A stretch of DNA of 64,000 nucleotides from a virus. Below the pieces are notes generated by a model. It was not told the origin of the DNA and ran no database searches. It saw only the letters and a list, made by a program, of their open reading frames with translations. A program made the position numbers and the translations under genes. Each line of letters opens with the position of its first letter. The first letter of the stretch is position 1. The stretch spans positions 128,198 through 192,197 of IMG/VR virus record IMGVR_UViG_3300020172_001601; one strand, given 5' to 3'. Below are positions 1 to 64,000 of this stretch, in pieces.

Positions 1-1
1 T

Positions 2-766
2 GGTCCCAATGGGCCTGTAATCGTCGTTCGTTGGGATGGGCGTCCTTTGTATGCCTTCCAAGACATTGCCTTCTCGAAGGTCGTGGGGCCGACGCATTAC
101 ATCACTGGCACTGAGCAACAGGAGCATTTTGCAAACCTGGGGCTGGGTGACAAACACTTGCCTATGGGCCTTGTATTGGGCGCTGACGGCAAGAAGATGA
201 AGTCTCGTACTGGCGATAGTGTCACGGCGAAGGAAGTGCTGGATCAGATTGTATCGCAGCTTGATCCGACACCTGAGCCGAACAAGCTGGCGTGGAACGT
301 CTTGGCGTGGAACTTCCTTCACGTCGCTCGTTCCAAGAGCGTGAAATATACACCGCAAGAATGGACGAAGCCGGATGCTCCGGGCATGTATATTTCCTAC
401 ACTTATGCCCGTCTGCAATCGGCATTGGAATGGAACGAAAAAGAAGACCACCGAGTTGGGTCGCTCCGTTGGCTTTGGAACATGGAAGGGTTGGGACTCG
501 ACAAAGGCGAGTTGACTCAATCCGATTCTGAATTGCTTGGTCTGGCAAATCAACATGCTTACGCATTGCAGCGTAGCATTGATTCTCTCGACCCGGCGAT
601 TTTGGCAAATTACGCTTATGATCTGGCTTCCAAGCTGGGTACGGCGTATCATGGGGAAAAGATCAAGGGTGGTCGCCCAGGGTTCAAGTATGCCCTGATT
701 TGTGCTACGCTTCACCTTCGTTTGTGTATGCACCAACTCGGCATGTTTCCTTTGGAGAATATTTGA
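2..766 (+). CDS. argS: Arginyl-tRNA synthetase, C-terminal part (5' truncated by window)
   Basis: Class I aminoacyl-tRNA synthetase that charges tRNA-Arg. The frame is open from base 2, so the gene begins outside the window. The visible part contains the catalytic-domain end with the KMSKS-type loop (KKMKSRTGD near residue 65), preceded by a HYITGTEQQEH segment typical of ArgS. It is followed by the helical DALR anticodon-binding domain, which ends in the family-like LRLCMHQLGMFPLENI tail. The KMSKS loop reads KMKSR, as is usual for many ArgS proteins. It overlaps the next gene by TGATGG. Aminoacyl-tRNA synthetases are uncommon in ordinary phages but known from huge phages. Family assignment is firm; activity cannot be judged because the HIGH motif lies upstream of the window. 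Confidence 0.9.
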   Translation, partial: GPNGPVIVVRWDGRPLYAFQDIAFSKVVGPTHYITGTEQQEHFANLGLGDKHLPMGLVLGADGKKMKSRTGDSVTAKEVLDQIVSQLDPTPEPNKLAWNVLAWNFLHVARSKSVKYTPQEWTKPDAPGMYISYTYARLQSALEWNEKEDHRVGSLRWLWNMEGLGLDKGELTQSDSELLGLANQHAYALQRSIDSLDPAILANYAYDLASKLGTAYHGEKIKGGRPGFKYALICATLHLRLCMHQLGMFPLENI

Positions 767-1098
767 TGGATGCTCAACAACGAGAAGCCGATCAGCGAGC
801 TATTGCTTCTGAAAGGAAGATGACAGACGCCGAGTTTCTTGAAACAATGTCAAGAACGGACTCGTTGATTGACCATGAACCTGATTCCACTTGTGGCATG
901 TGTCATCACCAATTCGTGATGGCACAGGTCGCTCGTGATATGATTGCAGCGGGTGAGACGGAAGACGTAATCAAGAAGTGGTCCGATGAGGCCGAACGTC
1001 GCTGGCGATCATCTAAATTTGTTCAACTTTGGGATGAAGCTGTTGCTGCCGATAAAGACCCTAGTACGGTCTTTGAGGAACGTGGTTGGGAGCCTTAA
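766..1098 (+). CDS. Hypothetical protein with a CxxC pair
   Basis: A 110-residue protein of unknown function. The start is the ATG that overlaps the argS stop codon, with TTTGGAG upstream; a longer in-frame start inside argS is less likely. The protein is acidic and helical. Its most distinctive stretch is CGMCHHQF near residue 45, which could hold a metal with the two following histidines. The next gene begins directly after the stop, so the three genes argS to 1650 probably form one transcript. No family recognised. Confidence 0.7.
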   Translation: MDAQQREADQRAIASERKMTDAEFLETMSRTDSLIDHEPDSTCGMCHHQFVMAQVARDMIAAGETEDVIKKWSDEAERRWRSSKFVQLWDEAVAADKDPSTVFEERGWEP

Positions 1099-1650
1099 AT
1101 GTCAGAACATGGAATCGTCAAAGACGGTCAGTGGGTGCCTTTGCCTCCAATCATGACTATTGAATCCCTGTTGGCTTATGGCTTCAAGGAATGGCCAGTC
1201 AGTCAACATGACAAGCATGATCGGCACTGGCAGTTCTGCAAGCGTGACGAAAAGGGCAAGAAGCTCTATGTTCAGGTGCGACTATGGGCCTTCAGCAAAT
1301 ATAGCAATTCAGAACGAATGGTAACAGATTCATTTGATGCCGAAGTTCAATTCGACATGAATGGCCCTAAGACATTCAATGTCAATATCAGCGTCAACAA
1401 TATGACTCCAGCACAGGTTGTTGAATGGTTCGAGAGGATGCACGATATAATGGGATGCACTCACTATGAAGTGTATGCCGATGACCAATACAACGAAGAG
1501 GGCGAGAAGACTCACTACGACTGTGATAAATGTGGAAGATATTTGCCACCAGAAGAAGCTGTCGCACCGTTTCTTTGCCCTGGTTGTAAGTACGAAACAG
1601 AGAGTGGTTTTAAGCAAGTTACCAGAAAGGTCAAAGTAAAGCGTAGATAG
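1099..1650 (+). CDS. Hypothetical protein with C-terminal zinc ribbon
   Basis: A 183-residue protein whose first 130 residues are unrecognised. The last 45 residues carry two CxxC pairs (CDKCG near residue 137 and CPGC near 157), spaced as in a zinc ribbon, followed by a lysine/arginine-rich end. It starts at the first base after the preceding stop codon and ends with TAG two bases before a strong promoter, so it closes the argS transcript. A nucleic-acid or ribosome-binding role is possible but not shown. Confidence 0.75.
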   Translation: MSEHGIVKDGQWVPLPPIMTIESLLAYGFKEWPVSQHDKHDRHWQFCKRDEKGKKLYVQVRLWAFSKYSNSERMVTDSFDAEVQFDMNGPKTFNVNISVNNMTPAQVVEWFERMHDIMGCTHYEVYADDQYNEEGEKTHYDCDKCGRYLPPEEAVAPFLCPGCKYETESGFKQVTRKVKVKRR

Positions 1651-1651
1651 C

Positions 1652-1680
1652 TTTACAATTTGGACCTCTCGTGGTAGAAT
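1652..1680 (+). promoter_or_regulatory. Consensus phage promoter for the release-factor gene
   Basis: TTTACA, 17-bp spacer ending in GTGG, then TAGAAT. It matches the recurrent promoter pattern of this window. The predicted transcription start near 1687 leaves a leader of about 30 bases before the ATG at 1717, with TTGGAG as ribosome binding site. Confidence 0.75.
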
Positions 1681-1716
1681 GTAGAAGTCCAGCAAACTTT
1701 TTTGGAGATTACTGCA

Positions 1717-2524
1717 ATGAGCAAGAACAACCAGTGGCACAGTCAGGAGCGTAAGGGCGATTCATCGGCGATGGTCTGTCTTTAACTCCGCTAAAACTCT
1801 TATCCTCGAACTGCATGGCGGGGAAGGTGGCGAAGACTCGAAGTTATTCGTCGCCGATTTACTTGAAACCTATCTCAAATACGCTTCCAACTGTGGATTA
1901 GGCTATGAAGTCCTGACAAAAGAACACGGTCACGCAATTGCCAAGATCACAGGCAAAGGCGTCTGGAAAGCGTTTCAAAACGAACCCGGCAAACACGTTG
2001 TACAGCGTGTCCCACCCACAGAGCGTGGTGGGCGACGGCAAACCTCTATTGTGACGGTTGCTGTAATGCCGCTGCCTCCTGAGAACACTCAGGAGCCGCT
2101 TCGTGAAAAAGACCTGGACATTATCTTCCAGACGGGCAAGCAGAAGGCAGGCGGTCAAAACGTCAATAAAGTGGCGTCAGCCGTCCGCATGAAGCATAAG
2201 CCGACTGGAATGATGGTCTTCATCAACGGTAGAGATCAGAAGCAAAATCTCGATGAGGCGTTGCGCATATTGACTTTCAAGGTCAATGAGCAAAAGCGGC
2301 TCAAGATCGAGGGCGAATACGATCAATCCCGTAAGACGCAAATGATGAGCGGCGGTGATCGAATTGGTGGTAGAGGCGATAAAATTCGCACCTACAACTT
2401 CATTCAGTCTCGTGTCGTGGATCACAGGCTTGGTCGCAAAACGGCCAACATTAAAGAGGTCATGAAGGGCAATTTCTCCATCCTGTTCAATGATGGAGAA
2501 ATGTCTGGCAGTGACGACGAATAA
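1717..2524 (+). CDS. prfA: Peptide chain release factor 1-like, apparent +1 programmed frameshift
   Basis: Class I release factor that hydrolyses peptidyl-tRNA at stop codons. The zero frame starts at ATG 1717 (RBS TTGGAG) and hits UAA after 22 codons at CTT-TAA-C. A +1 shift there joins an open frame that runs to 2524, giving about 268 residues. After the shift come the domain-2 core (HGGEGGED), the stop-reading tripeptide P-P-T near residues 99-101 (RF1 has P-x-T; RF2 has SPF), the catalytic GGQ near 145-147, and the RF1-type end with RTYNF and DHRLGRKT. RF1-type factors read UAA and UAG. The N-terminal helical domain 1 of cellular factors is missing. The layout copies bacterial prfB (short zero frame, slippery CUUU at the stop), but the protein is RF1-like and the stop is UAA. 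A sequencing indel is the main alternative. Confidence 0.85.
1780..1786 (+). promoter_or_regulatory. Putative +1 frameshift site CTT TAA C
   Basis: CTT followed by an in-frame TAA and C. A tRNA-Leu on CUU can re-pair on UUU, as in prfB (CUU UGA C). No strong internal Shine-Dalgarno lies three bases upstream, unlike E. coli prfB. Downstream, AAC TCC GCT AAA opens the RF1 domain-2 sequence in the +1 frame. Confidence 0.7.
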
Positions 2525-2544
2525 CTCGATTTTGCTTAATCGAG

Positions 2545-2580
2545 GGCCAGCATCTTCTTTGGGGGTGCTGGCCTTTTTTA
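2545..2580 (+). terminator. Intrinsic terminator after the release factor
   Basis: GGCCAGCA and TGCTGGCC form an 8-bp stem followed directly by a T7 tract. It lies 20 bases after the release-factor stop codon. Confidence 0.85.
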
Positions 2581-2625
2581 TTCGCTCGTACTCCTTTGAT
2601 ATATCCAGCTTCAAAGGAGCATATT

Positions 2626-2943
2626 ATGTGGCTTGAATTAGGCAAAGAACGACCGGGCGGTGTCCCACAGAACAATCCACGAATTTGGGTCAATACAGAC
2701 CATATCGTGCGTGTAGAATTCATTCAGGAAGGTGCGGTATTGACCGCTACAGTCATCTCTACGAAGCCGGGCGGTTCAGATCGCACGATATTCAAAGGTG
2801 ATGACGCAGAACGATTAAGACTGACTTTGAACATGGAACGCTCTCGTCCTGGTTGGCAACCATTGCTCGACTATGAGATGCCAGCGGAACCAGACCTCTT
2901 CCAAAAGGCTGTCCAAAAGGCTGATAAAAAACCAAAGAAATAA
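2626..2943 (+). CDS. Hypothetical 105-residue protein
   Basis: Unknown function. The start is the ATG with AAAGGAGC seven bases upstream; an upstream in-frame ATG inside the ribosome-binding region is unlikely. The sequence predicts mostly beta structure (IWVNTDHIVRVEF, then LTATVIST) and ends in a lysine-rich tail. This resembles small barrel-like host-takeover proteins, but no family is recognised. It begins a new unit after the terminator at 2545-2580. Confidence 0.75.
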   Translation: MWLELGKERPGGVPQNNPRIWVNTDHIVRVEFIQEGAVLTATVISTKPGGSDRTIFKGDDAERLRLTLNMERSRPGWQPLLDYEMPAEPDLFQKAVQKADKKPKK

Positions 2944-2988
2944 GCGAACCCGTTTTGCTTATTTCCTGTCAAGTGAACGGAGGGAAAA

Positions 2989-3915
2989 ATGGCAAACGTA
3001 ATTAAAGAACTGTACGACAAGAGATTGACCAATCTCGGCGGTCATCGCTGGATTCCAGACAACATGCACTACATCACCATGATGGGTAGTGTGGCCTATG
3101 GTGTTTCAAACGACACGTCTGACACGGACATTTATTCCTTTTGTATTCCACCAAAGGAAGAATTGTTCCCGCATCTTCGTGGCGAAATCGTAGGCTTTGG
3201 TGATGCCGTACACGCCAACAATAGATTCACCAATTACCAAGAACACCACATCAAAGATGTCGGTGCCGAGAAAGAATACGACCTCAACATTTACAACATT
3301 GTTGACTTCTTTCAGTTGGTGATGGAAAACAACCCTAACATGATCGACTCTCTGTTTACGCCCCAATGGTGCGTATTGCACAGCACTAGAGTCGGCCAGA
3401 TGGTTCGAGAGCAGAGAAAGATATTTCTTCACCTGGGATCGTGGCACACTTTTAAGGGCTATGCTTATTCACAGCTAAAGAAGTGTGGGTCAAAGAAGCG
3501 AACCGGGAAGCGAAAGCAAGTGGTAGACGAAATGGGCTTCGACCCGAAATTCGCTTACCATATTGTGAGAAATCTGAATGAAATCGAACAGATTCTCACA
3601 GAGGGCGATCTGGACCTACAGCGAAATAGAGAACAATTGAAGGCTATTCGCCGTGGAGAATGGTCGCTCGAACAGATAGAAGAATATTTTGAGCGGAAGG
3701 AACTTGAGCTAGAAACTCTGTATAATGAGAATAAAGCCGGTTTACCTTGGGGGCCTAAACACGATGGTTTGCAAGAGAAAGTTAAGCAACTTCTCTTTCA
3801 GTGCCTCGAAGAACACTATGGATCGCTTGACAAATGTATTGTCAATCCAGATGCCGCAGTGATGGCTCTCCGGGAGGTTGGCGACGTTCTCGCAAAATAC
3901 AGAAACCTTCTATGA
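2989..3915 (+). CDS. Predicted nucleotidyltransferase (DNA polymerase beta-like fold)
   Basis: A 308-residue protein of the predicted nucleotidyltransferase group (COG3541-like). The signature GSVAYG, followed twelve residues later by SDTD (near residues 38-53), is the GS-x-D-x-D metal-binding motif that transfers a nucleotide to RNA or another acceptor. The C-terminal half is helical with a charged coiled-coil segment (LEQIEEYFERKELELETL). RBS GGAGGG lies seven bases before the ATG. It overlaps the next gene by ATGA. Substrate unknown; an RNA-modifying role would fit the ligases elsewhere in the window. Confidence 0.75.
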   Translation: MANVIKELYDKRLTNLGGHRWIPDNMHYITMMGSVAYGVSNDTSDTDIYSFCIPPKEELFPHLRGEIVGFGDAVHANNRFTNYQEHHIKDVGAEKEYDLNIYNIVDFFQLVMENNPNMIDSLFTPQWCVLHSTRVGQMVREQRKIFLHLGSWHTFKGYAYSQLKKCGSKKRTGKRKQVVDEMGFDPKFAYHIVRNLNEIEQILTEGDLDLQRNREQLKAIRRGEWSLEQIEEYFERKELELETLYNENKAGLPWGPKHDGLQEKVKQLLFQCLEEHYGSLDKCIVNPDAAVMALREVGDVLAKYRNLL

Positions 3916-4550
3916 AATTCATTCCGACAGATGTTGAACACTGCACGGTTGTCATGATGGATCGCTATTATGACAACCGTGGTTTTTTTCAGGAACTCTA
4001 CGAACAAGACAAATACACGCATGGCATCGAGTTATTGAATTGGCAACAAACCAATTGGTCCGTAAGCAATAAGAATGTATTGCGAGGAATCCATGTTGCT
4101 AATTATGCCAAGCTAGTCACATGCGTCTCAGGGAAAGTATGGGACTTGGTAGTTGATCTTAGAACAAACTCGCCAACTTTCTTAAAGCACGTCGGAGTTG
4201 AACTGACTCCTGATGAACCCAAACAAATCTATGTGCCGCCAGGATGTGGACACGGCTTTGTGTCGCTTGAAGACAACTCTTCTGTTGTTTATATGCAAAC
4301 TGGTCGTTTTGCCAAAGAAGGTGAATTGACAGTTATGTATAACGAACCCAATCTCAACATTCAATGGCCCGGCGAAAACCACACCATATCAGAACGTGAT
4401 AAAGGTGGTCAGCCACTATGGTCATTTCAGATGTGTTTATCTGAAGAAATAGACTACAAACTGAATGATGAACTTCAATCTGTATGGGTCGCCTCTCTTC
4501 CTCCAGAAAGCCAGGAAGAGTGGAACAAAAAGTATCCTAAGTTAGAATGA
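3912..4550 (+). CDS. rmlC: RmlC-like sugar epimerase (cupin)
   Basis: A 212-residue member of the dTDP-4-dehydrorhamnose 3,5-epimerase family, which makes deoxysugar nucleotides for surface glycans. Family marks visible are DNRGFFQE near residue 20, LRGIH near 55 (the usual LRG-hydrophobic-H), and VPPGCGHGF near 105 carrying the expected histidine. The start ATG overlaps the previous stop (ATGA). No other rhamnose-pathway gene is in the window, but a glycosyltransferase and two methyltransferases follow within 5 kb. It may therefore decorate phage proteins or modify host surface sugar. It converges on the leftward methyltransferase with a 14-bp overlap. Confidence 0.8.
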   Translation: MKFIPTDVEHCTVVMMDRYYDNRGFFQELYEQDKYTHGIELLNWQQTNWSVSNKNVLRGIHVANYAKLVTCVSGKVWDLVVDLRTNSPTFLKHVGVELTPDEPKQIYVPPGCGHGFVSLEDNSSVVYMQTGRFAKEGELTVMYNEPNLNIQWPGENHTISERDKGGQPLWSFQMCLSEEIDYKLNDELQSVWVASLPPESQEEWNKKYPKLE

Positions 4551-5445
4551 AGTCAACGAATTGAATTTCCAATACATCTCTTGGAAATTGTGTTCCTGCC
4601 GCTAGAGCTTTATTTTCGCTTACTTTCCATTGTTCTTTGATTCGTCTTAGGACAGCAGGTTCGTGAGTGAAGAATAGCTCTACTGGATGTGTGACCAATT
4701 CTTCTTCAGATATGTTCAATCCCGCTTCTTCGATTATCTTTTTATATTCCTTCATGGGATCGAGGAAGTTTCTGGTGCGGGTTTCTTTTAGCCCCATGCT
4801 GAACAATTCATCTGTACTGAACACCAAATGCAGATAAGCTCTATTTAGTTGTTTATAAAGATGCGTACCGTGGCGACTGGTCCAAGGGTGGCATCGTAAA
4901 TAAATGCGACCATTTGGAGCTTTGACCTCGTTTGCCTTGATGAGTATATTTTCATCTGCGTGGTCGATTACATCATTGACCAGTATGACATCGTATGGAC
5001 CATTCTTTTTGATTTCGTCAAAATCAGTGCTGAATCGCAGGTTGACGGTATCTTCAAAGTGACTCCAGTTTTGCTCGATGGGATCATAGCCCATAGACAA
5101 TTTGACGCCTACGAGATTGGCAGCAACATAGGGAACATGCCCTTCGCCGCAGCCGAAGTCCAGTAGTTTTTTATCGCTTAGATCGGTGCGAATAAAGTCA
5201 TGTACGATTCCTGCTGCACGAGACAGCTTGTGATCCTCGTCTTCGCCACAAATCAGGTCTTCAGGCACCGCCAGAGGCCATTTCTCGGACTTGGCGAGCA
5301 ATCGGAGGGTTGTGATCTCCGATAGCCTTTCACGCTCGCCAACGGGCATTGGGGGCGTTTTGAGTTCTTCTTCGAGTAACGAACGCATGAAGCCTGTCAT
5401 GTGTTCAAGCGCCCGGAGGTATTCTTTGATTGTTTTTTGGTCCAT
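4537..5445 (-). CDS. Class I SAM-dependent methyltransferase
   Basis: Leftward gene of about 302 residues. The Rossmann motif I is LLDFGCGEGHV, followed by GYDP (motif II acid) and VILVNDVIDH (motif IV-like), with HPWTSRHGTHLYKQLN further on, as in UbiG/Methyltransf_23-type proteins. The N-terminal 90 residues are helical and unassigned. I chose the internal ATG; a GTG four codons upstream is also possible. It ends with TAG inside the end of the rmlC-like gene. Substrate unknown; a sugar or glycan is a reasonable guess from the neighbours. Confidence 0.8.
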   Translation of the reverse strand: MDQKTIKEYLRALEHMTGFMRSLLEEELKTPPMPVGERERLSEITTLRLLAKSEKWPLAVPEDLICGEDEDHKLSRAAGIVHDFIRTDLSDKKLLDFGCGEGHVPYVAANLVGVKLSMGYDPIEQNWSHFEDTVNLRFSTDFDEIKKNGPYDVILVNDVIDHADENILIKANEVKAPNGRIYLRCHPWTSRHGTHLYKQLNRAYLHLVFSTDELFSMGLKETRTRNFLDPMKEYKKIIEEAGLNISEEELVTHPVELFFTHEPAVLRRIKEQWKVSENKALAAGTQFPRDVLEIQFVDFILT

Positions 5446-5503
5446 GTTTCTTTCCACCTAAGACTCTATTAGATGAGTGAACTTTGCGAAAATTGGAGCG
5501 TGC

Positions 5504-6037
5504 ATGAAAGATTTTGAACGGACATTGTTAATTGGGGTCGTATTTGATCTATCGACGTTGCACACCAACGGCACTCGGAACTTGGATATTGTAAAAGATA
5601 TTCTTCTGAAGCATGTCCTGGATGTGAAGCCTTCGTCTAAAATATACGTTTCTCATCCAAATTGGCATACGGTCCCACGGGATCAGGGGGAAAGCACATA
5701 TTATGTGATCTCCTATCAAGAGACGCCAAACTTCTATGTTGATTCTGCTTTGAAAAACGCTGTCACAGTTGTTGGCGAGTATGTTGAAGATTGTGATAAG
5801 TATATGTTTCTGATTACAGACCGTTTTCAGGCACCACGCAACTATCAATATCGCAAGGGATTTTTGGCAAATAATATCAGAGGCTATAGCACGAAGATGT
5901 GTATCTTTGGCATTGGAGATGGTTATGACAATATGAATCTCAAATCGTTGGCCGAAGAATATGAGGCACATTTTTCACACCTGTCAGACGCCGCCTCACT
6001 GTCTGATGAACTTACCAAATTGTTGACGGGATACTAA
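5504..6037 (+). CDS. Hypothetical protein, possible vWA-like fold
   Basis: A 177-residue protein. The start is the ATG preceded by TTGGAGCG; an earlier ATG at 5477 lacks a ribosome site. The N-terminus (IGVVFDLSTLHTNGT) followed by helices, and a second strand near YMFLITDRF, resemble the alternating strand-helix order of von Willebrand A domains. The classical DxSxS is replaced by DLSTLHT, so metal binding is doubtful. The stop overlaps the next ATG (TAATGG), implying co-translation with the glycosyltransferase. Confidence 0.65.
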   Translation: MKDFERTLLIGVVFDLSTLHTNGTRNLDIVKDILLKHVLDVKPSSKIYVSHPNWHTVPRDQGESTYYVISYQETPNFYVDSALKNAVTVVGEYVEDCDKYMFLITDRFQAPRNYQYRKGFLANNIRGYSTKMCIFGIGDGYDNMNLKSLAEEYEAHFSHLSDAASLSDELTKLLTGY

Positions 6038-6822
6038 TGGAAAATCCAAAGATATTCGTGAATCGTAAAATCGAAAATAATCCTTTTTACATGGCCCCGG
6101 TAGAAATCATTATTCCATTTCATGGCGAACAGGCTCGTGTTGCCAAGTTGATGGAGAGCATATTTGCCACAGTGCATACCAATAGGTACTTGATTTCTTT
6201 AATTGATGATGGTTCTCTTAACAAGACATTCATCAAAGAAATAGACAAGAAGAAATTGCCCGGTGTGCGATGCTTCCGTACCGACGAAAACAAGGGTTTC
6301 GGAGCAGCGGTAAACTTGGCGCTCAAGACTCCGTGGAGCCAAAAGATTACCTGGGTCGCCATTATGCAGTCTGATGTCTTTGCAGAAGAAAACAATTGGC
6401 TCTCCAATATGGGAGAGACGATGAATCTACTCAAGAATCAAGGCGTCAAAATGGTGTCTCCAATGACTAATAATCCAATGGTTGAGTCGGCTATTTTGAC
6501 CGGACAAAAAAGTGATCGCCGTCCTGATGTGATTTTGACAGAAGGCTATTTGCCGATGTATTGCGTATTGGCTCATAGAGAATTGTTCAATAAAGTTGGA
6601 TTATTGAAAGAATGCCCATATGCCGGAACCGAAGCCGAAGAATTCGCTGTGCGAATGCGAATGATGGGCTATAAACAAGCCGTATGTGGGACCAGTTGGG
6701 TAAACCACTCTGGCGGCGCTACCCTCGCTAACTTCTCTGAAAACATCAAGGTTCAGGAAATATTGCGAAAGGTAAAAGAAGAGTTCGATCCAGGCCCTAA
6801 GAAAGAGGTCCAGGTCGGATAG
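6037..6822 (+). CDS. Family 2-like glycosyltransferase
   Basis: A 261-residue GT-A-fold protein. Visible marks are the N-terminal strand VEIIIPFHG, LIDDGS near residue 59, NKGFGAAVN near 88, and an acidic pocket near QSDVFAEE where GT2 enzymes usually have DxD (here QSD, so the metal motif is atypical). It transfers a sugar from a nucleotide-sugar donor; the acceptor is unknown. The start overlaps the preceding stop. It ends in TAG. A second GT2-like protein sits at 20857-21624. Confidence 0.8.
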   Translation: MENPKIFVNRKIENNPFYMAPVEIIIPFHGEQARVAKLMESIFATVHTNRYLISLIDDGSLNKTFIKEIDKKKLPGVRCFRTDENKGFGAAVNLALKTPWSQKITWVAIMQSDVFAEENNWLSNMGETMNLLKNQGVKMVSPMTNNPMVESAILTGQKSDRRPDVILTEGYLPMYCVLAHRELFNKVGLLKECPYAGTEAEEFAVRMRMMGYKQAVCGTSWVNHSGGATLANFSENIKVQEILRKVKEEFDPGPKKEVQVG

Positions 6823-6870
6823 ATAATGGTGAAGTGATTAACTCTTCAAACCATTATGGAGGATATTCTC

Positions 6871-7026
6871 ATGAGATGCAAAAAGCCAGACGGCACATAC
6901 ACGACAACTCGTTGGTTGTACTTCTACCCACAATGCGGTAGAATTCTGCAAGCCCTTGGCATCTGCTCTGCTAAGGCAGGCGCATATGTTCCAGCTATCA
7001 CGGTATGCACTCAGCGTTTGTACTAA
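6871..7026 (+). CDS. Small basic hypothetical protein (51 aa)
   Basis: Too short for routine gene calling, but it has a good ribosome site (ATGGAGG nine bases before the ATG) and is followed 30 bases later by a strong terminator. The product begins MRCKKPDGTYTTTRW and contains three cysteines and many aromatic residues. It resembles secreted or membrane-active phage peptides only in general character. Function unknown. Confidence 0.55.
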   Translation: MRCKKPDGTYTTTRWLYFYPQCGRILQALGICSAKAGAYVPAITVCTQRLY

Positions 7027-7055
7027 CGCTTGATTGTTGACCACATTTAATTTAG

Positions 7056-7090
7056 AGGTTGCCCGATTGAAAAGTCGGGCAACCTTTTTT
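7056..7090. terminator. Bidirectional intrinsic terminator
   Basis: AGGTTGCCCGA and TCGGGCAACCT form an 11-bp stem followed by T6. It ends the rightward unit at 6871-7026 and overlaps the stop of the leftward gene that ends at 7089. Confidence 0.85.
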
Positions 7091-7526
7091 ATTTGCCTTG
7101 CCAATCTTTAGTGTGATCGAACAATTCTTTTGCAATTGCTTCATAGCAAGGACGATCAATGGTTCCTGCTGAGGGATTGTCAAATTCCATCACAAAGATT
7201 TGATGGACGACTTCGGTGATTTCTTTCAATCCCGGCGTGCCTCGGATAGCCAGTTCACGCAAGATCATTCTGGCTTCAATATCATATTCGTCTTTTGGCA
7301 CTACGCAGGGAACCAGATCAATCGGGTCATGCTCATACAAAAGCCGAGTCAGCCAATCCAAGGCGTTGCCAAAGCGACACAGATCATCTCGGTGTTCAAG
7401 ATCATGGAGATGAAGCATCTCCATTCGTTGGTCTTGTGTGACGCCATTGCCTTTGCTGGTCTGAAAGATCAATCGCAGTCCCGCCATACGTTCTTTGGCG
7501 GCATCGTTCCATTCAGTGTATTTCAT
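7089..7526 (-). CDS. Hypothetical protein (145 aa)
   Basis: Leftward gene translated after the methyltransferase at 7523-8164, with which it shares ATGA; I chose the ATG in that overlap. The protein is acidic, helical and histidine-containing (HLHDLEHRDDLCRFGNAL), with no recognised family. Tight coupling suggests it works with the upstream methyltransferase or the CinA-NMNAT protein. Confidence 0.65.
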   Translation of the reverse strand: MKYTEWNDAAKERMAGLRLIFQTSKGNGVTQDQRMEMLHLHDLEHRDDLCRFGNALDWLTRLLYEHDPIDLVPCVVPKDEYDIEARMILRELAIRGTPGLKEITEVVHQIFVMEFDNPSAGTIDRPCYEAIAKELFDHTKDWQGK

Positions 7527-8164
7527 ATTGCTCTGGTTATGTGGGTGGCGTAGCCGAAAATGTTGCTGATGTAAGAGTGATGCCCAGGAGTGGATAAGTA
7601 TACCATCTTGCCGCCATGCTTTTCGACTAACTGAAGCAGTCTTCCTGGTGAGCGAAATACAGCGCCCCATGTTTGGGCTTTGAGATCATCTTGTTTGTAT
7701 AGGTCTATTGCCCACTCACCGTCCTGATGAGTAGGAATAAGCCTATCATCTAAATGAGAAAATTGGAGTGCATAAATGCCACCAACTTTTAGACTCTTGA
7801 TGATCTTCTGAAGTTGAATCTCAAAATCTTCATGACTCATGTGTATGCACACATTGTTTGAGAATACATAGTCGAACGTATTCTCAGGCAATTCATCTTC
7901 AGGCAGAAATTGGCCGAGCGTATATGGCTTGACATTTTCGAGAGCGATTGGCGAAATATCAAGGGCGTATACATTGCCGCCTTTTTGTTGGTAAAACTTG
8001 CTTGGGTTACAAACGCCAACGCCGATAGCAAGAATGGTTTTACCAGCTAGAGAATCCGGGTCGATTCTCAAAATGCCTAGTTCAGTAGGCCCGTCACTAC
8101 CCGTCAGACTGATGCAGTCTTGACGGGTGTGAACGTCGTTCCAAAAGTTTTGTATTTCGCTCAT
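7523..8164 (-). CDS. Class I SAM-dependent methyltransferase
   Basis: Leftward gene of 213 residues. Motif I is ILAIGVGVCNPSKFY, with a less canonical glycine loop (GVGVCNP). It is followed by VYALDISP (motif II acid) and DYVFSNNVCIHM near residue 105, the usual post-motif strand, then LKVGGIYALQFSH. This order is that of the UbiE/Methyltransf_11 group. It lies eight bases after the CinA-NMNAT stop codon and overlaps the next gene by ATGA, so it belongs to a three-gene leftward operon starting at 9320. Substrate unknown. Confidence 0.78.
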   Translation of the reverse strand: MSEIQNFWNDVHTRQDCISLTGSDGPTELGILRIDPDSLAGKTILAIGVGVCNPSKFYQQKGGNVYALDISPIALENVKPYTLGQFLPEDELPENTFDYVFSNNVCIHMSHEDFEIQLQKIIKSLKVGGIYALQFSHLDDRLIPTHQDGEWAIDLYKQDDLKAQTWGAVFRSPGRLLQLVEKHGGKMVYLSTPGHHSYISNIFGYATHITRAI

Positions 8165-8171
8165 ACTGTAT

Positions 8172-9320
8172 TTAAGTCTGACTGCGACGAATTTTACTGC
8201 TCGACATATCGACCGGAGGCAAAATATCCGGTGGAATGATTTGGGCCATTTTCAAGAAGCGAGGGTCGATACCGTCGAGTCCTTCTTCATGCGAAGCCCT
8301 TCCATCCATTATACGGTGGAAGACGATAAACTTGGCATCCTGACGAATCAAGGTTGCCACTACTTCGTCAATCTTGCCGTATTTCGGGTCGCTGATCCGC
8401 TTAAACGTGTCCCAGCCCACCACAAAGGTTGCGCCGTAGAAGTATTCGGCCTTCTGCATAAAGGTCGCCAGAGACGTAAAGTGAATGTCTCCACACCACG
8501 GATTGACCTTTTGCTCCTCCAGATGAGCGATCCGCTCTCTGAGGTTGGTGTAATTGAAGGCAGGCTTATCGACGTTGTGGACACAGATTTCGAGATCGAC
8601 TGGCCTTCCAGTAAGCTCGAACACCTTGGCTGCAATGCCAGCATGTCCGGGGTGGAGTGGATGGAACGAACCAGCGAAAATGACTCGGTTCTCTGGAAGG
8701 TCCATTCCAGCGGGAATGCCAAGCGTGAGGGACTTCAACTGTCCGGTCAACAGTTTGAACATTTCCGGCGTGCCGGTCGTCATGACTTCTGTGACGTAAT
8801 TGTTCTCGAAAATGTTGATGGCTTCAGCCCGAAAGCCGGATGCAAAAGCCAGCACACCGATTATAACACGGGCAACCAGAGTTTCTTCTTCTACTCGGTT
8901 GTGTCCACGACCAGTCAGGTCGATTTCGTAGGTTCGTGTGAATTCGCTGGTTTGAACAGCGATATAGGCGTGGTGTTCTCGTCCTTCACGCTCATGATCT
9001 TTGGCAAGCGAACAGGATGCGCCGATTCCGACAAGGCTTTCGGCGTTGTCGAGTCCAGAGTATTTGATGGCTTTCTGATATGCTGCCATTGCCAGATCAC
9101 GAGCAGCGCCAGGGGAACAGTATTTGTCGGGAGTTCCCTTCACAAAGTTGTCGAACGACTTCTGATCGTATGGTACAATAGCTTCCAACACGGTGTTGGA
9201 ACCTTGGCCATATCGGAGAAGTTCTCCGATGACTTCGGCCCCGCCCCCGGTGAGAGCAAGCACCGCTTTTTGCGGAGTTTGGTGGATTCTCAAGACCAGA
9301 TCACGTTCTGACAGCGACAT
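8172..9320 (-). CDS. CinA-C (NMN amidase-like) / NMN adenylyltransferase fusion
   Basis: Leftward 382-residue protein with two recognisable halves. Residues 10-165 match the CinA C-terminal domain (LALTGGGAEVIGELL, CSPGAARDLAM, GIGASCSL), whose members deamidate nicotinamide mononucleotide. Residues 205-382 match the nucleotidyltransferase fold of nicotinate/nicotinamide-nucleotide adenylyltransferases: FAGSFHPLHPGH contains the HxGH motif and DMSSSKIRR the ISSTxxR motif. The fusion would therefore process pyridine nucleotides toward NAD. It is the first gene of the leftward operon, driven by the promoter at 9352-9380. Together with PRPP synthetase (14940-15947) and the ADP-ribose genes it points to phage control of NAD. 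Catalytic specificity is inferred from motifs only. Confidence 0.8.
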   Translation of the reverse strand: MSLSERDLVLRIHQTPQKAVLALTGGGAEVIGELLRYGQGSNTVLEAIVPYDQKSFDNFVKGTPDKYCSPGAARDLAMAAYQKAIKYSGLDNAESLVGIGASCSLAKDHEREGREHHAYIAVQTSEFTRTYEIDLTGRGHNRVEEETLVARVIIGVLAFASGFRAEAINIFENNYVTEVMTTGTPEMFKLLTGQLKSLTLGIPAGMDLPENRVIFAGSFHPLHPGHAGIAAKVFELTGRPVDLEICVHNVDKPAFNYTNLRERIAHLEEQKVNPWCGDIHFTSLATFMQKAEYFYGATFVVGWDTFKRISDPKYGKIDEVVATLIRQDAKFIVFHRIMDGRASHEEGLDGIDPRFLKMAQIIPPDILPPVDMSSSKIRRSQT

Positions 9321-9351
9321 TTTTATGCTCCCGGTAAAATTGTTTCATCGG

Positions 9352-9380
9352 ATTGTACCACGGTATTTGTGGGGTGTAAA
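9352..9380 (-). promoter_or_regulatory. Consensus promoter for the leftward CinA-NMNAT operon
   Basis: On the minus strand: TTTACA, 17-bp spacer ending GTGG, TACAAT. It lies 31 bases upstream of the ATG at 9320, with GGGAG as ribosome site. It is the only clear leftward copy of the window's promoter. Confidence 0.75.
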
Positions 9381-9394
9381 ACGTCAAACTGGTC

Positions 9395-9423
9395 TTGTGG
9401 CTTTTCGCAGCTTTCGGTAGAAT
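9395..9423 (+). promoter_or_regulatory. Probable promoter for csrA
   Basis: TTGTGG, 17 bp, then TAGAAT preceded by CGG. The -35 box is poorer than in the other copies. It is divergent from the promoter at 9352-9380, with no gap between them. Confidence 0.5.
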
Positions 9424-9471
9424 CGGGCGAGTTTCATCCATCACGGCATCGTGACCAAAAGGAGTTAGCCG

Positions 9472-9672
9472 ATGTTAGTTCTGAGCAGAAAGAAAAACGA
9501 GTCGATTGTTATCGGGGAAAATATCCGAATCGTCGTCGTTGAAGTTCGTGGCGACAAAGTACGTCTGGGAATTGAAGCCCCAGGCGACGTTCCTGTTCAT
9601 CGACAGGAAGTCTATGACGCCATCCAAAACGACAAGGGAAAAGGGGATATTGAGCTAGATGGCAAATCCTAG
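9472..9672 (+). CDS. csrA: CsrA-like RNA-binding regulator
   Basis: A 66-residue protein of the CsrA/RsmA family, small dimeric proteins that bind GGA motifs in mRNA leaders and change translation and stability. It begins MLVLSRKKNESIVIG, the family signature, and continues through VRLGIEAPGDVPVHRQEVYDAI, with the usual binding arginine in VHR. RBS AAAGGAG is well placed. The stop TAG overlaps the next start by 14 bases. A second CsrA is encoded leftward at 16581-16805, unusual for one region. Phage CsrA proteins probably redirect host or phage messages. Confidence 0.93.
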   Translation: MLVLSRKKNESIVIGENIRIVVVEVRGDKVRLGIEAPGDVPVHRQEVYDAIQNDKGKGDIELDGKS

Positions 9673-9901
9673 AATATGCCCTCATTGCCACGGAGATATT
9701 CCCACAGATCGAGATTTTACCTTTGATGAAAAGTTGAATCTCATCTGTGGGAAGTGTGGCAAAATAGCCTTTCCGACAACTTCGGAAGCGGAACTTGCGT
9801 TCTCGCAGCCCGGCCTGAAACAGCCATTGTCCCAAATACACCAGACTTATATGCCGAGGCATAGGACTGGACCTCATCACGACGATATTCCAGAAGGATA
9901 A
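9659..9901 (+). CDS. Small zinc-ribbon protein
   Basis: An 80-residue protein with CPHCHG near residue 7 and CGKCG near 30, a typical two-knuckle zinc ribbon. It is followed by a histidine-rich basic tail (RHRTGPHHDD). It overlaps csrA at its start and ends two bases before the SprT-like gene, so the three are co-translated. Function unknown; nucleic-acid binding is likely for such ribbons. Confidence 0.75.
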   Translation: MANPRICPHCHGDIPTDRDFTFDEKLNLICGKCGKIAFPTTSEAELAFSQPGLKQPLSQIHQTYMPRHRTGPHHDDIPEG

Positions 9902-9903
9902 TC

Positions 9904-10575
9904 ATGGAGAAGCCTGCATCGCTCATTGCCGAATTGGAGCGTATTTTCGGCGTTCTAAACCAAGCCTTGTTTGGTGGTGAACTGGAGCCGGTAAGTTTCA
10001 CCCTACAACCAAAGAAGAAGGTTTCGTTGCGATGGATGCCCGATGTCGAGGGCATGATTATCGGAGCGGATTTTTCCAAACTGGAATATGGGGAAATCCC
10101 TGGTGCCATGTTGCACGAGATGATTCATATCTCGAACCAGCAGAAGGGCTTGCCGGACGTTACAACGAATCAATATCACAATAAGAACTTCCTTGAAGCG
10201 GCTCTGGAAGTTGGACTTGTGGTAATCAAGCACAAGACCCAAGGTTGGGCGATCACTTCGACCGTATATCCAAGAAACGTAGTTGAGCGGGTATACATTA
10301 AGCGGCCCAACAAAGATGCCATTCGGCGGCGAAACGATGCCTTTGATTCCGTTGATATGGACAAGGCTATATTCAAAGCCGGACGTGCTGATATGCGGGA
10401 TCGAGTCAGAAGCGAAAAGCCGACCAAGACGTATTTCCTCAAATATCAATGCAACTGCCCGCCACCGCACAACAGCATCCGTTCGGGAAGAAGGCCAGAT
10501 GGACCCAATGCTCTGAATATCCAGTGTCTCAACTGTCGCTCTCAGTTTGAGTGCGTCACCGAACTAGACGAATAA
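9904..10575 (+). CDS. SprT-like zinc metalloprotease
   Basis: A 223-residue protein with the SprT domain in its first half. The catalytic HEMIH near residue 71 is followed about 20 residues later by the third ligand region (YHNKNF), and NQALFGGEL near 20 is a SprT-typical start. The C-terminal 50 residues hold a zinc ribbon (CNCP and CLNC pairs), as in the SprT/Spartan family. Spartan-type proteases cut proteins cross-linked to DNA. Several phages encode SprT-like proteins of unproven role. It sits in the csrA operon, two bases after its neighbour. Confidence 0.82.
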   Translation: MEKPASLIAELERIFGVLNQALFGGELEPVSFTLQPKKKVSLRWMPDVEGMIIGADFSKLEYGEIPGAMLHEMIHISNQQKGLPDVTTNQYHNKNFLEAALEVGLVVIKHKTQGWAITSTVYPRNVVERVYIKRPNKDAIRRRNDAFDSVDMDKAIFKAGRADMRDRVRSEKPTKTYFLKYQCNCPPPHNSIRSGRRPDGPNALNIQCLNCRSQFECVTELDE

Positions 10576-10584
10576 AGGAGTCGC

Positions 10585-10842
10585 ATGGACAAAGAGACGC
10601 TGGCTGACCAGATTCAGAGCGTATTGAAGGAATGCCCGCATGTTCGGGGATATAAACTTTCCGTGATGGAACTTTCCAACTCGGTCGTAATCGGAGGAAC
10701 CGTCAGTTGTTTCTATCACAAGCAGATGGCGCAAGAAGCCATTCGTATCTTTCTGAAACCTCTTGTGGCGAAAGGACTTATGTTGACGCTGAGAAACGAG
10801 ATCACCGTGAAGTTGCCCCGGCCACGGGCCAACGACGAGTAA
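10585..10842 (+). CDS. BON-like small protein
   Basis: An 85-residue protein with RBS AAAGGAG. The pattern of two helices and three strands, with LSVMELSNSVVIGGTVSCFYHKQMA in the middle (hydrophobic strand, GG turn, strand, helix), resembles the BON domain found in periplasmic and phospholipid-binding proteins. There is no signal peptide, so it is probably cytoplasmic. It is the last gene of the csrA operon. Assignment is tentative. Confidence 0.6.
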   Translation: MDKETLADQIQSVLKECPHVRGYKLSVMELSNSVVIGGTVSCFYHKQMAQEAIRIFLKPLVAKGLMLTLRNEITVKLPRPRANDE

Positions 10843-10857
10843 TCTTTTGCCGCCGAT

Positions 10858-10907
10858 TTTACACGAAACGGTTTGCGTGGTAGAATCTTCCACGCAAACC
10901 GTTTCGT
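10858..10907 (+). promoter_or_regulatory. Promoter with -10 box inside an 18-bp perfect inverted repeat
   Basis: TTTACA (10858-10863), a 17-bp spacer and TAGAAT (10881-10886). The spacer is the left arm of a perfect inverted repeat: 10863-10880 pairs with 10890-10907, leaving the nine bases TAGAATCTT as the loop. On DNA this could be an operator; on read-through RNA it is a long hairpin without a T tract. Confidence 0.8.
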
Positions 10908-10931
10908 TGTTTCGAGAAGGGGAACAAGCTC

Positions 10932-11594
10932 ATGGCCGTCAAGATCATCTATCCTCCCCGGCCAAAGAGCAAGATGCTTCCCAAAGACTTGGAATACTAC
11001 GAAAGCACAGGAAAGTGGCTCGCCCAACGAAAGTTTCGTGGAAGTCGGGCCGTCATCAATATCTCACCGGCTGGTGAGGTCACACTCGGCAATCGTCACG
11101 GCACTTCTTTTGCCCGTTTTTCTCTTGACCGCAAATACAAGGAAGAACTTCTGTCCGGGCTTCGTCTCCAGAAAGGTGTCGAATATTGGCTGGACGGCGA
11201 ACTGATGAATAAGGACGAAAATGCCACGAATGAGATCATCTTGTTCGATGTTCTTCAGGTCGGCAAATATTTATTCGGTTCCCCCAATCAAGTTGAGCGG
11301 CTGAAAATGCTTGACGATATTTGTGGGAGTCCGAAGGAATATTGTCCGAGTGGTATTGCCCTACAGGTTACGCCTCGCATTTGGATGGCCGAGACGTTCG
11401 CTTCGGATTTTACCAAACGCTTTGAAGAGGCACTGCCTATTGTTCAGCTTGAAGGTTTGGTTCTTCGCAAGAAGGCTTCAGCCTTGGATCATTTCGGTCA
11501 TGCCGAATATGAAACAAACAATATCATCCGGTGTCGGAAGCCATTCGCATCTGAAACGCCGAAAGCGCAGCGTTCGGGTGGATATGAATTTTAG
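10932..11594 (+). CDS. ATP-dependent nucleic-acid ligase-like protein
   Basis: A 220-residue member of the covalent nucleotidyltransferase superfamily. Motif order is intact: RKFRGSR near residue 35 (the K-x-D-G position, with D replaced by R), WLDGELMN near 89 (motif IIIa), LEGLVLRKK near 180 (motif IV) and IIRCRK near 202 (motif V). It lacks an OB domain, so it is a minimal adenylyltransferase core. RNA ligation or end repair is the likely role. The D-to-R change in motif I is odd and may alter activity. The promoter and inverted repeat at 10858-10907 control it. Confidence 0.75.
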   Translation: MAVKIIYPPRPKSKMLPKDLEYYESTGKWLAQRKFRGSRAVINISPAGEVTLGNRHGTSFARFSLDRKYKEELLSGLRLQKGVEYWLDGELMNKDENATNEIILFDVLQVGKYLFGSPNQVERLKMLDDICGSPKEYCPSGIALQVTPRIWMAETFASDFTKRFEEALPIVQLEGLVLRKKASALDHFGHAEYETNNIIRCRKPFASETPKAQRSGGYEF

Positions 11595-11596
11595 TC

Positions 11597-11625
11597 TTGA
11601 CACCCATGCCGATAAATCATACTCT
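11597..11625 (+). promoter_or_regulatory. Possible promoter for the ParB-like gene
   Basis: TTGACA, 17 bp, TACTCT, in the 113-base gap before 11708. It differs from the common pattern (no TGG before the -10), so it may be read by a different sigma factor. The rest of the gap shows only a short unsupported reading frame. Confidence 0.35.
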
Positions 11626-11707
11626 TCTCTTTCTAAGGGGACCGATATGTAGAACCTACGACGGATCGTTTTGACAGACTGGACCTAACCCGAATCAGGA
11701 GTAACTG

Positions 11708-13042
11708 ATGAATAAGACTGAATCCTTCCCGATGAATCGCATCCCGGAAGGCTGCAAGCATCTTTATGGTGCATTGTTCGCTGTTCCGTTCGCTGCGTTG
11801 CGTACCCCGGACATTGACGAAGACGAAGTGTCAAAGTCGGAATACAAGTTCAAGAACCCCAGGCTCTTGACTGAGAAAGGGCAGAGTGAGTTGCTGGACA
11901 AGCGACTCTCGGCTGAACTTCGTGAGAGCATCAAGAACCGCACGCTGCTCAACCCGCTGGTGTGCAGATGGGTTCAAGAAGGGGATAACTACTATCCCCA
12001 ACTGGTCGGTGGTGATCGCCGATACCGTGCATTGGACTTCCTCATTCGCAAGAAAGAGATCGTCACTGACCCCGGCAGTTTGCAATTGGATGAGAAGGGC
12101 GAGTGGACCTACACTCAATGCTCGGCTGATAAAGCCTATGCAATGATCCCTTGTCAAGTCTTCGCCGTCAACGACGACTTGCAAGCCTTGGCGCTGGCCT
12201 GGGCTGAGAACAAGGGCCGCATCAACCTGACCGAAGGCCATGAGATTGCCGAAGTCATGAAGTTGCGGAAGGTAGGGGCTTCGGACGAGAAGATTCTCGA
12301 AATCTTGCAGCAAGACGAGAAGTGGCTGGCCGAGTCTGACTCGTTGATTGCCAATCTCGATACTGACACGCTCGCAGACTTGCTGGAAAACCGGATCGAC
12401 CGGGAATCGGCTTGTGAGCTATGCAGCATCGAAGACGAGCAGGTTCGCACCAAGGTTCGTATTGCAGCGAACGAAGCGTCCAAGGAAGCCTGTGATCGCA
12501 AGATCAAGCGCATCCAGAAGCAGATCGAGGCGGCTCTCGAACGCAAGGAAATCGCTGAAGGCTCTGTCGCTGATGCTGAATACCAGCACGATGACGAAGC
12601 CGCAGAAGAAGCCAAGAGTGAATTGGCAGATGCCGAGAAGAAGGTTACTCGCTCCGTGAAGGAACGTGATGAAACCACTCCGGTCACGTCCATCAAGGAC
12701 GTGAAGAAGGCCGAAACCGATACCGGGGCCAAGCCGCCACGGGAACCCCGAAACGAAGAGGATCGACCTCTCCGCATTCTGTCCTCGAAGAAGATTCAGG
12801 ATGCAGTCGATTATCTTGATGCTGTCATCGCCAATGGGGGCAAGTGTCTCGAAGGTACGTTCATCGGTGGGCCGGGTCTGGTGACGGCGTTGGGATTGGC
12901 GAGGAAATTCCTCAACAATAACATCCTGGCGAATGAGCCGGACTTCGGTTCGACCATCAAGCGGCACTTGGATTCCGCTCGCAAGATGAAGGCCGACCAG
13001 TCCCAGCCTGTCGAACGGGTTGAGACTGAAGAAGGCCAATAA
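11708..13042 (+). CDS. ParB/Spo0J-like nuclease-domain protein
   Basis: A 444-residue protein. Residues 65-160 match the ParB N-terminal domain, with NPLVCRW, then LVGGDRRYRAL (the G-x-R-R box that binds CTP in ParB) and a following helix. Residues 165-260 look like the ParB helical region with a helix-turn-helix (LTEGHEIAEVMKLRKVGASDEKILEIL). After a long coiled coil (about 265-330, alternating E/K/A) comes a helical end. ParB proteins mark and segregate DNA; phage forms may act as CTP switches or nucleases. RBS CAGGAG. No parA or obvious parS is seen nearby. Confidence 0.8.
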   Translation: MNKTESFPMNRIPEGCKHLYGALFAVPFAALRTPDIDEDEVSKSEYKFKNPRLLTEKGQSELLDKRLSAELRESIKNRTLLNPLVCRWVQEGDNYYPQLVGGDRRYRALDFLIRKKEIVTDPGSLQLDEKGEWTYTQCSADKAYAMIPCQVFAVNDDLQALALAWAENKGRINLTEGHEIAEVMKLRKVGASDEKILEILQQDEKWLAESDSLIANLDTDTLADLLENRIDRESACELCSIEDEQVRTKVRIAANEASKEACDRKIKRIQKQIEAALERKEIAEGSVADAEYQHDDEAAEEAKSELADAEKKVTRSVKERDETTPVTSIKDVKKAETDTGAKPPREPRNEEDRPLRILSSKKIQDAVDYLDAVIANGGKCLEGTFIGGPGLVTALGLARKFLNNNILANEPDFGSTIKRHLDSARKMKADQSQPVERVETEEGQ

Positions 13043-13093
13043 TCTTCCCTGGCAACGGGGAAGTGGTGGAGGGCGGCATCAGTCGCCCCTAAG

Positions 13094-13127
13094 CCTCGCC
13101 AAGAGAAATCTTGGCGAGGTTTTTTAT
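13094..13127 (+). terminator. Intrinsic terminator after the ParB-like gene
   Basis: CCTCGCCAAGA, loop GAAA, TCTTGGCGAGG, then T6. The 11-bp stem and tetraloop make it one of the strongest terminators in the window. Confidence 0.9.
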
Positions 13128-13148
13128 TTGGTGGGCATAAATAAAACA

Positions 13149-13457
13149 ATGATACAAGCCTGCCCAAACTGCGGTCATGCCCTTCAGCGTGAATTGAAGG
13201 ATGGCCTTACACATTGCTCCCATTGCAATCAAGTTTTTGATTCAAGCGATTTTAATCGTCTTTTATCAGCCGCTTGGCAAATACGCAGGGAGCATTTGTC
13301 GTTAGAACAAGTTAAATGGCAATGTAAATTGGGAGACGATTATTCCATATTGATATACACATTTGTCAGTGAATACGGCTATGCCCACGATGAGTTAATC
13401 AAATTGTTGCGAAAACTCGGTGTGGCAAATAAAGCGTATATCGACTTCTCAGCCTAG
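13149..13457 (+). CDS. Zinc-ribbon hypothetical protein
   Basis: A 102-residue protein starting at the ATG just after the terminator; an upstream in-frame start crosses the terminator and is rejected. It opens with CPNCGHAL, and CSHCNQVF about 20 residues later, a zinc ribbon. A helical, aromatic-rich segment follows. It ends in TAG. No ribosome site is obvious, which lowers confidence. Function unknown. Confidence 0.6.
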   Translation: MIQACPNCGHALQRELKDGLTHCSHCNQVFDSSDFNRLLSAAWQIRREHLSLEQVKWQCKLGDDYSILIYTFVSEYGYAHDELIKLLRKLGVANKAYIDFSA

Positions 13458-13503
13458 ATCGAGCATTGCGGCTTTGGTATCCTCTTATTTCTGGAGGATA
13501 ACT

Positions 13504-14007
13504 ATGAAGCTGCAAGTTCTCGTCGGGATGATCGCATCAGGTAAATCAACATATTGCCGATCTGCTGCTAGGCAGGGCATCATTTGTGTAAACGATGATG
13601 CCATTGTCAATATGCTTCATGCCGACGACTATACCCTCTATGACACCGATCTCAAGGTGTTGTATAAGTCTGTCGAAAATCACGTTATTGGAACCGGCCT
13701 CGCTATGGGCCGTTCAGTCATTGTTGATCGTGGACTCAACATGAGTCTTGCCGGTCGGCGTCGTTGGTTGGCCTTGGCTCAAAGTTTTGATGTGCCATGT
13801 GAAGCCATCGTTTTCAAAAATGACGGACCAGAAGAACACGCTCGTCGTCGCACTCAATCTGATGGTCGAGGCCACACCTGGGAGTATTGGCTTAGGGTTG
13901 CAGAGCTTCATAATTCCTTGTATATTCCACCTACTAAAGAAGAGGGCTTTGATGCCGTCTACGATATTGGGTTTGATGAAATACAGCAAGGCAAAGTCAT
14001 TCTTTAA
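13504..14007 (+). CDS. P-loop kinase, polynucleotide 5'-kinase-like
   Basis: A 167-residue P-loop protein of the AAA_33/T4 Pnkp kinase type. Walker A is GMIASGKST at residues 8-16. VNDDAIV follows near 35 (the acid that activates the 5'-OH in polynucleotide kinases), then VIVDRGLN near 75 (Walker B-like) and RRRTQSDGRGH near 120 (the arginine lid). RBS TGGAGG. The T4-type phosphatase domain is absent, so it would supply only the kinase step. With the ligases in this window it suggests RNA end healing. Small-molecule kinases share this fold, so the substrate is inferred. Confidence 0.72.
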   Translation: MKLQVLVGMIASGKSTYCRSAARQGIICVNDDAIVNMLHADDYTLYDTDLKVLYKSVENHVIGTGLAMGRSVIVDRGLNMSLAGRRRWLALAQSFDVPCEAIVFKNDGPEEHARRRTQSDGRGHTWEYWLRVAELHNSLYIPPTKEEGFDAVYDIGFDEIQQGKVIL

Positions 14008-14019
14008 GGGGACTTGTAA

Positions 14020-14883
14020 ATGGAGTGTAGGCTCATTGATGGCAATGCCATCGCCGCCGATATTCGTAAAGAATTACGGCAGCGGGTGTCTGAATATAAA
14101 GCAACCACGGGCATCACTCCAACTTTGGTTGCCTTGATGGTCGGGAATAATCCTGCCAGCCAGATTTATGTTCAAAAAAAAATAGCCGCCTGTGATGAGG
14201 TTGGCATATTGGCTTATCGGGTTGAAGCAGAAGAAGATGAGGACGATCTCAGAACTCACATTCGTCGCTTGAATAACGATGACTCTGTTCATGGATATAT
14301 TCTTCAACTTCCATTGCCACCGGGATGGAAGCCCGATAGGTATTTTTCTGATTTCAACCCGTACAAAGACGTTGATGTATTCCACCCGGAGAATGTAGGT
14401 CTGCTGGTTCAAGGGCGACCCAGGTTTAGACCTTGCACACCACACGGCATTCAGGTGATGCTTCACAGGAGCGGCATTAAAGTTGCGGGAAAGAAAGTGG
14501 TTGTCATCAATCGCAGCAATGTGGTTGGCAAACCTCTATCCTCAATGCTTATTCAAGAGTGCGAGGATTACGCCAATGCCACGGTCACAGTATGCCACGA
14601 CCGCACGCCTCCTGATCTTCTCAAAAGCGTTACTCAAACAGCCGATATTGTAATTGTCGCCGTGGGCAAACCAGGATTTTTGACTCCAGATATGATTCGA
14701 CCGGGAGCCGGGGTCGTAGACGTGGGCATCAGCCGAGTGGGGAATAAGGTATTGGGCGATGCTGACCCTGGAATTCGTCAGGTGGCAGGCTGGTTGACTC
14801 CTGTTCCGGGCGGTGTCGGGCCTATGACGGTAGCGATGCTTTTGGAAAATACTTTGGCTGCTGCCCAGCTTCAAGGGCAGTAG
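14020..14883 (+). CDS. folD: Methylenetetrahydrofolate dehydrogenase / cyclohydrolase FolD
   Basis: A 287-residue bifunctional folate enzyme that interconverts methylene- and formyl-THF with NADP. All family signatures are present: YVQKKIAACDEVG (catalytic Lys in YVxxK), GYILQLPLPP near residue 94, PCTPHG near 140, NRSNVVGKPL near 165 (nucleotide-binding loop), VDVGI near 230 and PGGVGPMT near 265. Length is normal for FolD. RBS is weak (GGGGAC). It ends in TAG, directly followed by the prs promoter. FolD supplies one-carbon units for thymidylate and formyl-Met; on a phage this probably boosts nucleotide synthesis. Confidence 0.93.
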   Translation: MECRLIDGNAIAADIRKELRQRVSEYKATTGITPTLVALMVGNNPASQIYVQKKIAACDEVGILAYRVEAEEDEDDLRTHIRRLNNDDSVHGYILQLPLPPGWKPDRYFSDFNPYKDVDVFHPENVGLLVQGRPRFRPCTPHGIQVMLHRSGIKVAGKKVVVINRSNVVGKPLSSMLIQECEDYANATVTVCHDRTPPDLLKSVTQTADIVIVAVGKPGFLTPDMIRPGAGVVDVGISRVGNKVLGDADPGIRQVAGWLTPVPGGVGPMTVAMLLENTLAAAQLQGQ

Positions 14884-14885
14884 GC

Positions 14886-14915
14886 TTTACAACCACAACT
14901 ATCCGGTGGTATAAT
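14886..14915 (+). promoter_or_regulatory. Consensus promoter for prs
   Basis: TTTACA, 18-bp spacer ending GGTGG, TATAAT, with GTGG and CCAC flanking the -10. It begins three bases after the folD stop and leaves an 18-19-base leader with AAAGGAG before the GTG start. Confidence 0.78.
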
Positions 14916-14939
14916 CACCACAGAAAAGGAGACTTTGCC

Positions 14940-15947
14940 GTGAACGATATTCGCATTTTTGGCCTGGGATCGAGCGTTGAATACACAGAGCAAGTATGCA
15001 GGGCGTTATCGTTGAAGCGGTCTGACCACAAAGAGACGTGGCAGGACGATGACGAGCCTTACGTTCTCTCCCAAGAGAATGTTCGAGGCTGTGACGTATT
15101 CATCGTGCAGAGTTTGTACTCCTGTCACAAAGAGCGTCTGGCAGACAAGTTCCTGAAACTTCTGTTATTCGCTCGTTCTCTTCGTGACGCATCGGCCCGG
15201 CGTATTACGCTTGTGTTGCCGTATTTCGCATTTCAACGTCAGGATCGAAAAACCGAGTCCAGAGCGCCGGTATACACCAAATACATCCCTGAAATTGTCG
15301 AGGGCCTACTTCGTCCCGATGACCGCATTTTGACCATTGATGCTCACAACCTGAGCGCATATCAGTCGGGTTTCCGGTTGATGCTCGATCACCTTGAGGC
15401 CAAGCCAGTTGTCTGTGACTGGTTCAGCAATACTGCTGCCCGTTTTTGGCCTGAAGTCGATCTCGATAATCTTTGTTTTGCTTCACCCGATGAAGGTGGC
15501 GTTAAGCGTGTTGGCTTCTATCGAAAACGTGTTCAGTCTCAGATGAAGATCGAGATCAGCACGGCATCGGTCTACAAAACCCATGAGGGAAAGCAGATCG
15601 AGGCGCACGGCGTGATGGGTAATGTCCAGGGTAAAGACGTGTTCTTGATTGACGACATGATCTCGTCTGGAACCACGTTGGTAAAAGCAACCGATGCCAT
15701 TGAGAAGGAAGGCGGCAAGGTTCGAGCCGCTATTGCTACGCACGGTTTATTCGTCGGTAACGCCAATGAGCGTATAGGGTTACTGCAAGAGCGTGGCATC
15801 AAGGTTATCGTCACCGATACTGTCCACACCAATAAGTTGGACCCAAAGTTGCAGAAGTCGCTGGTGGTTATTCCAACCGCTCCACTAATCGGTGAAGCGA
15901 TTCGGTGTATTCACAACGAAGAGTCTGTCAGCAAATTACTTTCCTGA
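14940..15947 (+). CDS. prs: Ribose-phosphate pyrophosphokinase (PRPP synthetase)
   Basis: A 335-residue enzyme that makes PRPP from ribose 5-phosphate and ATP. It starts at GTG, with AAAGGAG eight bases upstream. Family marks are FIVQSLYSCHKERLADKFLKLLL, LVLPYFAFQRQDRKTESRAPVY (the flexible-loop region) and the PRPP-binding loop FLIDDMISSGTT near residue 240. PRPP is the entry compound for nucleotide and NAD synthesis. Phage PRPP synthetases are known from NAD-restoring pathways that counter NAD-depleting defences. With the NMNAT fusion (8172-9320) and the ADP-ribose genes this fits such a role. No nicotinamide phosphoribosyltransferase is seen in the window. Confidence 0.92.
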   Translation: MNDIRIFGLGSSVEYTEQVCRALSLKRSDHKETWQDDDEPYVLSQENVRGCDVFIVQSLYSCHKERLADKFLKLLLFARSLRDASARRITLVLPYFAFQRQDRKTESRAPVYTKYIPEIVEGLLRPDDRILTIDAHNLSAYQSGFRLMLDHLEAKPVVCDWFSNTAARFWPEVDLDNLCFASPDEGGVKRVGFYRKRVQSQMKIEISTASVYKTHEGKQIEAHGVMGNVQGKDVFLIDDMISSGTTLVKATDAIEKEGGKVRAAIATHGLFVGNANERIGLLQERGIKVIVTDTVHTNKLDPKLQKSLVVIPTAPLIGEAIRCIHNEESVSKLLS

Positions 15948-15955
15948 AAAAATGG

Positions 15956-15984
15956 TTGTCAAGACCAATCCACCCAAGTATAAT
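15956..15984 (+). promoter_or_regulatory. Promoter for the zinc-ribbon gene
   Basis: TTGTCA, 17 bp, TATAAT, just after the prs stop codon. The -35 differs from TTTACA. The leader would be only a few bases, since the GTG start at 15997 lies 12 bases after the -10; CGGAGG sits between them. Confidence 0.6.
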
Positions 15985-15996
15985 CGGAGGCGTACA

Positions 15997-16584
15997 GTGG
16001 CTCTCAAGATTTGTCCTGCCTGTCAAAAGCAAGTTGGACCCAGGACAAAAAAATGTGATTGTGGACATGAGTTCGCAGAAACCACGGCAGCAGTCCCAGC
16101 AAGTGGACAGTCGATGACGCTTGATCCTTTGGACAAGCGCATCGCTGAGTCTGTTGGCAATGTCCGTGACATTATTTCCAGAGTTGAGAATCGTCCTGCC
16201 TCAGCAGTTCCAACAACTACTACGGTCAGTGATGTAGACCAATCGCCTCGGCGCACAACTATAGCGCAACAGCCTGTTCGACCACAGCGGTTTTATAGTG
16301 GGGGCGGCAAGATCGTCACACCAGCCGGTGAATGTCCAGTTAAACCCCAAGGATATAAGGACAAATGGCCTGACGGCCCAGCCTCAGATGAGGTTGTCCA
16401 GAATTGGGCTATAGACGTGTACAACTACGGCGAGGGTAGATACGCAATTGATGCAGTGATCTACTTCGCTCGTTATTTTTGGGACATTAACGGGCAAGAA
16501 TATCGCAGGATTCGTGAACTGATTGTGAAGACGTTACAGCCTTCACGTCCATCCGATCACGAATCCGGTGATGAAATTGCTTAG
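15997..16584 (+). CDS. Zinc-ribbon hypothetical protein
   Basis: A 195-residue protein starting at GTG with CGGAGG seven bases upstream. The start must lie downstream of the promoter at 15956-15984, so longer frames are rejected. It opens with CPACQKQVGPRTKKCDCGHEF, a short zinc ribbon like those of UPF0547-type proteins. A low-complexity Pro/Thr/Ser linker follows, then a C-terminal helical domain with aromatic residues (AIDVYNYGEGRYAIDAVIYFARYFW). It ends in TAG within the tail of the leftward csrA. Function unknown. Confidence 0.7.
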   Translation: MALKICPACQKQVGPRTKKCDCGHEFAETTAAVPASGQSMTLDPLDKRIAESVGNVRDIISRVENRPASAVPTTTTVSDVDQSPRRTTIAQQPVRPQRFYSGGGKIVTPAGECPVKPQGYKDKWPDGPASDEVVQNWAIDVYNYGEGRYAIDAVIYFARYFWDINGQEYRRIRELIVKTLQPSRPSDHESGDEIA

Positions 16585-16805
16585 GCACTCTCAGCGGACA
16601 ACTGTTCAACCGGAGAGCGAAGCGTTTCCACTTCAACACCCTCGGCTGTTAGTTCAGACCGCAATACAGTGATTTCCTTGTCGGCTTCGATGCCAATACG
16701 GACCTTATTGCGGTTATCAATACGGACGACAGTAATTTTAATGTCTTCCATATTTGGACCCTTGAGAATGATAGTTTCGTCTTTCTTACGACTTAGTACG
16801 AGCAT
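16581..16805 (-). CDS. csrA: Second CsrA-like regulator
   Basis: Leftward 74-residue CsrA paralogue starting MLVLSRKKDETIIL, with RBS AAAGGAA. The core VRIGIEADKEITVLRSEL keeps the usual strand and the binding-face arginine in VLR, but it carries a four-residue insertion in the first loop (GPNMED) and a longer C-terminal tail than typical (ending LSAESA). It differs enough from the copy at 9472-9672 to suggest a different RNA target rather than recent duplication. It faces the divergent gene at 17046. Confidence 0.88.
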   Translation of the reverse strand: MLVLSRKKDETIILKGPNMEDIKITVVRIDNRNKVRIGIEADKEITVLRSELTAEGVEVETLRSPVEQLSAESA

Positions 16806-17045
16806 GGTTATTCCTTTCTTAGCTTGTTTGCTTGCGTGCTGTACGCTGTATCCACTATTAAGTGAGTGCGGGTGCAGTTTTTCTGTCAAAGGGTGAGAAA
16901 TTTTGTCTGCGGTATCTTTACACTCAGGATATTTGACGTAATATCTGTGTAGAGGGACGAGTTTTCGGTATACGATAGTCAGCGTGATGCACCAGTCCCA
17001 GCACACGCCACCGACAAGAACCTGGGACTGTTTGGGAGAAATCCG
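16806..17045. promoter_or_regulatory. Divergent intergenic region between csrA and the AT-hook gene
   Basis: 240 bases without a gene. Rightward, TTTACA at 16917-16922 is followed 17 bp later by a poor -10 (AATATC). CGGTATACGAT near 16987 is another candidate -10 without a good -35. Leftward, TTGACA (plus strand TGTCAA near 16884) has no -10 at the right distance. Both genes need a promoter here, but I cannot place one with confidence. GGGAG precedes the rightward ATG. Confidence 0.4.
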
Positions 17046-17549
17046 ATGGCGCAAGTTACGAAGTACGACGATCAACTGGAAAGCAAGCTGAAAGAAGCCG
17101 AATTGCTCCAAGAGCAAATTGGCCTGTTGCAGCGTGTTCGAGAAATCGAACTGGAAATCACTGGTGGTGTGGTTGCAGTCGCTACCACGGCTCCGACCGT
17201 GAAGACGACTGCTCCGGTACAAGCCGCTGTTCAGGCCACACCGACAGGTGAAGTGAAGCGTCGTGGTCGCCCCAAGGGAACGACCAACGCAGCTAAGGCC
17301 GCAGGCGTTGCAACCGATGACGGCAAGTCGGTCGATCTTCCGACTCTGTTGGAAACGATTGCCCAACAGGTCAATCGTCCTCTGCTTCTGGCAGATTTCG
17401 TTACGCTGGCTCGTGAAGCTGGCTATACGACAAAGGCCAAGGACTTCAGCAACATGGTCTACCAGTCTGTGCTGAAGCTGGTCAAGAAGGGGCTGTTCAA
17501 GAAGAACGAAGAGACTCGTGCTTACGAGTACGTCGGCAAAGCAGCCTAA
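17046..17549 (+). CDS. AT-hook plus winged-helix-like DNA-binding protein
   Basis: A 167-residue protein with three parts: an N-terminal coiled coil (residues 5-38), an Ala/Thr/Pro-rich linker with an AT-hook core (KRRGRPKGT near 78), and a C-terminal domain of about 65 residues whose pattern (LPTLLETIAQQ, LADFVTLAREAGY, VYQSVLKLVKKGLFKK) looks like a small winged helix. Such proteins usually bind AT-rich DNA as chromatin or silencing factors. A terminator follows. The next gene, 17659-18051, shares the basic GRPK-type linker. Confidence 0.65.
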   Translation: MAQVTKYDDQLESKLKEAELLQEQIGLLQRVREIELEITGGVVAVATTAPTVKTTAPVQAAVQATPTGEVKRRGRPKGTTNAAKAAGVATDDGKSVDLPTLLETIAQQVNRPLLLADFVTLAREAGYTTKAKDFSNMVYQSVLKLVKKGLFKKNEETRAYEYVGKAA

Positions 17550-17573
17550 CCGACAACGAAAATGATGAAAGAA

Positions 17574-17602
17574 GGTCCGTGTGTTGCGGGCCTTTGATTT
17601 TG
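17574..17602 (+). terminator. Probable intrinsic terminator
   Basis: GGTCCG and CGGGCC form a 6-bp stem (one G-T pair) with a seven-base loop, followed by TTTGATTTT. Weaker than the other terminators. Confidence 0.55.
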
Positions 17603-17611
17603 GAGTTTGGC

Positions 17612-17640
17612 TTTACAACCCTACTGAAACAGGGTAACAT
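17612..17640 (+). promoter_or_regulatory. Consensus promoter for the gene at 17659
   Basis: TTTACA, 17 bp, TAACAT. The predicted start near 17647 leaves a 12-base leader containing AAGGAG. Confidence 0.68.
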
Positions 17641-17658
17641 TCTCAAGGAGAAGTTTCG

Positions 17659-18051
17659 ATGGCTACGACTGAACAACCGAAGGTCAACAAGACCGCTTTC
17701 GTTCGCAATGTCCTGAAGGAGATTGGTGCAATCACCACCACTCCACCGGAAGGCTGGCGGCAGAAGGTCGAGGAGGCGCTGGCACAACAGAAGTTGTCCA
17801 TGCACCAAGTCACCATCTACCAGATTCGTCAGAATCTAATCAAGGAAGCGGCTGGCGCTCCCGCCAAGGGAAAGTCCAAGGGTCGCCCAAAGGCCCAGGC
17901 TGCTGCCCCGAAGACTGCTCCGGCTCCTGTCAATGGCAATGCCAATCTGACTGTTGCCGATCTGCAAGCAGTGCAGGAATTCGCCAAGAAGTTCGGTGGA
18001 CTGGACGGGCTTACCGATGCCGTCAGCGCCATCAAGTCCTTCAAGAGCTAA
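17659..18051 (+). CDS. Basic DNA-binding-type hypothetical protein
   Basis: A 130-residue protein. The N-terminal 60 residues are helical (KTAFVRNVLKEIG, then VTIYQIRQNLIKE) and resemble a small helix-turn-helix. A basic Ala/Pro/Lys linker with KGRPKAQ (AT-hook-like) follows, then a short C-terminal helical part (VADLQAVQEFAKKFGGLDGL). It sits between its own promoter and a strong terminator, so it is a single-gene unit. It is similar in design to 17046-17549. Confidence 0.65.
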   Translation: MATTEQPKVNKTAFVRNVLKEIGAITTTPPEGWRQKVEEALAQQKLSMHQVTIYQIRQNLIKEAAGAPAKGKSKGRPKAQAAAPKTAPAPVNGNANLTVADLQAVQEFAKKFGGLDGLTDAVSAIKSFKS

Positions 18052-18079
18052 TTGCAAGTTGGCATGGCATGGGAAAACA

Positions 18080-18126
18080 CTAAACGGGTATCCGAGATTC
18101 TTTATCGGATGCCCGTTTAGCTTTTA
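18080..18126 (+). terminator. Intrinsic terminator
   Basis: CTAAACGGGTATCCGA and TCGGATGCCCGTTTAG pair over 16 bp with one mismatch, followed by CTTTTA. The T tract is short and interrupted. Confidence 0.75.
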
Positions 18127-18138
18127 TGGAGAAGCAAC

Positions 18139-18783
18139 ATGGAAAGTCCATTTTTGTTGCATAAGCTGTTTCAGCCTAAGCACATAGATTCACTTGCTGA
18201 GGAACTAGGATCAGATGATCCTATTTTCAAGAAGCACAAGTTGATGGAGTCAGAGTTTAGTGATCTCGTTGATGTAATGCGACAGGATAAGTGGTTGCCA
18301 CTTCCTGCCGTCAATACACTGATGACGTTGCTTTGGCGTATTGTTGGCAATAAGGTTGCTCCTGTTGCCATGAACCCCAATGTTCCCACACTCAGTTTTT
18401 GGTGCGAGATTCAGCGAAAAGTTGGCGTCAGTAGCAGTCTTGCCGTAATCATGATTCCAGATAACTGGCATGATATGTTGGTGGAAGACGCCCATATGCA
18501 AATGGGCGCAATGGTGTTTGCTGCCTCTCAAGCCAAGGACTATTGGAACCACAAGTTCGGGTTCTCGTCCAAAAAAGACATACATGATCGGGCGTGGTCG
18601 TCTGAAGCAGAATTACTTCATTATTTTGCTCGCACCGCTCCTGACTTCAAAGCCAACGACTATCAGAAGAAGATCATGGAACAATATCCAAAGGGTATTG
18701 CGTCCGTAGATGCTCATTATGTTGGTCGTGAATACGATGGTGTTTTCCCGCCGTTTCCAGTTGATGTCAACTCATTCCGATAG
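18139..18783 (+). CDS. Hypothetical protein (214 aa)
   Basis: No family recognised. The start ATG has TTATGGAG eleven bases upstream. The protein is rich in methionine, histidine and tryptophan, with alternating helices (AVNTLMTLLWRIVGNKV, then AHMQMGAMVFAASQAKDYW). No transmembrane stretch is convincing. It begins directly after the terminator at 18080-18126, so some transcription must pass that terminator. It ends in TAG, 17 bases before the next gene. Confidence 0.7.
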   Translation: MESPFLLHKLFQPKHIDSLAEELGSDDPIFKKHKLMESEFSDLVDVMRQDKWLPLPAVNTLMTLLWRIVGNKVAPVAMNPNVPTLSFWCEIQRKVGVSSSLAVIMIPDNWHDMLVEDAHMQMGAMVFAASQAKDYWNHKFGFSSKKDIHDRAWSSEAELLHYFARTAPDFKANDYQKKIMEQYPKGIASVDAHYVGREYDGVFPPFPVDVNSFR

Positions 18784-18800
18784 GTAAAATAGGTAAAAAA

Positions 18801-19913
18801 ATGGCCGTTCGCCGTCCCGAACCGATTTCATGGATTGACGAAATCGTGGCGTATTACGTCTCGGACAAACCAGGGCAAAAGAAGTGGTTCACCAGGAAGA
18901 TGAATCTGTTGCCTGAAGATCAGCAAAAAGAAGTCTGGACCCTACTGCGTGCAAAAGGGTATGCTGCTCCAGATGATGCGCAACCACAAGCGGCAGAAGA
19001 GATTCGTCCTACACGAAATCTCGTGTCATGGTCCGACGAAGAGTGGGATCAGCTTGCTGTGTTGGTCTGGCGTGCCAGAAAAAATGATCCTTCTGAAACA
19101 CTCATTGGCCTCGTGAAGAAGGTCATGGTGCAATTTCCCGAACATCGTCGCCGCACGATTCGGGTGTTGAATGAAATCAAGCCTTTGGTCGAAAGACTTC
19201 AGGCTTGTGATGCTAAGATTGAAACCGTGTCGGACGACTTGGAGTTTTCCAAGTTGCGTATTGCCGAACTGGAATCACAGCAGCAGAAAATCCCTTCTCG
19301 TGATGAGATATTGGGGACTCTGACTGACGAGGAAATTCTTCAACATTATGGGGAGCGAGTGTTGAACTTGCATTCCCCTGATGAAATCCTCAAGCAATAC
19401 AGCACGGACGTTCTATTGTCCAATATCCAAACGCCGGATATTGTAGCTTACGCTTTCAAGGCAGGAGTGGAAATGTTCCTTGATTCCCAACGAGAAATGG
19501 TGGGGGCTGTGCGAGAACTAACTGCTACGGTCAAGCAGCAGGCTTCAGCAACCTCGAACAACAGAACCACGACACACGGCACGAAGCCATCAATACCAAT
19601 GCCTCGCCCCACACCGAGCAAGTTGCCGAAGGTGACTATTGTGGGATTGTTGGGCAACCAACAAATCAAAGTCGAAGAACGATTGGAGGGCCGAGCCAAC
19701 TTCAATTTCGTGGACAAGAATCGTCGAGTGGATGCTATTCCCAGCGGTCAGGATATTGTCCTGTTGGCGGCGAACTTCATTAGTCATGCTCTACATGCAG
19801 CAGCGAAGAAGGCGGTGGATGGAACAACCACAAGGTTGATTATCCATCACGGTGGCGTCGATATGTTGGTCCGCAAGCTGGACTCTCTATTGCCCCAGCC
19901 TGTGTTGGCCTAA
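18801..19913 (+). CDS. Hypothetical protein with C-terminal DUF2325-like domain
   Basis: A 370-residue protein. The N-terminal 130 residues are helical with many tryptophans (VSWSDEEWDQLAVLVW resembles a SANT/Myb-like first helix). A coiled coil follows (about 135-165), then a Pro/Thr linker. The last 85 residues (KVTIVGLLGNQQIKVEERL, then DIVLLAANFISHAL) follow the strand-helix pattern of DUF2325, a Rossmann-like domain of unknown role. This arrangement suggests a DNA-linked sensor or scaffold. It ends at a bidirectional terminator. Confidence 0.65.
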   Translation: MAVRRPEPISWIDEIVAYYVSDKPGQKKWFTRKMNLLPEDQQKEVWTLLRAKGYAAPDDAQPQAAEEIRPTRNLVSWSDEEWDQLAVLVWRARKNDPSETLIGLVKKVMVQFPEHRRRTIRVLNEIKPLVERLQACDAKIETVSDDLEFSKLRIAELESQQQKIPSRDEILGTLTDEEILQHYGERVLNLHSPDEILKQYSTDVLLSNIQTPDIVAYAFKAGVEMFLDSQREMVGAVRELTATVKQQASATSNNRTTTHGTKPSIPMPRPTPSKLPKVTIVGLLGNQQIKVEERLEGRANFNFVDKNRRVDAIPSGQDIVLLAANFISHALHAAAKKAVDGTTTRLIIHHGGVDMLVRKLDSLLPQPVLA

Positions 19914-19922
19914 TCAAAAACA

Positions 19923-19950
19923 AACGCCTGGGAGTGATCCCAGGCGTTTT
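19923..19950. terminator. Bidirectional terminator
   Basis: AACGCCTGGGA, loop GTGA, TCCCAGGCGTT with T residues on the right and A residues on the left. It separates the convergent genes 18801-19913 (+) and 19954-20493 (-). Confidence 0.88.
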
Positions 19951-19953
19951 CGT

Positions 19954-20493
19954 TTACAGTCCTTTGGTGGACTCCATCAATTGTTTGACATTATCTTTGC
20001 AGAAGCCAAACTCTTGTCGTTCGATAAACTCGTATATCACACCTGTCAATTCTGATGGCTTTGTGAATACTTGAGTTAAGCCGGGACACTTCATGGGTTC
20101 CTTCGACGTGAACTCGGCGTAGCCAGCCGCCTGCCATTGTTTCATTGTGTTCTCGACACTTTCAACTTGGTAGGCGATATGGTGAATGCCGCCGATCCCA
20201 TTGCGAGCCGCAACCCAATTTGCGACAATGGACCCAGCCGTGCCATCACTCACGAAGATTTCTGGTGGCATGTGATATTCTTGGGTTTCAGTTCTTGATA
20301 TGTCCAGATGGGCATACCATTGAACTCCGCTTTTCTTCTTCTCTGGTGGCTCCAGTGCAATGCACTGCGCCGTCTGACCATCGCCGAAGTCGATGGTGAA
20401 TTCTTGCTGGACATGATAGCCCAGGGCATTGATAAAGAAATTCGCTGTTTTCCAGCGATCTGCTACACGATACGCAATATGGTCTAAACGCAT
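19954..20493 (-). CDS. VOC-family (glyoxalase-like) protein
   Basis: Leftward gene of 179 residues, start chosen at the ATG with AAGGAG upstream. Two paired beta-alpha-beta-beta-beta modules are visible. The first starts MRLDHIAYRVADRWKTANFF; the second starts GIGGIHHIAYQVESVENTMKQW. Metal ligands are plausible at H5 and H in IHHIAY, with a glutamate near the end (VIYEF). This layout is close to 4-hydroxyphenylpyruvate dioxygenase-type and methylmalonyl-CoA epimerase-type VOC proteins. It is one of few leftward genes. Substrate unknown. Confidence 0.78.
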   Translation of the reverse strand: MRLDHIAYRVADRWKTANFFINALGYHVQQEFTIDFGDGQTAQCIALEPPEKKKSGVQWYAHLDISRTETQEYHMPPEIFVSDGTAGSIVANWVAARNGIGGIHHIAYQVESVENTMKQWQAAGYAEFTSKEPMKCPGLTQVFTKPSELTGVIYEFIERQEFGFCKDNVKQLMESTKGL

Positions 20494-20524
20494 AATGATG
20501 TTCTCCTTACTCGTATAAGAGTAA

Positions 20525-20881
20525 ATGAAAATGAAACTCCCCCACTCTGAATACATTGGACAGGTTGCTGTCTTTTACATTCCTACCATTAAACTGGACA
20601 TGGCGTTGCCAGATGGCAAGACCGCACGTCAAATCCTTCATGATTTTTGCGTGGAGAACTACAATGCTTACACACATGAAGTAAGTAAGATTCAAGGATT
20701 TTGGGTAAACAAAAATATTCTGGTCCGTGACGAACATGAACGATTTGAAGTTTCGTTTGAGGGCAAAGAAAAGGTAAAGGATTTTGTTACATTCCTGTCC
20801 AAAGTTTGCGGAGTCATTGAAGAAGATTCGATCTATTTAACAATGGGTTATAAATCATGGTTAGTGGTCCCACATTCATAG
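20525..20881 (+). CDS. Hypothetical protein (118 aa)
   Basis: Diverges from the VOC gene with only 31 bases between, so their promoters must overlap; none is clear. The protein predicts mixed beta and helix, without a known motif. Its end overlaps the next gene by 25 bases, suggesting translational coupling with the glycosyltransferase. It ends in TAG. Confidence 0.6.
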   Translation: MKMKLPHSEYIGQVAVFYIPTIKLDMALPDGKTARQILHDFCVENYNAYTHEVSKIQGFWVNKNILVRDEHERFEVSFEGKEKVKDFVTFLSKVCGVIEEDSIYLTMGYKSWLVVPHS

Positions 20882-21624
20882 AAAGGGTCTTTTCCTTTCC
20901 CAAAGAAATAGAGCAAGAATTGTGTGTGGCTCATACATATAAGCCCGTGCCTAAAGACATTTTAATTGTCACTTACAATCAATTTGATTATCTTCGACAA
21001 TGTATACAGTCGATTCGAGATAACACTGAAGATTATCAGATTTATGTGTGGGACAATGGCTCGCAAGAAGATATGCGGTCTTGGCTTGCTTCTCAGTCCG
21101 ACATTATTGTGACTCGAAGTGAAACAAACCTTGGTTTTATCATCCCGAACAATCGCTTAATTGCTCAAGGGGAAAATCCTTTTGTAATCCTTTTGAATGA
21201 CGACACGTTGGTATACCCAGGTTGGGATAAAGCCATGATAGCACACTTGCAAAACAACATAGCGTCTCAAGTTGGATATGTCGGCGGTTGGTTAGACAGC
21301 GATGCGAAAGGCTCGAAGTTTGGTTGGGGCGGCTCGATGGACTATATCCCAGGTTGGTGTTTTGCTATAAGCCGTGAAACATATCAAGAATTTGGTCTGT
21401 TTGATGAAACACTGGTCTTTGCGTATTGTGAAGACGCCGATTTCTCCATGAGGTTGACCGAGGCGGGAAAGGCGATTTATGCTTTACATCTTGGACTTGT
21501 GCATCATTTCGAGAACCAAACGATCAAGAATGCGCTTGATTCCAATGACTGTTGTACCAGTTTTGCAGGCAATCACGCAGTTCTGAAAACACGTTGGGGA
21601 GATCGCATTTCCAAAAGTCGTTGA
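20857..21624 (+). CDS. Family 2 glycosyltransferase
   Basis: A 255-residue GT2 protein. Its N-terminal strand [19 protein letters not shown] is typical; VWDNGS near residue 66, [10 protein letters not shown] near 90 and [12 protein letters not shown] near 112 (the DxD region, here NDDT) follow the family order. EDADFSMRL near 190 is the ED catalytic motif. Closest in type to rhamnosyl/GT2 enzymes of O-antigen or phage tail glycosylation. The overlap with the preceding gene fixes its frame. Acceptor unknown. Confidence 0.85.
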
Positions 21625-21664
21625 TGCAAAACGACTTGTGGCGAAAATGCTGGAAAAAGTTCGA

Positions 21665-21693
21665 TTTACACGCCGCAATAACTGCGGTAGAAT
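21665..21693 (+). promoter_or_regulatory. Consensus promoter for clpX
   Basis: TTTACA, 17 bp, TAGAAT. Predicted start near 21700, so clpX has a leader of about 55 bases, longer than most here. Confidence 0.78.
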
Positions 21694-21754
21694 GAGATTA
21701 GGAAATTACAACAGCCACGGTTCTGGCTTTAGATCATTGAGAGGGGAAGAATTT

Positions 21755-23068
21755 ATGGCAAAGAGGACGACGACAAACACTCCGTTGTGTGACTACTGTG
21801 GAAAAACCAGCAAAGAAGCGGGACTTTTGGTGGAAAGCCCTGTCGCCGACCGTGAACAAAACGGTCGCCCGGCAGGGTCACGGGTTTTCATCTGTTCTGC
21901 CTGTGTTGAGCTATGCCAGACGATGGTGAAGCAGAAGAACCAAAAGAAGAGTGCTGGGGCGTCCTTGCCGAAGGAGGTTCCTACCCCACGAGAGATCGTT
22001 AGGTATTTGGACCAATACATCATTGGCCAAGAGCAAGCCAAGCGAACATTGGCGGTGGCTGTGTCGAATCACTATAAGCGTCTACGAGATGATGCTGATC
22101 GACTGGAAAAGTTTGATCTCAACGATGATCTGGCCGAAACCACCATCGAAAAGAGCAATATTCTTCTGATCGGCCCTACGGGATCAGGCAAGACATTGCT
22201 CGCCAAGACGTTGGCAAAGATTCTTCAGGTGCCGTTTGCCATCGGTGACGCCACGACGTTGACGGAAGCTGGCTACGTCGGAGAAGACGTGGAGAACTTG
22301 GTGTTGAAACTGCTTCGAGAAGCAGATTTTGAGGTCGATGTAGCTCAAACTGGCATCATTTACCTTGATGAAGTGGACAAGATCGGAAAGACGAGCCAGA
22401 ATGTCAGCATCACTCGTGATGTATCTGGCGAGGGTGTGCAGCAAGCGTTGCTGAAGATGCTCGAAGGAACGACCTGCAACGTGCCGCCGACTGGTGGGCG
22501 CAAGCACCCGGAGCAGCAATATATTCAGGTCGATACGACCAATATCTTGTTTATTGTTGGAGGCACGTTTGTTGGCCTCGAAGACATTATCAGCAAGCGT
22601 ATTGGGCGAAAGTCTATGGGATTTGGCTCTGTCCGTGAAACACAGGAGGCCGAAGCCAAATCAGAATGGATTCTGGAGCATGTGACTGAAGACGACTTGG
22701 TTCATTTCGGGTTGATTCCTGAACTGATTGGTCGCTTGCCGGTCATCACGCCTCTGAAGGGCCTGGACGAAGATGCTCTGGTTCAAGTGTTGACTGAACC
22801 GAAGGATGCTTTGGTGAAGCAATACAAGAAGCTGTTCCGATATGACAATGTGGGCCTGGAATTTACGCCTGAAGCACTGATGGAAATCGCCAAGACTGCT
22901 GCTAAGAAGGGTACTGGCGCTCGTGGGCTTCGCAGTGTCATCGAGAGCTTCATTACTGAAGTGATGTTTGATCTGCCGGAACATAGCGGTGAAGTCGTCA
23001 CCATTACCGACAAGATTGTTCGTGGAGAAGAAACTGTCGTCTTCCCCCAGAACAATAAGGCGGCATAA
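21755..23068 (+). CDS. clpX: ClpX-like AAA+ unfoldase
   Basis: A 437-residue ATPase that unfolds proteins for ClpP or acts alone. It has the N-terminal zinc-binding domain (CDYCG near residue 10, then CSACVELC near 50), Walker A GPTGSGKT near 139, Walker [11 protein letters not shown] near 205, sensor and arginine-finger region [14 protein letters not shown] near 325, and the C-terminal small domain ([10 protein letters not shown]). The ClpP-docking IGF loop reads MGF within [12 protein letters not shown], so docking to host ClpP remains possible. The start follows the promoter and has GAGGGGAAG. A full-length phage ClpX is rare. It may redirect host ClpP or remodel phage complexes. Confidence 0.95.
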
Positions 23069-23080
23069 CACTCATTTAAG

Positions 23081-23107
23081 TTAGGGGATGGATTGTCCAT
23101 CCCCTAA
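23081..23107 (+). terminator. Hairpin after clpX
   Basis: TTAGGGGATGGA and TCCATCCCCTAA pair perfectly over 12 bp with a TTG loop. No T tract follows, so it may stabilise the 3' end or block nucleases rather than terminate. Confidence 0.55.
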
Positions 23108-23132
23108 TATTGCGGACAGATTAAGGTAACAA

Positions 23133-23783
23133 ATGACAAAGCCATATCTCCGACTGATCGGGGACGTTCACGGCAAGATGGAAGAGTATATTCCGTTGGC
23201 AGAGCAAGCAGAATATACCATCCAGCTTGGCGACTTGGGATTTTCGTATCACGCTCTGGTGAAGTTCTTGGACCCGATTAAGCATCGGGTTCTAGGTGGA
23301 AATCATGACAACTACGAAGTGTTAGATGGTCGCTTTCACAAGCAGCCACCACACTTCTTGGGCGATTATGGGGTGCATAACATCCCTGGTATCGGTGATT
23401 TCTTTTTCGTCCGAGGCGGTCACAGCATAGACAAAGCACGGCGATCTGACGGCTACGATTGGTGGCCCGGCGAGCAGCTTTCTTATGCTGATGCTGCAAA
23501 AGCACTAGAAGAATATACCAAGGTTCGACCAGCGTTGATGTTGTCCCATGAATGTCCAACTAGCATCATTGATATGATTGCCGGTTTTAAGACATGGGAC
23601 GGTGAGCCAATTCGCCCTAGCATGACAGCCAATGTCCTTGAACAAATGTTTGAGGAACACAAGCCGTTATTGTGGGTGTTTGGGCATCATCATAAGGTCT
23701 TTGATATGGTAGTCGAAGGCACACGGTTCGTTTGTTTGCCTGAACTGGCTTGTCTCGATTTTGATCGTAAAGAGGCCGAATGA
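23133..23783 (+). CDS. Calcineurin-like metallophosphoesterase
   Basis: A 216-residue two-metal phosphoesterase. The full motif set is visible: GDVHG near residue 9, GDLG near 32, GGNHDNYE near 56, LSHECP near 137 and FGHHHK near 183. Such enzymes remove phosphates from nucleotides, RNA ends or proteins. Phage members include 2',3'-cyclic phosphatases that heal RNA, so it may serve with the ligases and kinase of this window. The stop overlaps the next gene by ATGA. Confidence 0.9.
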   Translation: MTKPYLRLIGDVHGKMEEYIPLAEQAEYTIQLGDLGFSYHALVKFLDPIKHRVLGGNHDNYEVLDGRFHKQPPHFLGDYGVHNIPGIGDFFFVRGGHSIDKARRSDGYDWWPGEQLSYADAAKALEEYTKVRPALMLSHECPTSIIDMIAGFKTWDGEPIRPSMTANVLEQMFEEHKPLLWVFGHHHKVFDMVVEGTRFVCLPELACLDFDRKEAE

Positions 23784-24376
23784 GTTACGTTGTAGCAACA
23801 TATATGAATCTTGATGCCTGGAATAAAACAGGTGTCAATTGGCTACGAAAAGCCAAGTCAGCAGGACTGACTGGCTTTATCGTAGGCGATAATCTACCGA
23901 CCGATGCTGAGTTAAAGGCAAAAGAATTGGGATTCAAAGTGGTCCCGGTGATTGCTAAGTTCGGCGACGAACGTGACCAATATCGAACGGTAGCAGAAAC
24001 GATACAGAAAGGTCAGCGTTGCCTTTTTGTAAATTCCAATATTACTCCAAAGGGAGGCATATCAGAAGCAAGAGAAATAACATGCAACCGAGACGAGTCT
24101 CTTGAACTGCTCGAAATGGCATCTCTGATTAGGAATTTGCATGACCGGGCTAAAGCGGTTGTGTTGATTCGAGAGAAGGTCGTTGACGTGCATAAAGGCT
24201 TGCTCTCAACAAGTAGTGTTTTAGGAACGTGGGATTTTTGGAATAGCCTTAGCGCATTCCACGATTACCTGCAAGAAAAAAACTATCTTGATCGACGGGC
24301 TTCATATAACGAATTGGCATTCAATTTATATGTTGCCCTAGCAGAGTCGATCTCTTTGGAGGTCTGTCATGATTAA
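23780..24376 (+). CDS. Hypothetical protein (198 aa), Rossmann-like start
   Basis: No family recognised. The N-terminus (YVVATYMNLDAWNKTGVNWLRKAKSAGLTGFIVGDNLP) alternates strand and helix like a nucleotide-sugar-binding or TIM-type domain. It overlaps the phosphoesterase by ATGA and the next gene by eight bases, so the three are one translational unit. No catalytic residues can be picked. Confidence 0.65.
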   Translation: MSYVVATYMNLDAWNKTGVNWLRKAKSAGLTGFIVGDNLPTDAELKAKELGFKVVPVIAKFGDERDQYRTVAETIQKGQRCLFVNSNITPKGGISEAREITCNRDESLELLEMASLIRNLHDRAKAVVLIREKVVDVHKGLLSTSSVLGTWDFWNSLSAFHDYLQEKNYLDRRASYNELAFNLYVALAESISLEVCHD

Positions 24377-24614
24377 GGCACCACGGAATATTCCGTATTT
24401 TTATAACCGTGCATCAGTAGTTCAGTTGAACCGCCTGCGAGAGACTTTTAAGCACTTTGGCGTCAAAAGCCATCATACCCTTGTGGGTGAAAGTCTGCTC
24501 AGGCTTGGTCAATACGTTAAGGAAAGTCCTGTCTGTCAACTGCCAACTGATGCCCCTGGCAAGGCCCTGTTCCGCATGTACAAGTATTACGATTCTCTCG
24601 AATCCCTCGAATAG
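24369..24614 (+). CDS. Small hypothetical protein (81 aa)
   Basis: A basic helical protein (SVVQLNRLRETFKHFG) with RBS TTGGAGG. It overlaps the preceding gene and ends in TAG 27 bases before a terminator, closing the operon that starts with clpX or the phosphoesterase. Unknown function. Confidence 0.65.
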   Translation: MIKAPRNIPYFYNRASVVQLNRLRETFKHFGVKSHHTLVGESLLRLGQYVKESPVCQLPTDAPGKALFRMYKYYDSLESLE

Positions 24615-24640
24615 ACGTTTTTCAATCCGATATTCTTCTG

Positions 24641-24680
24641 ACCGCCCGGCGAAATACTTTCGTCAGGGCGGTTTTCTTTT
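24641..24680 (+). terminator. Intrinsic terminator
   Basis: ACCGCCC and GGGCGGT pair with an 18-base loop, which also contains CGAAA/TTTCG, followed by TTTCTTTT. Confidence 0.75.
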
Positions 24681-24745
24681 GCCATTTCTGGACTTTCCTC
24701 GCTACTTTAATTTGTACTTCGGTAATAAACCAAGCGAGGAAAAAC

Positions 24746-25177
24746 ATGGGTAAGCATTTAGTATTTGTATATGGCACGTTGAAGCGTGGCTTTAGTCGTA
24801 GCAGTGCATTGCGTGAACAGCGTTATATTGGCATTGCACGAACAGAGCCTAAATATGGCATGTTTGGATATGGCGGGTTTCCGGCCCTGGTAGATGAAAC
24901 ATTGGCAGAGGCATCTGGCATAACCGCCAAAACTCGCATATTTGGCGAACTATACGAAGTCGATGATGCGTGTATGCAGGAACTCGATAAGATTGAAGGA
25001 ACGGATCGAGGTTTATTTGAGCGACGTGATATTGCCTTGGGTGAAATCACCATGACAACTCTTCCAAGTGATGAGGCTGTTTGGGGTGGTTTGACTCGCA
25101 AAGTTGCCCAAGCATACTTCTTCAAAAAGAAGCTGGCTGGTGCTGGAGATTGCGGACCTCTTTGGGTCCAGAAGTAA
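24746..25177 (+). CDS. Gamma-glutamylcyclotransferase (GGCT/AIG2)-like protein
   Basis: A 143-residue protein with the GGCT fold signature VYGTLKRG at residues 8-15 and a glutamate-containing LYEVDD segment near 70 (GGCT enzymes use this glutamate). These enzymes release 5-oxoproline from gamma-glutamyl peptides or amines. Phages carry relatives of unknown target. RBS GCGAGGA. No clear consensus promoter; TTGCCA, 18 bp, TACTTT upstream is only a weak match. It is the last gene before the promoter at 25189. Confidence 0.8.
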   Translation: MGKHLVFVYGTLKRGFSRSSALREQRYIGIARTEPKYGMFGYGGFPALVDETLAEASGITAKTRIFGELYEVDDACMQELDKIEGTDRGLFERRDIALGEITMTTLPSDEAVWGGLTRKVAQAYFFKKKLAGAGDCGPLWVQK

Positions 25178-25188
25178 TTAGACTCTGA

Positions 25189-25217
25189 TTTACAGCCCAC
25201 AATTTTTGTGGTAGAAT
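25189..25217 (+). promoter_or_regulatory. Consensus promoter giving a leaderless mRNA
   Basis: TTTACA, 17 bp ending TGTGG, TAGAAT. The -10 ends five bases before the ATG at 25223, so transcription should start at or within a base of the start codon. Confidence 0.78.
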
Positions 25218-25222
25218 CCGTC

Positions 25223-25807
25223 ATGAAGACTACAGAGGCGGTTCTACAAGGGCTGTTGAAATATGCCCGCTCTGAAATCCTAAAGGAATTCAGAGCGGAC
25301 TCATGTATCGCATCCACTGCCGTAGGGCTTGATATTCTCACGCACTACGGCATTCTTGCTGAACCTTTTCCCGTTCGCACGTTAATCTTCAACGAACCTT
25401 TTGCAAGCCGTCTTGAAAATGGTCAAGGCTGGCCTACCGGACAACAAGTTCGAGTCTGGACAGAAGAGGATGGTTCTTACAGCGTTGGCATTGGTGTTGG
25501 AACTCAACAGCCCAATAAGTGGGCGGGGCATTTGGTTATATTGGTCGAGAAGCGATTCCTTCTTGATCTTTCAATTGACCAAGCGACTCGTCCTCAGTAT
25601 AACATGCTGTTAGAGCCATTGTGTGTTGAAGTGGATGAACAATTTCTTTCTGGCTCGCCGAAAGTATTCAAAGCTGGACAATGCGTAGTCCGAGTTGATG
25701 CTTTGCTTGGCAATGAAGGATATACTTCTTCACCAGATTGGTTGTTCGCTGGACGTAGACGGAAGATAGTCGCTAACACCTTACGACTCATTCAGGGAGA
25801 ATTGTGA
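25223..25807 (+). CDS. Transglutaminase/papain-like fold protein (possible cysteine peptidase)
   Basis: A 194-residue protein. A cysteine at the start of a helix (DSCIASTAVGLDIL, C28), a histidine at the start of a strand (WAGHLVIL, H103) and an aspartate after it (LLDLSIDQ, D115) reproduce the Cys-His-Asp order and spacing of transglutaminase-like and arylamine-acetyltransferase-like enzymes. Function could be proteolysis or amide transfer on host proteins. It is transcribed leaderless from 25189-25217. It overlaps the next gene (TGATG). The assignment rests on pattern only. Confidence 0.6.
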   Translation: MKTTEAVLQGLLKYARSEILKEFRADSCIASTAVGLDILTHYGILAEPFPVRTLIFNEPFASRLENGQGWPTGQQVRVWTEEDGSYSVGIGVGTQQPNKWAGHLVILVEKRFLLDLSIDQATRPQYNMLLEPLCVEVDEQFLSGSPKVFKAGQCVVRVDALLGNEGYTSSPDWLFAGRRRKIVANTLRLIQGEL

Positions 25808-26214
25808 TGGAACCGATTTATGTTTGGTCTTTGATGGGTGCGGTTATTGCCGTACTCACCGCAGCCTGCATCTATCTTGGTCGGTTGGTTCTTTCCCAAC
25901 GACACAAACTCAAGACATTCACTACTGCTCGCAAGCAGTCGATGATGGATGATCTTGAACTTGCCACCAGCGAGCAATTGCTTAGTGAATTGCGAAAGCG
26001 TCCTGGTTCGCCTTACTTGATGTTGTCCCCTATTCAGGGTGAAGACCATCAGGGCCTCAGCATTGAGGTTCACAATATTCCTCCAGTTCCATGTCTTCAG
26101 ATGTTGCACATGGCAACCAGCTTGACGTTTCATGAACTCAAGAAGCGTGGTGTCGAAATCCCTGATTTTCCAGGTGGCCCGGACCAAGAAGGCGAAGAGT
26201 GGAAGCAGGATTAA
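25807..26214 (+). CDS. Single-pass membrane protein, unknown
   Basis: A 135-residue protein with an N-terminal transmembrane helix (VWSLMGAVIAVLTAACIYLG, residues 6-25). A basic stretch and a cytoplasmic helical domain ending in an acidic tail follow. There is no signal-peptidase site, so it is likely anchored N-out. It is translationally coupled to the upstream cysteine-peptidase-like gene. Function unknown. Confidence 0.7.
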   Translation: MEPIYVWSLMGAVIAVLTAACIYLGRLVLSQRHKLKTFTTARKQSMMDDLELATSEQLLSELRKRPGSPYLMLSPIQGEDHQGLSIEVHNIPPVPCLQMLHMATSLTFHELKKRGVEIPDFPGGPDQEGEEWKQD

Positions 26215-26238
26215 GGATTTTTCAGGGAAGAGTGAGTG

Positions 26239-26487
26239 ATGGATAGTGTAGAACAAAAAGTAAAACAAACGATTTGTGATTGTTTGTGCGTCGAGTTGGA
26301 CGCCATAGAGGATAATTCAGTTAGGTTAAGCGAACTGGAAGCAGACTCGCTTGACTTACTTGACCTTGAGTTTCAACTCGATAAGCAATTCGACGGCAAG
26401 TTGATTAACGAAATGACCGTCTCTGTGGAGACGACGATTCAAGACGTAATCAACTTTGTCAGGACGGAAATCGGGCCGGTAGCTTAG
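26239..26487 (+). CDS. Acyl-carrier-protein-like protein
   Basis: An 82-residue acidic four-helix protein with the phosphopantetheine attachment motif DSLDLL (serine near residue 36). It begins VEQKVKQTICDCLCVE and ends VINFVRTEIG, both ACP-like. Length equals bacterial ACP (about 78). I chose the ATG one codon after a GTG; AGGGAAG is the ribosome site. Its last five codons and stop codon TAG lie inside the tRNA-Met gene, so tRNA processing would trim its message. It may bind acyl groups or serve as a partner protein; no fatty-acid synthesis genes are nearby. Confidence 0.78.
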   Translation: MDSVEQKVKQTICDCLCVELDAIEDNSVRLSELEADSLDLLDLEFQLDKQFDGKLINEMTVSVETTIQDVINFVRTEIGPVA

Positions 26488-26545
26488 TGACTAAAGCAGC
26501 TTGCTCATAACGAGTTGATCGTGGGTTTGAGTCCCACCCGGCCCA
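26473..26545 (+). tRNA. tRNA-Met(CAT) (or Ile2)
   Basis: Acceptor GGGCCGG/CCGGCCC, D-stem GCTT/AAGC, anticodon stem GCTTG/CGAGT with loop CTCATAA (anticodon CAT), T-stem GTGGG/CCCAC, discriminator A, no encoded CCA. CAT may be elongator Met, initiator or lysidine-modified Ile. The first acceptor pair is G-C, arguing against a bacterial initiator. Its 5' end overlaps the acyl-carrier-like gene by 15 bases. Confidence 0.93.
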
Positions 26546-26559
26546 CTAGGAAAAATAAA

Positions 26560-26754
26560 ATGAAGCCAGCCGAAAGGGAAGTTTATAACAACCTGCCGTG
26601 GTGGATCAACGTCAGCAAATACTTCCAGGTTGGCGAAGGTTTCACTGGCCATCGGTGGCGGCTGAGTTACGACGACACCTTTATTGCGGATTTCGATCAT
26701 GAGCCAACAATGAGTGAGTGCATGAAAGCCCTCATGGAATGGTGGAATGATTGA
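26560..26754 (+). CDS. Small hypothetical protein (64 aa)
   Basis: Starts 15 bases after the tRNA-Met with no clear ribosome site (AGGAAAAATAAA). It is rich in tryptophan and acidic residues (VYNNLPWWINVSKYF, then ALMEWWND). Its start lies beyond the tRNA 3' end, consistent with use of the processed 3' fragment as mRNA. Function unknown. Confidence 0.6.
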   Translation: MKPAEREVYNNLPWWINVSKYFQVGEGFTGHRWRLSYDDTFIADFDHEPTMSECMKALMEWWND

Positions 26755-26774
26755 ACCCGAACGAGCGCTGTACT

Positions 26775-27164
26775 ATGGCGATTAAAGAAGACGTTCTTGG
26801 CTACTTGCAAGTCCTGAACTCACCAGAGGTCTTGGCACGTCTCACTGCTGAAGAACAGCGGATTGGTCGTGCCAACCTCTTCGGCTGCTTCTCCAGGCTC
26901 ATGGAAGTCTTGGAGAAGGACGTGATGAATACCGATCATCGTGTCATGTATATGCGAATTCAACATCGGGAATATTTGAACGCCTATAGGATGCTGCCAG
27001 TTGGCCATCCTGAGCTTGTTGCTGCTACTGAAGAAACCGCCTCGATGCTCTTTGAGTATCTGAGAGGCAACTATCTCAGCCCGACCATCAAGCAAAAATT
27101 TCTCAACCAACTGGACGAGGCACTCACCAAAATTTTGGAAAATCAAAAATGGCAAACTCAGTAA
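26775..27164 (+). CDS. Helical hypothetical protein (129 aa)
   Basis: All-helical protein without a recognised family. The ATG at 26775 is taken as start; a TTG at 26751, which has GGTGGA upstream and overlaps the preceding stop, is an alternative. It overlaps the next gene by 16 bases. Confidence 0.6.
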   Translation: MAIKEDVLGYLQVLNSPEVLARLTAEEQRIGRANLFGCFSRLMEVLEKDVMNTDHRVMYMRIQHREYLNAYRMLPVGHPELVAATEETASMLFEYLRGNYLSPTIKQKFLNQLDEALTKILENQKWQTQ

Positions 27165-27331
27165 CGTGGGTTATACCTTTGACGATAACGGTTTCAATTG
27201 GAGAACCCCAAGCTGTTGTTCGTCAACCTGATCGGTCACAAATCGAATTTGAACAAGCCAAGAGGCGATTTCAAAATCAACTGACTACTCAACTCGATGA
27301 AATCGTGGAGAAGACATGCGAGCGCTCATAA
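27149..27331 (+). CDS. Small hypothetical protein (60 aa)
   Basis: A short protein with a beta-rich start (VTWVIPLTITVSIG) and a C-terminal amphipathic helix. It overlaps both neighbours (16 bases each), the strongest support that it is translated. Function unknown. Confidence 0.5.
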   Translation: MANSVTWVIPLTITVSIGEPQAVVRQPDRSQIEFEQAKRRFQNQLTTQLDEIVEKTCERS

Positions 27332-27693
27332 TTGATGAAACGGCAAAAGACGCCATTGCCGCCGTCTGTGAATATGCAGACGAAAATCGCATCGACTTCA
27401 AAGAAATTCAGGCCAGATTCTCCATCCCTGATGGATATTCGCCAATTGGCGATGACCCAAATCATTGTTGTTATTTGGTTGATGGCTTCAAGTGTGTTTT
27501 CAGCATTGAAGAACAGCCTTGCGGCTGGACCCGACATCTTTCAATATCGGTGGCGGCTATTGACAAAATGCCGCATATTGAGGCAGTCAAACTACTTATG
27601 CCCGAATTTGGCATCGAGAAGCCCATAGATGAATGCCACATCTATATCGAGGACTCGAATCCGAAATCAATCAATATTATTTGTCCGATATAG
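27316..27693 (+). CDS. Hypothetical protein (125 aa)
   Basis: Mixed alpha-beta protein with RBS GTGGAG. A central stretch (CCYLVDGFKCVFSIEEQPCGWTRHLSISV) has the look of small phage proteins of about 120 residues that share a W-x-R-H-L-S-I-S core. I recall this type as common in large phages but cannot name a function. It ends in TAG, immediately before the sigma-factor control region. Confidence 0.65.
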   Translation: MRALIIDETAKDAIAAVCEYADENRIDFKEIQARFSIPDGYSPIGDDPNHCCYLVDGFKCVFSIEEQPCGWTRHLSISVAAIDKMPHIEAVKLLMPEFGIEKPIDECHIYIEDSNPKSINIICPI

Positions 27694-27705
27694 TCTGGAT
27701 CGAGC

Positions 27706-27748
27706 TTTACAGCCCGGATATAATCCACCCTATCATTCCGATAGGAGG
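27706..27748 (+). promoter_or_regulatory. Unusual promoter and hairpin covering the sigma-factor ribosome site
   Basis: TTTACA (27706-27711) lies only seven bases from TATAAT (27719-27724), ten short of the 17 seen elsewhere, so a second -35 (TGGATC, 27696-27701) may be used. CCTATC (27729-27734) can pair with GATAGG (27740-27745), masking half of AGGAGG (27743-27748). Confidence 0.55.
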
Positions 27749-27756
27749 TATATCCA

Positions 27757-28704
27757 ATGGTCCAGGTTACTGAGGAGACACAACAGCGAGCGGAAAAGCT
27801 GTTGGAGGCAACACTGCGAGTATTCTATCATCCGACGTTTGATGAACTCAAACAAAGGAAGAATATCCTGGCAGATATACCCGGTCACGATAAGTTTCAA
27901 AAAGACGGCGAAAAGGTTCATAAGCTACGAACCAGCAAGATTGCACCAGAAATGCGACCTTGTTACGAAGCCCCGTTGTTGAACTTCGAGCAGGAACAAC
28001 ATTTGTTCCGCAAAATGAATTACTTCAAGTATCGTGCGAAGAAGTTAATGGAAGGGATGAACCCGAAGAGGGTCGGTGAAAAGCGAGTCAAAAATATTGA
28101 GGAACACTTGGCCATTGCCGCTGCGATCCGCAATCAAATTGCGGAATCGAACTTCCGGCTTGCCACTCAAATCCTCAAGGGGCAGATTACTTTTTACCGT
28201 GAACACAGTTTGACAGATGCGCTGCTCAGTGATGCGTATTTTGACGTACTGAAGGCCGTTGACTACTTCGATTGGACGAAGGGCTATCGGTTCAGCACAT
28301 ATGCGACCTGGGTGGTAAAGAAGAACTTCTTCCGAGACTCCAAGCAGAAGATCACATACGCCGAGAGATTCACCTATCTGGATGACTCTCGTGCTGAAAT
28401 GCTCAACTCAAGGGGCGAAGGATACCAAGAAGAGAAAGAATACACAGACCGACAGCAGTTGGTCAAGAAGTTGTTGAAATTATTGTCCGAAGGCGACGAC
28501 AGCACTGATCGCAGCCGACAGGTTCGTGTGCTAGAACACTACTTCGGGGTCAATGGCACCAACCGACAAACACTGGAGCAGATCAGCGAAGAGATTGGCG
28601 TCACTAAGGAACGGGTGCGACAACTCAAAGAAAAAGGTTTGCTTTGGATTAAGCAAAAAGTTGAAGAGTTAGGAATTCAGTATGAAGACGAAAGTGATGG
28701 ATAA
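27757..28704 (+). CDS. Sigma-70 family RNA polymerase sigma factor
   Basis: A 315-residue sigma factor. Region 2 is clear: DAYFDVLKAVDYFDWTKGYRFSTYATWVVKKNFFRD near residues 150-190 matches the -10-recognition helix (cf. FDYRKGFKFSTYATWWI). Region 4 lies near 265-305, with LEQISEEIGVTKERVRQLKEKGLLWI as the -35 helix-turn-helix. Region 3 is short, and the first 85 residues are unassigned. It would direct polymerase to phage promoters; the recurrent TTTACA-17-TGGTAKAAT sites are candidates. Its own leader has a hairpin over the ribosome site. It overlaps the alarmone hydrolase gene by 23 bases. Confidence 0.88.
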   Translation: MVQVTEETQQRAEKLLEATLRVFYHPTFDELKQRKNILADIPGHDKFQKDGEKVHKLRTSKIAPEMRPCYEAPLLNFEQEQHLFRKMNYFKYRAKKLMEGMNPKRVGEKRVKNIEEHLAIAAAIRNQIAESNFRLATQILKGQITFYREHSLTDALLSDAYFDVLKAVDYFDWTKGYRFSTYATWVVKKNFFRDSKQKITYAERFTYLDDSRAEMLNSRGEGYQEEKEYTDRQQLVKKLLKLLSEGDDSTDRSRQVRVLEHYFGVNGTNRQTLEQISEEIGVTKERVRQLKEKGLLWIKQKVEELGIQYEDESDG

Positions 28705-29257
28705 AAACGAAAACGCCAAGCAGTTGGCATACGAAGCCCATGAAGGGCAGTTTAGAAAATATACGGGTGAACCATACATCGTTCACCCGGAGCAAGTCCA
28801 TGATAAAGTGACTTTCTTTTGTCTTGATAGAGGCTTGCCCGAAGAAAAAAAGAATTTAATGCAACGTGCCGCATGGTTGCACGACGTAAAAGAAGATTGC
28901 CCGCAAATCAGCGATGAGCGTATTGTCGGTGAAACCGATGAAGAAACGCTTAAACTGGTTCTCGAACTAACAAATCCATCGAAAGGATCAAAAGAGCCAC
29001 GGGCAGTACGAAAGAAGATGGATCGTGACCATTTGGCTGTTGTTTCTTGGGAAGCCAAAGTCATCAAACTTTGTGACCGCATCTTAAATCTTCTTGATCT
29101 GAAAATGAATGCTCGTTTGCCTAACGGCCCACCAAAAGATTTTCTTGCTCTTTATGCCAAGGAGAGTCGGGCGCTTTTGGAAGCTCTTGAAGGCACAGAC
29201 GAAATGTTGGAGCTTGAGTTGGTGGTTAGGATCACAAGCATTGAAGAAATGAAATGA
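28682..29257 (+). CDS. HD-domain small alarmone hydrolase-like protein
   Basis: A 191-residue HD protein of the SpoT/MESH1 type. AYEAHEGQFRKYTGEPYIVHPEQV (near residues 16-39) is the classic opening of (p)ppGpp hydrolases, and AAWLHDVKED (near 62) is the HD metal pair. KVIKLCDRILNLLDLK (near 130) holds the third acidic ligand region. No synthetase or TGS domain is present. It would remove ppGpp and so relieve the stringent response during infection. It is coupled to the sigma factor (23-base overlap, RBS AGGA). A start at 28697 is also possible. Confidence 0.8.
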   Translation: MKTKVMDKNENAKQLAYEAHEGQFRKYTGEPYIVHPEQVHDKVTFFCLDRGLPEEKKNLMQRAAWLHDVKEDCPQISDERIVGETDEETLKLVLELTNPSKGSKEPRAVRKKMDRDHLAVVSWEAKVIKLCDRILNLLDLKMNARLPNGPPKDFLALYAKESRALLEALEGTDEMLELELVVRITSIEEMK

Positions 29258-29273
29258 GATTGTGGAGCAAGTA

Positions 29274-30314
29274 ATGACTCTAAATGAGAGTTCTCGGTAC
29301 AAGTTGAACCCATTCAACCACGAACCGAGAATTCAACTCATTGATGGCGACAGCAATTTGATTCAAATGATTAGCCAAATTGAGGCTTTTCATTTGCTGC
29401 GCCACGGCTTTTGCGAATTGCTTATGGTCAAGCCGCCGACCTTGCAATTTCAATTGGATCGCAAGGATTGGGATGTTCGCTTTATGCGACTGAAGCCGCC
29501 TCGTTGGTTTCGAGATAGTGGTCGCTATCTTGAGGCCCGCAAGAGCATCATGTATGGCAACTATCACATTCAGTCACCCGAAGGCCATGAAATGTTCCAC
29601 TGCAATGCTCAGAAGGCATTGTGGTATTTGAATCGAGATATTGCCGATGTTGTTAGCGATAATCCTCCTACGCTTCGATTGAAGTTCGTGCCGGGTGGCC
29701 CAGGCCATGTTGGGGACGCTTACTATCTCACTGAGAAGTTGAATCGTTGCGTGGTATGTGCTAGTGAGCGAAACTTGAATCGCCACCACGTTATGCCTCG
29801 TGTATTTCGTAAGCATTTACCAGAGTCCATTAAGGACCATAACTATCACGACGTATTGCTCATGTGTATTGATTGTCACGAGCGATACGAAGAAGAGGCT
29901 GATAAACTCAAGCAGCAAATCTGTAGAGAGTTGGAATTCGACATCAACAATGGAGCAGGCCAAATCTACTTGCCGGAGATCGGCAATGCAGTGAAGGCCG
30001 CTCGTGCTTTGTTCCATTATGAAAAAGTAATTCCAGAGCCTCGTAAGTCTATGTTGCTCAATACTCTGCGAGAGTATTTGAAGAAAGACGAGATCACTCC
30101 TGAAGACCTCAAGGAAGTGTCCTCGCATTTTTCTTGGCATCGTCCAGATGGATACAAGGGTTATGGTGAGTTCGTTATCAGCAAGATCGGCGACATTCAA
30201 GAGTTTACCGAGCGATGGCGTCAGCACTTTATTGATGTGATGAAGCCGAAGCATTTGCCAACTTATTGGGACGTTAAGAAGCCGCTGGTTCGAGATCGGG
30301 TTAGATCAAAATGA
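29274..30314 (+). CDS. HNH-type nuclease-like protein (EXD2-like C-terminal motif)
   Basis: A 346-residue protein. Near residues 155-205 it has CVVCASERNLNRHHVMP, then HNYHDVLLMCIDCH: two CxxC pairs around an HH-x-P core. This order is shared by HNH proteins and by the C-terminal domain of EXD2-type exonucleases. The N-terminal 150 residues are unassigned; the C-terminal 140 are helical. It may be a free-standing endonuclease or a repair nuclease. GTGGAG precedes the ATG. It overlaps the next gene by ATGA. Confidence 0.72.
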   Translation: MTLNESSRYKLNPFNHEPRIQLIDGDSNLIQMISQIEAFHLLRHGFCELLMVKPPTLQFQLDRKDWDVRFMRLKPPRWFRDSGRYLEARKSIMYGNYHIQSPEGHEMFHCNAQKALWYLNRDIADVVSDNPPTLRLKFVPGGPGHVGDAYYLTEKLNRCVVCASERNLNRHHVMPRVFRKHLPESIKDHNYHDVLLMCIDCHERYEEEADKLKQQICRELEFDINNGAGQIYLPEIGNAVKAARALFHYEKVIPEPRKSMLLNTLREYLKKDEITPEDLKEVSSHFSWHRPDGYKGYGEFVISKIGDIQEFTERWRQHFIDVMKPKHLPTYWDVKKPLVRDRVRSK

Positions 30315-30559
30315 AAAAAGATATAACTGGATTGGTCGAAGGCATCATTTGCTATGACGCCAATTTGACTATTGCCGAAGTTGAGGCCGAGTGGAAAAGA
30401 ATTGGATTGGGCAAATTCATTCCTGACAGCAGGTTGTCGGGAGTTCTTTTGTTTTTTGCCTCGAACGAAGACATTGTGCTTTGCCAGAGAAAAATCCGGG
30501 ATGGCGACACCGAATTATTCACGACGGTCGGCCTGAACCGCAAAGTTAAAATGTGCTGA
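30311..30559 (+). CDS. Small hypothetical protein (82 aa)
   Basis: Shares ATGA with the HNH gene and is followed seven bases later by the glycosylase gene, so it is part of that operon. It is mixed alpha-beta, with two cysteines near the middle and one at the end. Function unknown. Confidence 0.6.
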   Translation: MKKDITGLVEGIICYDANLTIAEVEAEWKRIGLGKFIPDSRLSGVLLFFASNEDIVLCQRKIRDGDTELFTTVGLNRKVKMC

Positions 30560-30566
30560 GGTTGAA

Positions 30567-30995
30567 ATGAGATTGTGGTCTTTGAATCCTGCTCTTTTAG
30601 ACCCCAAAGGGCTTGTCGCATTGTGGCGAGAAGGGCTGCTGGCTCAAAATGTTTTGATGAACAAAACAAAGGGCTATAAGTTTCATCCTCAATTGGAACG
30701 ATTCAAAAGAACAAATAATCCAGTGGCTTCGATTGATTTGTATTTAAGTTATGTTTTGGAAGAGTCCAGAAATAGAGGTTATTCATTCAACGCCTCTAAA
30801 TTGAGTGCGAATGACACACAGCCTAAAATAGAAGTGACCATTGGACAAATGCTTTACGAGATAGAGCATTTGAAAAACAAGTTAAGACTTCGTAATGAGA
30901 AGTTTCTTGACAAGATACCGAGTGCATTGGCCGATTGCGTTCATCCAATTTTTCAGTTGGTTCCTGGCGACGTAGAACCCTGGGAAAAGGTTTGA
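30567..30995 (+). CDS. Pyrimidine dimer DNA glycosylase-like protein
   Basis: A 142-residue protein that matches the bacterial/phage family annotated as pyrimidine dimer DNA glycosylase or endonuclease V. It has the start MRLWSLNPALLDPKGLVALWRE, the GYKFHPQLERFK segment near residue 36 and ESRNRGYSFNASKL near 70, all hallmarks of that family. The T4 DenV enzyme removes UV dimers and cuts the abasic site, using its N-terminal amine. GAGG precedes the ATG. Its stop is followed at once by the next promoter. Confidence 0.82.
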   Translation: MRLWSLNPALLDPKGLVALWREGLLAQNVLMNKTKGYKFHPQLERFKRTNNPVASIDLYLSYVLEESRNRGYSFNASKLSANDTQPKIEVTIGQMLYEIEHLKNKLRLRNEKFLDKIPSALADCVHPIFQLVPGDVEPWEKV

Positions 30996-30997
30996 GT

Positions 30998-31026
30998 TTT
31001 ACGTTTTGACGTTTTTGTGGTATGGT
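30998..31026 (+). promoter_or_regulatory. Promoter giving a leaderless mRNA for the RNA ligase
   Basis: TTTACG, 17 bp ending TGTGG, TATGGT. The -10 ends seven bases before the ATG at 31034, so transcription should begin at or one base before the start codon. Confidence 0.68.
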
Positions 31027-31033
31027 TAGTATC

Positions 31034-31693
31034 ATGAGCCATTTTCACAAATATCCTCGAACGTATCATCTGCCGTGGAGTCCTGGTGGGACTTCTGATG
31101 ATCGCACATTGCCCAATGTGAAGCACTTCGAGGGTTTGGAAATCGTCGTCACGGAGAAGTTGGACGGAGAAAACACGTCCATGTACTCCGATCACATTCA
31201 CGCACGATCTCTTGATTCCAAGCACCATCCTTCTCGAACTTGGGTCAAGGTGTTGCACGGCCAGTTAAGTCATGAACTTCCTCCTGGTTGGAGGATTTGT
31301 GGCGAAAACGTGTATGCCTTGCATTCAATTCAATACACCAAGCTGGAAGGCTATTTCTACGTTTTCGGAATATACGACGACAAGAATCAATGCTTGTCGT
31401 GGGACGAAACTGTGGAATATGCAACCATGCTCAATCTGCCGGTTGCCCCGGTCCTATATCGTGGGCCTTGGAATGAGGCAAAGGTCAAAGCCTGCTGGAC
31501 AGGCATTTCTACTGCATCCCCAGGCGATCAACAGGAAGGCTATGTTCTGCGAGTGGCGCAGACATTCCCGTATGACGCTCAAGATGATGGGCTATTTTCA
31601 CAATACACTGCCAAATATGTCCGGGCCGAGCATGTCCAGACTGATGAGCATTGGCTTGAAAAGCCCGTGGTGCCGAACTTGCTAAGGAAATAA
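31034..31693 (+). CDS. RNA ligase (Rnl2/DRB0094-like core)
   Basis: A 219-residue ligase core. Motif I EKLDGEN near residue 40 carries the AMP-accepting lysine. Motif III is in CGENVYALHSI near 90, motif IV in EGYVLRV near 170, and motif V in KYVRAEH near 195. It lacks extra C-terminal domains, as in RNA_ligase-family phage proteins. It seals nicked or broken RNA after 5'-adenylation. Leaderless from the promoter at 30998-31026. The start is the ATG at 31034; an earlier ATG (31022) lies inside the -10 box and is rejected. Confidence 0.86.
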   Translation: MSHFHKYPRTYHLPWSPGGTSDDRTLPNVKHFEGLEIVVTEKLDGENTSMYSDHIHARSLDSKHHPSRTWVKVLHGQLSHELPPGWRICGENVYALHSIQYTKLEGYFYVFGIYDDKNQCLSWDETVEYATMLNLPVAPVLYRGPWNEAKVKACWTGISTASPGDQQEGYVLRVAQTFPYDAQDDGLFSQYTAKYVRAEHVQTDEHWLEKPVVPNLLRK

Positions 31694-31694
31694 C

Positions 31695-32069
31695 ATGGGA
31701 GTAGCTGCAACTCATTACGTTGTATTGGGCGTTGCCATTACCAACGAAGCCCAGGTCAAGGAATTCTTTCGCATCAATGAAGAACACCTTGAATTCATGG
31801 ATGGCTACGACGACAACGGATACAAGGAAGAGATCACTCCCAACGAAAGCGGCATCCACGTTATTGTGGACGGCATGAGCGGCAAATACGTTGTCGTTGG
31901 CAAGATATTGGCCAAGGGCATTGACGGTGGGCTGGAGTTTACCAAAGTGTCTGATATTGCCCGCCAATACAGGAAATTCTACCAAGAAGTTCTCAAGCTG
32001 GATCAGGTATTGGGGACGAAGTTTGGTGGGCTGGATGCCGAAGTGATTGTTTTTACACATTGGCATTGA
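31695..32069 (+). CDS. Hypothetical protein (124 aa)
   Basis: Begins one base after the ligase stop codon, so it is co-transcribed and probably re-initiated. It is an alternating alpha-beta protein with an acidic middle (HLEFMDGYDDNGYKEE) and VIFTHWH at its end. Family unknown. Confidence 0.65.
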   Translation: MGVAATHYVVLGVAITNEAQVKEFFRINEEHLEFMDGYDDNGYKEEITPNESGIHVIVDGMSGKYVVVGKILAKGIDGGLEFTKVSDIARQYRKFYQEVLKLDQVLGTKFGGLDAEVIVFTHWH

Positions 32070-32112
32070 ACCAAACGGCAAGTTCCCTCTCTAGGTTGTC
32101 AGGAGACAAATC

Positions 32113-32571
32113 ATGAGTGCCTTGATCGAGTATGTTCAGAATCACACAGATCGCAGCGTATGTCGTTGCGGCAAGTGCATTGACGCAGGCGAGAATAAGC
32201 CTGTGGAAAAAAGCCAATGGGACGTGGTTGAACTTGTTGAACCGCCACATACGGTCAATATGTTCTTCTTCGACGTGTCCGCAGTCGGCAACCCTACCGC
32301 TGAAGAGTTTGTTCGTCTGACGAATGAGCATAAAGGCGCATTCTGTGATGCCGATCCGCTGGACGGTGGCGAACACGGATATATGGAGTTGGGCGGGTGG
32401 ATCGGGGACCAAGGACTTGCCATGCAATATATGGCCCTTGGGAAAATACTCGGTCTGTGGCAAGTCATGCACCCCGGCATGATTCTGGATGTGAACGATC
32501 CGGCTCAGAAGCAAATGGCCGATCAGATGGCCGGAGCCGGGATGGTGTCGATCCTGGGTAAGCAGTCTTGA
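32113..32571 (+). CDS. Hypothetical protein with N-terminal CxCxxC
   Basis: A 152-residue protein with CRCGKCID near residue 18, perhaps a metal site, followed by beta structure (TVNMFFFDVS). Its C-terminal part is rich in Met and Gly. RBS AGGAGA. It is the last gene before the PARP promoter, which starts two bases after its stop codon. Function unknown. Confidence 0.68.
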   Translation: MSALIEYVQNHTDRSVCRCGKCIDAGENKPVEKSQWDVVELVEPPHTVNMFFFDVSAVGNPTAEEFVRLTNEHKGAFCDADPLDGGEHGYMELGGWIGDQGLAMQYMALGKILGLWQVMHPGMILDVNDPAQKQMADQMAGAGMVSILGKQS

Positions 32572-32572
32572 C

Positions 32573-32601
32573 TTTACAATCAGACTTTTTCGTGGTAAAA
32601 A
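32573..32601 (+). promoter_or_regulatory. Promoter for the PARP gene, -10 flanked by CGTGG/CCACG
   Basis: TTTACA, 17 bp ending CGTGG, TAAAAA, then TATCCACG; CGTGG and CCACG form a 5-bp inverted repeat around the -10. The leader to the ATG at 32717 is about 108 bases and holds GCCGGATATTCG/CGATATATTCGGC-like repeats but no obvious riboswitch. Confidence 0.6.
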
Positions 32602-32716
32602 TATCCACGTCAAAAGCCGGATATTCGATATATTCGGCTAAAGTCTGATTGTGGTCTGCCGATATAACTTTCACCAGCAACTACAAACTACTTTCACCGA
32701 ACTAGGAACCACTTAT

Positions 32717-34342
32717 ATGTCGAAGAAACTTGGAAAATCTGCCTATCCTGCTGGTCATGGCCCGAATGACTTTCAATGCTTCGGCCCGCCTGCTCTTGAA
32801 GATGGCAACTTCGACACCTGCAAGATCGCCGATATGGGATCATTCTCGCAGGAAGAAAAGGACTCCAACAAGTATTACCACGCCTCTGTGGTGAAGTCCA
32901 AAATCAGTGGCACTTTCTACACCTACTTCGAGTGGGGCCGAGTCGGTGCTTCTTCGCCTCAATTCCAAATGATTGAGTGTGCCAACGAAGCTGAAGCGCA
33001 GCGTGAATTCGCCGCTCAGTGTCATGAGAAGAACGACAAGCGTGGCGTATGGTCCACGGTTGCTGGCCTTCGCACTCTCACCGCCAAGCCGGGCAAAGAC
33101 GTGTATCTGGTTCGTCAGTTGACGACCCGCAGCACTGGTCTGCCTGATGCCAAAACCATCAAGTATGTCGATCCCAATACTCCGAAGAAGCCTGATCCTA
33201 AAGCGGCTTCCGGTTCTGCTGGCGTTGTGAAGTCGGCTGCAAAGAAGGCTGATACTCACACCAGTCGATTGCTACAAGACCTGATTGGTGGAACGATCAA
33301 ATACACCCGTTCGGCGATGGCCGACAATAGCCTACCTACGCAGACGGCTATTGACCAAGCCCGCACCATTCTCACCGAGGCTCAGAAGCGTGTTGGCACT
33401 GTGGGTGATGACTTAGACGACCAGATTGGCGACAAAGAACTTCGGGTATATTCGTCCGAATTGTATCGTCGCATTCCGAAGGTCAAGGCAGTCGGTACGC
33501 CGGACAGCGTGTGGATTCTGAGCGGCAACAATATCCTTTCCTGGCAACAGGACTTGGATGCCTTCGAGTCGGCATTGACTGGCCAAGCCCAAGTCGAAAC
33601 TGACAGTGAAACCGATCCGTTCCACGGTCTGCCTCTTCACATGGAGTGGATCGACCCCAAGAGCGATCTTGGCAAATTCCTCACCTTCTGGTGGCCGAAG
33701 GCGACGGCAAATCGTCACGGTCATATTGGGACGATGAAGATCAAGAATCTGTGGAAGGTGGATCGTCACGGTGATGACGAGAAGTTCACCAAGACGCAGG
33801 ATAAGATTTATTCCGAAATCGGCGGGGCCAAGATCAGCGAACGTCCGCTGTTCCAGCCTAGCGAACGACATGACGTTGACCCTAAGCGTCGTGAAGTATT
33901 CAGTGGTTCCAATACAGCCTTGTTGTTCCACGGAACTCGCTCCGTCAACGTGAAGGGCATTTTGGAGAAGTCACTGTTGCTTCCGAAGCAACTGGTCGGT
34001 GTCGCCATCAATGGTGCTATGTTCGGGCCGGGACTGTATTGGGCTGATGACTGGAAGAAGTCGGCGGGATATACGTCTCTCCGTGGCTCGATCTGGTCGG
34101 GTGGTGGCGGTTCGGTTGCAGGTCGTGCAGCGTTCATGTTCGCTGCTGACGTGACTGTTGGCGAGCCTCACGTTGCTCCTGGGCCTCGTGGTTATACTGC
34201 CCCGCCGAAGGGTACTCACTGTATCTTTGGTATGGGTCGCAACCACGGCAAGAAGCAATACAGTGGCGTCGAGAACAACGAATGGATCGTGTTCCAGAAT
34301 ACACAAAGCCGTCTCAAATACCTTTGTGAATTTGAGACGTAA
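32717..34342 (+). CDS. WGR-domain poly(ADP-ribose) polymerase
   Basis: A 541-residue protein that transfers ADP-ribose from NAD to proteins or nucleic acid. A WGR domain spans about residues 50-120 (YTYFEWGRVG near 70). A helical region resembling the PARP regulatory domain follows near 175-225. The catalytic domain fills the last 150 residues, with the H-Y-E triad: FHGTRS near 403, GPGLYWADD near 440 and NNEWIVFQ near 521, followed by LKYLCEF as in PARP1. An intact triad suggests real polymerase or transferase activity. WGR domains sense DNA breaks and partner proteins. There is no zinc finger or BRCT. The same window has an ADP-ribosylglycohydrolase and an ADP-ribose pyrophosphatase. A phage-encoded WGR-PARP is unusual. 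Confidence 0.9.
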   Translation: MSKKLGKSAYPAGHGPNDFQCFGPPALEDGNFDTCKIADMGSFSQEEKDSNKYYHASVVKSKISGTFYTYFEWGRVGASSPQFQMIECANEAEAQREFAAQCHEKNDKRGVWSTVAGLRTLTAKPGKDVYLVRQLTTRSTGLPDAKTIKYVDPNTPKKPDPKAASGSAGVVKSAAKKADTHTSRLLQDLIGGTIKYTRSAMADNSLPTQTAIDQARTILTEAQKRVGTVGDDLDDQIGDKELRVYSSELYRRIPKVKAVGTPDSVWILSGNNILSWQQDLDAFESALTGQAQVETDSETDPFHGLPLHMEWIDPKSDLGKFLTFWWPKATANRHGHIGTMKIKNLWKVDRHGDDEKFTKTQDKIYSEIGGAKISERPLFQPSERHDVDPKRREVFSGSNTALLFHGTRSVNVKGILEKSLLLPKQLVGVAINGAMFGPGLYWADDWKKSAGYTSLRGSIWSGGGGSVAGRAAFMFAADVTVGEPHVAPGPRGYTAPPKGTHCIFGMGRNHGKKQYSGVENNEWIVFQNTQSRLKYLCEFET

Positions 34343-34577
34343 GAGCTTGCCCTTGTTGCTAGAGATCGTAGCGGGACGCCTCGTGTGGTAACGCTGATCT
34401 CTTATAAAGATCAAGATCAGGTTCGATTCCTGAAGGGATAAATGCCTGACTACGGCCACCGAAACAACAAGGGTATTTTTCAAGATCGACATGAACTAAA
34501 GTCAGCCGCCGCTCTCTAGGTGATTGTGGCGGTTGACTGATGCGAAACTAAAACACACACTACAAAGGAACTTTCCA
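34343..34577 (+). other. Intergenic region with a tRNA-like hairpin pair
   Basis: 235 bases between the PARP and AbrB-like genes. Bases 34396-34412 (GATCT, loop CTTATAA, AGATC) look like an anticodon arm (UAU), and 34417-34433 (TCAGG TTCGATT CCTGA) like a T arm, with a four-base variable segment. The closing acceptor pairs poorly with TGCCCTT at 34348, and the D region is too long, so this is not a standard tRNA. A 25-codon frame at 34442-34519 (ATG, RBS GAAGGG) ends in TAG. GGCGG-type repeats near 34506-34535 could form a weak hairpin. No consensus promoter is seen. Confidence 0.4.
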
Positions 34578-35372
34578 ATGAGCAATGCAAGTCTGGTCCA
34601 GGTCGTCGAGACGGTCGTGGATGAAAAGGTTCAAGCCGGTGAATTGTTCACCGCCCATGATGTTACCCTCGAAGTCCGTCAGCGTGGCCATCGGGCCGGT
34701 CACGGCGAAGTCCGTGATGCTGTTCACGACTATTATGGTCGTGGTGGATTGGGCGTTGCATATTCTCGCACCAATATCTCGGTGCCGGGCGGCAACCCAT
34801 ATCTGTACCATCGTGGTGCAGATGATCCTTCGACATATCAGAACATTCGTGGTGGCGGCAACGTCAATGTTCCCAATCCTGCAACGATTACGGTTCCTCC
34901 GGTCGGCCAGAGCGGGGACGATGATGACGACGACGACGGGGCTGCACAAGCTGTGACTATTCCAGCCAGTCTTTTGGGGAGTCTAACTTCAGTTCCTCAG
35001 AATTCGGTAGCTGGTATTGCAGTTTCCGGCGTGAACGGTCATGCTCGCAACAGTGCGACACGCACCAGCAACAAGCCGGGCAATACGAAAGCCCGCACAG
35101 TTGACGGACGTGGAACGCTGAGTATCCCGGCTCCGATTATTCGGCAGCTTGGATTCAAGCCTCGCCAAAAAGTATACGCAGTGGCGGCGACCAACGGTGT
35201 GGATATTGTTGACACGAAGCCTCCTGCATCTGCCGTATATGGAACGTATACGGTGGACGATCACGAACAGGTTCGTCTGACCCAGGCACTATTGCAACGT
35301 GCTGGTATTGCTGGTAAGCAATACGATGTTGAGCAAGCAAACAATAAGGTGGTAGTCAAACTTTCTAAGTAG
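34578..35372 (+). CDS. AbrB-like (swapped-hairpin) protein
   Basis: A 264-residue protein with RBS AAAGGAA. The N-terminal 80 residues (VVETVVDEKVQAGELFTAHDVTLEVRQRG) are helical and unassigned. A linker contains a run of seven aspartates. The C-terminal half holds DGRGTLSIPAPIIRQLGFKPRQKVYAV, very like the SpoVT-AbrB swapped-hairpin motif (G-R-hydrophobic-x-IP-x-x-hydrophobic-R). It is followed by DIVDTKP and another beta segment, so it is probably a dimeric DNA-binding regulator. It lies between PARP and the AAA ATPase. Confidence 0.65.
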   Translation: MSNASLVQVVETVVDEKVQAGELFTAHDVTLEVRQRGHRAGHGEVRDAVHDYYGRGGLGVAYSRTNISVPGGNPYLYHRGADDPSTYQNIRGGGNVNVPNPATITVPPVGQSGDDDDDDDGAAQAVTIPASLLGSLTSVPQNSVAGIAVSGVNGHARNSATRTSNKPGNTKARTVDGRGTLSIPAPIIRQLGFKPRQKVYAVAATNGVDIVDTKPPASAVYGTYTVDDHEQVRLTQALLQRAGIAGKQYDVEQANNKVVVKLSK

Positions 35373-35374
35373 AC

Positions 35375-35403
35375 TTTACACCATTCAAAATCAGTGGTAT
35401 AAT
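35375..35403 (+). promoter_or_regulatory. Consensus promoter for the AAA ATPase
   Basis: TTTACA, 17 bp ending GTGG, TATAAT. CAGTGG (35392-35397) and CCACTG (35408-35413) flank the -10 as a perfect 6-bp inverted repeat. The leader is about 77 bases. Confidence 0.78.
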
Positions 35404-35486
35404 CCTGCCACTGGTTTAGGAAAACCCAAAACGAAACTTTCAACCGATCTATCCGATTCCGACACTGACACGAGGGGAAATGTTCC

Positions 35487-37154
35487 ATGAGCGATGAAGT
35501 CATTACACTGTCGAGGGACGAATTCGAGGAAATCAAGGGCCAACTGGTTTTCCTTGATGCCGAATTGTCCCGCCTTATGGCACAACCTTTGGTGTACGCC
35601 ACGGTTGTCAAGGCAGACAACAAGTTCAATCTGGAGGTTTTCGAGCAGGGCGACCGAATGCTCGTGATCGACAAAGAACTTCGCAAGCAGAAGAAGTTCT
35701 ACGGCAAGATCGCATCTGCCGGTGTCGATGAAGACGGTTGGGTGATTCTGGAATATCCTACGGGCGGGCGTGACCGATTGAATATCGGCCTCAAGACCGA
35801 ACTACCGCAGGTTAAGTTGCTCGGCAAGGACGACGGCATGAATGTCGTCATCACCTTCGACGGGAAGCTGTTCGAGGTTCACGGTCTGCCCGGTGTCTTC
35901 TTCAAGCCTTCCGAAAACGTGAAGGTTGACATGGAGACGAAGCAGATTCACTCCAGCACGGGCGTCAGCAGCGCCGGTGACGTGGTTTACATCAAGTCCA
36001 TCGTGGACGAGAATCACGTTGAAGTCGAAAGCAATGGCAGCAATCGTGTTGTCATCTTCGGCCTCGATCAGAAGATCGAACCAAGTGACCGTGTGATGTT
36101 GGATAATTCCAACACGGTTATCCTTCGGGTGTTGGAACGTGACGGCAAGGATCGTTTCAACCTGACGGAAAATTCCGACACACAATGGTCTGATATTGCC
36201 GGGTTGGATGACGCCAAGGAACAACTGATCGAGGCGTTGGAAACTCCGTACAAGAACCCGGAGATTTACAAGTTCTACGGCATGGCCCCTCCGAAGGGTG
36301 TCCTGTTGTATGGACCGCAGGGTTGTGGGAAGACTTTGACCGCCAAGGCAGCAGCGGCTTCGCTGGCTCGCACACACGGTTCGGAGAACTTCCAGTCGGG
36401 ATTCATCTACGTCAAGGGACCGGAACTCCTGTCCAAGTGGGTTGGTCAGACCGAACAAGAAATTCGTGGTCTGTTCACCCGTGGTCGGGAACACTTCCAG
36501 AAGCACGGCTATCCGGCCTTGCTGTTCATTGACGAAGCTGATGCCCTTCTGCCGATGAGAGGGACTGGCAAGAGCAGCGACGTGGAGAACACCATCGTCC
36601 CGCAGTTCTTGTCGGAAATGGACGGGTTGGAAGCGTCGGGTGTGATGGTTCTGTTGGCTACAAACCAACCGAAGCGTCTGGACCCAGCGGTTGTTCGTGA
36701 AGGTCGTATAGACCGTCACGTTAAGATCAGCCGTCCGAACGAAAAGAATGCCATCGAATACTTCCGCATTCACATGAGAGGTATGCCGTTGGCGAAGGGT
36801 GTGGAACCGGAAGAAGTGGCGAACCTCGCTGCTGCTGAAATCTTCCATGCTCAACGGGCGCTTTACCGTGTGACTCACCGTCAGACGGCAGAAATCTTCC
36901 GTCTGGCTGACGCCGTGACGGGAGCGATGATTGCTGGAGTGGTGGCGCAGGCCAAGTCCATCGCCATGAAGCGAGACTTGGCAAAGGGTGGCAAGCCGAA
37001 GGGTGTGTTGCCTGAAGACTTCGCTGTTTCGGTGAACAACCACTACATTCAGCACGCCGACCTGAACGCCACGTTCGATCTGGAAGACTTCTGTGATCGA
37101 CTCGGCTTCGACCGGAAGTCGGTGAATGTCGAGAAGTTGGCTGTTGCCAAGTAA
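35487..37154 (+). CDS. ARC/Mpa-like proteasome-type AAA ATPase
   Basis: A 555-residue AAA protein. Residues 1-35 form a short coiled coil. Residues 55-200 hold two beta-barrel (OB-like) segments, as in the proteasome-associated ATPases ARC and Mpa. The AAA domain has Walker A GPQGCGKT near 275, pore loop KWVG near 315, Walker B LLFIDEAD near 346, and an arginine finger in REGRIDRH near 400. The C-terminus ends in AVAK, not in the HbYX/QYL tail that opens a proteasome. It may work with a different partner or alone. GAGGGGAAA precedes the ATG. No proteasome subunits are visible in the window. Confidence 0.87.
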   Translation: MSDEVITLSRDEFEEIKGQLVFLDAELSRLMAQPLVYATVVKADNKFNLEVFEQGDRMLVIDKELRKQKKFYGKIASAGVDEDGWVILEYPTGGRDRLNIGLKTELPQVKLLGKDDGMNVVITFDGKLFEVHGLPGVFFKPSENVKVDMETKQIHSSTGVSSAGDVVYIKSIVDENHVEVESNGSNRVVIFGLDQKIEPSDRVMLDNSNTVILRVLERDGKDRFNLTENSDTQWSDIAGLDDAKEQLIEALETPYKNPEIYKFYGMAPPKGVLLYGPQGCGKTLTAKAAAASLARTHGSENFQSGFIYVKGPELLSKWVGQTEQEIRGLFTRGREHFQKHGYPALLFIDEADALLPMRGTGKSSDVENTIVPQFLSEMDGLEASGVMVLLATNQPKRLDPAVVREGRIDRHVKISRPNEKNAIEYFRIHMRGMPLAKGVEPEEVANLAAAEIFHAQRALYRVTHRQTAEIFRLADAVTGAMIAGVVAQAKSIAMKRDLAKGGKPKGVLPEDFAVSVNNHYIQHADLNATFDLEDFCDRLGFDRKSVNVEKLAVAK

Positions 37155-37186
37155 TTGGTTGCAGTAAAAACGTAAAGTTACTTATG

Positions 37187-37226
37187 CTGCCCGGTCATCG
37201 TGGGGATGACCGGGCAGTTGTTGTTT
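37187..37226 (+). terminator. Strong intrinsic terminator
   Basis: CTGCCCGGTCATC and GATGACCGGGCAG form a 13-bp perfect stem with a five-base loop, followed by TTGTTGTTT. The -35 of the next promoter overlaps its T tract. Confidence 0.9.
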
Positions 37227-37252
37227 ACAGAACTCGTTTTTTGGGGTAGAAT
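37224..37252 (+). promoter_or_regulatory. Consensus promoter giving a leaderless mRNA
   Basis: TTTACA, 17 bp ending TTTTTTGGGG, TAGAAT. The -10 ends seven bases before the ATG at 37260; the expected start is 37259, so the mRNA is effectively leaderless. Confidence 0.78.
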
Positions 37253-37259
37253 CCTCATC

Positions 37260-38666
37260 ATGTTCACTTTATCGGAAGCATACGAAGCATTAAATGGTCA
37301 CGACGAGTTTGCCGTAAAGGTTTACGACGGCAAGGTTTCGTTCGACTACATCGTTATCTTTCCTGGGTCTTTCGACGCTACCGATGATGAAATCCGACAC
37401 CGTGCTTATCTCCTGTGGGAGCAAGCTGGTGGTCCGGTCGTGGACTCTGCACAATTCTGGTTTCAGGCAGAGCGAGACATTAAGCGTTTTGCTCATCTTC
37501 GTCGCAATTTTCGTGGCGTTACGTTTGACGTAGCGACCGGCGAAATGATCTCGCTGCCTCTTCACAAGTTTTTCAACGTCAACCAAATTCCAGAAACTCA
37601 ATATGATGTTATCAAGCATCATGATGCTGTTATCTATGAGAAGATGGATGGGACGATGATTCACTTCTTCCTACACAATGGGAAGTTAGAAGCTGCAACC
37701 TGCCGTTCGACTCATCACCCGCTCGCACATGAGGCGTTGGCGTTGGCGAAGAAGAACCGTATTGATGGGATGATTGTTGATACCATCAAGAACGGTTGGA
37801 CTCCAATCTTTGAATATGTTGCTCCACACAATCAAGTTGTGGTTCAATATGCCGAGCCACGTTTGGTGCATCTGGTATCCCGTGAACGCAAGTCAGGAAA
37901 GTATCATTACGATGATTCTTTTCCTGATAAGGCACGTCGTTTTGAATTCAAGTTTGGTCAGGTTTTCAATAACCTCGATCATACTGAGTTCGAGGGATAT
38001 GTTTGTCATTTACCAAACATGGTCGTCAAGGCAAAGACTCCTTGGTACATGGAACGTCACCGGGCTGTTGATGCTTTGATGCGCCCGGCGTACAAGTTAT
38101 ACAAAATCGTATTCGATGGGTTGATGGACGACTTGATCGCCATCGCCACCGAGCCGTACAAGCCAGCGCTTCGTAAGGTATACGAAGAGGCTCAACGTGA
38201 TCTTCTGAACGAGAAGAAGCGTGTAGAGGAACAATTTGCTGAGGCTGTGGAACTTTCCGAGAAGGCTCCGACTCTAACGGACGATCCAAATCCGTTGGCT
38301 GATTTAGAGAAGGAAATCAATCTCCTGAAGGACCAGGGCAAGCGATTGGAGGCCATCAAGCGGGTTCGTGACTTCACGGGCCTTGGCTTGAGTGAAGCAA
38401 AGTCTTACGTTGAACGTGGTGTGTGGCCCCACGGTTTTATTCGACGTGATGAACAAGAGATTGAGGCTCGTCGGCTTATTCGCACCAAGGGCAGCTTCGC
38501 TGATCTGGCTCGTGCAAAATATCCTGATGACTTCAACCTCATCATGGCTTTGTATCAAGGGCGTGATCCTAGCGATGGGATCAAAGAGCGGTTGATGGAG
38601 GTATATCGTGTGAAATACCCTCAAAAACTTTACGCCAAACTTGATGATAACCATGAAGATGGGTAA
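37260..38666 (+). CDS. T4 Rnl1-like RNA ligase with L7/L12-type helical hairpin
   Basis: A 468-residue protein. The first 300 residues are an RNA ligase core: YEKMDGT near 127 carries the AMP-accepting lysine, WTPIFEYV near 180 is motif IIIa-like, and EFEGYVCHL with MVVKAKTPWYMER near 240-260 are motifs IV and V, in the order of T4 Rnl1. A coiled coil follows (about 300-345). Residues 362-394 (LEAIKRVRDFTGLGLSEAKSYVERG) match the central helix pair of ribosomal protein L7/L12's C-terminal domain, the surface that binds translation GTPases. A helical tail ends the protein. The fusion may bring repair to ribosomes or elongation factors. Leaderless transcript predicted. Confidence 0.83.
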   Translation: MFTLSEAYEALNGHDEFAVKVYDGKVSFDYIVIFPGSFDATDDEIRHRAYLLWEQAGGPVVDSAQFWFQAERDIKRFAHLRRNFRGVTFDVATGEMISLPLHKFFNVNQIPETQYDVIKHHDAVIYEKMDGTMIHFFLHNGKLEAATCRSTHHPLAHEALALAKKNRIDGMIVDTIKNGWTPIFEYVAPHNQVVVQYAEPRLVHLVSRERKSGKYHYDDSFPDKARRFEFKFGQVFNNLDHTEFEGYVCHLPNMVVKAKTPWYMERHRAVDALMRPAYKLYKIVFDGLMDDLIAIATEPYKPALRKVYEEAQRDLLNEKKRVEEQFAEAVELSEKAPTLTDDPNPLADLEKEINLLKDQGKRLEAIKRVRDFTGLGLSEAKSYVERGVWPHGFIRRDEQEIEARRLIRTKGSFADLARAKYPDDFNLIMALYQGRDPSDGIKERLMEVYRVKYPQKLYAKLDDNHEDG

Positions 38667-38695
38667 CACATGGATGGCAACTCATGGGAGCGACT

Positions 38696-38962
38696 ATGCC
38701 GAAGTTCAAAGTTATGAGTGGTGAGTTTGAAGTCGTAGTGAACGAAAAGACGCTCCGCAAAGCAGGCGACTTGGCGATCCAGCTTCACAATAAGAGCAAC
38801 CATCCTAGCACGCTGGGAGAATTGACCTTGGTGGAAAAGCTGGATCGTCATAGTAGTCAGCCTACCGGAGATCACATCTTCATTTCTACACAAACATTGC
38901 TTGATGAAAATACATCAGGCTTGGGCGAAAATACTGGTCAATACTCTCGCATCGAAGAATAG
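38696..38962 (+). CDS. Small hypothetical protein (88 aa)
   Basis: Starts at the second of two close ATG codons, where GGGAG is eight bases upstream. It begins with beta strands (FKVMSGEFEVVV) and ends with an acidic helix. Its stop TAG is followed by GGAG, the ribosome site of the Nudix gene nine bases later. Unknown function; probably one operon with the ligase. Confidence 0.65.
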   Translation: MPKFKVMSGEFEVVVNEKTLRKAGDLAIQLHNKSNHPSTLGELTLVEKLDRHSSQPTGDHIFISTQTLLDENTSGLGENTGQYSRIEE

Positions 38963-38970
38963 GAGCAGCA

Positions 38971-39639
38971 ATGTCAGAAATCAAAATCAATAGCGTGACA
39001 AAGGCGACCGACCTCCGTTGGCTCAATCTGTATAACGTCGATTATACATCGAAAGACGGAAAGCAAGGTCAATGGACATTCGCCAGTCGCAAGACTCCAC
39101 AACCGGCAGGCTCGCCCCTCGTGGCCGATGCTGTTGTGATTATCCCACTGCTGAAGGATGGTCGCAAACGGAAGCTGGTCAGCATCCGGGAATTCCGTAT
39201 CCCCCTGGGAGACTATGAATATGGTTTCCCGGCTGGTCTTTATGACCATAACGAAACAGCCGAAGCTGTCGCCAAGCGTGAGTTGAAAGAAGAAACAGGA
39301 CTCAAGCTGACAAAGGTTCTTTACGTCAGCCCGCCGTGTGTTTCTTCGGCTGGTCTTTCTGATGAGTCGGTAGTGTATGTCGTGTGTGAATGCACTGGAG
39401 AAGTCAGCAGTGCTGGCACTGAAGGATCGGAAGACATTAAGGTTGGACTGCTCGATATTGACGGGGTTCGGGCGCTTCGCCAGTCTCCCAACAAGATTTC
39501 GGCCAAGGCTATTACCTTTCTGCTCATGTTCGATGGGATGAACAAGATTGCATGGCCGAAGCACCTTCGCCAAGAACAACCCAAGAAGGCGAAAAAGGCA
39601 AAGCCGGAAGCTCTACAAACGGCTGATCCTGTGGTATGA
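38971..39639 (+). CDS. Nudix hydrolase, ADP-ribose pyrophosphatase type
   Basis: A 222-residue NudF/NUDT5-like enzyme. The Nudix box is complete: GLYDHNETAEAVAKRELKEETG near residue 90 (G-x5-E-x7-REUxEExGU). It is preceded by REFRIPLGDYEYGFPAG, with the E-x-PAG pattern of ADP-sugar hydrolases, and followed by SPPCVSSAGLSDE, the usual post-box loop. It splits ADP-ribose to AMP and ribose 5-phosphate. The tail is basic (KPKKAKKAKPE). It lies between PARP and the ADP-ribosylglycohydrolase and could recycle their product into PRPP through Prs. The next promoter lies inside its end. Confidence 0.87.
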   Translation: MSEIKINSVTKATDLRWLNLYNVDYTSKDGKQGQWTFASRKTPQPAGSPLVADAVVIIPLLKDGRKRKLVSIREFRIPLGDYEYGFPAGLYDHNETAEAVAKRELKEETGLKLTKVLYVSPPCVSSAGLSDESVVYVVCECTGEVSSAGTEGSEDIKVGLLDIDGVRALRQSPNKISAKAITFLLMFDGMNKIAWPKHLRQEQPKKAKKAKPEALQTADPVV

Positions 39640-39640
39640 T
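39612..39640 (+). promoter_or_regulatory. Promoter inside the Nudix gene end
   Basis: TCTACA, 17 bp ending GTGG, TATGAT, then ATAACCAC; GTGGT and ACCAC flank the -10. It drives 39665-40042 with a short leader containing AAGGTGG. Confidence 0.6.
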
Positions 39641-39664
39641 ATAACCACGAAAGGTGGTAATATC

Positions 39665-40042
39665 ATGTCTTGCTTAACTGATGACAAAAATACATTGGGT
39701 CTTGTTCGAGTTGAAACCGACAAGGTTATTGCTGCTTGCAACAAAAAACTCAATAGTATTTACGCATATCGCTCCGATGCTCGTCGCCAATACTGCCAGC
39801 AATGGCTAACCGCTGCCACAAAAAGTTGGCAGCGGTTTTGGCGTTTTCTTGGTTATAAAAAACCAGTGTTAAGAAACGCATTGGAAGCCTTCTACGGTGG
39901 GCAGTTTCCTACGTCTTTTGACGTAAGCATCACTTACGGACTTCAAGAGCAAAACTGCAAAGATTTGCTTCGTGCTGCCAAAGCAACGAATAATTCAACA
40001 ATGTGGATTTCCAACGAAGGCGCAAGAGCCTGTAATCTGTGA
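39665..40042 (+). CDS. Hypothetical protein (125 aa)
   Basis: A helical, tryptophan-rich protein (QQWLTAATKSWQRFWRFLGYKK). The start ATG lies just after the promoter, with AAGGTGG upstream. No family recognised. It is followed eight bases later by the cupin-like gene. Confidence 0.6.
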   Translation: MSCLTDDKNTLGLVRVETDKVIAACNKKLNSIYAYRSDARRQYCQQWLTAATKSWQRFWRFLGYKKPVLRNALEAFYGGQFPTSFDVSITYGLQEQNCKDLLRAAKATNNSTMWISNEGARACNL

Positions 40043-40049
40043 GGCAAAT

Positions 40050-40712
40050 ATGAAATCTGAAGACATGCTTAACAAGTTACATGAGGCTCTGGCCCTCTTG
40101 CCTTCGATACTTACAAATCGAGAGGCATGGGATAGCCTTATTGTGAATCGTAGGAAGCCATACACCTACAGAGTATTCACTACCTTGCCGAATGGTCTTC
40201 GACTGTGCCTACACAAGTTCGATCCGTGTCACACCCACGAAGCGTTCGCTCACCCGCATCCTTGGCCCGGAGCGTTTGTAATACTCCAAGGCAAATACAA
40301 GATGAATGTCGGGTATTCTTGTGGTGGTCGTCAAGACTCCGCACCGGCTGAAGTCACTACGTTGATCCTCAATAGGCATTCTTCTTATGAGATCATCAAC
40401 CCGCTGACGTGGCATTCGGTCATTCCTTTGGAACCGACATATACGGTGATGGTCAATGACTCGCCGTGGGACACTGAGACGGCAGCACATAAAGATGTGC
40501 GCACCACCAAGGGCAAAGACCTGGATAAAATGCCAGAACCAGAGTTGCTGGAACATCTGAGTATTTTCCAACGTCTCGTGGAAGAATGGCTTTTGACTAA
40601 GCCGGAGATTCCACAGCCAATAGAGAATGTTAGGTTTTTAATGAAAGCTGTTCGTCGCCAAGTCCCGCAACATTTGATTGATGAGGATAAAAATGCTTCC
40701 AGTCCTCAATGA
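40050..40712 (+). CDS. Cupin-like hypothetical protein
   Basis: A 220-residue protein with a central stretch resembling a small cupin barrel. HTHEAFAHPHPWPGAFVILQGKYKMNVGY near residues 60-90 and YEIINPLTWHSVIPLEPTYTVMV near 115-140 give the two expected histidine-bearing strands. Helical ends flank it. GAGGCAA precedes the ATG. It overlaps the next gene by 20 bases. Possible roles are sugar or metal binding; none is proven. Confidence 0.65.
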   Translation: MKSEDMLNKLHEALALLPSILTNREAWDSLIVNRRKPYTYRVFTTLPNGLRLCLHKFDPCHTHEAFAHPHPWPGAFVILQGKYKMNVGYSCGGRQDSAPAEVTTLILNRHSSYEIINPLTWHSVIPLEPTYTVMVNDSPWDTETAAHKDVRTTKGKDLDKMPEPELLEHLSIFQRLVEEWLLTKPEIPQPIENVRFLMKAVRRQVPQHLIDEDKNASSPQ

Positions 40713-41202
40713 CACAATTGAATGCTCATGCACAGATTGTGTTTCGGCGTGCAAGAAAAAGCCCGGCTGGTTCGCCCCAGGTGAAATCAAGCCAGCCGCC
40801 GATCTGTTGGGTATGTCTGAGAAAGATTTCTTTGACAAATACCTGTCAGTTGATTATTGGGGCAACCCGGACTCATGGATGTTTGTATTGTCCCCGGCCA
40901 CACTGAATGCTACTCCGGGGCAAGAGTTTCCTTTGGACCCTACTGGACAATGCGTCTTCTTGAAGGAAGATGGCAAGTGTTCAATTCATGAAGCCAAGCC
41001 GTATGAATGCAAGGCATACGATCACAGGAAGAAAGAAAGCGAAGCAGACCTAGAGCAAGCCTCGAAGCAGCATTTGTCTGTCGCTGAAGCCTGGGTGTCT
41101 CACAAGGATTACATTGCCAATCTGCTTGGCAGGGAACCAGAAGTGTTGCCGCCGAACCCACTGGAAATGTTGCAGTTTCTTTTTAGCATGGTGGGCAAAT
41201 GA
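40693..41202 (+). CDS. YkgJ-like cysteine-cluster protein
   Basis: A 169-residue protein of the YkgJ/CxxCxxCC type, thought to bind zinc or an iron-sulfur cluster. The cysteines lie at CSCTDCVSACKKKPGW near residue 11 and, later, GQCVFLKEDGKCSIHEAKPYECKAYDHR near 88-115, the two clusters diagnostic of the family. Function of the family is unknown. The ATG with GAGGA is chosen over an earlier start. It overlaps both neighbours. Confidence 0.78.
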   Translation: MLPVLNDTIECSCTDCVSACKKKPGWFAPGEIKPAADLLGMSEKDFFDKYLSVDYWGNPDSWMFVLSPATLNATPGQEFPLDPTGQCVFLKEDGKCSIHEAKPYECKAYDHRKKESEADLEQASKQHLSVAEAWVSHKDYIANLLGREPEVLPPNPLEMLQFLFSMVGK

Positions 41203-41609
41203 AACTCTCCGAAACCAAATTTCGAGTATTGTTCAATGAGCATTTGCTCAAGCTACTCGATCTTGAAAAAGAACAAATAGCGTGGATCGCTCGTGAAGCG
41301 GCCAACCTGATGACCACTGATAAGTGGGAATCCAATATCGAAGCCCACATGATGGACGAAGAGTTGGATTGTTGGCAGCACGACATGGTTACACGAGACG
41401 GCGAAACAATTGTCTTGGAAGGCGTTCCATATCCAAAAGACTTTCTTATTTTGTGGACGCCTCATTATCCTGATACGTTGCCAGAGCCGGGAAGTCCTGA
41501 CACCAAGTATATGGATTTCCCAACCGATTTCGCACACTTGCTCGAAAAGGATCGCAAAGAGCTAGGTGTGTTCAAGGTTGGCGAAGGTGTTGACTATGGA
41601 CGCAAATAA
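41199..41609 (+). CDS. Hypothetical protein (136 aa)
   Basis: Shares ATGA with the YkgJ-like gene and overlaps the following gene. The helical N-terminal half contains a repeated hydrophobic pattern (LFNEHLLKLLDLEKEQIAWI), with a proline-rich segment after it (TPHYPDTLPEPGSP). Unknown function. Confidence 0.62.
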   Translation: MKLSETKFRVLFNEHLLKLLDLEKEQIAWIAREAANLMTTDKWESNIEAHMMDEELDCWQHDMVTRDGETIVLEGVPYPKDFLILWTPHYPDTLPEPGSPDTKYMDFPTDFAHLLEKDRKELGVFKVGEGVDYGRK

Positions 41610-41799
41610 ACCTTGCAACCCTGACCATAATGGCGAATGTTTAGTGTGTGATGGCTGGCTGTCACATTGCGCACTAGACAGATTGCGAGCGGGCGACTTC
41701 AAGTATGAAACCTTGGATGAACTGCTGGTAATGTTCAAGGATTTCTTAACAGAAGACGAAGTTCGCAATTTACGAACACAATACGGAACAAACAAATGA
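41596..41799 (+). CDS. Small cysteine-containing hypothetical protein (67 aa)
   Basis: Begins MDANKPCNPDHNGECLVCDGW, giving C-x7-C-x2-C with histidine between, a plausible single zinc site, followed by an acidic helical tail. It overlaps 41199-41609 at its start and the ADP-ribosylglycohydrolase at its end (ATGA), so it is translated with that enzyme. Confidence 0.62.
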   Translation: MDANKPCNPDHNGECLVCDGWLSHCALDRLRAGDFKYETLDELLVMFKDFLTEDEVRNLRTQYGTNK

Positions 41800-42806
41800 T
41801 TACCCTAAAAGATAAAGTCCGAGGCAATTTCCTGGGTGTCGCTATTGGCGATGCACTCGGCAAGCCAGTTGAAATGTGCAAACCTCAGCATATTGCTGAG
41901 AAGTATGGTCGCATTGAAGACTACCAAAACTGTAGTTCTCACAAGTATTTCGAGAACGACCATAAAGGCACCACGACCGACGACTGGCAGCTTACCAAGG
42001 CCGTTGCTCGTGCCATGATTACGACCGGCAAGTTCGATCTGGACGAGATTGCTGTTGAACACGGTAAGGAATTCGCAATCAGCGTTCGTGGCTGGGGCGG
42101 CTCAACCAGAGAAGCTGTTGCTCGTATTGTTGAAGGAATTCACTGGAAAGAGGCTGGCAAGACCACCGAGAAGAATCGAGGCTTGGGCAACGGCGTTTCC
42201 ATGAAGGCGTCACCAGCGGGGCTTTATATGGCCCTGACGAATCCAAGCTGTGACAACCCGCCTTGGGACGATCATGTGAAGAATATCGCTGATATGGCGA
42301 TTATGACGCACTACACGAGTATTGCAGTGACGAGTGGTCTGGCTCATGCCTTCGCCACGCTGAAGTGTTTCAGTGTCACCCCTGAAACCTTCGACCCTGA
42401 TTCGTTCGTGAATGTCGTTATTGGCGCTGCTCAGATCGGACGCCAGTATTGTCCTGGGACGCTCAATGACGATATGCAGGTTCGTTTTGAGCGATTGAAG
42501 AAGCCATATACCCCGCAGGGCATTATTGACCCAGATGAGTTCGGCGGTGGCTCCTGCTATGTCTACGACAGCTTGCCGTTTACATACGCATGGTTCCTTC
42601 GCAATCCACAAAGCATCGAAAGTCTGTATGACTGTGTGAGTGCTGGTGGTGACGCTGACAGTAATGGCTCGATGCTGGCTGGGCTATTGGGAGCATTGCA
42701 CGGTGCAAGCATTTTCCCGGATCATCTGGTTGATGGGCTGAAGAATAAAGACGAGGTTCTGGAGATCGCCGACCAGTTTTACGAGAAATTTGCCAAGTCG
42801 AAGTGA
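41796..42806 (+). CDS. ADP-ribosylglycohydrolase (DraG/ARH family)
   Basis: A 336-residue enzyme that removes ADP-ribose from proteins or cleaves ADP-ribosyl bonds. The fold's metal-binding motifs are visible. It opens DKVRGNFLGVAIGDALGKPVE, which is typical, and TTTDDWQLT near residue 65 matches the T-D-D-T first metal site (here TDDW). GGDADSNGSMLAGLLGALHG near 285 is the second D-x-D-T/S site. Shared ATGA with the upstream small protein. It is the obvious counterpart of the PARP at 32717-34342: one adds ADP-ribose, the other takes it off. Confidence 0.9.
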   Translation: MITLKDKVRGNFLGVAIGDALGKPVEMCKPQHIAEKYGRIEDYQNCSSHKYFENDHKGTTTDDWQLTKAVARAMITTGKFDLDEIAVEHGKEFAISVRGWGGSTREAVARIVEGIHWKEAGKTTEKNRGLGNGVSMKASPAGLYMALTNPSCDNPPWDDHVKNIADMAIMTHYTSIAVTSGLAHAFATLKCFSVTPETFDPDSFVNVVIGAAQIGRQYCPGTLNDDMQVRFERLKKPYTPQGIIDPDEFGGGSCYVYDSLPFTYAWFLRNPQSIESLYDCVSAGGDADSNGSMLAGLLGALHGASIFPDHLVDGLKNKDEVLEIADQFYEKFAKSK

Positions 42807-42846
42807 ACCAAAAGACTAGATTGTTCTCTAGGCTTGTGTAATCGGC

Positions 42847-42875
42847 TTTACAACCCGACAAAAAGATGGTAGAAT
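42847..42875 (+). promoter_or_regulatory. Consensus promoter
   Basis: TTTACA, 17 bp ending GATGG, TAGAAT. It drives the gene at 42969 with a leader of about 85 bases that contains several GGA triplets, the sequence CsrA binds. Confidence 0.75.
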
Positions 42876-42968
42876 CACTCATCGGGAATGAGATCGTTGA
42901 CCCGGCCTCGCAATGAGCGGTAAGGTCCGGTAAACTTGTCAACGGTTGTTGTTTCCTCCGCTGGAGTT

Positions 42969-43880
42969 ATGACGAATATGGCTACTTCTTCCAAACCGGC
43001 TACTGGTAAGAATTCGGGTGCTGCTGCTGGCGTTCTCGGCAAACTGGCTGCTCTTGGCAAGCCCGCAAAGCCTGCTTCTTCGGCGAAAGCTACGAAATGG
43101 GAACTTCCTCTGACGGATGAGGCTATTGCCGATGCCCTTCGGTGGGTCGGTGGCAAAGCTGTGCTTGAGCCGGTTGAGAAGCGAGTGGAACAAGGTCGCA
43201 ACGAATTCGGCGAGTACGCTATCGGCGTGATGGCTGAACGTCTATTCGCCAACAAGAGCAAGCCCAGCAATCCGCTGGTCATTCTCAAGAAAGAAGACGG
43301 CAAGACCGCCGATCACCAATTCCAGTTTTCTTTGCAGGACCGATTTAAGAAGTTCGATCTGCCGACCGGCGACGTGGACATTCGTGACCACTTTGTTTCG
43401 GCTCTGACCGGGGTTGGTCTGCACCCGACCGACGCCGAAAAGTTGGTGGATAGTGAGTTGGATTTCTCCCCGACTCCCGAAGTCAAAGACCCGAAGTATT
43501 TGCTGGAAGGTCACTTCGGCGAGAAGCGTGAGTGGATCGAGTCCACTGCTGCTGAGAAGGCCGCAGGGTCTAAACTGGTCGCTTTCCTCGTATGGGACGG
43601 AACGGGCGATACACCGGAACCCCTGACCCCGGATGAACAGGCCATCGTTATCGAAAGTCGGAACGGCGTGACCGTCAAGGGTGGTTTCTATGACCGGGTG
43701 GCAACTTATTGCCAGAATGTGCAACAGCTTCTCGGCGTGTTCAAGGTCATCAAGCCAATCTTCGCAATGGGCTTCCTGAAATTTGCCCTGAGCGACACTG
43801 AAACGGATAAGACCCGTCGTAAGATCGAAGCCGCCGCCGAAATTCTCGGCACAACGACTTCTGATGACAGCGACGACTAA
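42969..43880 (+). CDS. Hypothetical protein (303 aa)
   Basis: Unrecognised, but of good size, between its own promoter and a very strong terminator, which suggests high expression. The first 50 residues are low-complexity Ala/Lys/Pro/Ser. The remainder is alpha-beta with many charged residues (EKRVEQGRNEFGEYAIGVMAERLF). The last residues are acidic (TTTSDDSDD). I chose the ATG with TGGAG over an upstream TTG. Similar acidic or basic tails occur in DNA-associated and structural phage proteins, but no role is assigned. Confidence 0.75.
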   Translation: MTNMATSSKPATGKNSGAAAGVLGKLAALGKPAKPASSAKATKWELPLTDEAIADALRWVGGKAVLEPVEKRVEQGRNEFGEYAIGVMAERLFANKSKPSNPLVILKKEDGKTADHQFQFSLQDRFKKFDLPTGDVDIRDHFVSALTGVGLHPTDAEKLVDSELDFSPTPEVKDPKYLLEGHFGEKREWIESTAAEKAAGSKLVAFLVWDGTGDTPEPLTPDEQAIVIESRNGVTVKGGFYDRVATYCQNVQQLLGVFKVIKPIFAMGFLKFALSDTETDKTRRKIEAAAEILGTTTSDDSDD

Positions 43881-43922
43881 AGTTCGGGTAGAGGTCGGAA
43901 ACGGACTTCGGCCACGGTTGAG

Positions 43923-43960
43923 GCCCCCGGTCAGGTAAAATTGACCGGGGGCTTTTTTTT
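43923..43960 (+). terminator. Very strong intrinsic terminator
   Basis: GCCCCCGGTCA and TGACCGGGGGC form an 11-bp GC-rich stem with an eight-base loop, followed by T8. Confidence 0.92.
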
Positions 43961-44022
43961 GTTTGCCGACAAGATAAATAGGGGAGCAATTCAAGTCTAT
44001 AATACTCCTGTAGGGGCTGCAT

Positions 44023-44625
44023 ATGTTCTGTAAATTCATCAAGACCCTATTGGAGAAATTATCTATGGGATTATTCAAAAGTCGTAACGTACTGCGTATT
44101 TCGCCAACAGATTGGCGAGATAATTACATTTGCAACAAGTTTGCGGCAGGCGAAAATGTCAACATTGAACTTGAAGACGGTCCTCACGGTGAACAATTGG
44201 TCATCACGGCCAATAAGAGCCAAGGCCGAAAAGTTCGAGTTCTGACCGAGAGCGGAGTAGTAGACTCGGATGAGTATCTAGTTTTAGTTGACGCCAGCAA
44301 GAATCATGTTGCTGTTACTTTGCCGCCGACCCGTGACTACCTGGGTCAGTTGCATATTGTCTGCGTGGACCCTAGCAATGGTATTGAGTTACTTCCAAAT
44401 GGCTCAACATCTAATGTTATATTCGACGTAAGTAATGTAACATTCAATGCTAAGGGTGACGCTATAACCCTAGTCAGTGACCGAGGCACTTCGCTACCAC
44501 CTGTTGACCCTGATGAAGACCCGTCAGATGCAGTTTTGTCTGCACTAGACGTGGAATTCATTGAAACGATTACGCCGGGAACATGGTATGTGGTTGGGCG
44601 ATATGCCGCACTTTGGTATGCCTAA
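44023..44625 (+). CDS. Hypothetical beta-rich protein, possible structural or fibre-associated
   Basis: A 200-residue protein. After 30 residues of helix it is almost all beta strand (GENVNIELEDGPHGEQLVITAN, then KVRVLTESGVVDSDEYLVLVD), with Asn-rich turns. The line of short strands and the phrase TLPPTRDYLGQLHIVCVD resemble phage tail-fibre or baseplate wedge domains. A second start at 44065 (GGAGAA upstream) is equally likely. A TATAAT-containing stretch at 44001 may be its promoter. Low-confidence role. Confidence 0.6.
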   Translation: MFCKFIKTLLEKLSMGLFKSRNVLRISPTDWRDNYICNKFAAGENVNIELEDGPHGEQLVITANKSQGRKVRVLTESGVVDSDEYLVLVDASKNHVAVTLPPTRDYLGQLHIVCVDPSNGIELLPNGSTSNVIFDVSNVTFNAKGDAITLVSDRGTSLPPVDPDEDPSDAVLSALDVEFIETITPGTWYVVGRYAALWYA

Positions 44626-44627
44626 AA

Positions 44628-45284
44628 ATGAAGTGGTATCCGAAAATGTTCGGAACGTACAGTGAAGATACGCCGTGGGGCGATCATTGTATAGCGTTTA
44701 ACAAGCTGGACGGCTCGAATCTTCGATTCGAGTGGAATCGTAAACAAGGTTGGTACAAGTTCGGCACACGGAACAGGATGTTCGACCGTAGTGATAAAGA
44801 GTATGGTCATGCTATTGATATATTCTTAAACAAATACGGCGAGGGTTTGTCTAAGGTAATGACGGACAAGTTTGCTAAGGTAGAATCAGCGATTGCATAC
44901 GCTGAGTACCTGGGGCCGGTTAGTTTTGGTGGGTTACATGACGCTCTGTATATGCAACAAATTGGGCATTTGGCAGAAGGCGTCTCGAACGATCCTAAAG
45001 ATGTAGTATTGTTTGATTTCAACCCCCATAAGCGAGGGTTTCTGTCACCCGTTGAATTCATTAAACATTTCTCGCATTTGCATATCCCTGCAATAATCTA
45101 CGAAGGCAGATTCACGAAAGAATTCGTAGAAGATATTCGGGCGGGGAAATATCCAGTATTTGAAGGGATCGTCGCCAAGGGCGGCGAGGGGCATAAACTC
45201 TGGATGAGGAAGGTCAAGACAAATGCCTATCTAGCCGAAATTCGGCGAGTGTTCGGCACTGGTTGGCAAGACCATTGGGAATAG
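44628..45284 (+). CDS. RNA ligase-like protein
   Basis: A 218-residue ligase core. FNKLDGSN near residue 25 is motif I with the lysine nucleophile. RNRMFDR near 48, VFEGIVAKG near 180 (motif IV) and WMRKVKT near 195 (motif V) keep the superfamily order. The middle segment (SAIAYAEYLGPVSF) is motif III-like. This is the fourth ligase-superfamily protein of the window. It starts two bases after its neighbour's stop codon. End sealing of RNA is the likely function. Confidence 0.82.
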   Translation: MKWYPKMFGTYSEDTPWGDHCIAFNKLDGSNLRFEWNRKQGWYKFGTRNRMFDRSDKEYGHAIDIFLNKYGEGLSKVMTDKFAKVESAIAYAEYLGPVSFGGLHDALYMQQIGHLAEGVSNDPKDVVLFDFNPHKRGFLSPVEFIKHFSHLHIPAIIYEGRFTKEFVEDIRAGKYPVFEGIVAKGGEGHKLWMRKVKTNAYLAEIRRVFGTGWQDHWE

Positions 45285-45289
45285 TTTGC

Positions 45290-45318
45290 TTTACAGCATG
45301 AGTGGGCTGTGGTATAAT
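45290..45318 (+). promoter_or_regulatory. Consensus promoter
   Basis: TTTACA, 17 bp ending TGTGG, TATAAT, beginning five bases after the ligase stop. It leaves a 15-base leader with AAGGGAG before the ATG at 45340. Confidence 0.8.
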
Positions 45319-45339
45319 TCTTGCACAAGGGAGATTGTC

Positions 45340-45513
45340 ATGGCAATGGTCAAGCGTTTGCTCGAAGATTATTGTGAAGCAATGCACCCGGATGATTTCG
45401 ACGCACAAGACCAATTGTTTGAAGCCATTTGTGATGGCACCGTGCAGCCTTCTCTTGAAGAGATGCAAGCCGTCATTGCCGTTTACAAAGAAAAAACCAT
45501 CGAGCAGACATGA
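45340..45513 (+). CDS. Small acidic protein (57 aa)
   Basis: An all-helical acidic protein (LLEDYCEAMHPDDFDAQDQLFEAI) with AAGGGAG upstream, first gene after the promoter at 45290-45318. It shares ATGA with the next gene. Function unknown; small acidic proteins at operon starts are often phage inhibitors, but this is a guess. Confidence 0.6.
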   Translation: MAMVKRLLEDYCEAMHPDDFDAQDQLFEAICDGTVQPSLEEMQAVIAVYKEKTIEQT

Positions 45514-45797
45514 AACTCAAGGATGGCATCATCGAGCTACCTCTCACGGGTGAATGCAAGATTAACGTCAAGCATATTACCCGCTGCTTCGGGTTCAGCA
45601 TCATATCACGATGGCATGACGAATACCGGCTGTGCAATCAGCGGGCCGGTATCAAGGTAACAATATCCAAAGAAGACGCCATCGCCCTCATTGCCAACCT
45701 TGAATTGCACGAAGTCCCCTGCTCCATCTTCGCCAACGCATCCACCTTCATGACCGCCAAACGACTTCAGCGAGCTAATAATGAACGTCCTGATTAG
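45510..45797 (+). CDS. Hypothetical protein (95 aa)
   Basis: Overlaps the preceding gene by ATGA and the following gene by 17 bases. Mixed alpha-beta and basic near the middle (ITRCFGFSIISRWHDEYRLCNQRAG). It ends in TAG. No known family. Confidence 0.6.
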   Translation: MKLKDGIIELPLTGECKINVKHITRCFGFSIISRWHDEYRLCNQRAGIKVTISKEDAIALIANLELHEVPCSIFANASTFMTAKRLQRANNERPD

Positions 45798-46404
45798 CTA
45801 TGACCTCGATTCCTGCACTGCCAGCATCACCGCTGACTCGACACTGACTGAAGTGGCATTTGCAGTGGAGTCGGTAGCCAGTCACTTCCTGGGGCGTGGC
45901 GTCAACCGATTTGACTGCACTCGCACTCGCCAGGAAAATGGCAATTGTGTTCTGACATTCAAGGCTCTCAAGAAGTCGGGGCCGATGGTACTTTCCAAAG
46001 TCGGTTCTATTGGATACGCCGTGGAGGAAAATCTCTTCCCACGAAATATCCCGGCCAGTGAGAATTTCCAATTGGAAGAGAAGGGCTTCGAGAAGATCGT
46101 TTCCGAGGGCCAGCACAAGCACGGCAGTATGGTCGTGGGTCGCAAGAAAGACGGCAGCGACACTACTTCCATCATCGAGTCTTTTCTGCTTCGTCCCGAA
46201 CTGCCCTTTGCCATTCTCACCTATGGCTTGGGTGATATGTTCACAGGACTCTTCGCCCTGAAATGCAATTATGTGAAATGGCAGGGATCGCTCAATAAAG
46301 TTCAGTTGTATATTCGTCACAATCTGACGGATGAACGTCTGAAACAATTCCTGCTGTCCGACTCCGATTACAATGTCAAACAGAAGGTGTCAACTCTATC
46401 ATGA
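45781..46404 (+). CDS. Hypothetical protein (207 aa)
   Basis: Starts inside the end of the preceding gene and overlaps the next by ATGA, so it is certainly in a translated chain. Alternating strands and helices, without a known motif. A glycine-rich segment (ILTYGLGDMFTGLFALKC) near residue 150 could be a short amphipathic or membrane-touching helix. Function unknown. Confidence 0.65.
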   Translation: MNVLISYDLDSCTASITADSTLTEVAFAVESVASHFLGRGVNRFDCTRTRQENGNCVLTFKALKKSGPMVLSKVGSIGYAVEENLFPRNIPASENFQLEEKGFEKIVSEGQHKHGSMVVGRKKDGSDTTSIIESFLLRPELPFAILTYGLGDMFTGLFALKCNYVKWQGSLNKVQLYIRHNLTDERLKQFLLSDSDYNVKQKVSTLS

Positions 46405-47051
46405 TCGAAACAGCACTCAGCGCAGCGATAGCGGCGGCTCCGACTAACAAGGCCAAGGCCCAGGTTGTATGGGATCATTATGTAAGTCGGCAACTGCCGC
46501 CTGCGGAACTTGCTGACGATCCAGAAATGCCTAATGGCAAAAGAATGGTGGTCGGCACCCTCGAACCCAATTGGGTGCATTTTGGATATGCACTTATTCA
46601 GAAGTTTGTCTCTGACGAAAAGCTGGATGCTGATGAACTTGAACTGGTGGATCAGATCATCGCCAGCCACTCTCTTAAAGACGGGCATACCGTTCCAGCA
46701 TTCCCCGGCCAACCCAAGAGTCCCATGAGGATTATCCATGATGGTTGGAAGGCAGGCACGCCGACCTGGATATTCATGGGTCGTGCATTTACGCCGAAGA
46801 GTGCTATCCACTTGGGCGGCGGTTGGGTTGCAGTGCAGCGCACTATCCCCGACGAGTTCTACAAGGACATGGACAAGCAAGCCGCTCCTGCAACGCTGTG
46901 GATGGCGTATAACGCAAATCAGCAGATGGGACTCACAGCCCTGACTTCCAATGTCGTCGGCCCGGCAGTGTCGTTTAATCAACTCTGGGATGCAGTTGAT
47001 GCCGAATATGGCCCTCTGTATAAAACCGGGGCCAATGAAGAGTACGCTTAA
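46401..47051 (+). CDS. Hypothetical protein (216 aa)
   Basis: Shares ATGA with 45781-46404. N-terminal helices (ETALSAAIAAAPTNKAKAQVVWDHY), then a mixed region with several tryptophans (THSLKD-like segments and TPTWIFMGRAF). It ends in TAA, 80 bases before a terminator. No family recognised. Confidence 0.65.
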   Translation: MIETALSAAIAAAPTNKAKAQVVWDHYVSRQLPPAELADDPEMPNGKRMVVGTLEPNWVHFGYALIQKFVSDEKLDADELELVDQIIASHSLKDGHTVPAFPGQPKSPMRIIHDGWKAGTPTWIFMGRAFTPKSAIHLGGGWVAVQRTIPDEFYKDMDKQAAPATLWMAYNANQQMGLTALTSNVVGPAVSFNQLWDAVDAEYGPLYKTGANEEYA

Positions 47052-47173
47052 CCGAGCCACTTGGGTAGGAAATACCCAAGAAGCACCGTGCCAATAATCA
47101 CGGCGATATAAACGAAGTCTTCCCAATAAGACGCACCGTATGGTTCTGGTGCGTTTTTGTCATAGTTGTCCAT
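47048..47173 (-). CDS. Possible 41-residue single-pass membrane protein
   Basis: Leftward frame with an acidic start (MDNYDKNAPEPY) and one clear transmembrane helix (FVYIAVIIGTVLLGYFLPKW, residues 20-39). The hydrophobic pattern is striking, but there is no ribosome site, and the frame covers the terminator of the rightward operon. Either a small antisense gene or chance. Confidence 0.35.
   Translation of the reverse strand: MDNYDKNAPEPYGASYWEDFVYIAVIIGTVLLGYFLPKWLG
47131..47158 (+). terminator. Intrinsic terminator of the 45340-47051 operon
   Basis: ACGCACC and GGTGCGT form a 7-bp stem with a ten-base loop, then TTTTGT. Upstream, CTTGGGTA/TACCCAAG (47060-47083) is a second hairpin without a T tract. 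Confidence 0.72.
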
Positions 47174-47193
47174 GAGGGTATCTATTCGGATAA

Positions 47194-47222
47194 TTTACAA
47201 AGTCGTTGATGCGTGGTAGAAT
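47194..47222 (+). promoter_or_regulatory. Consensus promoter giving an exactly leaderless mRNA
   Basis: TTTACA, 17 bp ending CGTGG, TAGAAT. The -10 ends six bases before the ATG at 47229, so the expected first base is the A of the start codon. Confidence 0.8.
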
Positions 47223-47228
47223 CAAGAC

Positions 47229-47864
47229 ATGATTCAAAATCTACGACTATCTGGCGATCTCAAGTTTGGACAGTACAAGGGAATATCTTGTAATGTCCAA
47301 CTTCAGATTGATATTCACGAAGATGATGATTGGGCAGAACCAGACCCCAATTACAATCCAGCCAATTACACCGATGGCGTTCGTGTCGTCGGTGAATTTT
47401 CTTTTGATACGTCGCCAATTGGCTGGAATGACAAGCATCCGATAAAGCCCAATGCTGTTGGCGAACTATTGGTTCGTGATGGCGAAGATAGTTCTAAACT
47501 GAATATCCTTGTCACTGAAAAATCTGGTGAGGCCGATGTTATTCCCAAGAAAGTGAAGCGTTACTTTTGGCAATTCTTTGTCATTGGCAAGCCATCTTGG
47601 GATAAACTCAACATCTTTCCAGAGAACTACAGAGGCGTCCAAAACATGAACCGTGTTTATGCCTGTACTAATTTTCGAGGATATTGGCCAGTTGGCGTTG
47701 CATCGGTAATAATTGCTGCCGATAAACGTGAGGCTCGTCGCTTGCTGGATCAGAAACTTCAAGAGGCAGGCATTCCAGTCGAAGACTGTAATGAATTTGA
47801 TTTGACTGAGATTGATCTTCAAGGCAAAGGCGCTGTCATCCTAAACAATGGCGATTGGAAATGA
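47229..47864 (+). CDS. Hypothetical protein (211 aa)
   Basis: First gene of a leaderless transcript. The N-terminal half is beta-rich (LQIDIHEDDDWAEPD, VRVVGEFSFDTS), the rest mixed, with an acidic end. A segment (RVYACTNFRGYWPVGVASVIIAADKREARRLLDQKL) near residue 140 suggests a small alpha-beta domain. It overlaps the next gene by ATGA. Family unknown. Confidence 0.65.
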   Translation: MIQNLRLSGDLKFGQYKGISCNVQLQIDIHEDDDWAEPDPNYNPANYTDGVRVVGEFSFDTSPIGWNDKHPIKPNAVGELLVRDGEDSSKLNILVTEKSGEADVIPKKVKRYFWQFFVIGKPSWDKLNIFPENYRGVQNMNRVYACTNFRGYWPVGVASVIIAADKREARRLLDQKLQEAGIPVEDCNEFDLTEIDLQGKGAVILNNGDWK

Positions 47865-48211
47865 GAGTAGCATTTATTTTTAGCGACAAGATGTTGACGC
47901 AGTTCATGCAAGACGCCGATATGTTCGAGCCGTTTAAGGTTCTAATCAAGAACAGCCATGCAATCTTGACGGTAGACTCCTGGGGGTTTGAACAAACCGA
48001 GGCCATCAGAAAGACCTGTGAAGCAAGCAACTATGGTCTGGTGGCTTGTTATAGCATTGACCATATTTACTGGATTGATCCAGCAATCAAAGTGGTCAGC
48101 ACCGGAACCAAATGGGCATTGGTTGAAGATTATGTCCGACATTTCCAGCAGGACTTGGCACTTGATAACGACAAAAATAGCGCATGGCATGTAGGACTTC
48201 CAAATGAGTAG
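47861..48211 (+). CDS. Hypothetical protein (116 aa)
   Basis: Overlaps both neighbours (ATGA at its start; the ATG of the next small gene lies inside its end). Alpha-beta, no known motif. It ends in TAG; read-through would run on to 48463, but that extension overlaps a better-supported small gene in another frame. Confidence 0.6.
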   Translation: MRVAFIFSDKMLTQFMQDADMFEPFKVLIKNSHAILTVDSWGFEQTEAIRKTCEASNYGLVACYSIDHIYWIDPAIKVVSTGTKWALVEDYVRHFQQDLALDNDKNSAWHVGLPNE

Positions 48212-48353
48212 TTACGACAGCATATTGAAGTGGGCCAAGGAAGCCAAGGTTTTGCTCCGACAAGGCAATACAGCGGCGGTAAGAACGAATCTTTCCATGA
48301 TTGTGGCGCAGGCGAAAGAAGAAGTCGCTCGTCAGAAAAAGGAAAAGAAATGA
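48204..48353 (+). CDS. Small helical protein (49 aa)
   Basis: Starts inside the preceding gene's stop codon region (ATGAGTAG), so translation is probably coupled. The product is one long basic amphipathic helix (MSSYDSILKWAKEAKVLLRQ, then IVAQAKEEVARQKKEKK). It ends in TGA just before the promoter at 48382. Function unknown. Confidence 0.5.
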   Translation: MSSYDSILKWAKEAKVLLRQGNTAAVRTNLSMIVAQAKEEVARQKKEKK

Positions 48354-48381
48354 AGTGGCTGGATCAAGCCAAAAGATTGAC

Positions 48382-48410
48382 TTTACAACTCCAAATTATC
48401 ATGGTAGAAT
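48382..48410 (+). promoter_or_regulatory. Consensus promoter
   Basis: TTTACA, 17 bp ending CATGG, TAGAAT. It gives a leader of about 40 bases before the ATG at 48456; CGGAG precedes the ATG. Confidence 0.75.
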
Positions 48411-48455
48411 CTGGCCTGATGGATTACTTTGCCTTTTCCCCCAATCGGAGCAACC

Positions 48456-48953
48456 ATGATTGACTTGGGCAGTAAAGTAAAGGATATGATTACCGGGTTT
48501 ACCGGCATTGCGATTGCTCGAACTGAATGGCTATACGGATGCACCCGTATCGTCATCGAATCTCAAGAACTCAAGGACGGCAAACCAGTTGCGCCATCAT
48601 GGTTCGATGAACAGCGTGTAGAAGAGATCACGCCGGTTGATGAAACCAAAATTCCTGTCTCAAAGCCTCGCTGTGGCGTAGGCATCCAACTTGGCAATAA
48701 AGTCAAAGATTCCATCACTGGATTCGCTGGCGTAGCAGTCGCCAAGACTATCTGGATTTCGGGAAACGTAACGATCCAGATCGAAGCAACCGCTCTCGAA
48801 AAGAGCGAACCAATCGACGGTCATGCGTTCGAGTACGAGCGTATTGAACTGGTCGAAGAAGCCAAGCCGCCAATGAGCGCAAAGAGTGATCCAAGCAAGC
48901 CGGGCGGTCCCCAAAAAGACCCGGTGCAACGTAATACGGTAGCCATTAAGTGA
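48456..48953 (+). CDS. Duplicated-domain hypothetical protein (165 aa)
   Basis: Two tandem copies of a 65-residue unit. LGSKVKDMITGFTGIAIART at residues 4-23 recurs as LGNKVKDSITGFAGVAVAKT near 79-98, each followed by a W/Y-x-x-G turn and a strand (TRIVIESQ; VTIQIEAT). The units look like small beta barrels of the kind found in phage proteins with a D-x-(I/V)-TGF-x-G start. The C-terminus is basic and disordered. It shares GTGA with the next gene. Confidence 0.7.
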   Translation: MIDLGSKVKDMITGFTGIAIARTEWLYGCTRIVIESQELKDGKPVAPSWFDEQRVEEITPVDETKIPVSKPRCGVGIQLGNKVKDSITGFAGVAVAKTIWISGNVTIQIEATALEKSEPIDGHAFEYERIELVEEAKPPMSAKSDPSKPGGPQKDPVQRNTVAIK

Positions 48954-49327
48954 CAAAATACTTCGGCGAATCCTGGTCCTATATGACCGAACAGGGTCAG
49001 CATATTCCGACTCCAGTTGGATCGGAATGTTGTTGGTGCAACGAAGGCTTCGTTGAAGGCGAACAAGGTTTAGGATTGCCTACAGCATCATTGTCTGTAG
49101 GCTCGACTTCTATGGACAGTGAGATTTTATCTTACTACCATAAGAATTGTTTCCTCCGATCCGTGTTGGGTTCGGTAGGTCATCAAAGAAAGCAATGTAG
49201 TTGCTATGGCGGTACGCTCGAAGACCCGCAGGGGCTATCGCTGAGAGAAGCTGCAAATGCAGCAGTGCGGGAGTACGAAGAAGAAGCCAGGAGAAGTTCC
49301 AATGAACAGTGTGAAACTTTACAGTAA
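48950..49327 (+). CDS. Hypothetical protein with cysteine/histidine site (GTG start)
   Basis: A 125-residue protein that starts at GTG in a GTGA overlap. CCWCNEGF near residue 28 and HKNCF near 64 suggest one zinc site of C2HC type. It ends in a helical acidic segment overlapping the DUF4139 gene by 26 bases, so translation is coupled. No family named. Confidence 0.62.
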   Translation: MTKYFGESWSYMTEQGQHIPTPVGSECCWCNEGFVEGEQGLGLPTASLSVGSTSMDSEILSYYHKNCFLRSVLGSVGHQRKQCSCYGGTLEDPQGLSLREAANAAVREYEEEARRSSNEQCETLQ

Positions 49328-51329
49328 CGGTTCTGCCGTCATCACCAAGGGCTATCGGCTCAAGGGAAAGGAACCTCTCAAGGTTACGATTCCGGTGAAG
49401 AAGGACGATCTGGACGATGTTGTGTCGTCCCTCAGTGTATTGGGCAATGTGACGTTGCCTGACCCGCCGAACTATACGCCGACCAATTCCAATCCGACGA
49501 CGCTTTCCCTTGACGGAAAGAACGTACTGAAGGAATTGGCGACGAAACTTCGGGGCGCTGAAGCCGAGATCACCCAAGGCAATAACGCCGTCAGCAAGGG
49601 TCGGGTGTACGGCATCCAGACCTATCAACAGGAAACCAACGGCTCCGTCTTTGAACGGTTCCGCATTCTCCTGGGAACGGCTGAAGGTATCAAGCAGTTC
49701 GAGGAAGCCGACATTACTTCCTTGAAGTTTACCGACGAATTCGTTCAGTCGGAAATTGACAAGTCCCTCGCAGCCAGCTTTGCGGCCATCAAGCCGGATA
49801 GCCGAAACGTCGATCTGACCATTGTGCCGAATGAAGGTGCTGACGCCGCTGCTGTCTCCTATGCAACGCCTTGTGCGGCATGGAAGACTCGTTACCAGAT
49901 TCGATTGCTCAAGGGCATCGCCACTCTGGAACGTCAGGCTGTTGTGGACAACGACACCGATGATGACTGGAAGGAAGTCACGCTGTCCGTTATCACGGGT
50001 GAGCCGATCAGTTTCTCGACTGACATTGCCGATATTCGTCGTCCGACTCGTAGTCGAGTCAACGTCGTCTCCGACAGTGCAACTGGCGCAGTTGGTGCTG
50101 AAGACACCATTGTTCCTTCGCAGGTCAGTTTTGCTGATCGTGGCGGTGGTCAGCGTCATGCAAAGGCAATGAGAAGCATGGCCATGCCAGCATCGGCCTC
50201 AGCAGCTTGTAGCTTCGAGTCGGCTCAAGCCGACTATGCACCTGAAGGTGGCATGGAATCTATTGGTGGTTCTTTCAACAATTTGCAGGTTGCTGCTGTG
50301 CAGTCTGCTGATGTTCGTGAGAGCGGCGACTTCTCGGTGTTCACTGCACCGAATCCGGTGACGATTCTCAGTCGCAAGTCGGCCATCATCGGCCTGGGCA
50401 ATCTTGCCTTGGAAGATGCCAAGACTGTGCTTCTGTATAAGCCTGCCAAGAACGAACGTCGTCCGTATACGGCGATCAAGTTCAAGAACACCACGCCGAA
50501 CTCTCTGAGCAAGGGTGTGTGTGAGGTTTATGTGGATGGCGACCGTCAAGGCAAGTGTGTGTTGGAAAACACCAAGCAGGGCGAAGAAACCTTCTTGGTC
50601 CACGCTGTCGAAACTGGCGTCAAGGCATTCCGTGATGCTGGCAATGTCGAGTCTCGTCGTATTCGGATTAAGATTGCCGAAGGCGTGGTCTACTGTGAGC
50701 AACTGACGACTCAGCAGACCAAGTATCGGATTCAGAACAGCAAGGGCGAGGACTTCCAGTTCGAGATCGAACACAACCGCCAATGGGGTGGAAGTAAGCT
50801 GAGTGTGTCCGTCGATGAAGGACAGCAAACTTCCGTCGATACTCCACTTGGATGCCGAGTCAGCACGACTCTGCCTTCCAATGGCACGCTGGTTGTGACT
50901 GTGACGGAAAAGTTGGTTCAGGAACAGCAATACGGAATCAACCCGTATTGGCTGCAACAGAACTTCGTGATCGTCAATCACCCGCTGGGTCGCAACAAGG
51001 GTATTCAGGCCGTCATCGAGGCACAGCAAGCCGCCGATGCCGTCCAGAACAGCATCAACGAAGCCGAGGAAGAAGTTTCGACTTTGACCGAGGAACAGGA
51101 ACGGTTGGTTGCTTTGATTCCGAGCCTGCACGCTGCTCAAGCCAATACCTCGAAGAACGAGTTGGCTGAAGCCGAAGGTCAGATCAAGACCCTCAAGAAG
51201 ACGACCTTGCCGCAGCTTCGCAAGGACTTGAAGAAGGCCACGGACGCTGTGCAAGCGGCCATGTCGAAGCTGAAGACCGACTGGACGGACGAAGCCGCTC
51301 CGAAGGCCGAAGAAGGCCAGGATAAGTAA
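49302..51329 (+). CDS. DUF4139-domain protein
   Basis: The largest gene of the window, 675 residues. The middle section matches DUF4139: PCAAWKTRYQIRL near residue 195, LERQAVVDNDTDDDWKEVTLSVITGEPISF near 215-245 (the W-x-x-V-x-L-x-hydrophobic-x-TG-x-P signature), and VAVETGV-like strands later. The C-terminal 110 residues are a coiled coil (about 575-665, rich in E, A, K, L). The N-terminal 190 residues take the place of the family's usual DUF4140 part. No signal peptide. Members are cytoplasmic or envelope-associated proteins of unknown function. GAGAAG precedes the ATG. It ends at a terminator-promoter hybrid. Confidence 0.78.
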   Translation: MNSVKLYSNGSAVITKGYRLKGKEPLKVTIPVKKDDLDDVVSSLSVLGNVTLPDPPNYTPTNSNPTTLSLDGKNVLKELATKLRGAEAEITQGNNAVSKGRVYGIQTYQQETNGSVFERFRILLGTAEGIKQFEEADITSLKFTDEFVQSEIDKSLAASFAAIKPDSRNVDLTIVPNEGADAAAVSYATPCAAWKTRYQIRLLKGIATLERQAVVDNDTDDDWKEVTLSVITGEPISFSTDIADIRRPTRSRVNVVSDSATGAVGAEDTIVPSQVSFADRGGGQRHAKAMRSMAMPASASAACSFESAQADYAPEGGMESIGGSFNNLQVAAVQSADVRESGDFSVFTAPNPVTILSRKSAIIGLGNLALEDAKTVLLYKPAKNERRPYTAIKFKNTTPNSLSKGVCEVYVDGDRQGKCVLENTKQGEETFLVHAVETGVKAFRDAGNVESRRIRIKIAEGVVYCEQLTTQQTKYRIQNSKGEDFQFEIEHNRQWGGSKLSVSVDEGQQTSVDTPLGCRVSTTLPSNGTLVVTVTEKLVQEQQYGINPYWLQQNFVIVNHPLGRNKGIQAVIEAQQAADAVQNSINEAEEEVSTLTEEQERLVALIPSLHAAQANTSKNELAEAEGQIKTLKKTTLPQLRKDLKKATDAVQAAMSKLKTDWTDEAAPKAEEGQDK

Positions 51330-51344
51330 GGTCCAGAGTTCTGT

Positions 51345-51393
51345 TTTACACGGTGGGACGGCAGTGGTATAATCCGCTGCCGTCCCTTTTTTT
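51345..51393 (+). promoter_or_regulatory. Promoter whose -10 lies in the loop of an intrinsic terminator
   Basis: TTTACA (51345-51350), 17 bp, TATAAT (51368-51373). GGGACGGCAG (51355-51364) and CTGCCGTCCC (51377-51386) form a 10-bp stem around the -10, followed by T7 (51387-51393). The same bases end the upstream transcript and start the next one. Confidence 0.85.
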
Positions 51394-51406
51394 ATGGACA
51401 TACGAC

Positions 51407-52033
51407 ATGCAAACGTGGCTTGAACCAATCAATTTTGTCGGATCACCATCACAAAGTCCTTTGTGTGCTGTATTGGTTAGAATACGCTGGTACTTGCAAC
51501 AGAACAAAAGCAAGTTTGACCATGCCGATTTTGAACGCATGAATGATGCGGTTCGTGATCCAGTTTATATTGCGGCTCGTGTGTCTCCTGGGAACCTTAG
51601 AGAATATTCTGCCAACATAGATGCTGATGTATATGGCAGCGAAGTTGTGAGAACAGAACAGGATCGACTAGAGTTGCCTCGACTTATTCAAAATAGTTTG
51701 AGCGAGATCAACGAAGTGATGGGCGACCAAATCGAATGGTGTTTGCCGCTGATTGACCCTGAATTGAATTTGCCACAAGCAGTTAATTTTGTTCAAGGAC
51801 TAAGAGGCCAAAACTGGCTCTCCATTCATGTCATATGTGATATTGATTTGAAACGCTTTTTCGGATACACAAGGAATGTCACGTTTTCAACGGAGACAGA
51901 ATTTGTGGCGATGAATGTTATGTCCGAAGCGATGGAAACACTCCGGTCTAAATCGACCGAACTATCGCTTCCTAACCCTCTTCAGCCTAATTCCAATACC
52001 TGGAATTTGGGCATTGGCAATTCACTAAAATGA
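51407..52033 (+). CDS. Hypothetical protein (208 aa)
   Basis: Starts at the ATG 13 bases after the terminator T tract, 34 bases after the -10. No ribosome site (GACATACGACATG). Mixed alpha-beta with no recognised motif. It overlaps the next gene by ATGA. Confidence 0.62.
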   Translation: MQTWLEPINFVGSPSQSPLCAVLVRIRWYLQQNKSKFDHADFERMNDAVRDPVYIAARVSPGNLREYSANIDADVYGSEVVRTEQDRLELPRLIQNSLSEINEVMGDQIEWCLPLIDPELNLPQAVNFVQGLRGQNWLSIHVICDIDLKRFFGYTRNVTFSTETEFVAMNVMSEAMETLRSKSTELSLPNPLQPNSNTWNLGIGNSLK

Positions 52034-52374
52034 TCGGTTTCATCATGGCTTCAGTCCAATTGAATGATGCAGACATTCTGGACGAGTACAACAATGGTTG
52101 CTGGCTGTTGCTCAATATCGGAGATAAATCTGATATGATCTGCGATGGCAAACACATTCAAGTTCGAGATCGCAAAGCCTTGGTCGATGAAATGATTTTT
52201 GGACAAAGAGACAGACTCGCATTGCGAGTAACCTATATGAGTGAGGATGGCGATGGCGATGTTGAGGGAGACAATGTGGCTACGTCGCCTGTATTGGCGA
52301 ATCCAAAATTGGTGGCTGGTCAATACGTCGGTCAAACTTCAATTAAAAGTTTTGAAGGGCGACTATCCGAATAA
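52030..52374 (+). CDS. Hypothetical protein (114 aa)
   Basis: Shares ATGA with the preceding gene; an internal ATG at 52045 is an alternative start. Mostly beta, with an acidic loop (SEDGDGDVEGD). It overlaps the following gene. No family known. Confidence 0.58.
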   Translation: MIGFIMASVQLNDADILDEYNNGCWLLLNIGDKSDMICDGKHIQVRDRKALVDEMIFGQRDRLALRVTYMSEDGDGDVEGDNVATSPVLANPKLVAGQYVGQTSIKSFEGRLSE

Positions 52375-53005
52375 CACTCGGCATATTCATGAGCCAGGAA
52401 AAGGAAGAACTCAGACAGTTGTTGTTGAGGTTCAACCGGGCAAAAGAATGGTTCTTGCTGGTGATGAACCAATATGCCTATATTTTCCATATACCTATTT
52501 TTTGGTTAGGTATATGGAATCCATATCACCAAATGGCAAAACGTATGTTGCGACGGCTCCGGCGTGTATTGGCTTTAGTGCTGATCGGCTTGAATCAACC
52601 AATGGCACGGTCGGCAGATTACCATTGAGCAACTATGCAGAAGGTTATTCTTTTTGTTTAGGCTCTGGTTCGCCGAGCATTGGGCCATATAAATCAGTAA
52701 GGGAATTAGTTGAAGCCCACATGAATGCGTTTTGGAAATCGTCTTTTCAAATGCACTCACATGATTGTGAAGAATGGATTCTGGCAACTAAGGCGTCTGT
52801 TGGCGCACCCTGCGTTAAAAGATTTATTGATCGCCGTGATCGGATGGTCATCCACGAATTGATGGGAGTGTCAAAAAATGAGCAGTTCTTCGACTATCAA
52901 TCAGAACCCGCAAAGCCAAAGCCAGAACCCGCAGAACCAGAACGTCCGAGTAGGGACCAGCCTCATCGTCGTAAAAAACGGAAGGGTTCTCGTCGGAAGG
53001 CGTAA
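52352..53005 (+). CDS. Hypothetical protein, paralogue of 58666-59337
   Basis: About 217 residues. No ATG is well placed; the TTG at 52352 gives the same N-terminal length as the paralogue at 58666-59337 and is chosen for that reason. The pair shares a core: a strand with Y-F/I-L-x-x-VRY (here YFLVRYME; there ILFTVRYVK), then G-K-x-x-Y/S-x-P/A, a second strand with L/Y-x-x-DY/NYAEG or DYAS, and an SVREL/TVTELV helix. The C-terminus is Pro/Lys/Arg-rich (KPKPEPAEPERP). It overlaps the Nudix gene by 128 bases. Function unknown. Confidence 0.55.
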   Translation: MKGDYPNNTRHIHEPGKGRTQTVVVEVQPGKRMVLAGDEPICLYFPYTYFLVRYMESISPNGKTYVATAPACIGFSADRLESTNGTVGRLPLSNYAEGYSFCLGSGSPSIGPYKSVRELVEAHMNAFWKSSFQMHSHDCEEWILATKASVGAPCVKRFIDRRDRMVIHELMGVSKNEQFFDYQSEPAKPKPEPAEPERPSRDQPHRRKKRKGSRRKA

Positions 53006-53387
53006 AGGCTCACATGCAGCAGGTCTGCATTCGTTTCCAGGTGGCCACTTGGATTGGAATGAGACTTGGGAAGCATGTGTGCTTCGAGAGCTTGGCGAAG
53101 AGTGTGGTGAAAACATTAAAGTGCAAGTTCGTAAGGGATATAACCCAACTCGTACTGATTGGTTCGTCACCAATGACATAATGCCACAATACAACAAGCA
53201 CTACATTACCATATTCATGGTCGCCGACTGGATCGAAGGCGAGGCCGAGAATATGGAACCTGAAAAGTGTGAAGGTTGGGAGTGGCTGTCGTATGACCAA
53301 TTGGCGAGTTTGTCGCAACACGGCGAATGTGCCAATTGGATTCCGATGGAGTTTATTTCAAAGTTCAGACAGGAAATAGGTATATGA
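52878..53387 (+). CDS. Nudix hydrolase (MutT-like)
   Basis: A 169-residue Nudix enzyme. The box is complete: GGHLDWNETWEACVLRELGEECG near residues 54-76. SFPGG before it and the GWEWLSYDQL segment near 135 fit MutT/NUDT15-type nucleotide hydrolases. The first 22 residues are an Asn/Gln/Ser-rich tail encoded inside the overlapping upstream gene. RBS is weak; it may be read by coupling. Substrate (oxidised nucleotides, caps or dinucleotides) cannot be told. It overlaps 53384-53755 by ATGA. Confidence 0.85.
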   Translation: MSSSSTINQNPQSQSQNPQNQNVRVGTSLIVVKNGRVLVGRRKGSHAAGLHSFPGGHLDWNETWEACVLRELGEECGENIKVQVRKGYNPTRTDWFVTNDIMPQYNKHYITIFMVADWIEGEAENMEPEKCEGWEWLSYDQLASLSQHGECANWIPMEFISKFRQEIGI

Positions 53388-53755
53388 GCAACAGCATTGT
53401 CGTGATCTCCCCATATTTGTGGAACGGCATTTGGGTATTCGATGACGAGCGAACAGGACTCGTCAAAGAAGCCTTGATCGCAGGCGTGCCTGAAATACTC
53501 CAGGCATTGCACAAGGAACACAAGATCATCAATCCAGACAAGGGATTTAACTTGTTGTTTTCACCCACGCCGTTTCCAGGCTATCACGCCAAAGGCGATT
53601 GGTTAAAAGAAGGCGACGGCGGCAATTGGTATCGGGCGATATTGCCAGATGGATCGACACAAGATGGCTGGCTTTGCCCGGCGTTGTTCAAATACTTCGC
53701 AGAAGCCCCTAAACACTTATACATTCGAGTCGAGTCGATTTTACAGTCCACTTGA
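53384..53755 (+). CDS. DUF6717-like hypothetical protein
   Basis: A 123-residue protein. The pattern VISPYLWNGIWVFDDERTGLV, GVPEILQAL, then NLLFSPTPFPGYHAKGDWL and WYRAILPDGSTQDGWLCPALFKYF matches a small family I recall as DUF6717, known in bacteria and phages with no function assigned. It starts in an ATGA overlap with the Nudix gene. The promoter at 53740 lies inside its end. Confidence 0.7.
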   Translation: MSNSIVVISPYLWNGIWVFDDERTGLVKEALIAGVPEILQALHKEHKIINPDKGFNLLFSPTPFPGYHAKGDWLKEGDGGNWYRAILPDGSTQDGWLCPALFKYFAEAPKHLYIRVESILQST

Positions 53756-53768
53756 ATCGTGGTAGAAT
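53740..53768 (+). promoter_or_regulatory. Consensus promoter for the first amber tRNA
   Basis: TTTACA, 17 bp ending CGTGG, TAGAAT. The expected start is 53775, which is also an ATG opening a 22-codon frame that ends inside the tRNA. It should drive the tRNA at 53814 and the genes after it. Confidence 0.78.
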
Positions 53769-53813
53769 ATCGCCATGAACCATTTGACCACTTTGTTCTC
53801 TAGGGATGTGTCT

Positions 53814-53886
53814 GTTCCCGTAGCTCAATTGGCAGAGCGGTGAACTCTAAATTTGCTGGTTGTGGGTTCGACTCCCACCGGGGACG
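53814..53886 (+). tRNA. Amber-decoding tRNA (anticodon CTA), first copy
   Basis: Acceptor GTTCCCG/CGGGGAC (one G-T pair), D-stem GCTC/GAGC, anticodon stem GTGAA/TTTGC with loop CTCTAAA, T-stem GTGGG/CCCAC, discriminator G, CCA not encoded. Position 33 is T and bases 34-36 are CTA, which pair with UAG. The G discriminator fits glutamine-type or tryptophan-type charging. The structure is complete, so this is a functional-looking suppressor tRNA. Confidence 0.92.
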
Positions 53887-53900
53887 CTTGAGGTAAAAAC

Positions 53901-54503
53901 ATGAGCTTGGATACTTGGCAAAAGATCGACCGACTTGACCTTGAGGCAATCAAGGCCAAGTTGAAATCCAAAAAGGGTTGGTGGTGGAACCTACGCACTG
54001 ACTTGGATGCCGTCGAACAAGAATACAAGCAATTCTTGTATCTAATTGCCACTAATCCAGGAGAAGTTGTCGTTCCTTGGAACGATAAGCTGGACGATCT
54101 GTGGCACGAGCATATTCTGGATACTGCTCGGTACGAAAAGGACTGCCAGGATATTTTCGGCAAGTTCATTCATCATAATCCGCATCTGGCGGTTGGTACT
54201 CGGCCTCAAGTTCAGGCTTATGAAAAGACCAAGGGAATGTACCGCACGGCCTTTAAGGACAAAGCGGCATCCCGATCCAGCACTGATCCGGGCTGTGGTA
54301 CATTTATGCCCATCGTATTTTGTGGCGGTGGTGACTTTGGCCATACTCATAGCGGTCACAGTCATAGCAGTCACACTCATAGCGATGACGCAGGCCATAG
54401 TGACACTGGCGGGCATGGTGACAGCGGTGGAGCATCTTGTGGTGGCGGCTCATCCTGTGGCTCGTCCTGTGGCGGGGGTGGCTGTGGTGGCGGTGGTGAC
54501 TAA
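53901..54503 (+). CDS. Glycine-rich-domain protein (GRDP/DUF1399-like)
   Basis: A 200-residue protein lying between the two amber tRNAs. The N-terminal 115 residues match the family whose core is D-x-LWHEHILDTARYEKDCQDIFGKFIHHNPH (near residues 65-95). The C-terminal 75 residues are low-complexity: a histidine/serine repeat (HTHSGHSHSSHTHS), then glycine/cysteine clusters (CGGGSSCGSSCGGGGC). Such tails occur in bacterial relatives and may bind metal. It ends seven bases before the second tRNA. Function unknown. Confidence 0.75.
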   Translation: MSLDTWQKIDRLDLEAIKAKLKSKKGWWWNLRTDLDAVEQEYKQFLYLIATNPGEVVVPWNDKLDDLWHEHILDTARYEKDCQDIFGKFIHHNPHLAVGTRPQVQAYEKTKGMYRTAFKDKAASRSSTDPGCGTFMPIVFCGGGDFGHTHSGHSHSSHTHSDDAGHSDTGGHGDSGGASCGGGSSCGSSCGGGGCGGGGD

Positions 54504-54510
54504 GTAACTA

Positions 54511-54581
54511 GCTCCGTTGGTATAGAGGTTGTGCCGGGAACTCTAAATTCCCAGAGACGGGTTCGAGTCCTGTACGGAGCA
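54511..54581 (+). tRNA. Amber-decoding tRNA (anticodon CTA), second copy
   Basis: Acceptor GCTCCGT/ACGGAGC (perfect), D-stem GTAT/GTGC (with G-T pairs), anticodon stem GGGAA/TTCCC with loop CTCTAAA, T-stem ACGGG/CCTGT, discriminator A. Bases 34-36 are CTA. Its body differs completely from the first copy, but the anticodon loop is identical, so the two may be charged with different amino acids or have been captured separately. Confidence 0.92.
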
Positions 54582-54601
54582 TTTTCACAAAGGGCAATTC
54601 A

Positions 54602-54976
54602 ATGCAAGTTCATGTCAATGGTAAGGCGTTTAATGTACCTAATGGTGCCAATGTTAGCATCATCAATAACGTCTTGTATGTTGACGGCCAGGAATATACT
54701 GGCGATGGCTATGAATCGAAGCAATTCAAGATCGAGATCACTGGTGGTGTTGCCAACGTCAAGGTTGAACGTGGCGATGTAACTGTTCATGGCGATACGG
54801 GACCAGTTGATGCTGGTGGCGGTGTAACAGTTTCAGGCTCAGTGTCCGGCAAAGTTGATGCAGGCGGCAGCGTCAATTGTGGAAACGTGAGTGGTGATGT
54901 AGACGCAGGCGGCAGCGTTAATTGCGGGTCCATCGGCGGCGACGTAGACGCTGGTGGTAGTGTTCATCACAGATAG
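54602..54976 (+). CDS. Repeat-rich beta-solenoid protein (bactofilin-like)
   Basis: A 124-residue protein. After 55 residues of mixed structure it consists of short repeats VDAGGSV-N/x-CG-x-VSGD (about 17 residues each, three near-copies between residues 85 and 120). This is the hallmark of a right-handed beta-helix, as in bactofilins and polymer-forming adhesins. AAAGGGC precedes the ATG. It ends in TAG, and the following gene is in the same frame, so amber suppression would fuse the two. Confidence 0.7.
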   Translation: MQVHVNGKAFNVPNGANVSIINNVLYVDGQEYTGDGYESKQFKIEITGGVANVKVERGDVTVHGDTGPVDAGGGVTVSGSVSGKVDAGGSVNCGNVSGDVDAGGSVNCGSIGGDVDAGGSVHHR

Positions 54977-54985
54977 GAGTTTCCC

Positions 54986-55318
54986 ATGAGAAACGGGTTC
55001 ACGCTGATCGAGTTGTTGGTTGTTCTTTGCATTATCGCCATTCTTGTGGCCCTCGTTGTGGGCGCAGTCGGCGGTTTCACCGGCAAGACCTTTGAGGCTG
55101 AAGTCACTGACAAGTGGACTGACCTTGATTACGATGGCAACAAGATGTATCGAGTTCGTACTGTATCGCCAACTGGCGATGTTGATACTTGGAATTCGTA
55201 TTGGTGTCATGACGATATTCAAGTTGGCGTATCGTATCAATTCCAAGCCAGCGGAGCGATGCTACGCAAGGCAAATCGACTGGCGCTCCAGCCAGTAAGG
55301 GTTCCATCTAATGAGTGA
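54986..55318 (+). CDS. Prepilin-type N-terminal protein
   Basis: A 110-residue protein starting MRNGFTLIELLVVLCIIAIL, a textbook type IV prepilin leader: G/F cleavage site, glutamate at +5, then a 20-residue hydrophobic helix. A hydrophilic domain follows (EAEVTDKWTDLDYDGNKMYRVRT). It could enter the host's pilus or secretion system, or be a captured host gene. TAGGAG is the ribosome site. It overlaps the next gene by eight bases. Such a leader is rare on phages. Confidence 0.8.
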   Translation: MRNGFTLIELLVVLCIIAILVALVVGAVGGFTGKTFEAEVTDKWTDLDYDGNKMYRVRTVSPTGDVDTWNSYWCHDDIQVGVSYQFQASGAMLRKANRLALQPVRVPSNE

Positions 55319-55586
55319 TTTCCAACAAGTTGGCGGTACGCCTGACCTGAAAATCGAAGCCCTCTATGCCTATCTCGCTCAAGGCAAAGAGGGCGAAGGC
55401 GTTATGGGAATGTCCGTGCCTATCGCCGGGCAAATGATGATGCTACCAATGGTCGGAGCCGATATTGCTCGCATCAAATCTCTTCTTCCTATTGCCAAGC
55501 AAATTGCTATGGCGAGTGGGATTACATTTAGAATCTTCCGATTCGATACCAAGGTGGACATTACCGAGGAAATCGAACTCTACTAA
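55311..55586 (+). CDS. Hypothetical protein (91 aa), methionine-rich centre
   Basis: Overlaps the prepilin-like gene. The centre is rich in Met and Gly (GVMGMSVPIAGQMMMLPMVG), the end is beta-like and acidic. No transmembrane helix is certain. Its stop TAA is directly followed by the next promoter. Unknown function. Confidence 0.6.
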   Translation: MSDFQQVGGTPDLKIEALYAYLAQGKEGEGVMGMSVPIAGQMMMLPMVGADIARIKSLLPIAKQIAMASGITFRIFRFDTKVDITEEIELY

Positions 55587-55588
55587 GT

Positions 55589-55617
55589 TTTACAAAACCT
55601 TAGTTTTGTGGTAGATT
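55589..55617 (+). promoter_or_regulatory. Consensus promoter for the YqgE-like gene
   Basis: TTTACA, 17 bp ending TGTGG, TAGATT. TTTGT (55605-55609) and ACAAA (55618-55622) flank the -10. Short leader (about 10 bases) with AAGGGAG. Confidence 0.72.
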
Positions 55618-55633
55618 ACAAAGGGAGCATACA

Positions 55634-56389
55634 ATGTACAAGCACAAACTACTGATTGCCAATTCGATGATTAACGACCCTGTATTTGCAGGGAGCGTTG
55701 TATTTTTGTTTGTACACAATGAGAAAGGCGCTCAAGGCGTCATCCTCAATTCCAGAGAAGTTGGCAAGATTGGCTTCGGCCAGATGCAAGATATATTCAA
55801 TGCGCCTTCTGGCACGTTTGCCGAGGCGAAGGACATGATCCTGAACGGAAAACTGCAATCCGTTCCTCTGTTCCTTGGTGGCCCGTGCCAGACGCCGGGC
55901 ATTATTTTCCTGCATGGATATGAGGAATTCCTCAATATCCACGAAGGACAAGAGCAGGGTTCCGAATACGACCTGGGAATCCCGTCCAGCTTCAACCTCT
56001 TTGGCGAAGACGAAGAGAAGCCAGCTTATCAAGATGATATTCCCAGCCCGGTCGCTCGAATGAAAATCACTGAGGGCCTATATTTTGGTTCTCCATTTAC
56101 CTTCGGTAATTTGATCGAAGCGGGCAAGTTGGACGAGAATAAGTTCCGGTTTTTCACCGGCCTGTCAGCATGGAGCGCAGGGCAGTTGGAATACGAAGTT
56201 CAGAGTGGTGCATGGACTGTTGTTGATGCAACCCCGGATGTATTCTTCAACCCGGAAGAACTGAATAAACTTGCACAATCGGTCGCTGACAAACAACCAC
56301 CCGCTGATCCTTCTGAGCCACCTGCGTCAACGTCGAAACATCCTTGGGTGCCTAAGACGCCACCGGGATTTGACCCATCTTGGAATTAG
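55634..56389 (+). CDS. YqgE/AlgH (UPF0301)-like protein
   Basis: A 251-residue protein. Its first 175 residues follow the UPF0301 order: KLLIANSMINDPVFAGSVVFLFVHNEKGAQGVILN (cf. F-x-x-SV-hydrophobic-hydrophobic-x-H-x-x-GA-x-G-hydrophobic-hydrophobic-N), then PLFLGGPCQTPGIIFLH, and FFTGLSAWSAGQLEYEV, the G-x-x-GW-x-x-GQLE-like box. The C-terminal 50 residues are Pro/Ser-rich and unlike the cellular family. Function of the family is unknown. It ends in TAG six bases before an in-frame ATG of the next gene, so read-through would give a fusion. Confidence 0.82.
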   Translation: MYKHKLLIANSMINDPVFAGSVVFLFVHNEKGAQGVILNSREVGKIGFGQMQDIFNAPSGTFAEAKDMILNGKLQSVPLFLGGPCQTPGIIFLHGYEEFLNIHEGQEQGSEYDLGIPSSFNLFGEDEEKPAYQDDIPSPVARMKITEGLYFGSPFTFGNLIEAGKLDENKFRFFTGLSAWSAGQLEYEVQSGAWTVVDATPDVFFNPEELNKLAQSVADKQPPADPSEPPASTSKHPWVPKTPPGFDPSWN

Positions 56390-56392
56390 ATC

Positions 56393-57127
56393 ATGTCCGA
56401 ACACAGTGAGATCGCAAGGAAGTTTGCCACTCGTCAACCAAACAAGAAGCACAAAGGCCGTGTTGTTTGGTCGGGCAGTCGTGTCTATTGTATTGATGAC
56501 ATAATCTTCAGCTATGGTAGCCATTTCCCAATGGCGAAGCACTTGGGAGAAAAAGGCAAGAAGCGGCTGTTCATTAGGAACGACGACAAGTACAGCAGTT
56601 CCACCAGCGCCCACCAATCTTTGGTGCGACAGCATTGCCCCGGACCTAATGTTTCACGGTCGAAATTGTCAAAGTATGTTCACTTTGAAGATTTGACAAT
56701 GGAGCATATCCATCTGTGGCGTCCTGGTGTATACAAGCATATGTGGCAGGACACTCAAAGCGGGTTGTTCTACGACGATGCTGACTATCGTACCATTGAA
56801 CCCGATGAGGCCGATCCCACTGAGCCGTTTATGTCGCTCGATCACGAGCCAGACCCAAACGTATTGGAGAAAGCATTTAGAGTTGTAAATCTTCAACGCC
56901 GAGTGTATGTCTTTGTTAAGCCTTGCAAGCTGTCTCGCCAAGGTGAATTCAAAGCATACCGCAAACAGGAGTCCAAGCGATTTCAGCAGGGCATGTATTC
57001 TGTGCAAGAGGTACTTGTTTTGAAGATTAACAACAAGTATTTATTGTCTACAAATGGCATACTTGCTGAACTTGCAGGTGAACCGAAGACAATTGCTCAG
57101 GCATTAAAGATGAAAAGAGCGGCCTGA
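56393..57127 (+). CDS. Hypothetical protein (244 aa)
   Basis: No known family. Basic and mixed alpha-beta, with His/Tyr-rich centre (HIHLWRPGVYKHMWQD). A ribosome site is not evident; translation may follow the upstream YqgE-like gene, whose TAG is six bases before the ATG. It ends in TGA, two bases before the thioredoxin promoter. Confidence 0.65.
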   Translation: MSEHSEIARKFATRQPNKKHKGRVVWSGSRVYCIDDIIFSYGSHFPMAKHLGEKGKKRLFIRNDDKYSSSTSAHQSLVRQHCPGPNVSRSKLSKYVHFEDLTMEHIHLWRPGVYKHMWQDTQSGLFYDDADYRTIEPDEADPTEPFMSLDHEPDPNVLEKAFRVVNLQRRVYVFVKPCKLSRQGEFKAYRKQESKRFQQGMYSVQEVLVLKINNKYLLSTNGILAELAGEPKTIAQALKMKRAA

Positions 57128-57129
57128 AT

Positions 57130-57158
57130 TTTACAGGCCGGTTAGTCCGTAGTAGAAT
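57130..57158 (+). promoter_or_regulatory. Consensus promoter for thioredoxin
   Basis: TTTACA, 17 bp ending GTAG, TAGAAT. It leaves a leader of about 12 bases with CAGGAG before the ATG at 57176. Confidence 0.72.
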
Positions 57159-57175
57159 CACAACAGGAGAACGAA

Positions 57176-57484
57176 ATGCAATCAGTAACCTCTCAAACAT
57201 TCGATCAGGAAGTCATTCAATCCGCAGTGCCGGTCATTGTGGACTTTTGGGCGACGTGGTGCGGCCCATGCCGTGCGATAAAGCCTGTTCTGGAATCCAT
57301 GAGCAATGAGGCCAACGGTCAATTCAAGGTCGTTGGTGTGGATGTGGACCAAGAGTCTGATCTCTCCACAAAGTATAGCGTCAGTGCCATTCCAACCCTC
57401 CTGGTCTTCAAGAATGGCGAAGTGGTTGAACGCTTTGTCGGAGTGAAGACCAAGCAAGATTTACTGAAAGCGGTCGGACAATGA
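57176..57484 (+). CDS. trxA: Thioredoxin
   Basis: A 102-residue thioredoxin with WATWCGPCRAIKP near residue 28 (active-site WCGPC), cis-proline motif SAIPTLLVFKNGE near 71, and the usual strand VGVDVDQ. Length equals bacterial TrxA (about 105). It reduces disulfides and, on phages such as T7, a host thioredoxin serves as polymerase processivity factor. AGGAGAA ribosome site. It shares ATGA with the next gene. Confidence 0.95.
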   Translation: MQSVTSQTFDQEVIQSAVPVIVDFWATWCGPCRAIKPVLESMSNEANGQFKVVGVDVDQESDLSTKYSVSAIPTLLVFKNGEVVERFVGVKTKQDLLKAVGQ

Positions 57485-57843
57485 ACTGGCACGGGCGAAC
57501 CTTATCGGCTTACACCGATCTATTGGATGCAGTCACTAGGGTTGGCTCGCCAGAAGAAGCACAGGAGTTTCTGTCGGCCTATCGACAAGTCAATCCTCAT
57601 GCCGATGATAACGTCGGTTGGATGATTGGTGATGTTGATCGTGATGTTGGTAGACGTATCATCGAATGGTTCGGGTGTTCGCACCCGGTATTCGGCACGA
57701 CGTTTCCGACATTTGAAGAGGCGTTGCGTAAGGGGATTGAAATGGGACAAGCTATGAATGAAGGCGGCATTGACCGTCTCAATAAGTTGCTCCCACCAAG
57801 AAACCCTAATCCTTGGTTCATTGGCGCACTCGATGACGAATAG
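57481..57843 (+). CDS. Hypothetical protein with W-F-I-G-A-L C-terminal tail
   Basis: A 120-residue protein coupled to thioredoxin by ATGA. The main body is alpha-helical (TDLLDAVTRVGSPEEAQEFL, then FEEALRKGIEMGQAM). The last residues, NPNPWFIGALDDE, recur in close form at the end of the next gene (NEWYVGALHD) and near the end of the one after it (NEWFIGALRE). The bodies are otherwise unrelated, so this is a shared tail. It ends in TAG. Confidence 0.65.
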   Translation: MNWHGRTLSAYTDLLDAVTRVGSPEEAQEFLSAYRQVNPHADDNVGWMIGDVDRDVGRRIIEWFGCSHPVFGTTFPTFEEALRKGIEMGQAMNEGGIDRLNKLLPPRNPNPWFIGALDDE

Positions 57844-58105
57844 GAGCGTGCATGATTCGTGGCCCGCCGCCGTGAATATGTAAAGCAAGATATAGTTTAC
57901 TGAAAACCCTTGCTTTGCAGCCTGCCTCACCAGCAGTAAGATTGCTGCCGGGGTTCCGATTAGATTTCCGAAAAGACTATTGAACATCACCCGATTCTGA
58001 GGAACCAATGACGAAGGCTCGTAGCCCTCCTGTTTCAGTTTGACTCCCATCATTGCTGAGGCCCAGGATTTCCGCTTCCTGGGCCTCTTTTACTTGCGAG
58101 AGATC
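57844..58105. other. Intergenic region (about 260 bases)
   Basis: No rightward gene. A leftward frame covers it (starting near 58053) and encodes a hydrophobic helix (LFGNLIGTPAAILLLVRQAA), but it runs 320 bases into the opposite strand of 57481-57843 and has no ribosome site, so I do not call it. The only clear elements are a GC-rich stretch near 57865 and the terminator at 58058-58091. No consensus promoter is seen for 58106. Confidence 0.45.
58058..58091 (+). terminator. Intrinsic terminator
   Basis: GAGGCCCAGGA and TCCTGGGCCTC form an 11-bp stem with an eight-base loop, followed by TTTTA. It lies 15 bases before the ATG at 58106. Confidence 0.82.
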
Positions 58106-58516
58106 ATGTTCTCTTTGTTTCGTCTTCATCCCGATATGACAGGTCAATGGGAACAACTAATTACAGTTGATTCCTGGGAGCAGATGATTAGAGTTGTCGA
58201 ACAATACTTTGACATTATTCAAGTTGTTGATGGCAATTGGTTGCCTGTTCCAAGTGATTACGAAACTGCGTTCAAGGACGAGCATGGCGATGTTTATGTC
58301 GTTTATCGCATGATGCGGTCCCGATGGGACACAGATCGTTACTACGACGATTACTACGATGACATTGACAGGCAAACTCAACAAAGACGGGAATTAGAAA
58401 GATGGGAATACATCTTTCGCAATCCCGATCTCTTGATTAAGAAATACTGGCCGAAGCCAGCGTTGATCGAGGCAAATCGAAAAAACGAATGGTATGTTGG
58501 TGCATTGCATGATTGA
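58106..58516 (+). CDS. Hypothetical protein with W-Y-V-G-A-L C-terminal tail
   Basis: A 136-residue protein; the ATG after GAGAGATC is used because a longer frame would cross the terminator. The body has paired strands (WEQLITVDSW, FDIIQVVDGNWL) and a tyrosine/aspartate-rich stretch (RYYDDYYDDID). The end NRKNEWYVGALHD matches the tail of 57481-57843. It overlaps the next gene by eight bases. Confidence 0.65.
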   Translation: MFSLFRLHPDMTGQWEQLITVDSWEQMIRVVEQYFDIIQVVDGNWLPVPSDYETAFKDEHGDVYVVYRMMRSRWDTDRYYDDYYDDIDRQTQQRRELERWEYIFRNPDLLIKKYWPKPALIEANRKNEWYVGALHD

Positions 58517-58739
58517 ATTTGATGTTAAAGGCGATCAGTTGTACGCCTGCTACAGCGATGGCTCTTTCCCGGCATTCTTTGCACACGTTGCTTTGCCGGT
58601 TGTGTTGACAGCGTTTCCAGATTCAAAAAACGAATGGTTTATTGGCGCACTGAGGGAGAGCGAAAATGAAAATGCGATACCACCTAGACAGGAAACAGGA
58701 TGGCCTTGTGGTGCTGGAAGCAGAGCCGCAACTGCGTAG
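58509..58739 (+). CDS. Small hypothetical protein containing the W-F-I-G-A-L motif
   Basis: A 76-residue protein starting in the overlap with the preceding gene. NEWFIGALRE near residues 42-51 is the same motif found at the ends of the two preceding proteins. Here it is followed by about 25 more residues that overlap the next gene and look unconstrained. It ends in TAG. The original stop may have been lost, leaving a run-on end. Confidence 0.5.
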   Translation: MIEFDVKGDQLYACYSDGSFPAFFAHVALPVVLTAFPDSKNEWFIGALRESENENAIPPRQETGWPCGAGSRAATA

Positions 58740-59337
58740 CATTTTCGTGTATAGCCAAACTCGCAATACAATTCGAGTCCCACTGCCGTACATTCTTTTC
58801 ACTGTTCGATATGTGAAACTATCTTCGGGTAAGTTCTCATATCCTGGCATTTATGGTTCAGGACTCAGTGTATATGGGAACCTGAAGCCACTCGCCGATG
58901 TATCCGATAATGTGGTGTATTTGCCTACTGACTATGCTTCCAATAAAGGGCTGGTTTGCACTGAACATAGTTCGGACAATAAGAAGTTCAATACTGTGAC
59001 TGAATTGGTCAACTTCGTGGTGACGCATTGGTGGGGCCACCTTCACTATATTGACTATCAGCCGTTTGGTGCGACTGCATGGCAGGAAGCCAAGCTGGAG
59101 CAGATTCCAAAGGGCAAATGGCAAAAGGCTGGCGACTTCCGCAGTGCATTGCTGGAGCCAAAGTCCTATGGCTCGCCAGAACAACGGTCTATTCCAATGG
59201 ATGCCAAAGTTGTAGACCTGCAATGGCCTGCCACGTTGGAAATCACGCCGTTTGAGGGTCCAGCAGAGCCAGAAAAGCAAGAATCGGACCCGTATCGGTG
59301 CGACTGCTACGATTGTCGGGTAGCACGAGGCGAATAA
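58666..59337 (+). CDS. Hypothetical protein, paralogue of 52352-53005
   Basis: A 223-residue protein with GGGAGAG before the ATG. It shares with 52352-53005 the order VPLPYILFTVRYVKLSSGK, VYLPTDYASNKGLVC and NTVTELVNFVVTHWWGH, over about 110 residues. The end holds CDCYDC, a possible metal site absent from the paralogue. Function unknown. Confidence 0.68.
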   Translation: MKMRYHLDRKQDGLVVLEAEPQLRSIFVYSQTRNTIRVPLPYILFTVRYVKLSSGKFSYPGIYGSGLSVYGNLKPLADVSDNVVYLPTDYASNKGLVCTEHSSDNKKFNTVTELVNFVVTHWWGHLHYIDYQPFGATAWQEAKLEQIPKGKWQKAGDFRSALLEPKSYGSPEQRSIPMDAKVVDLQWPATLEITPFEGPAEPEKQESDPYRCDCYDCRVARGE

Positions 59338-59352
59338 AATTGGTCATCCGGC

Positions 59353-59381
59353 TTTACAAAGCCGGAAACCGATGGTAGAAT
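59353..59381 (+). promoter_or_regulatory. Consensus promoter for the amber-interrupted Pth2-like gene
   Basis: TTTACA, 17 bp ending GATGG, TAGAAT; GGCTTT and AAAGCC surround the -35 core. The leader is about 49 bases to the ATG at 59437, with TTGGAG. Confidence 0.78.
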
Positions 59382-59436
59382 GATTGCGGTGAAGAATAGA
59401 TAATCGCAGTAACCCACAAGAATTTTGGAGAAAGCC

Positions 59437-59895
59437 ATGACTCACTAGGTATCAACTTCGACCCGCAAGAGCCACGTTTACATCTTTGTCCGTCGTGACT
59501 TGCCGCCAGCACAAATTGTTGTGCAGGCTTCGCACGCTGCTTTTGAAGCAGCCTCTCTTCGCACCCCTGAACTCGACCACCCGCATTTCGTCTTGCTTGG
59601 ATTCCGTAATCAGCAAGAACTCGAACGGGCGCTTCGTCGTGTTCAATCTTCGGGGTTCCAGGTCTGCCCATTTTTCGAGGCCGACCGTGGTGACGAACTT
59701 ACCGCTTTCGCCACCCAGCCCATTTTCGAGCATCAGCGTTCGTTTTTTCGCCGGTATAACTGCCTGAGCGACGATCTGCTGTTTTCTGGCTTCACATAGG
59801 GCAAATCAAAAAATATATCCTCAGCCGAAGGTCCGTCCGTTGTATTGGACGCTGATCCCGGAGAGGGTGCGCACTTACAGGAAGCAATAGCATGA
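59437..59895 (+). CDS. Pth2-like peptidyl-tRNA hydrolase with amber codon 4 (and amber read-through end)
   Basis: The only start with a ribosome site (TTTTGGAGAAAGCC) is ATG 59437. Codon 4 is TAG (59446-59448), and no other start lies between it and the conserved domain. The domain (SHVYIFVRRDLPPAQIVVQASHAAFEA, then HFVLLGFRNQQELERALRRVQSSGFQV) matches peptidyl-tRNA hydrolase 2, which frees tRNA from stalled peptides: an RxDL strand, then the Q-x-x-HA helix. A second in-frame TAG at 59797-59799 ends the standard frame. Read as sense, the frame continues 31 codons to TGA 59893-59895, overlapping the next ATG by ATGA. The two CTA tRNAs could decode both ambers. Alternatives are a pseudogene or a sequencing error at codon 4. 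Confidence 0.72.
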
Positions 59896-60938
59896 CAGAA
59901 CCATATAAGCGAATTCACGTCTCCACCTTTGAGGAATTCTTCAAGAGTGAAGACTGGCGAAGAAACTGGATCGCCACTAATCGTCCAGAGAATGAAGTAC
60001 AAGCACATGATAAACGAATGTCCGACCGTGACGAAAAGAGAAAGGAATTCAGGAAGCGATTTCCGTTCACGGTAATTCTTCAAGGGGCATATCCAGAACA
60101 CGATTTTGTAAATCGTTGGTGTTGGCAGAACATTGGTCCGATGCAATGTGAAGAATGCCATGACTCATCATCGGAATATCCCGGTTGCCCGTTGGTATTG
60201 GCGACCGAGTATATTCAAACTGGCTGGTATCACAATCAAGCTGGTCGAAGGGTGTATTGGTCTGAGAAGGCGTACATCGAAGAGAAAGTACCAAAACACA
60301 GCCACGAAGGAACGTGGATGGGATATTGGTTAGGGAAGACCGGATACGACTATGGTTATAGTGAGTATTACTTTCAGAATGAATCAGATCGGGATAAGTT
60401 TCTCGCCGCAACCCCGATCTTTACCCTTGGCGAACGATACGAAAAGGAAAATGAGATGACTACGACAATGACCGCAGAGAAGGCCGTTCACCAAAGCAAA
60501 TGGGGTTTTCACCCTATCAGCCGTGAGGCCAGCAAGAAGCTCCGCTTCATCAACGGAGTGTATGCAAAGGCACAGCACTTGGCTGGTGCCTGGGAGCGAT
60601 GGGAACGCAAGCTGCCTGAGAACCGTGTGGTGAAGCGGGCAGTTAAGGGTGCCAATGGAATGAAGATCGGAACGGAAATCGTCAAGGATGCCGCTGGCAA
60701 TCCTGTGCCGTGGAGTGAACCGCAAATTTGCTCTCTGTTCCATGAGAAGGTTCCGGGCCATGTGAAGTATGGCAGCTTTGTCCGTGGCTTTGCCAAGGAT
60801 AATGGCTTCGGTGACAAGATTCTGTTTGCCTCTCGTCAGGCACGAACTCCTGAGCCGACTCCTGAAGACGTGAAGCCCTTCCCCTTCACCGAGGAAGAGA
60901 TTGATCGCCTTTACGAGACGGCCAAGGCGTGGAAATAG
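59892..60938 (+). CDS. Hypothetical protein (348 aa), possibly two units
   Basis: Two unlike halves. Residues 1-185 hold a cysteine/histidine segment (CEECHDSSSEYPGCPL near 80) and many aromatic residues. From MTTTMTAEKAVHQSKW (residue 189) a basic helical domain follows. An internal ATG at 60456 with AAGGAAA could start the second half separately. The first ATG overlaps the amber-extended Pth2 frame (ATGA). Family unknown. A terminator follows at 61037. Confidence 0.65.
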   Translation: MTEPYKRIHVSTFEEFFKSEDWRRNWIATNRPENEVQAHDKRMSDRDEKRKEFRKRFPFTVILQGAYPEHDFVNRWCWQNIGPMQCEECHDSSSEYPGCPLVLATEYIQTGWYHNQAGRRVYWSEKAYIEEKVPKHSHEGTWMGYWLGKTGYDYGYSEYYFQNESDRDKFLAATPIFTLGERYEKENEMTTTMTAEKAVHQSKWGFHPISREASKKLRFINGVYAKAQHLAGAWERWERKLPENRVVKRAVKGANGMKIGTEIVKDAAGNPVPWSEPQICSLFHEKVPGHVKYGSFVRGFAKDNGFGDKILFASRQARTPEPTPEDVKPFPFTEEEIDRLYETAKAWK

Positions 60939-61144
60939 TTGAACTTGGCGCTGGACGCCAATACCGAATTGCAGATTAACTTTCAAAGGTTTATCGGCAA
61001 GATCGGAAGCCAAGCAGTCAGATATATCTGATTGTAAAGCCCACTGGTTATAACCAGTGGGCTTTTTTATTTATCAGACTTGATCGACCTCGATATTTTG
61101 GAGATATTGCCTATATCCAGCAGCCCATATCGGAGGTTTCAAAC
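60939..61144 (+). other. Intergenic region with terminator
   Basis: 206 bases without a gene. It holds the terminator at 61037-61072. After it, TTGATC is followed by a poor -10 (AGATAT), and CGGAGG lies eight bases before the next ATG. No consensus promoter is visible, so 61145 may be read from a different promoter type. Confidence 0.45.
61037..61072 (+). terminator. Intrinsic terminator (long near-perfect palindrome)
   Basis: AAGCCCACTGGTTA and TAACCAGTGGGCTT pair over about 12 bp with a tight loop, followed by T4 and ATTT. Confidence 0.88.
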
Positions 61145-61429
61145 ATGAACTTATTCCTGCCCGTCGTAAAGCCAGAAATTGGCGGCTCTCTTCAACAAGA
61201 GATGGTCGAGAAAGCGAACGACCTCAAATACGTCAAGCAACAATTGCGGCGACTCGATACTGAAAATCCCACAGTTGCGTATTTTATACGCAACTTTGCG
61301 AAGACGACAAAAGATAAAGTCGGTGCAGCATATTGTGGCCTGATTGTATATCGTTTGTTGGAAAGTCAGGCCGAGGCAAACCGAATGCACCAAGAAGAAC
61401 TTGAAGCCGAACAATCGGTAATGAAATAA
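61145..61429 (+). CDS. Hypothetical helical protein (94 aa)
   Basis: All helical, with RBS CGGAGG. The middle (PTVAYFIRNFAKTTKDKVGAAYCGLIVYRLLESQ) is a pattern of two amphipathic helices. It ends in TAA, 75 bases before the DUF1003 gene. Family unknown. Confidence 0.65.
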   Translation: MNLFLPVVKPEIGGSLQQEMVEKANDLKYVKQQLRRLDTENPTVAYFIRNFAKTTKDKVGAAYCGLIVYRLLESQAEANRMHQEELEAEQSVMK

Positions 61430-61504
61430 CAGGCTCTTTGGTCAAAAGGGTTCTCAAACCAGTAGATAGGTTATGTGAAACTTTATGACCATCAAAGGAG
61501 CCAA

Positions 61505-61936
61505 ATGGAAGCAGATGAGCGTACATTCGGGGAAAAAGTCAGCGATGCTGTCGCTAAATTTGGTGGCTCTTGGTGGTTCATAATCACAGGAGCCGTAGTG
61601 ATCGCACTTTGGGTGACGATCAATATAGTTCCGTTTTTAGGTTGGATTAGATGGGACGATTATCCATTTATCCTACTGAACCTTTTCCTATCGCTAATCG
61701 CTGCGTTTCAAGCGCCATTTATCTTAATGGCACAACGCCGGTGCGAAATAAAACAAGACATGATATACCGGAGTCTTTTCCGGGAGATCAAAGAGCTTGT
61801 GGAGGCTGACTTGAGCCTGGAACACGAGATCATCGAAAAAAATATAAGCCTTGAAGCTGAATTGAAGGCCGTCCGTAGGGAACTACGGTCGGTCAAAAGG
61901 ATGCTCCGTGGACTGATAAAGGAGAAGGGGGTCTGA
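61505..61936 (+). CDS. DUF1003 membrane protein
   Basis: A 143-residue protein of the DUF1003 family. DERTFGEKVSDAVAKFGGSWWFIITGAVVIALWVTINI gives the family's helix-FGGSWWFI entry and first transmembrane segment. DDYPFILLNLFLSLIAAFQAPFILMAQRR is the second transmembrane helix with the conserved AP-x-ILM-x-QNR-like end. A cytoplasmic coiled coil follows (residues 95-140). The start is the ATG with AAAGGAG; a GTG ten codons upstream is rejected. Family function is unknown. Confidence 0.83.
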   Translation: MEADERTFGEKVSDAVAKFGGSWWFIITGAVVIALWVTINIVPFLGWIRWDDYPFILLNLFLSLIAAFQAPFILMAQRRCEIKQDMIYRSLFREIKELVEADLSLEHEIIEKNISLEAELKAVRRELRSVKRMLRGLIKEKGV

Positions 61937-61937
61937 A

Positions 61938-61966
61938 TTTACAACTCCAACATCCAGTGGTACAAT
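61938..61966 (+). promoter_or_regulatory. Consensus promoter giving a leaderless mRNA
   Basis: TTTACA, 17 bp ending AGTGG, TACAAT. The -10 ends five bases before the ATG at 61972. Confidence 0.76.
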
Positions 61967-61971
61967 AAAGT

Positions 61972-62910
61972 ATGAGATACCGAGCGACTGCGACGATTGT
62001 GTGGGACTTCGACACACAATTACCGCATAACGAAGCCCAGGAGCTTGCGAACAAGCACCTGGGAGAATTTCCCAATCAGGATGGCCTCAACGACTTACGA
62101 CTTGTAGTTCGCTTAGACAAACTCAAGGAGAAGGTCGAGAAGGTCAAACTTGGGGAATTCACAATCGAAGAAGTTATCCCCTTCATCACCAAAGAAGACA
62201 GTAAACGAGAATACGAGTACGAGGGAGCCAAGCACGCAGTCAGGATGAATTCTCACAGGTATTTCATATTCCGTGAGTGCATGACCTGTGTATCGTGTGG
62301 ATTGCCTGGAACTCGAATGTTTTTGGAATGTCACCCTGCGGATAAAAGCCCCCACTTCAACCTATATGGCGAAGAAGATGGCAAGCTGATATTGATGACC
62401 AAGGACCATATTCACGCCAAGGCATTCGGTGGCGAAGACCGGCACTCCAATTACCAAACCATGTGTCTGGTATGCAACAACTTAAAAGGTCACTCCAATT
62501 TGACCTTGGAGGGCGTTCGGGAACTGCGAAATGTCTATAATGAGAATAAGAACAAAGTCACCAAAAAGAAACTGCATTTGCTCATTGAAGAAACACGAGT
62601 AAAGCTGGAACAGCCCTGGCCTAGTGCGAAGCTATCCGGGACTCAGCGAAGGAAGCGGCTGGCGAAGATGAAGGCCACTGCTGATGCAGTAATGACTGCC
62701 TGCGACATTAACCTATATTCGGCTCAAAACATAGAGATATACGGCAAGTCTGTTTATGATGCAGTAGATGATGGCCACAAGCACGTTGGCTGCATTAAAA
62801 AGGGAACTTGTCTGGAGCCTCTGGTTGCGACTAAAGAAAAGGTGATGTGCAAATTGTTCGAGCATGATGTTGTGGTATTGCACCACAGTCTCGTTAAAGC
62901 AAAGGAATAG
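61972..62910 (+). CDS. HNH endonuclease
   Basis: A 312-residue protein with an HNH zinc domain near residues 100-170: CVSCG, then DHIHAKAFGGEDRHSNYQTMCLVCNNLKG, with the catalytic H of DHIHAK and the N of HSNYQTMCLVCN. The N-terminal 100 residues and C-terminal 130 are helical and unassigned. It cuts DNA; phage HNH proteins can be homing enzymes or packaging partners. It is leaderless from 61938-61966. The next gene starts four bases after the stop. Confidence 0.85.
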   Translation: MRYRATATIVWDFDTQLPHNEAQELANKHLGEFPNQDGLNDLRLVVRLDKLKEKVEKVKLGEFTIEEVIPFITKEDSKREYEYEGAKHAVRMNSHRYFIFRECMTCVSCGLPGTRMFLECHPADKSPHFNLYGEEDGKLILMTKDHIHAKAFGGEDRHSNYQTMCLVCNNLKGHSNLTLEGVRELRNVYNENKNKVTKKKLHLLIEETRVKLEQPWPSAKLSGTQRRKRLAKMKATADAVMTACDINLYSAQNIEIYGKSVYDAVDDGHKHVGCIKKGTCLEPLVATKEKVMCKLFEHDVVVLHHSLVKAKE

Positions 62911-62913
62911 GCA

Positions 62914-63477
62914 ATGCCTATCTCAATCAGAGGCGTCAGCGACCATTTCCCACTCAAAGAACTCCGAGTGATGCAGGATGATCTGCGTCATTGGGACACA
63001 ATGAAAGAAATGGTCGCCTTCGTTAAGGAAGGTGGTTTCTGGACTCAGGAGTATCTTGAAAAATATTCCAAGAAAAAGAAACTAACCAGGGTTTCCCCTT
63101 TGATTGCCATTTCTCGGTTCGAGGATGGCCTTGATTTTGTTCACGACGGACACCATCGGTGTGTCGCCACTTGGCTGGGTGGACGTGAATTCCTGATACC
63201 AGAAGAGTTTCAGATCACTCCCTGGGTATATGACGATTACCTGGATATTGCCCCACAAAACAACTGGTATACGCCATTTAACCCCAAAACCCACGTCCGC
63301 ACCGCCGACTTTGCAAAGTTCAAAGCCGAGGCCAAGGAACGCTTCCAGAAGGACCAAAAAGAAGCTGTTGATTGGCTCTACGATCATCTTGATGATTTTC
63401 GTGCAGTTCGCACTATTAAGAATGTGCCGGAACTGGCTGCTATTATCAATAAACAAAAACGATTGGTGACACACTAA
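62914..63477 (+). CDS. ParB/sulfiredoxin-like fold hypothetical protein
   Basis: A 187-residue protein. ISRFEDGLDFVHDGHHRCVATWLGG near residue 70 has the strand, D-G-H-H-R and helix order of ParB-N/Srx-type domains (cf. the G-x-x-R box), usually involved in nucleotide binding or nicking. The C-terminal part is helical and basic. AAAGGAATAGGC precedes the ATG. A second ParB-like protein is at 11708-13042. Function uncertain. Confidence 0.68.
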   Translation: MPISIRGVSDHFPLKELRVMQDDLRHWDTMKEMVAFVKEGGFWTQEYLEKYSKKKKLTRVSPLIAISRFEDGLDFVHDGHHRCVATWLGGREFLIPEEFQITPWVYDDYLDIAPQNNWYTPFNPKTHVRTADFAKFKAEAKERFQKDQKEAVDWLYDHLDDFRAVRTIKNVPELAAIINKQKRLVTH

Positions 63478-63508
63478 ATATGAGTGCATGACTACTAAAG
63501 GAGGAGTA

Positions 63509-64000
63509 ATGGCACTCGAACAGTGGGAAATTGACCTTCGCCGACAACTAGAAGGTAAAGTCAACAACACCAAGCCGACACAAACTTGGGAAGAAAAACT
63601 GGTGGAAGAAATTCAACCTCTGCCTCGCAATACAGAAAAGCCGAAAGATACGAACAACACAATTGTAATGTTAGTGCTGCTCATTATCCTGGGCTGTGCT
63701 ACGCTTTTTGCCTATGACGCCAAGAGTGGCGGCAGGATTCAATCCTGGTTTGCTTCATTAGGTACAAAATCAAGTGATGAGCCTATTGTTCAGCAACCTT
63801 CTGTAAGTGGCGGGCCGAATAACTACGACGCCGAGATTGCATCGTTGCGTTCTGATATTCAAAGAATAGACGCTGACAATAAAGCCAAGCTAGACAAGCT
63901 GACCACTAAGGTTCAATGGAACAGTGATCGCTTGACCCTAATGGGCTTATTGTTAAACGAAAACTTCATGATTGTTCGCAACAACTACAACAAGGGTCAC
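63509..64000 (+). CDS. Membrane-anchored coiled-coil protein (3' truncated by window)
   Basis: The frame starts at ATG with a strong AAGGAGGAG and stays open to the window end (164 codons). An acidic cytoplasmic start of 50 residues is followed by one transmembrane helix (TIVMLVLLIILGCATLFAY, near residues 51-69). A linker and a coiled coil follow (NYDAEIASLRSDIQRIDADN, near 105-125). A virion- or envelope-associated role is possible. No family known. Confidence 0.78.
   Translation, partial: MALEQWEIDLRRQLEGKVNNTKPTQTWEEKLVEEIQPLPRNTEKPKDTNNTIVMLVLLIILGCATLFAYDAKSGGRIQSWFASLGTKSSDEPIVQQPSVSGGPNNYDAEIASLRSDIQRIDADNKAKLDKLTTKVQWNSDRLTLMGLLLNENFMIVRNNYNKGH

Follow-up and report, generated by a model that had tools for sequence, protein, structure and literature searches.

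A conserved stop codon near the start of phage Pth2-like genes as a probable translational gate dependent on phage suppressor tRNA

Organisation of the locus

The window (the whole stretch of DNA analysed, 64,000 nucleotides) is part of a 340,341-base IMG/VR phage record and contains the Pth2-like gene and the associated features listed in Table 1. The leader of this gene (59427-59448) consists of GGAG, six nucleotides and ATG-ACT-CAC-TAG, after which the frame stays open from the gate TAG up to the TAG at 59797-59799. The preliminary description had recognised a good Shine-Dalgarno sequence and ATG with TAG as codon 4, followed by an open Pth2 domain without a usable later start, and both points were borne out. 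No in-frame ATG, GTG or TTG was found between the gate TAG and TTG 59500. In the AlphaFold2 model of the domain, strand 1 is formed by residues 8-15 after the TAG, so that a start at TTG 59500 would delete this strand. The layout supports the proposal that the Pth2-like protein would be produced whole only if the UAG is read. The gene shows the complete arrangement referred to below as gated: a Shine-Dalgarno sequence with ATG, 1-8 codons, an in-frame stop codon and a domain lacking any other start. Neither the two CUA tRNA genes of the window nor the HD-domain partner of the relatives had been mentioned in the preliminary description.

Table 1. Coordinates of the Pth2-like gene and associated features in the window
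Feature	Position	Strand	Basis or remark
tRNA, anticodon CUA (putative amber suppressor), copy 1	53814..53887	+	ARAGORN; Rfam tRNA, 59 bits; loop CTCTAAA
tRNA, anticodon CUA (putative amber suppressor), copy 2	54511..54581	+	ARAGORN; Rfam tRNA, 49 bits; loop CTCTAAA
Shine-Dalgarno sequence GGAG	59427..59430	+	6 nt upstream of ATG; sequence
Start codon and gate, ATG ACT CAC TAG	59437..59448	+	Sequence; kept across the family
Gate codon TAG (codon 4)	59446-59448	+	+4 base G, fits the +4 purine rule
PTH2-fold domain, 116 residues, 3' of the gate	59449..59796	+	AlphaFold2, pLDDT 91; Foldseek; PHROG 34073 and 1866
TAG regarded as the normal stop of the gene	59797..59799	+	Extension 59800-59892 without coding signal
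Next gene, 348 aa	59892..60938	+	No Pfam match; its ATG overlaps TGA 59893-59895

Family assignment

The top 14 PDB matches of the window domain in Foldseek were all PTH2-family structures, with 2zv3, 3erj, 1q7s and 1xty as the best (probability 1.0, TM-score about 0.7), which confirmed the fold that had been assigned to the domain from its sequence. The Pfam PTH2 profile (PF01981) gave the window protein 15.2 bits, below the curated cut-off of 23; the lysine of the canonical GK motif is replaced by glutamine, and the acidic Glu77 as well as Thr85 are invariant across the Pth2-like family. These PTH2 residues have a catalytic role. The modelled structure supports membership of the window protein in the PTH2-fold family, as a divergent, putative peptidyl-tRNA hydrolase. 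A second, ungated canonical PTH2 (92.6 bits) is encoded by the same phage outside the window (G000:125517-125882).

Variant arrangements of the domain were observed in a few relatives. In L031, L038 and L060, it is fused behind a different domain of ~125 residues and has no gate; a CUA tRNA lies near L031 and L038 nonetheless. In L017 (3946-4030), the domain is located in the +1 frame of a Shine-Dalgarno-ATG frame that hits UAG at codon 11, an offset that may reflect either a frameshift or an assembly error.

Conservation of the gate in relatives

GenBank phages were searched with tblastn, which yielded 29 records. Eight of the first ten that were read have TAG at codon 3-5 directly before the domain, the ninth (RAS14) has TAG at codon 3 of a longer, fused gene, and RaK2 is the sole ungated one. 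In IMG/VR, alignment-based searches retrieved 73 loci with the Pth2-like protein and 80 with the HD-domain protein described below, unlike a single-sequence query, which returned no match among viral contigs. After removal of duplicate contigs, 144 records were left. In these, the codon at the gate position of the Pth2-like gene was determined, giving 91 N-terminal gates with TAG, 3 with TGA and 1 with TAA, and a further 2 TAG gates in genes with GTG/TTG starts. When both genes were considered, a gate in at least one of them was found with TAG in 111/144 records, with TGA in 5 and with TAA in 1. The stop occupies codon 2-9, mainly 3 or 4, with the ATG 1-8 codons upstream, and the gate is kept in phage homologues down to about 20-40% identity. 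In 1.2 Mb of loci, the pattern of Shine-Dalgarno sequence, ATG, 1-7 codons, TAG and at least 90 open codons was detected in 67 Pth2-like and 35 HD genes; elsewhere in the same sequence, on both strands, it occurred 9 times with TAG, 11 times with TGA and 5 times with TAA, all these counts including near-identical loci. Six of the nine TAG cases elsewhere are gated canonical PTH2 genes. The putative gate pattern exceeds chance.

Gated genes are overlooked or shortened in databases. PHROG 34073 (77 residues) and PHROG 26054 (46 residues) correspond to incompletely annotated Pth2-like and HD genes, respectively, that are interrupted by a stop, which explains these two families as cut-off versions of longer genes.

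Pseudogenes are typically recognised by a premature stop codon, and a decaying gene, a sequencing error or an assembly error could each produce one. About 95 related records have the stop within codons 2-9; it is shared by isolates from several laboratories (ME3, CBB, GAP32, XbC2, SNUABM_19 and Arash) and precedes a domain that remains open and conserved. This conservation refutes error or decay for the family as a whole, and the chance of such an origin is practically negligible.

Short leader peptides exist, and engineered CUA initiator tRNAs are able to start translation at UAG. ATG-x-TAG could accordingly be a mere leader, with the protein initiated at or after the TAG, either in a non-standard manner or by an initiator-like CUA tRNA. 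Against this explanation, an ATG, usually with a Shine-Dalgarno sequence, lies 1-8 codons before the gate, and a clear start after the gate is lacking in several homologues: in L021, L045 and L064, only 2-3 residues separate the gate from strand 1, and no start codon is found there. Moreover, the HD genes of the GAP32-type phages, L015 and L035 carry TAG about 47 codons inside the gene. Initiator-type CUA tRNAs were rejected as candidates, as the GGG initiator stem was present in 0/106 suppressor tRNAs. Late initiation is thus highly unlikely.

The HD-domain partner and gated canonical PTH2 genes

Many Pth2-like copies adjoin a gene for an HD-domain protein (PHROG 14850) with the invariant motif H..HD..K..H...DM..H. 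Stops in this gene comprise 57 N-terminal TAG, 3 N-terminal TGA and 13 internal TAG codons. The protein is essentially phage-only: six loci, mainly on MAG contigs, were found in 85,462 genomes, and three of these six have a gate and a CUA tRNA 70-180 nt past the gene. The model of the HD protein (pLDDT 97.5) was closest to the HD portions of 3wfo-3wfs, entries for a tRNA processing enzyme, at an E-value of 0.016 that lies above the usual 0.001. HD-PTH2 fusions with TAG at codon 3-5 occur in RAS14, L043, L074 and XacN1. In L102, L106, L110, L112/113 and L120, loci in which no divergent Pth2-like gene was detected, the gate is carried by a genuine Pfam PTH2 gene (66-88 bits) upstream of the HD gene. 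These genes support the tie to peptidyl-tRNA hydrolysis that had been suggested for the window gene. No HD match was obtained in the window's own 340-kb record, and the partner, common in relatives, is not essential to the gate.

Suppressor tRNAs and their match to the gate

A cognate suppressor tRNA is present in the genome of the window phage in the form of the two CUA tRNA genes; a pattern search of the whole record revealed no further ones. They lie 4.9 kb from the gate, farther than in those relatives that have the tRNA within the locus. Where the cognate tRNA lies within the locus, it shares the strand of the gated gene in 74/74 cases, at a median distance of 466 nt, and the most frequent anticodon in the loci is CUA (84/471 tRNAs). 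Among TAG-gated records, a CUA tRNA was found in 82 and a UCA tRNA in 0; 33 had no detected CUA tRNA, a figure that includes fragments and stems from an incomplete search. All five TGA-gated records have a UCA tRNA and none has a CUA tRNA, with the UCA tRNAs of L098 and L121 found only in the whole-record search. In L082, both genes are TGA-gated and two UCA tRNAs are present. Within the Pth2-like tree, gates with TGA originate at three distinct positions. The stop codon of the gate and the anticodon of the predicted suppressor correspond (Fisher p 2.7e-8, uncorrected for kinship).

A CUA tRNA also occurs in nine ungated records; none was detected around the gene of the ungated phage RaK2 or among the pattern hits examined for it. 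For the TAA-gated locus L016, no UUA tRNA was detected on the 33-kb contig, and TAA as a third gate stop is unsupported. Genes for tmRNA, several of them permuted, were observed in or near loci L082, L052, L056, L295 and L296.

Codon context and stop codon usage

In representatives selected at 85% identity, the gate TAG is followed by a purine (+4) in 107/109 cases, compared with 39/71 for ordinary terminal TAG codons (p 2e-13) and with 788/1340 at codons 4-5 of ordinary genes (p 4e-21). The base after every TGA gate is G. Amber suppression is raised by +4 purines, up to tenfold for SupE (PMC6266110), and the purine bias at the gate is what would be expected as a trace of selection for readthrough. 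The stop/anticodon match, the linkage and this codon context together support the dependence on suppressor-tRNA supply proposed in the preliminary description.

TAG is avoided as the terminator of the gated genes themselves, being found in 2/90 and 1/55 of them; the former figure refers to the Pth2-like genes, and the window gene is one of the two. For the window gene, reading of the second TAG (59797) had also been considered, with an extension of 31 codons that ends in an ATGA overlap with the next gene. The extension and the overlap at TGA 59893-59895 are present in the sequence. The extension scores as non-coding, however (-0.08 per codon, compared with 0.21 +/- 0.12 for coding and -0.18 +/- 0.14 for out-of-frame windows). 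Given this score and the rarity of TAG ends, readthrough of the second TAG was rejected, and the simplest reading is that it is a true stop.

Recoding is frequent among phages with CUA tRNAs (PMC13037316), and the gene might be just one of many affected by a genome-wide reassignment of TAG of the code 15 type. TAG terminates 20 of the 73 predicted window genes, conserved window genes with internal TAG were not seen in number, and hardly any gated patterns occur in other gene families, which makes such a reassignment very improbable. As TAG is still a common terminator in this genome, the code has not changed, and suppression has to be incomplete or short-lived. Back-up stops were not seen in excess.

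Release factor of the window phage

At 1717-2524 of the window, a phage class-I release factor was identified (PCRF 84.5 bits, RF-1 72 bits, RF1-like motif VPPT). Its zero frame, MSKNNQWHSQERKGDSSAMVCL, stops at TAA 1783-1785, and the body lies in the +1 frame. The two frames join at CTT TAA C, a frameshift site of the RF2 type with UAA as the stop. A homologous release factor in a 595-kb phage (L314, LR756511, about 438-590) appears to require a +1 shift at CTT TAA C followed by a second one at CTT TGA C, with the TGTCTTTAACTC site being common to it and the window. This phage also has a Pth2-like gene beginning with MTH-TAG.

Discussion

The gate, its conservation, the anticodon match, the linkage and the codon context can be read from the genomes themselves. 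They suggest that the TAG serves as a translational gate that is conserved and depends on phage suppressor tRNA, a reading to which we assign a probability of roughly 0.87 that covers the gate and the tRNA dependence, purpose excluded. Ribosomes would initiate at the ATG and, on meeting the stop around codon 3-5, would normally terminate. Once made, matured and charged, the phage suppressor tRNA (CUA in the window phage, UCA in TGA-gated relatives) would outcompete the release factor, the stop would be read and the PTH2 protein produced, in relatives together with the HD protein. We infer that this decoding takes place in infected cells and that the genes are silent without the tRNA. The circuit would act as an AND gate of gene transcription and phage tRNA supply. 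Readthrough itself, the amino acid inserted, the enzyme activity of the products and the purpose of the arrangement are put forward here as what comparison of the sequences suggests.

The main rival holds that the gate senses scarcity of RF1, similar to the RF2 (prfB) sensor, with the suppressor tRNA merely setting the ratio. Decoding of UAG is always contested by RF1, and the phage encodes its own RF1-like factor. On the other hand, the type of stop follows the anticodon of the suppressor, and the gate is genetically linked to its cognate tRNA, which marks the tRNA as the specific partner; sensing of RF1, which overlaps with the tRNA-supply model, is less likely. It is probable that the tRNA-dependent gate constitutes a dedicated circuit, in which phages with the standard code retain a suppressor tRNA mainly for unlocking the PTH2 and HD operon, stop codon and anticodon changing together.

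The purpose of such a circuit may, tentatively, be a checkpoint on phage tRNA supply for the upkeep of peptidyl-tRNA and tRNA, in which enzymes acting on peptidyl-tRNA and tRNA ends would be permitted only once phage tRNAs are available. As the host lacks such a tRNA, the gate would report on the phage tRNA pool alone. Short peptidyl-tRNAs drop off at stops and slow codons, at codon 2-5 (PMC10192219), and drop-off and PTH2 may be linked by a feedback.

The reason for the presence of stop-reading tRNAs in phages with the standard code was previously an open question, and the orphan CUA and UCA tRNAs of such phages gain a likely specific, conserved target. XacN1, a standard-code Xanthomonas jumbo phage, has two CUA tRNAs for which its authors found no target (PMC5852040). 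Its ORF364, the HD-PTH2 fusion, carries a TAG as codon 3, ahead of the annotated start, and is a candidate target of these tRNAs. If the proposed mechanism holds, a stop codon and the phage's own tRNA would form a switch for single genes, beyond a change of the whole-genome code, and the circuit would represent a checkpoint on the phage tRNA supply.

No description of the gate was found in the literature searched, which excluded most subscription journals and all preprints. In jumbo phages, PTH2 has been proposed to free cloven peptidyl-tRNAs (PMC7824862); the passages of that report that were consulted mention neither a stop gate nor an HD partner nor a link to suppressor tRNAs, and the window copy is divergent. 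tRNA-dependent lysogeny (PMC10865867) is based on a different mechanism. Stop-codon recoding with suppressor tRNAs is known in phages as genome-wide reassignment (PMC13037316). In crAss-like and jumbo phages with code 15/16, a CUA or UCA tRNA likewise reads the stop, and control of gene timing has been proposed; there, TAG is reassigned over many genes, whereas here only two neighbouring tRNA-related genes are gated, TAG is still a common terminator and the stop lies mostly near the start. The +1 frameshift at an early UGA of prfB similarly ties the synthesis of a translation factor to the state of termination; the gate involves no frameshift, a suppressor tRNA acting in trans would be the competitor, and the protein made is of the PTH2 or HD type. 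The same logic, an early nonsense codon (amber or opal) combined with a controlled suppressor tRNA, underlies an engineered leak dampener (PMC7969014), a synthetic feed-forward circuit of which the phage gate appears to be the natural counterpart.
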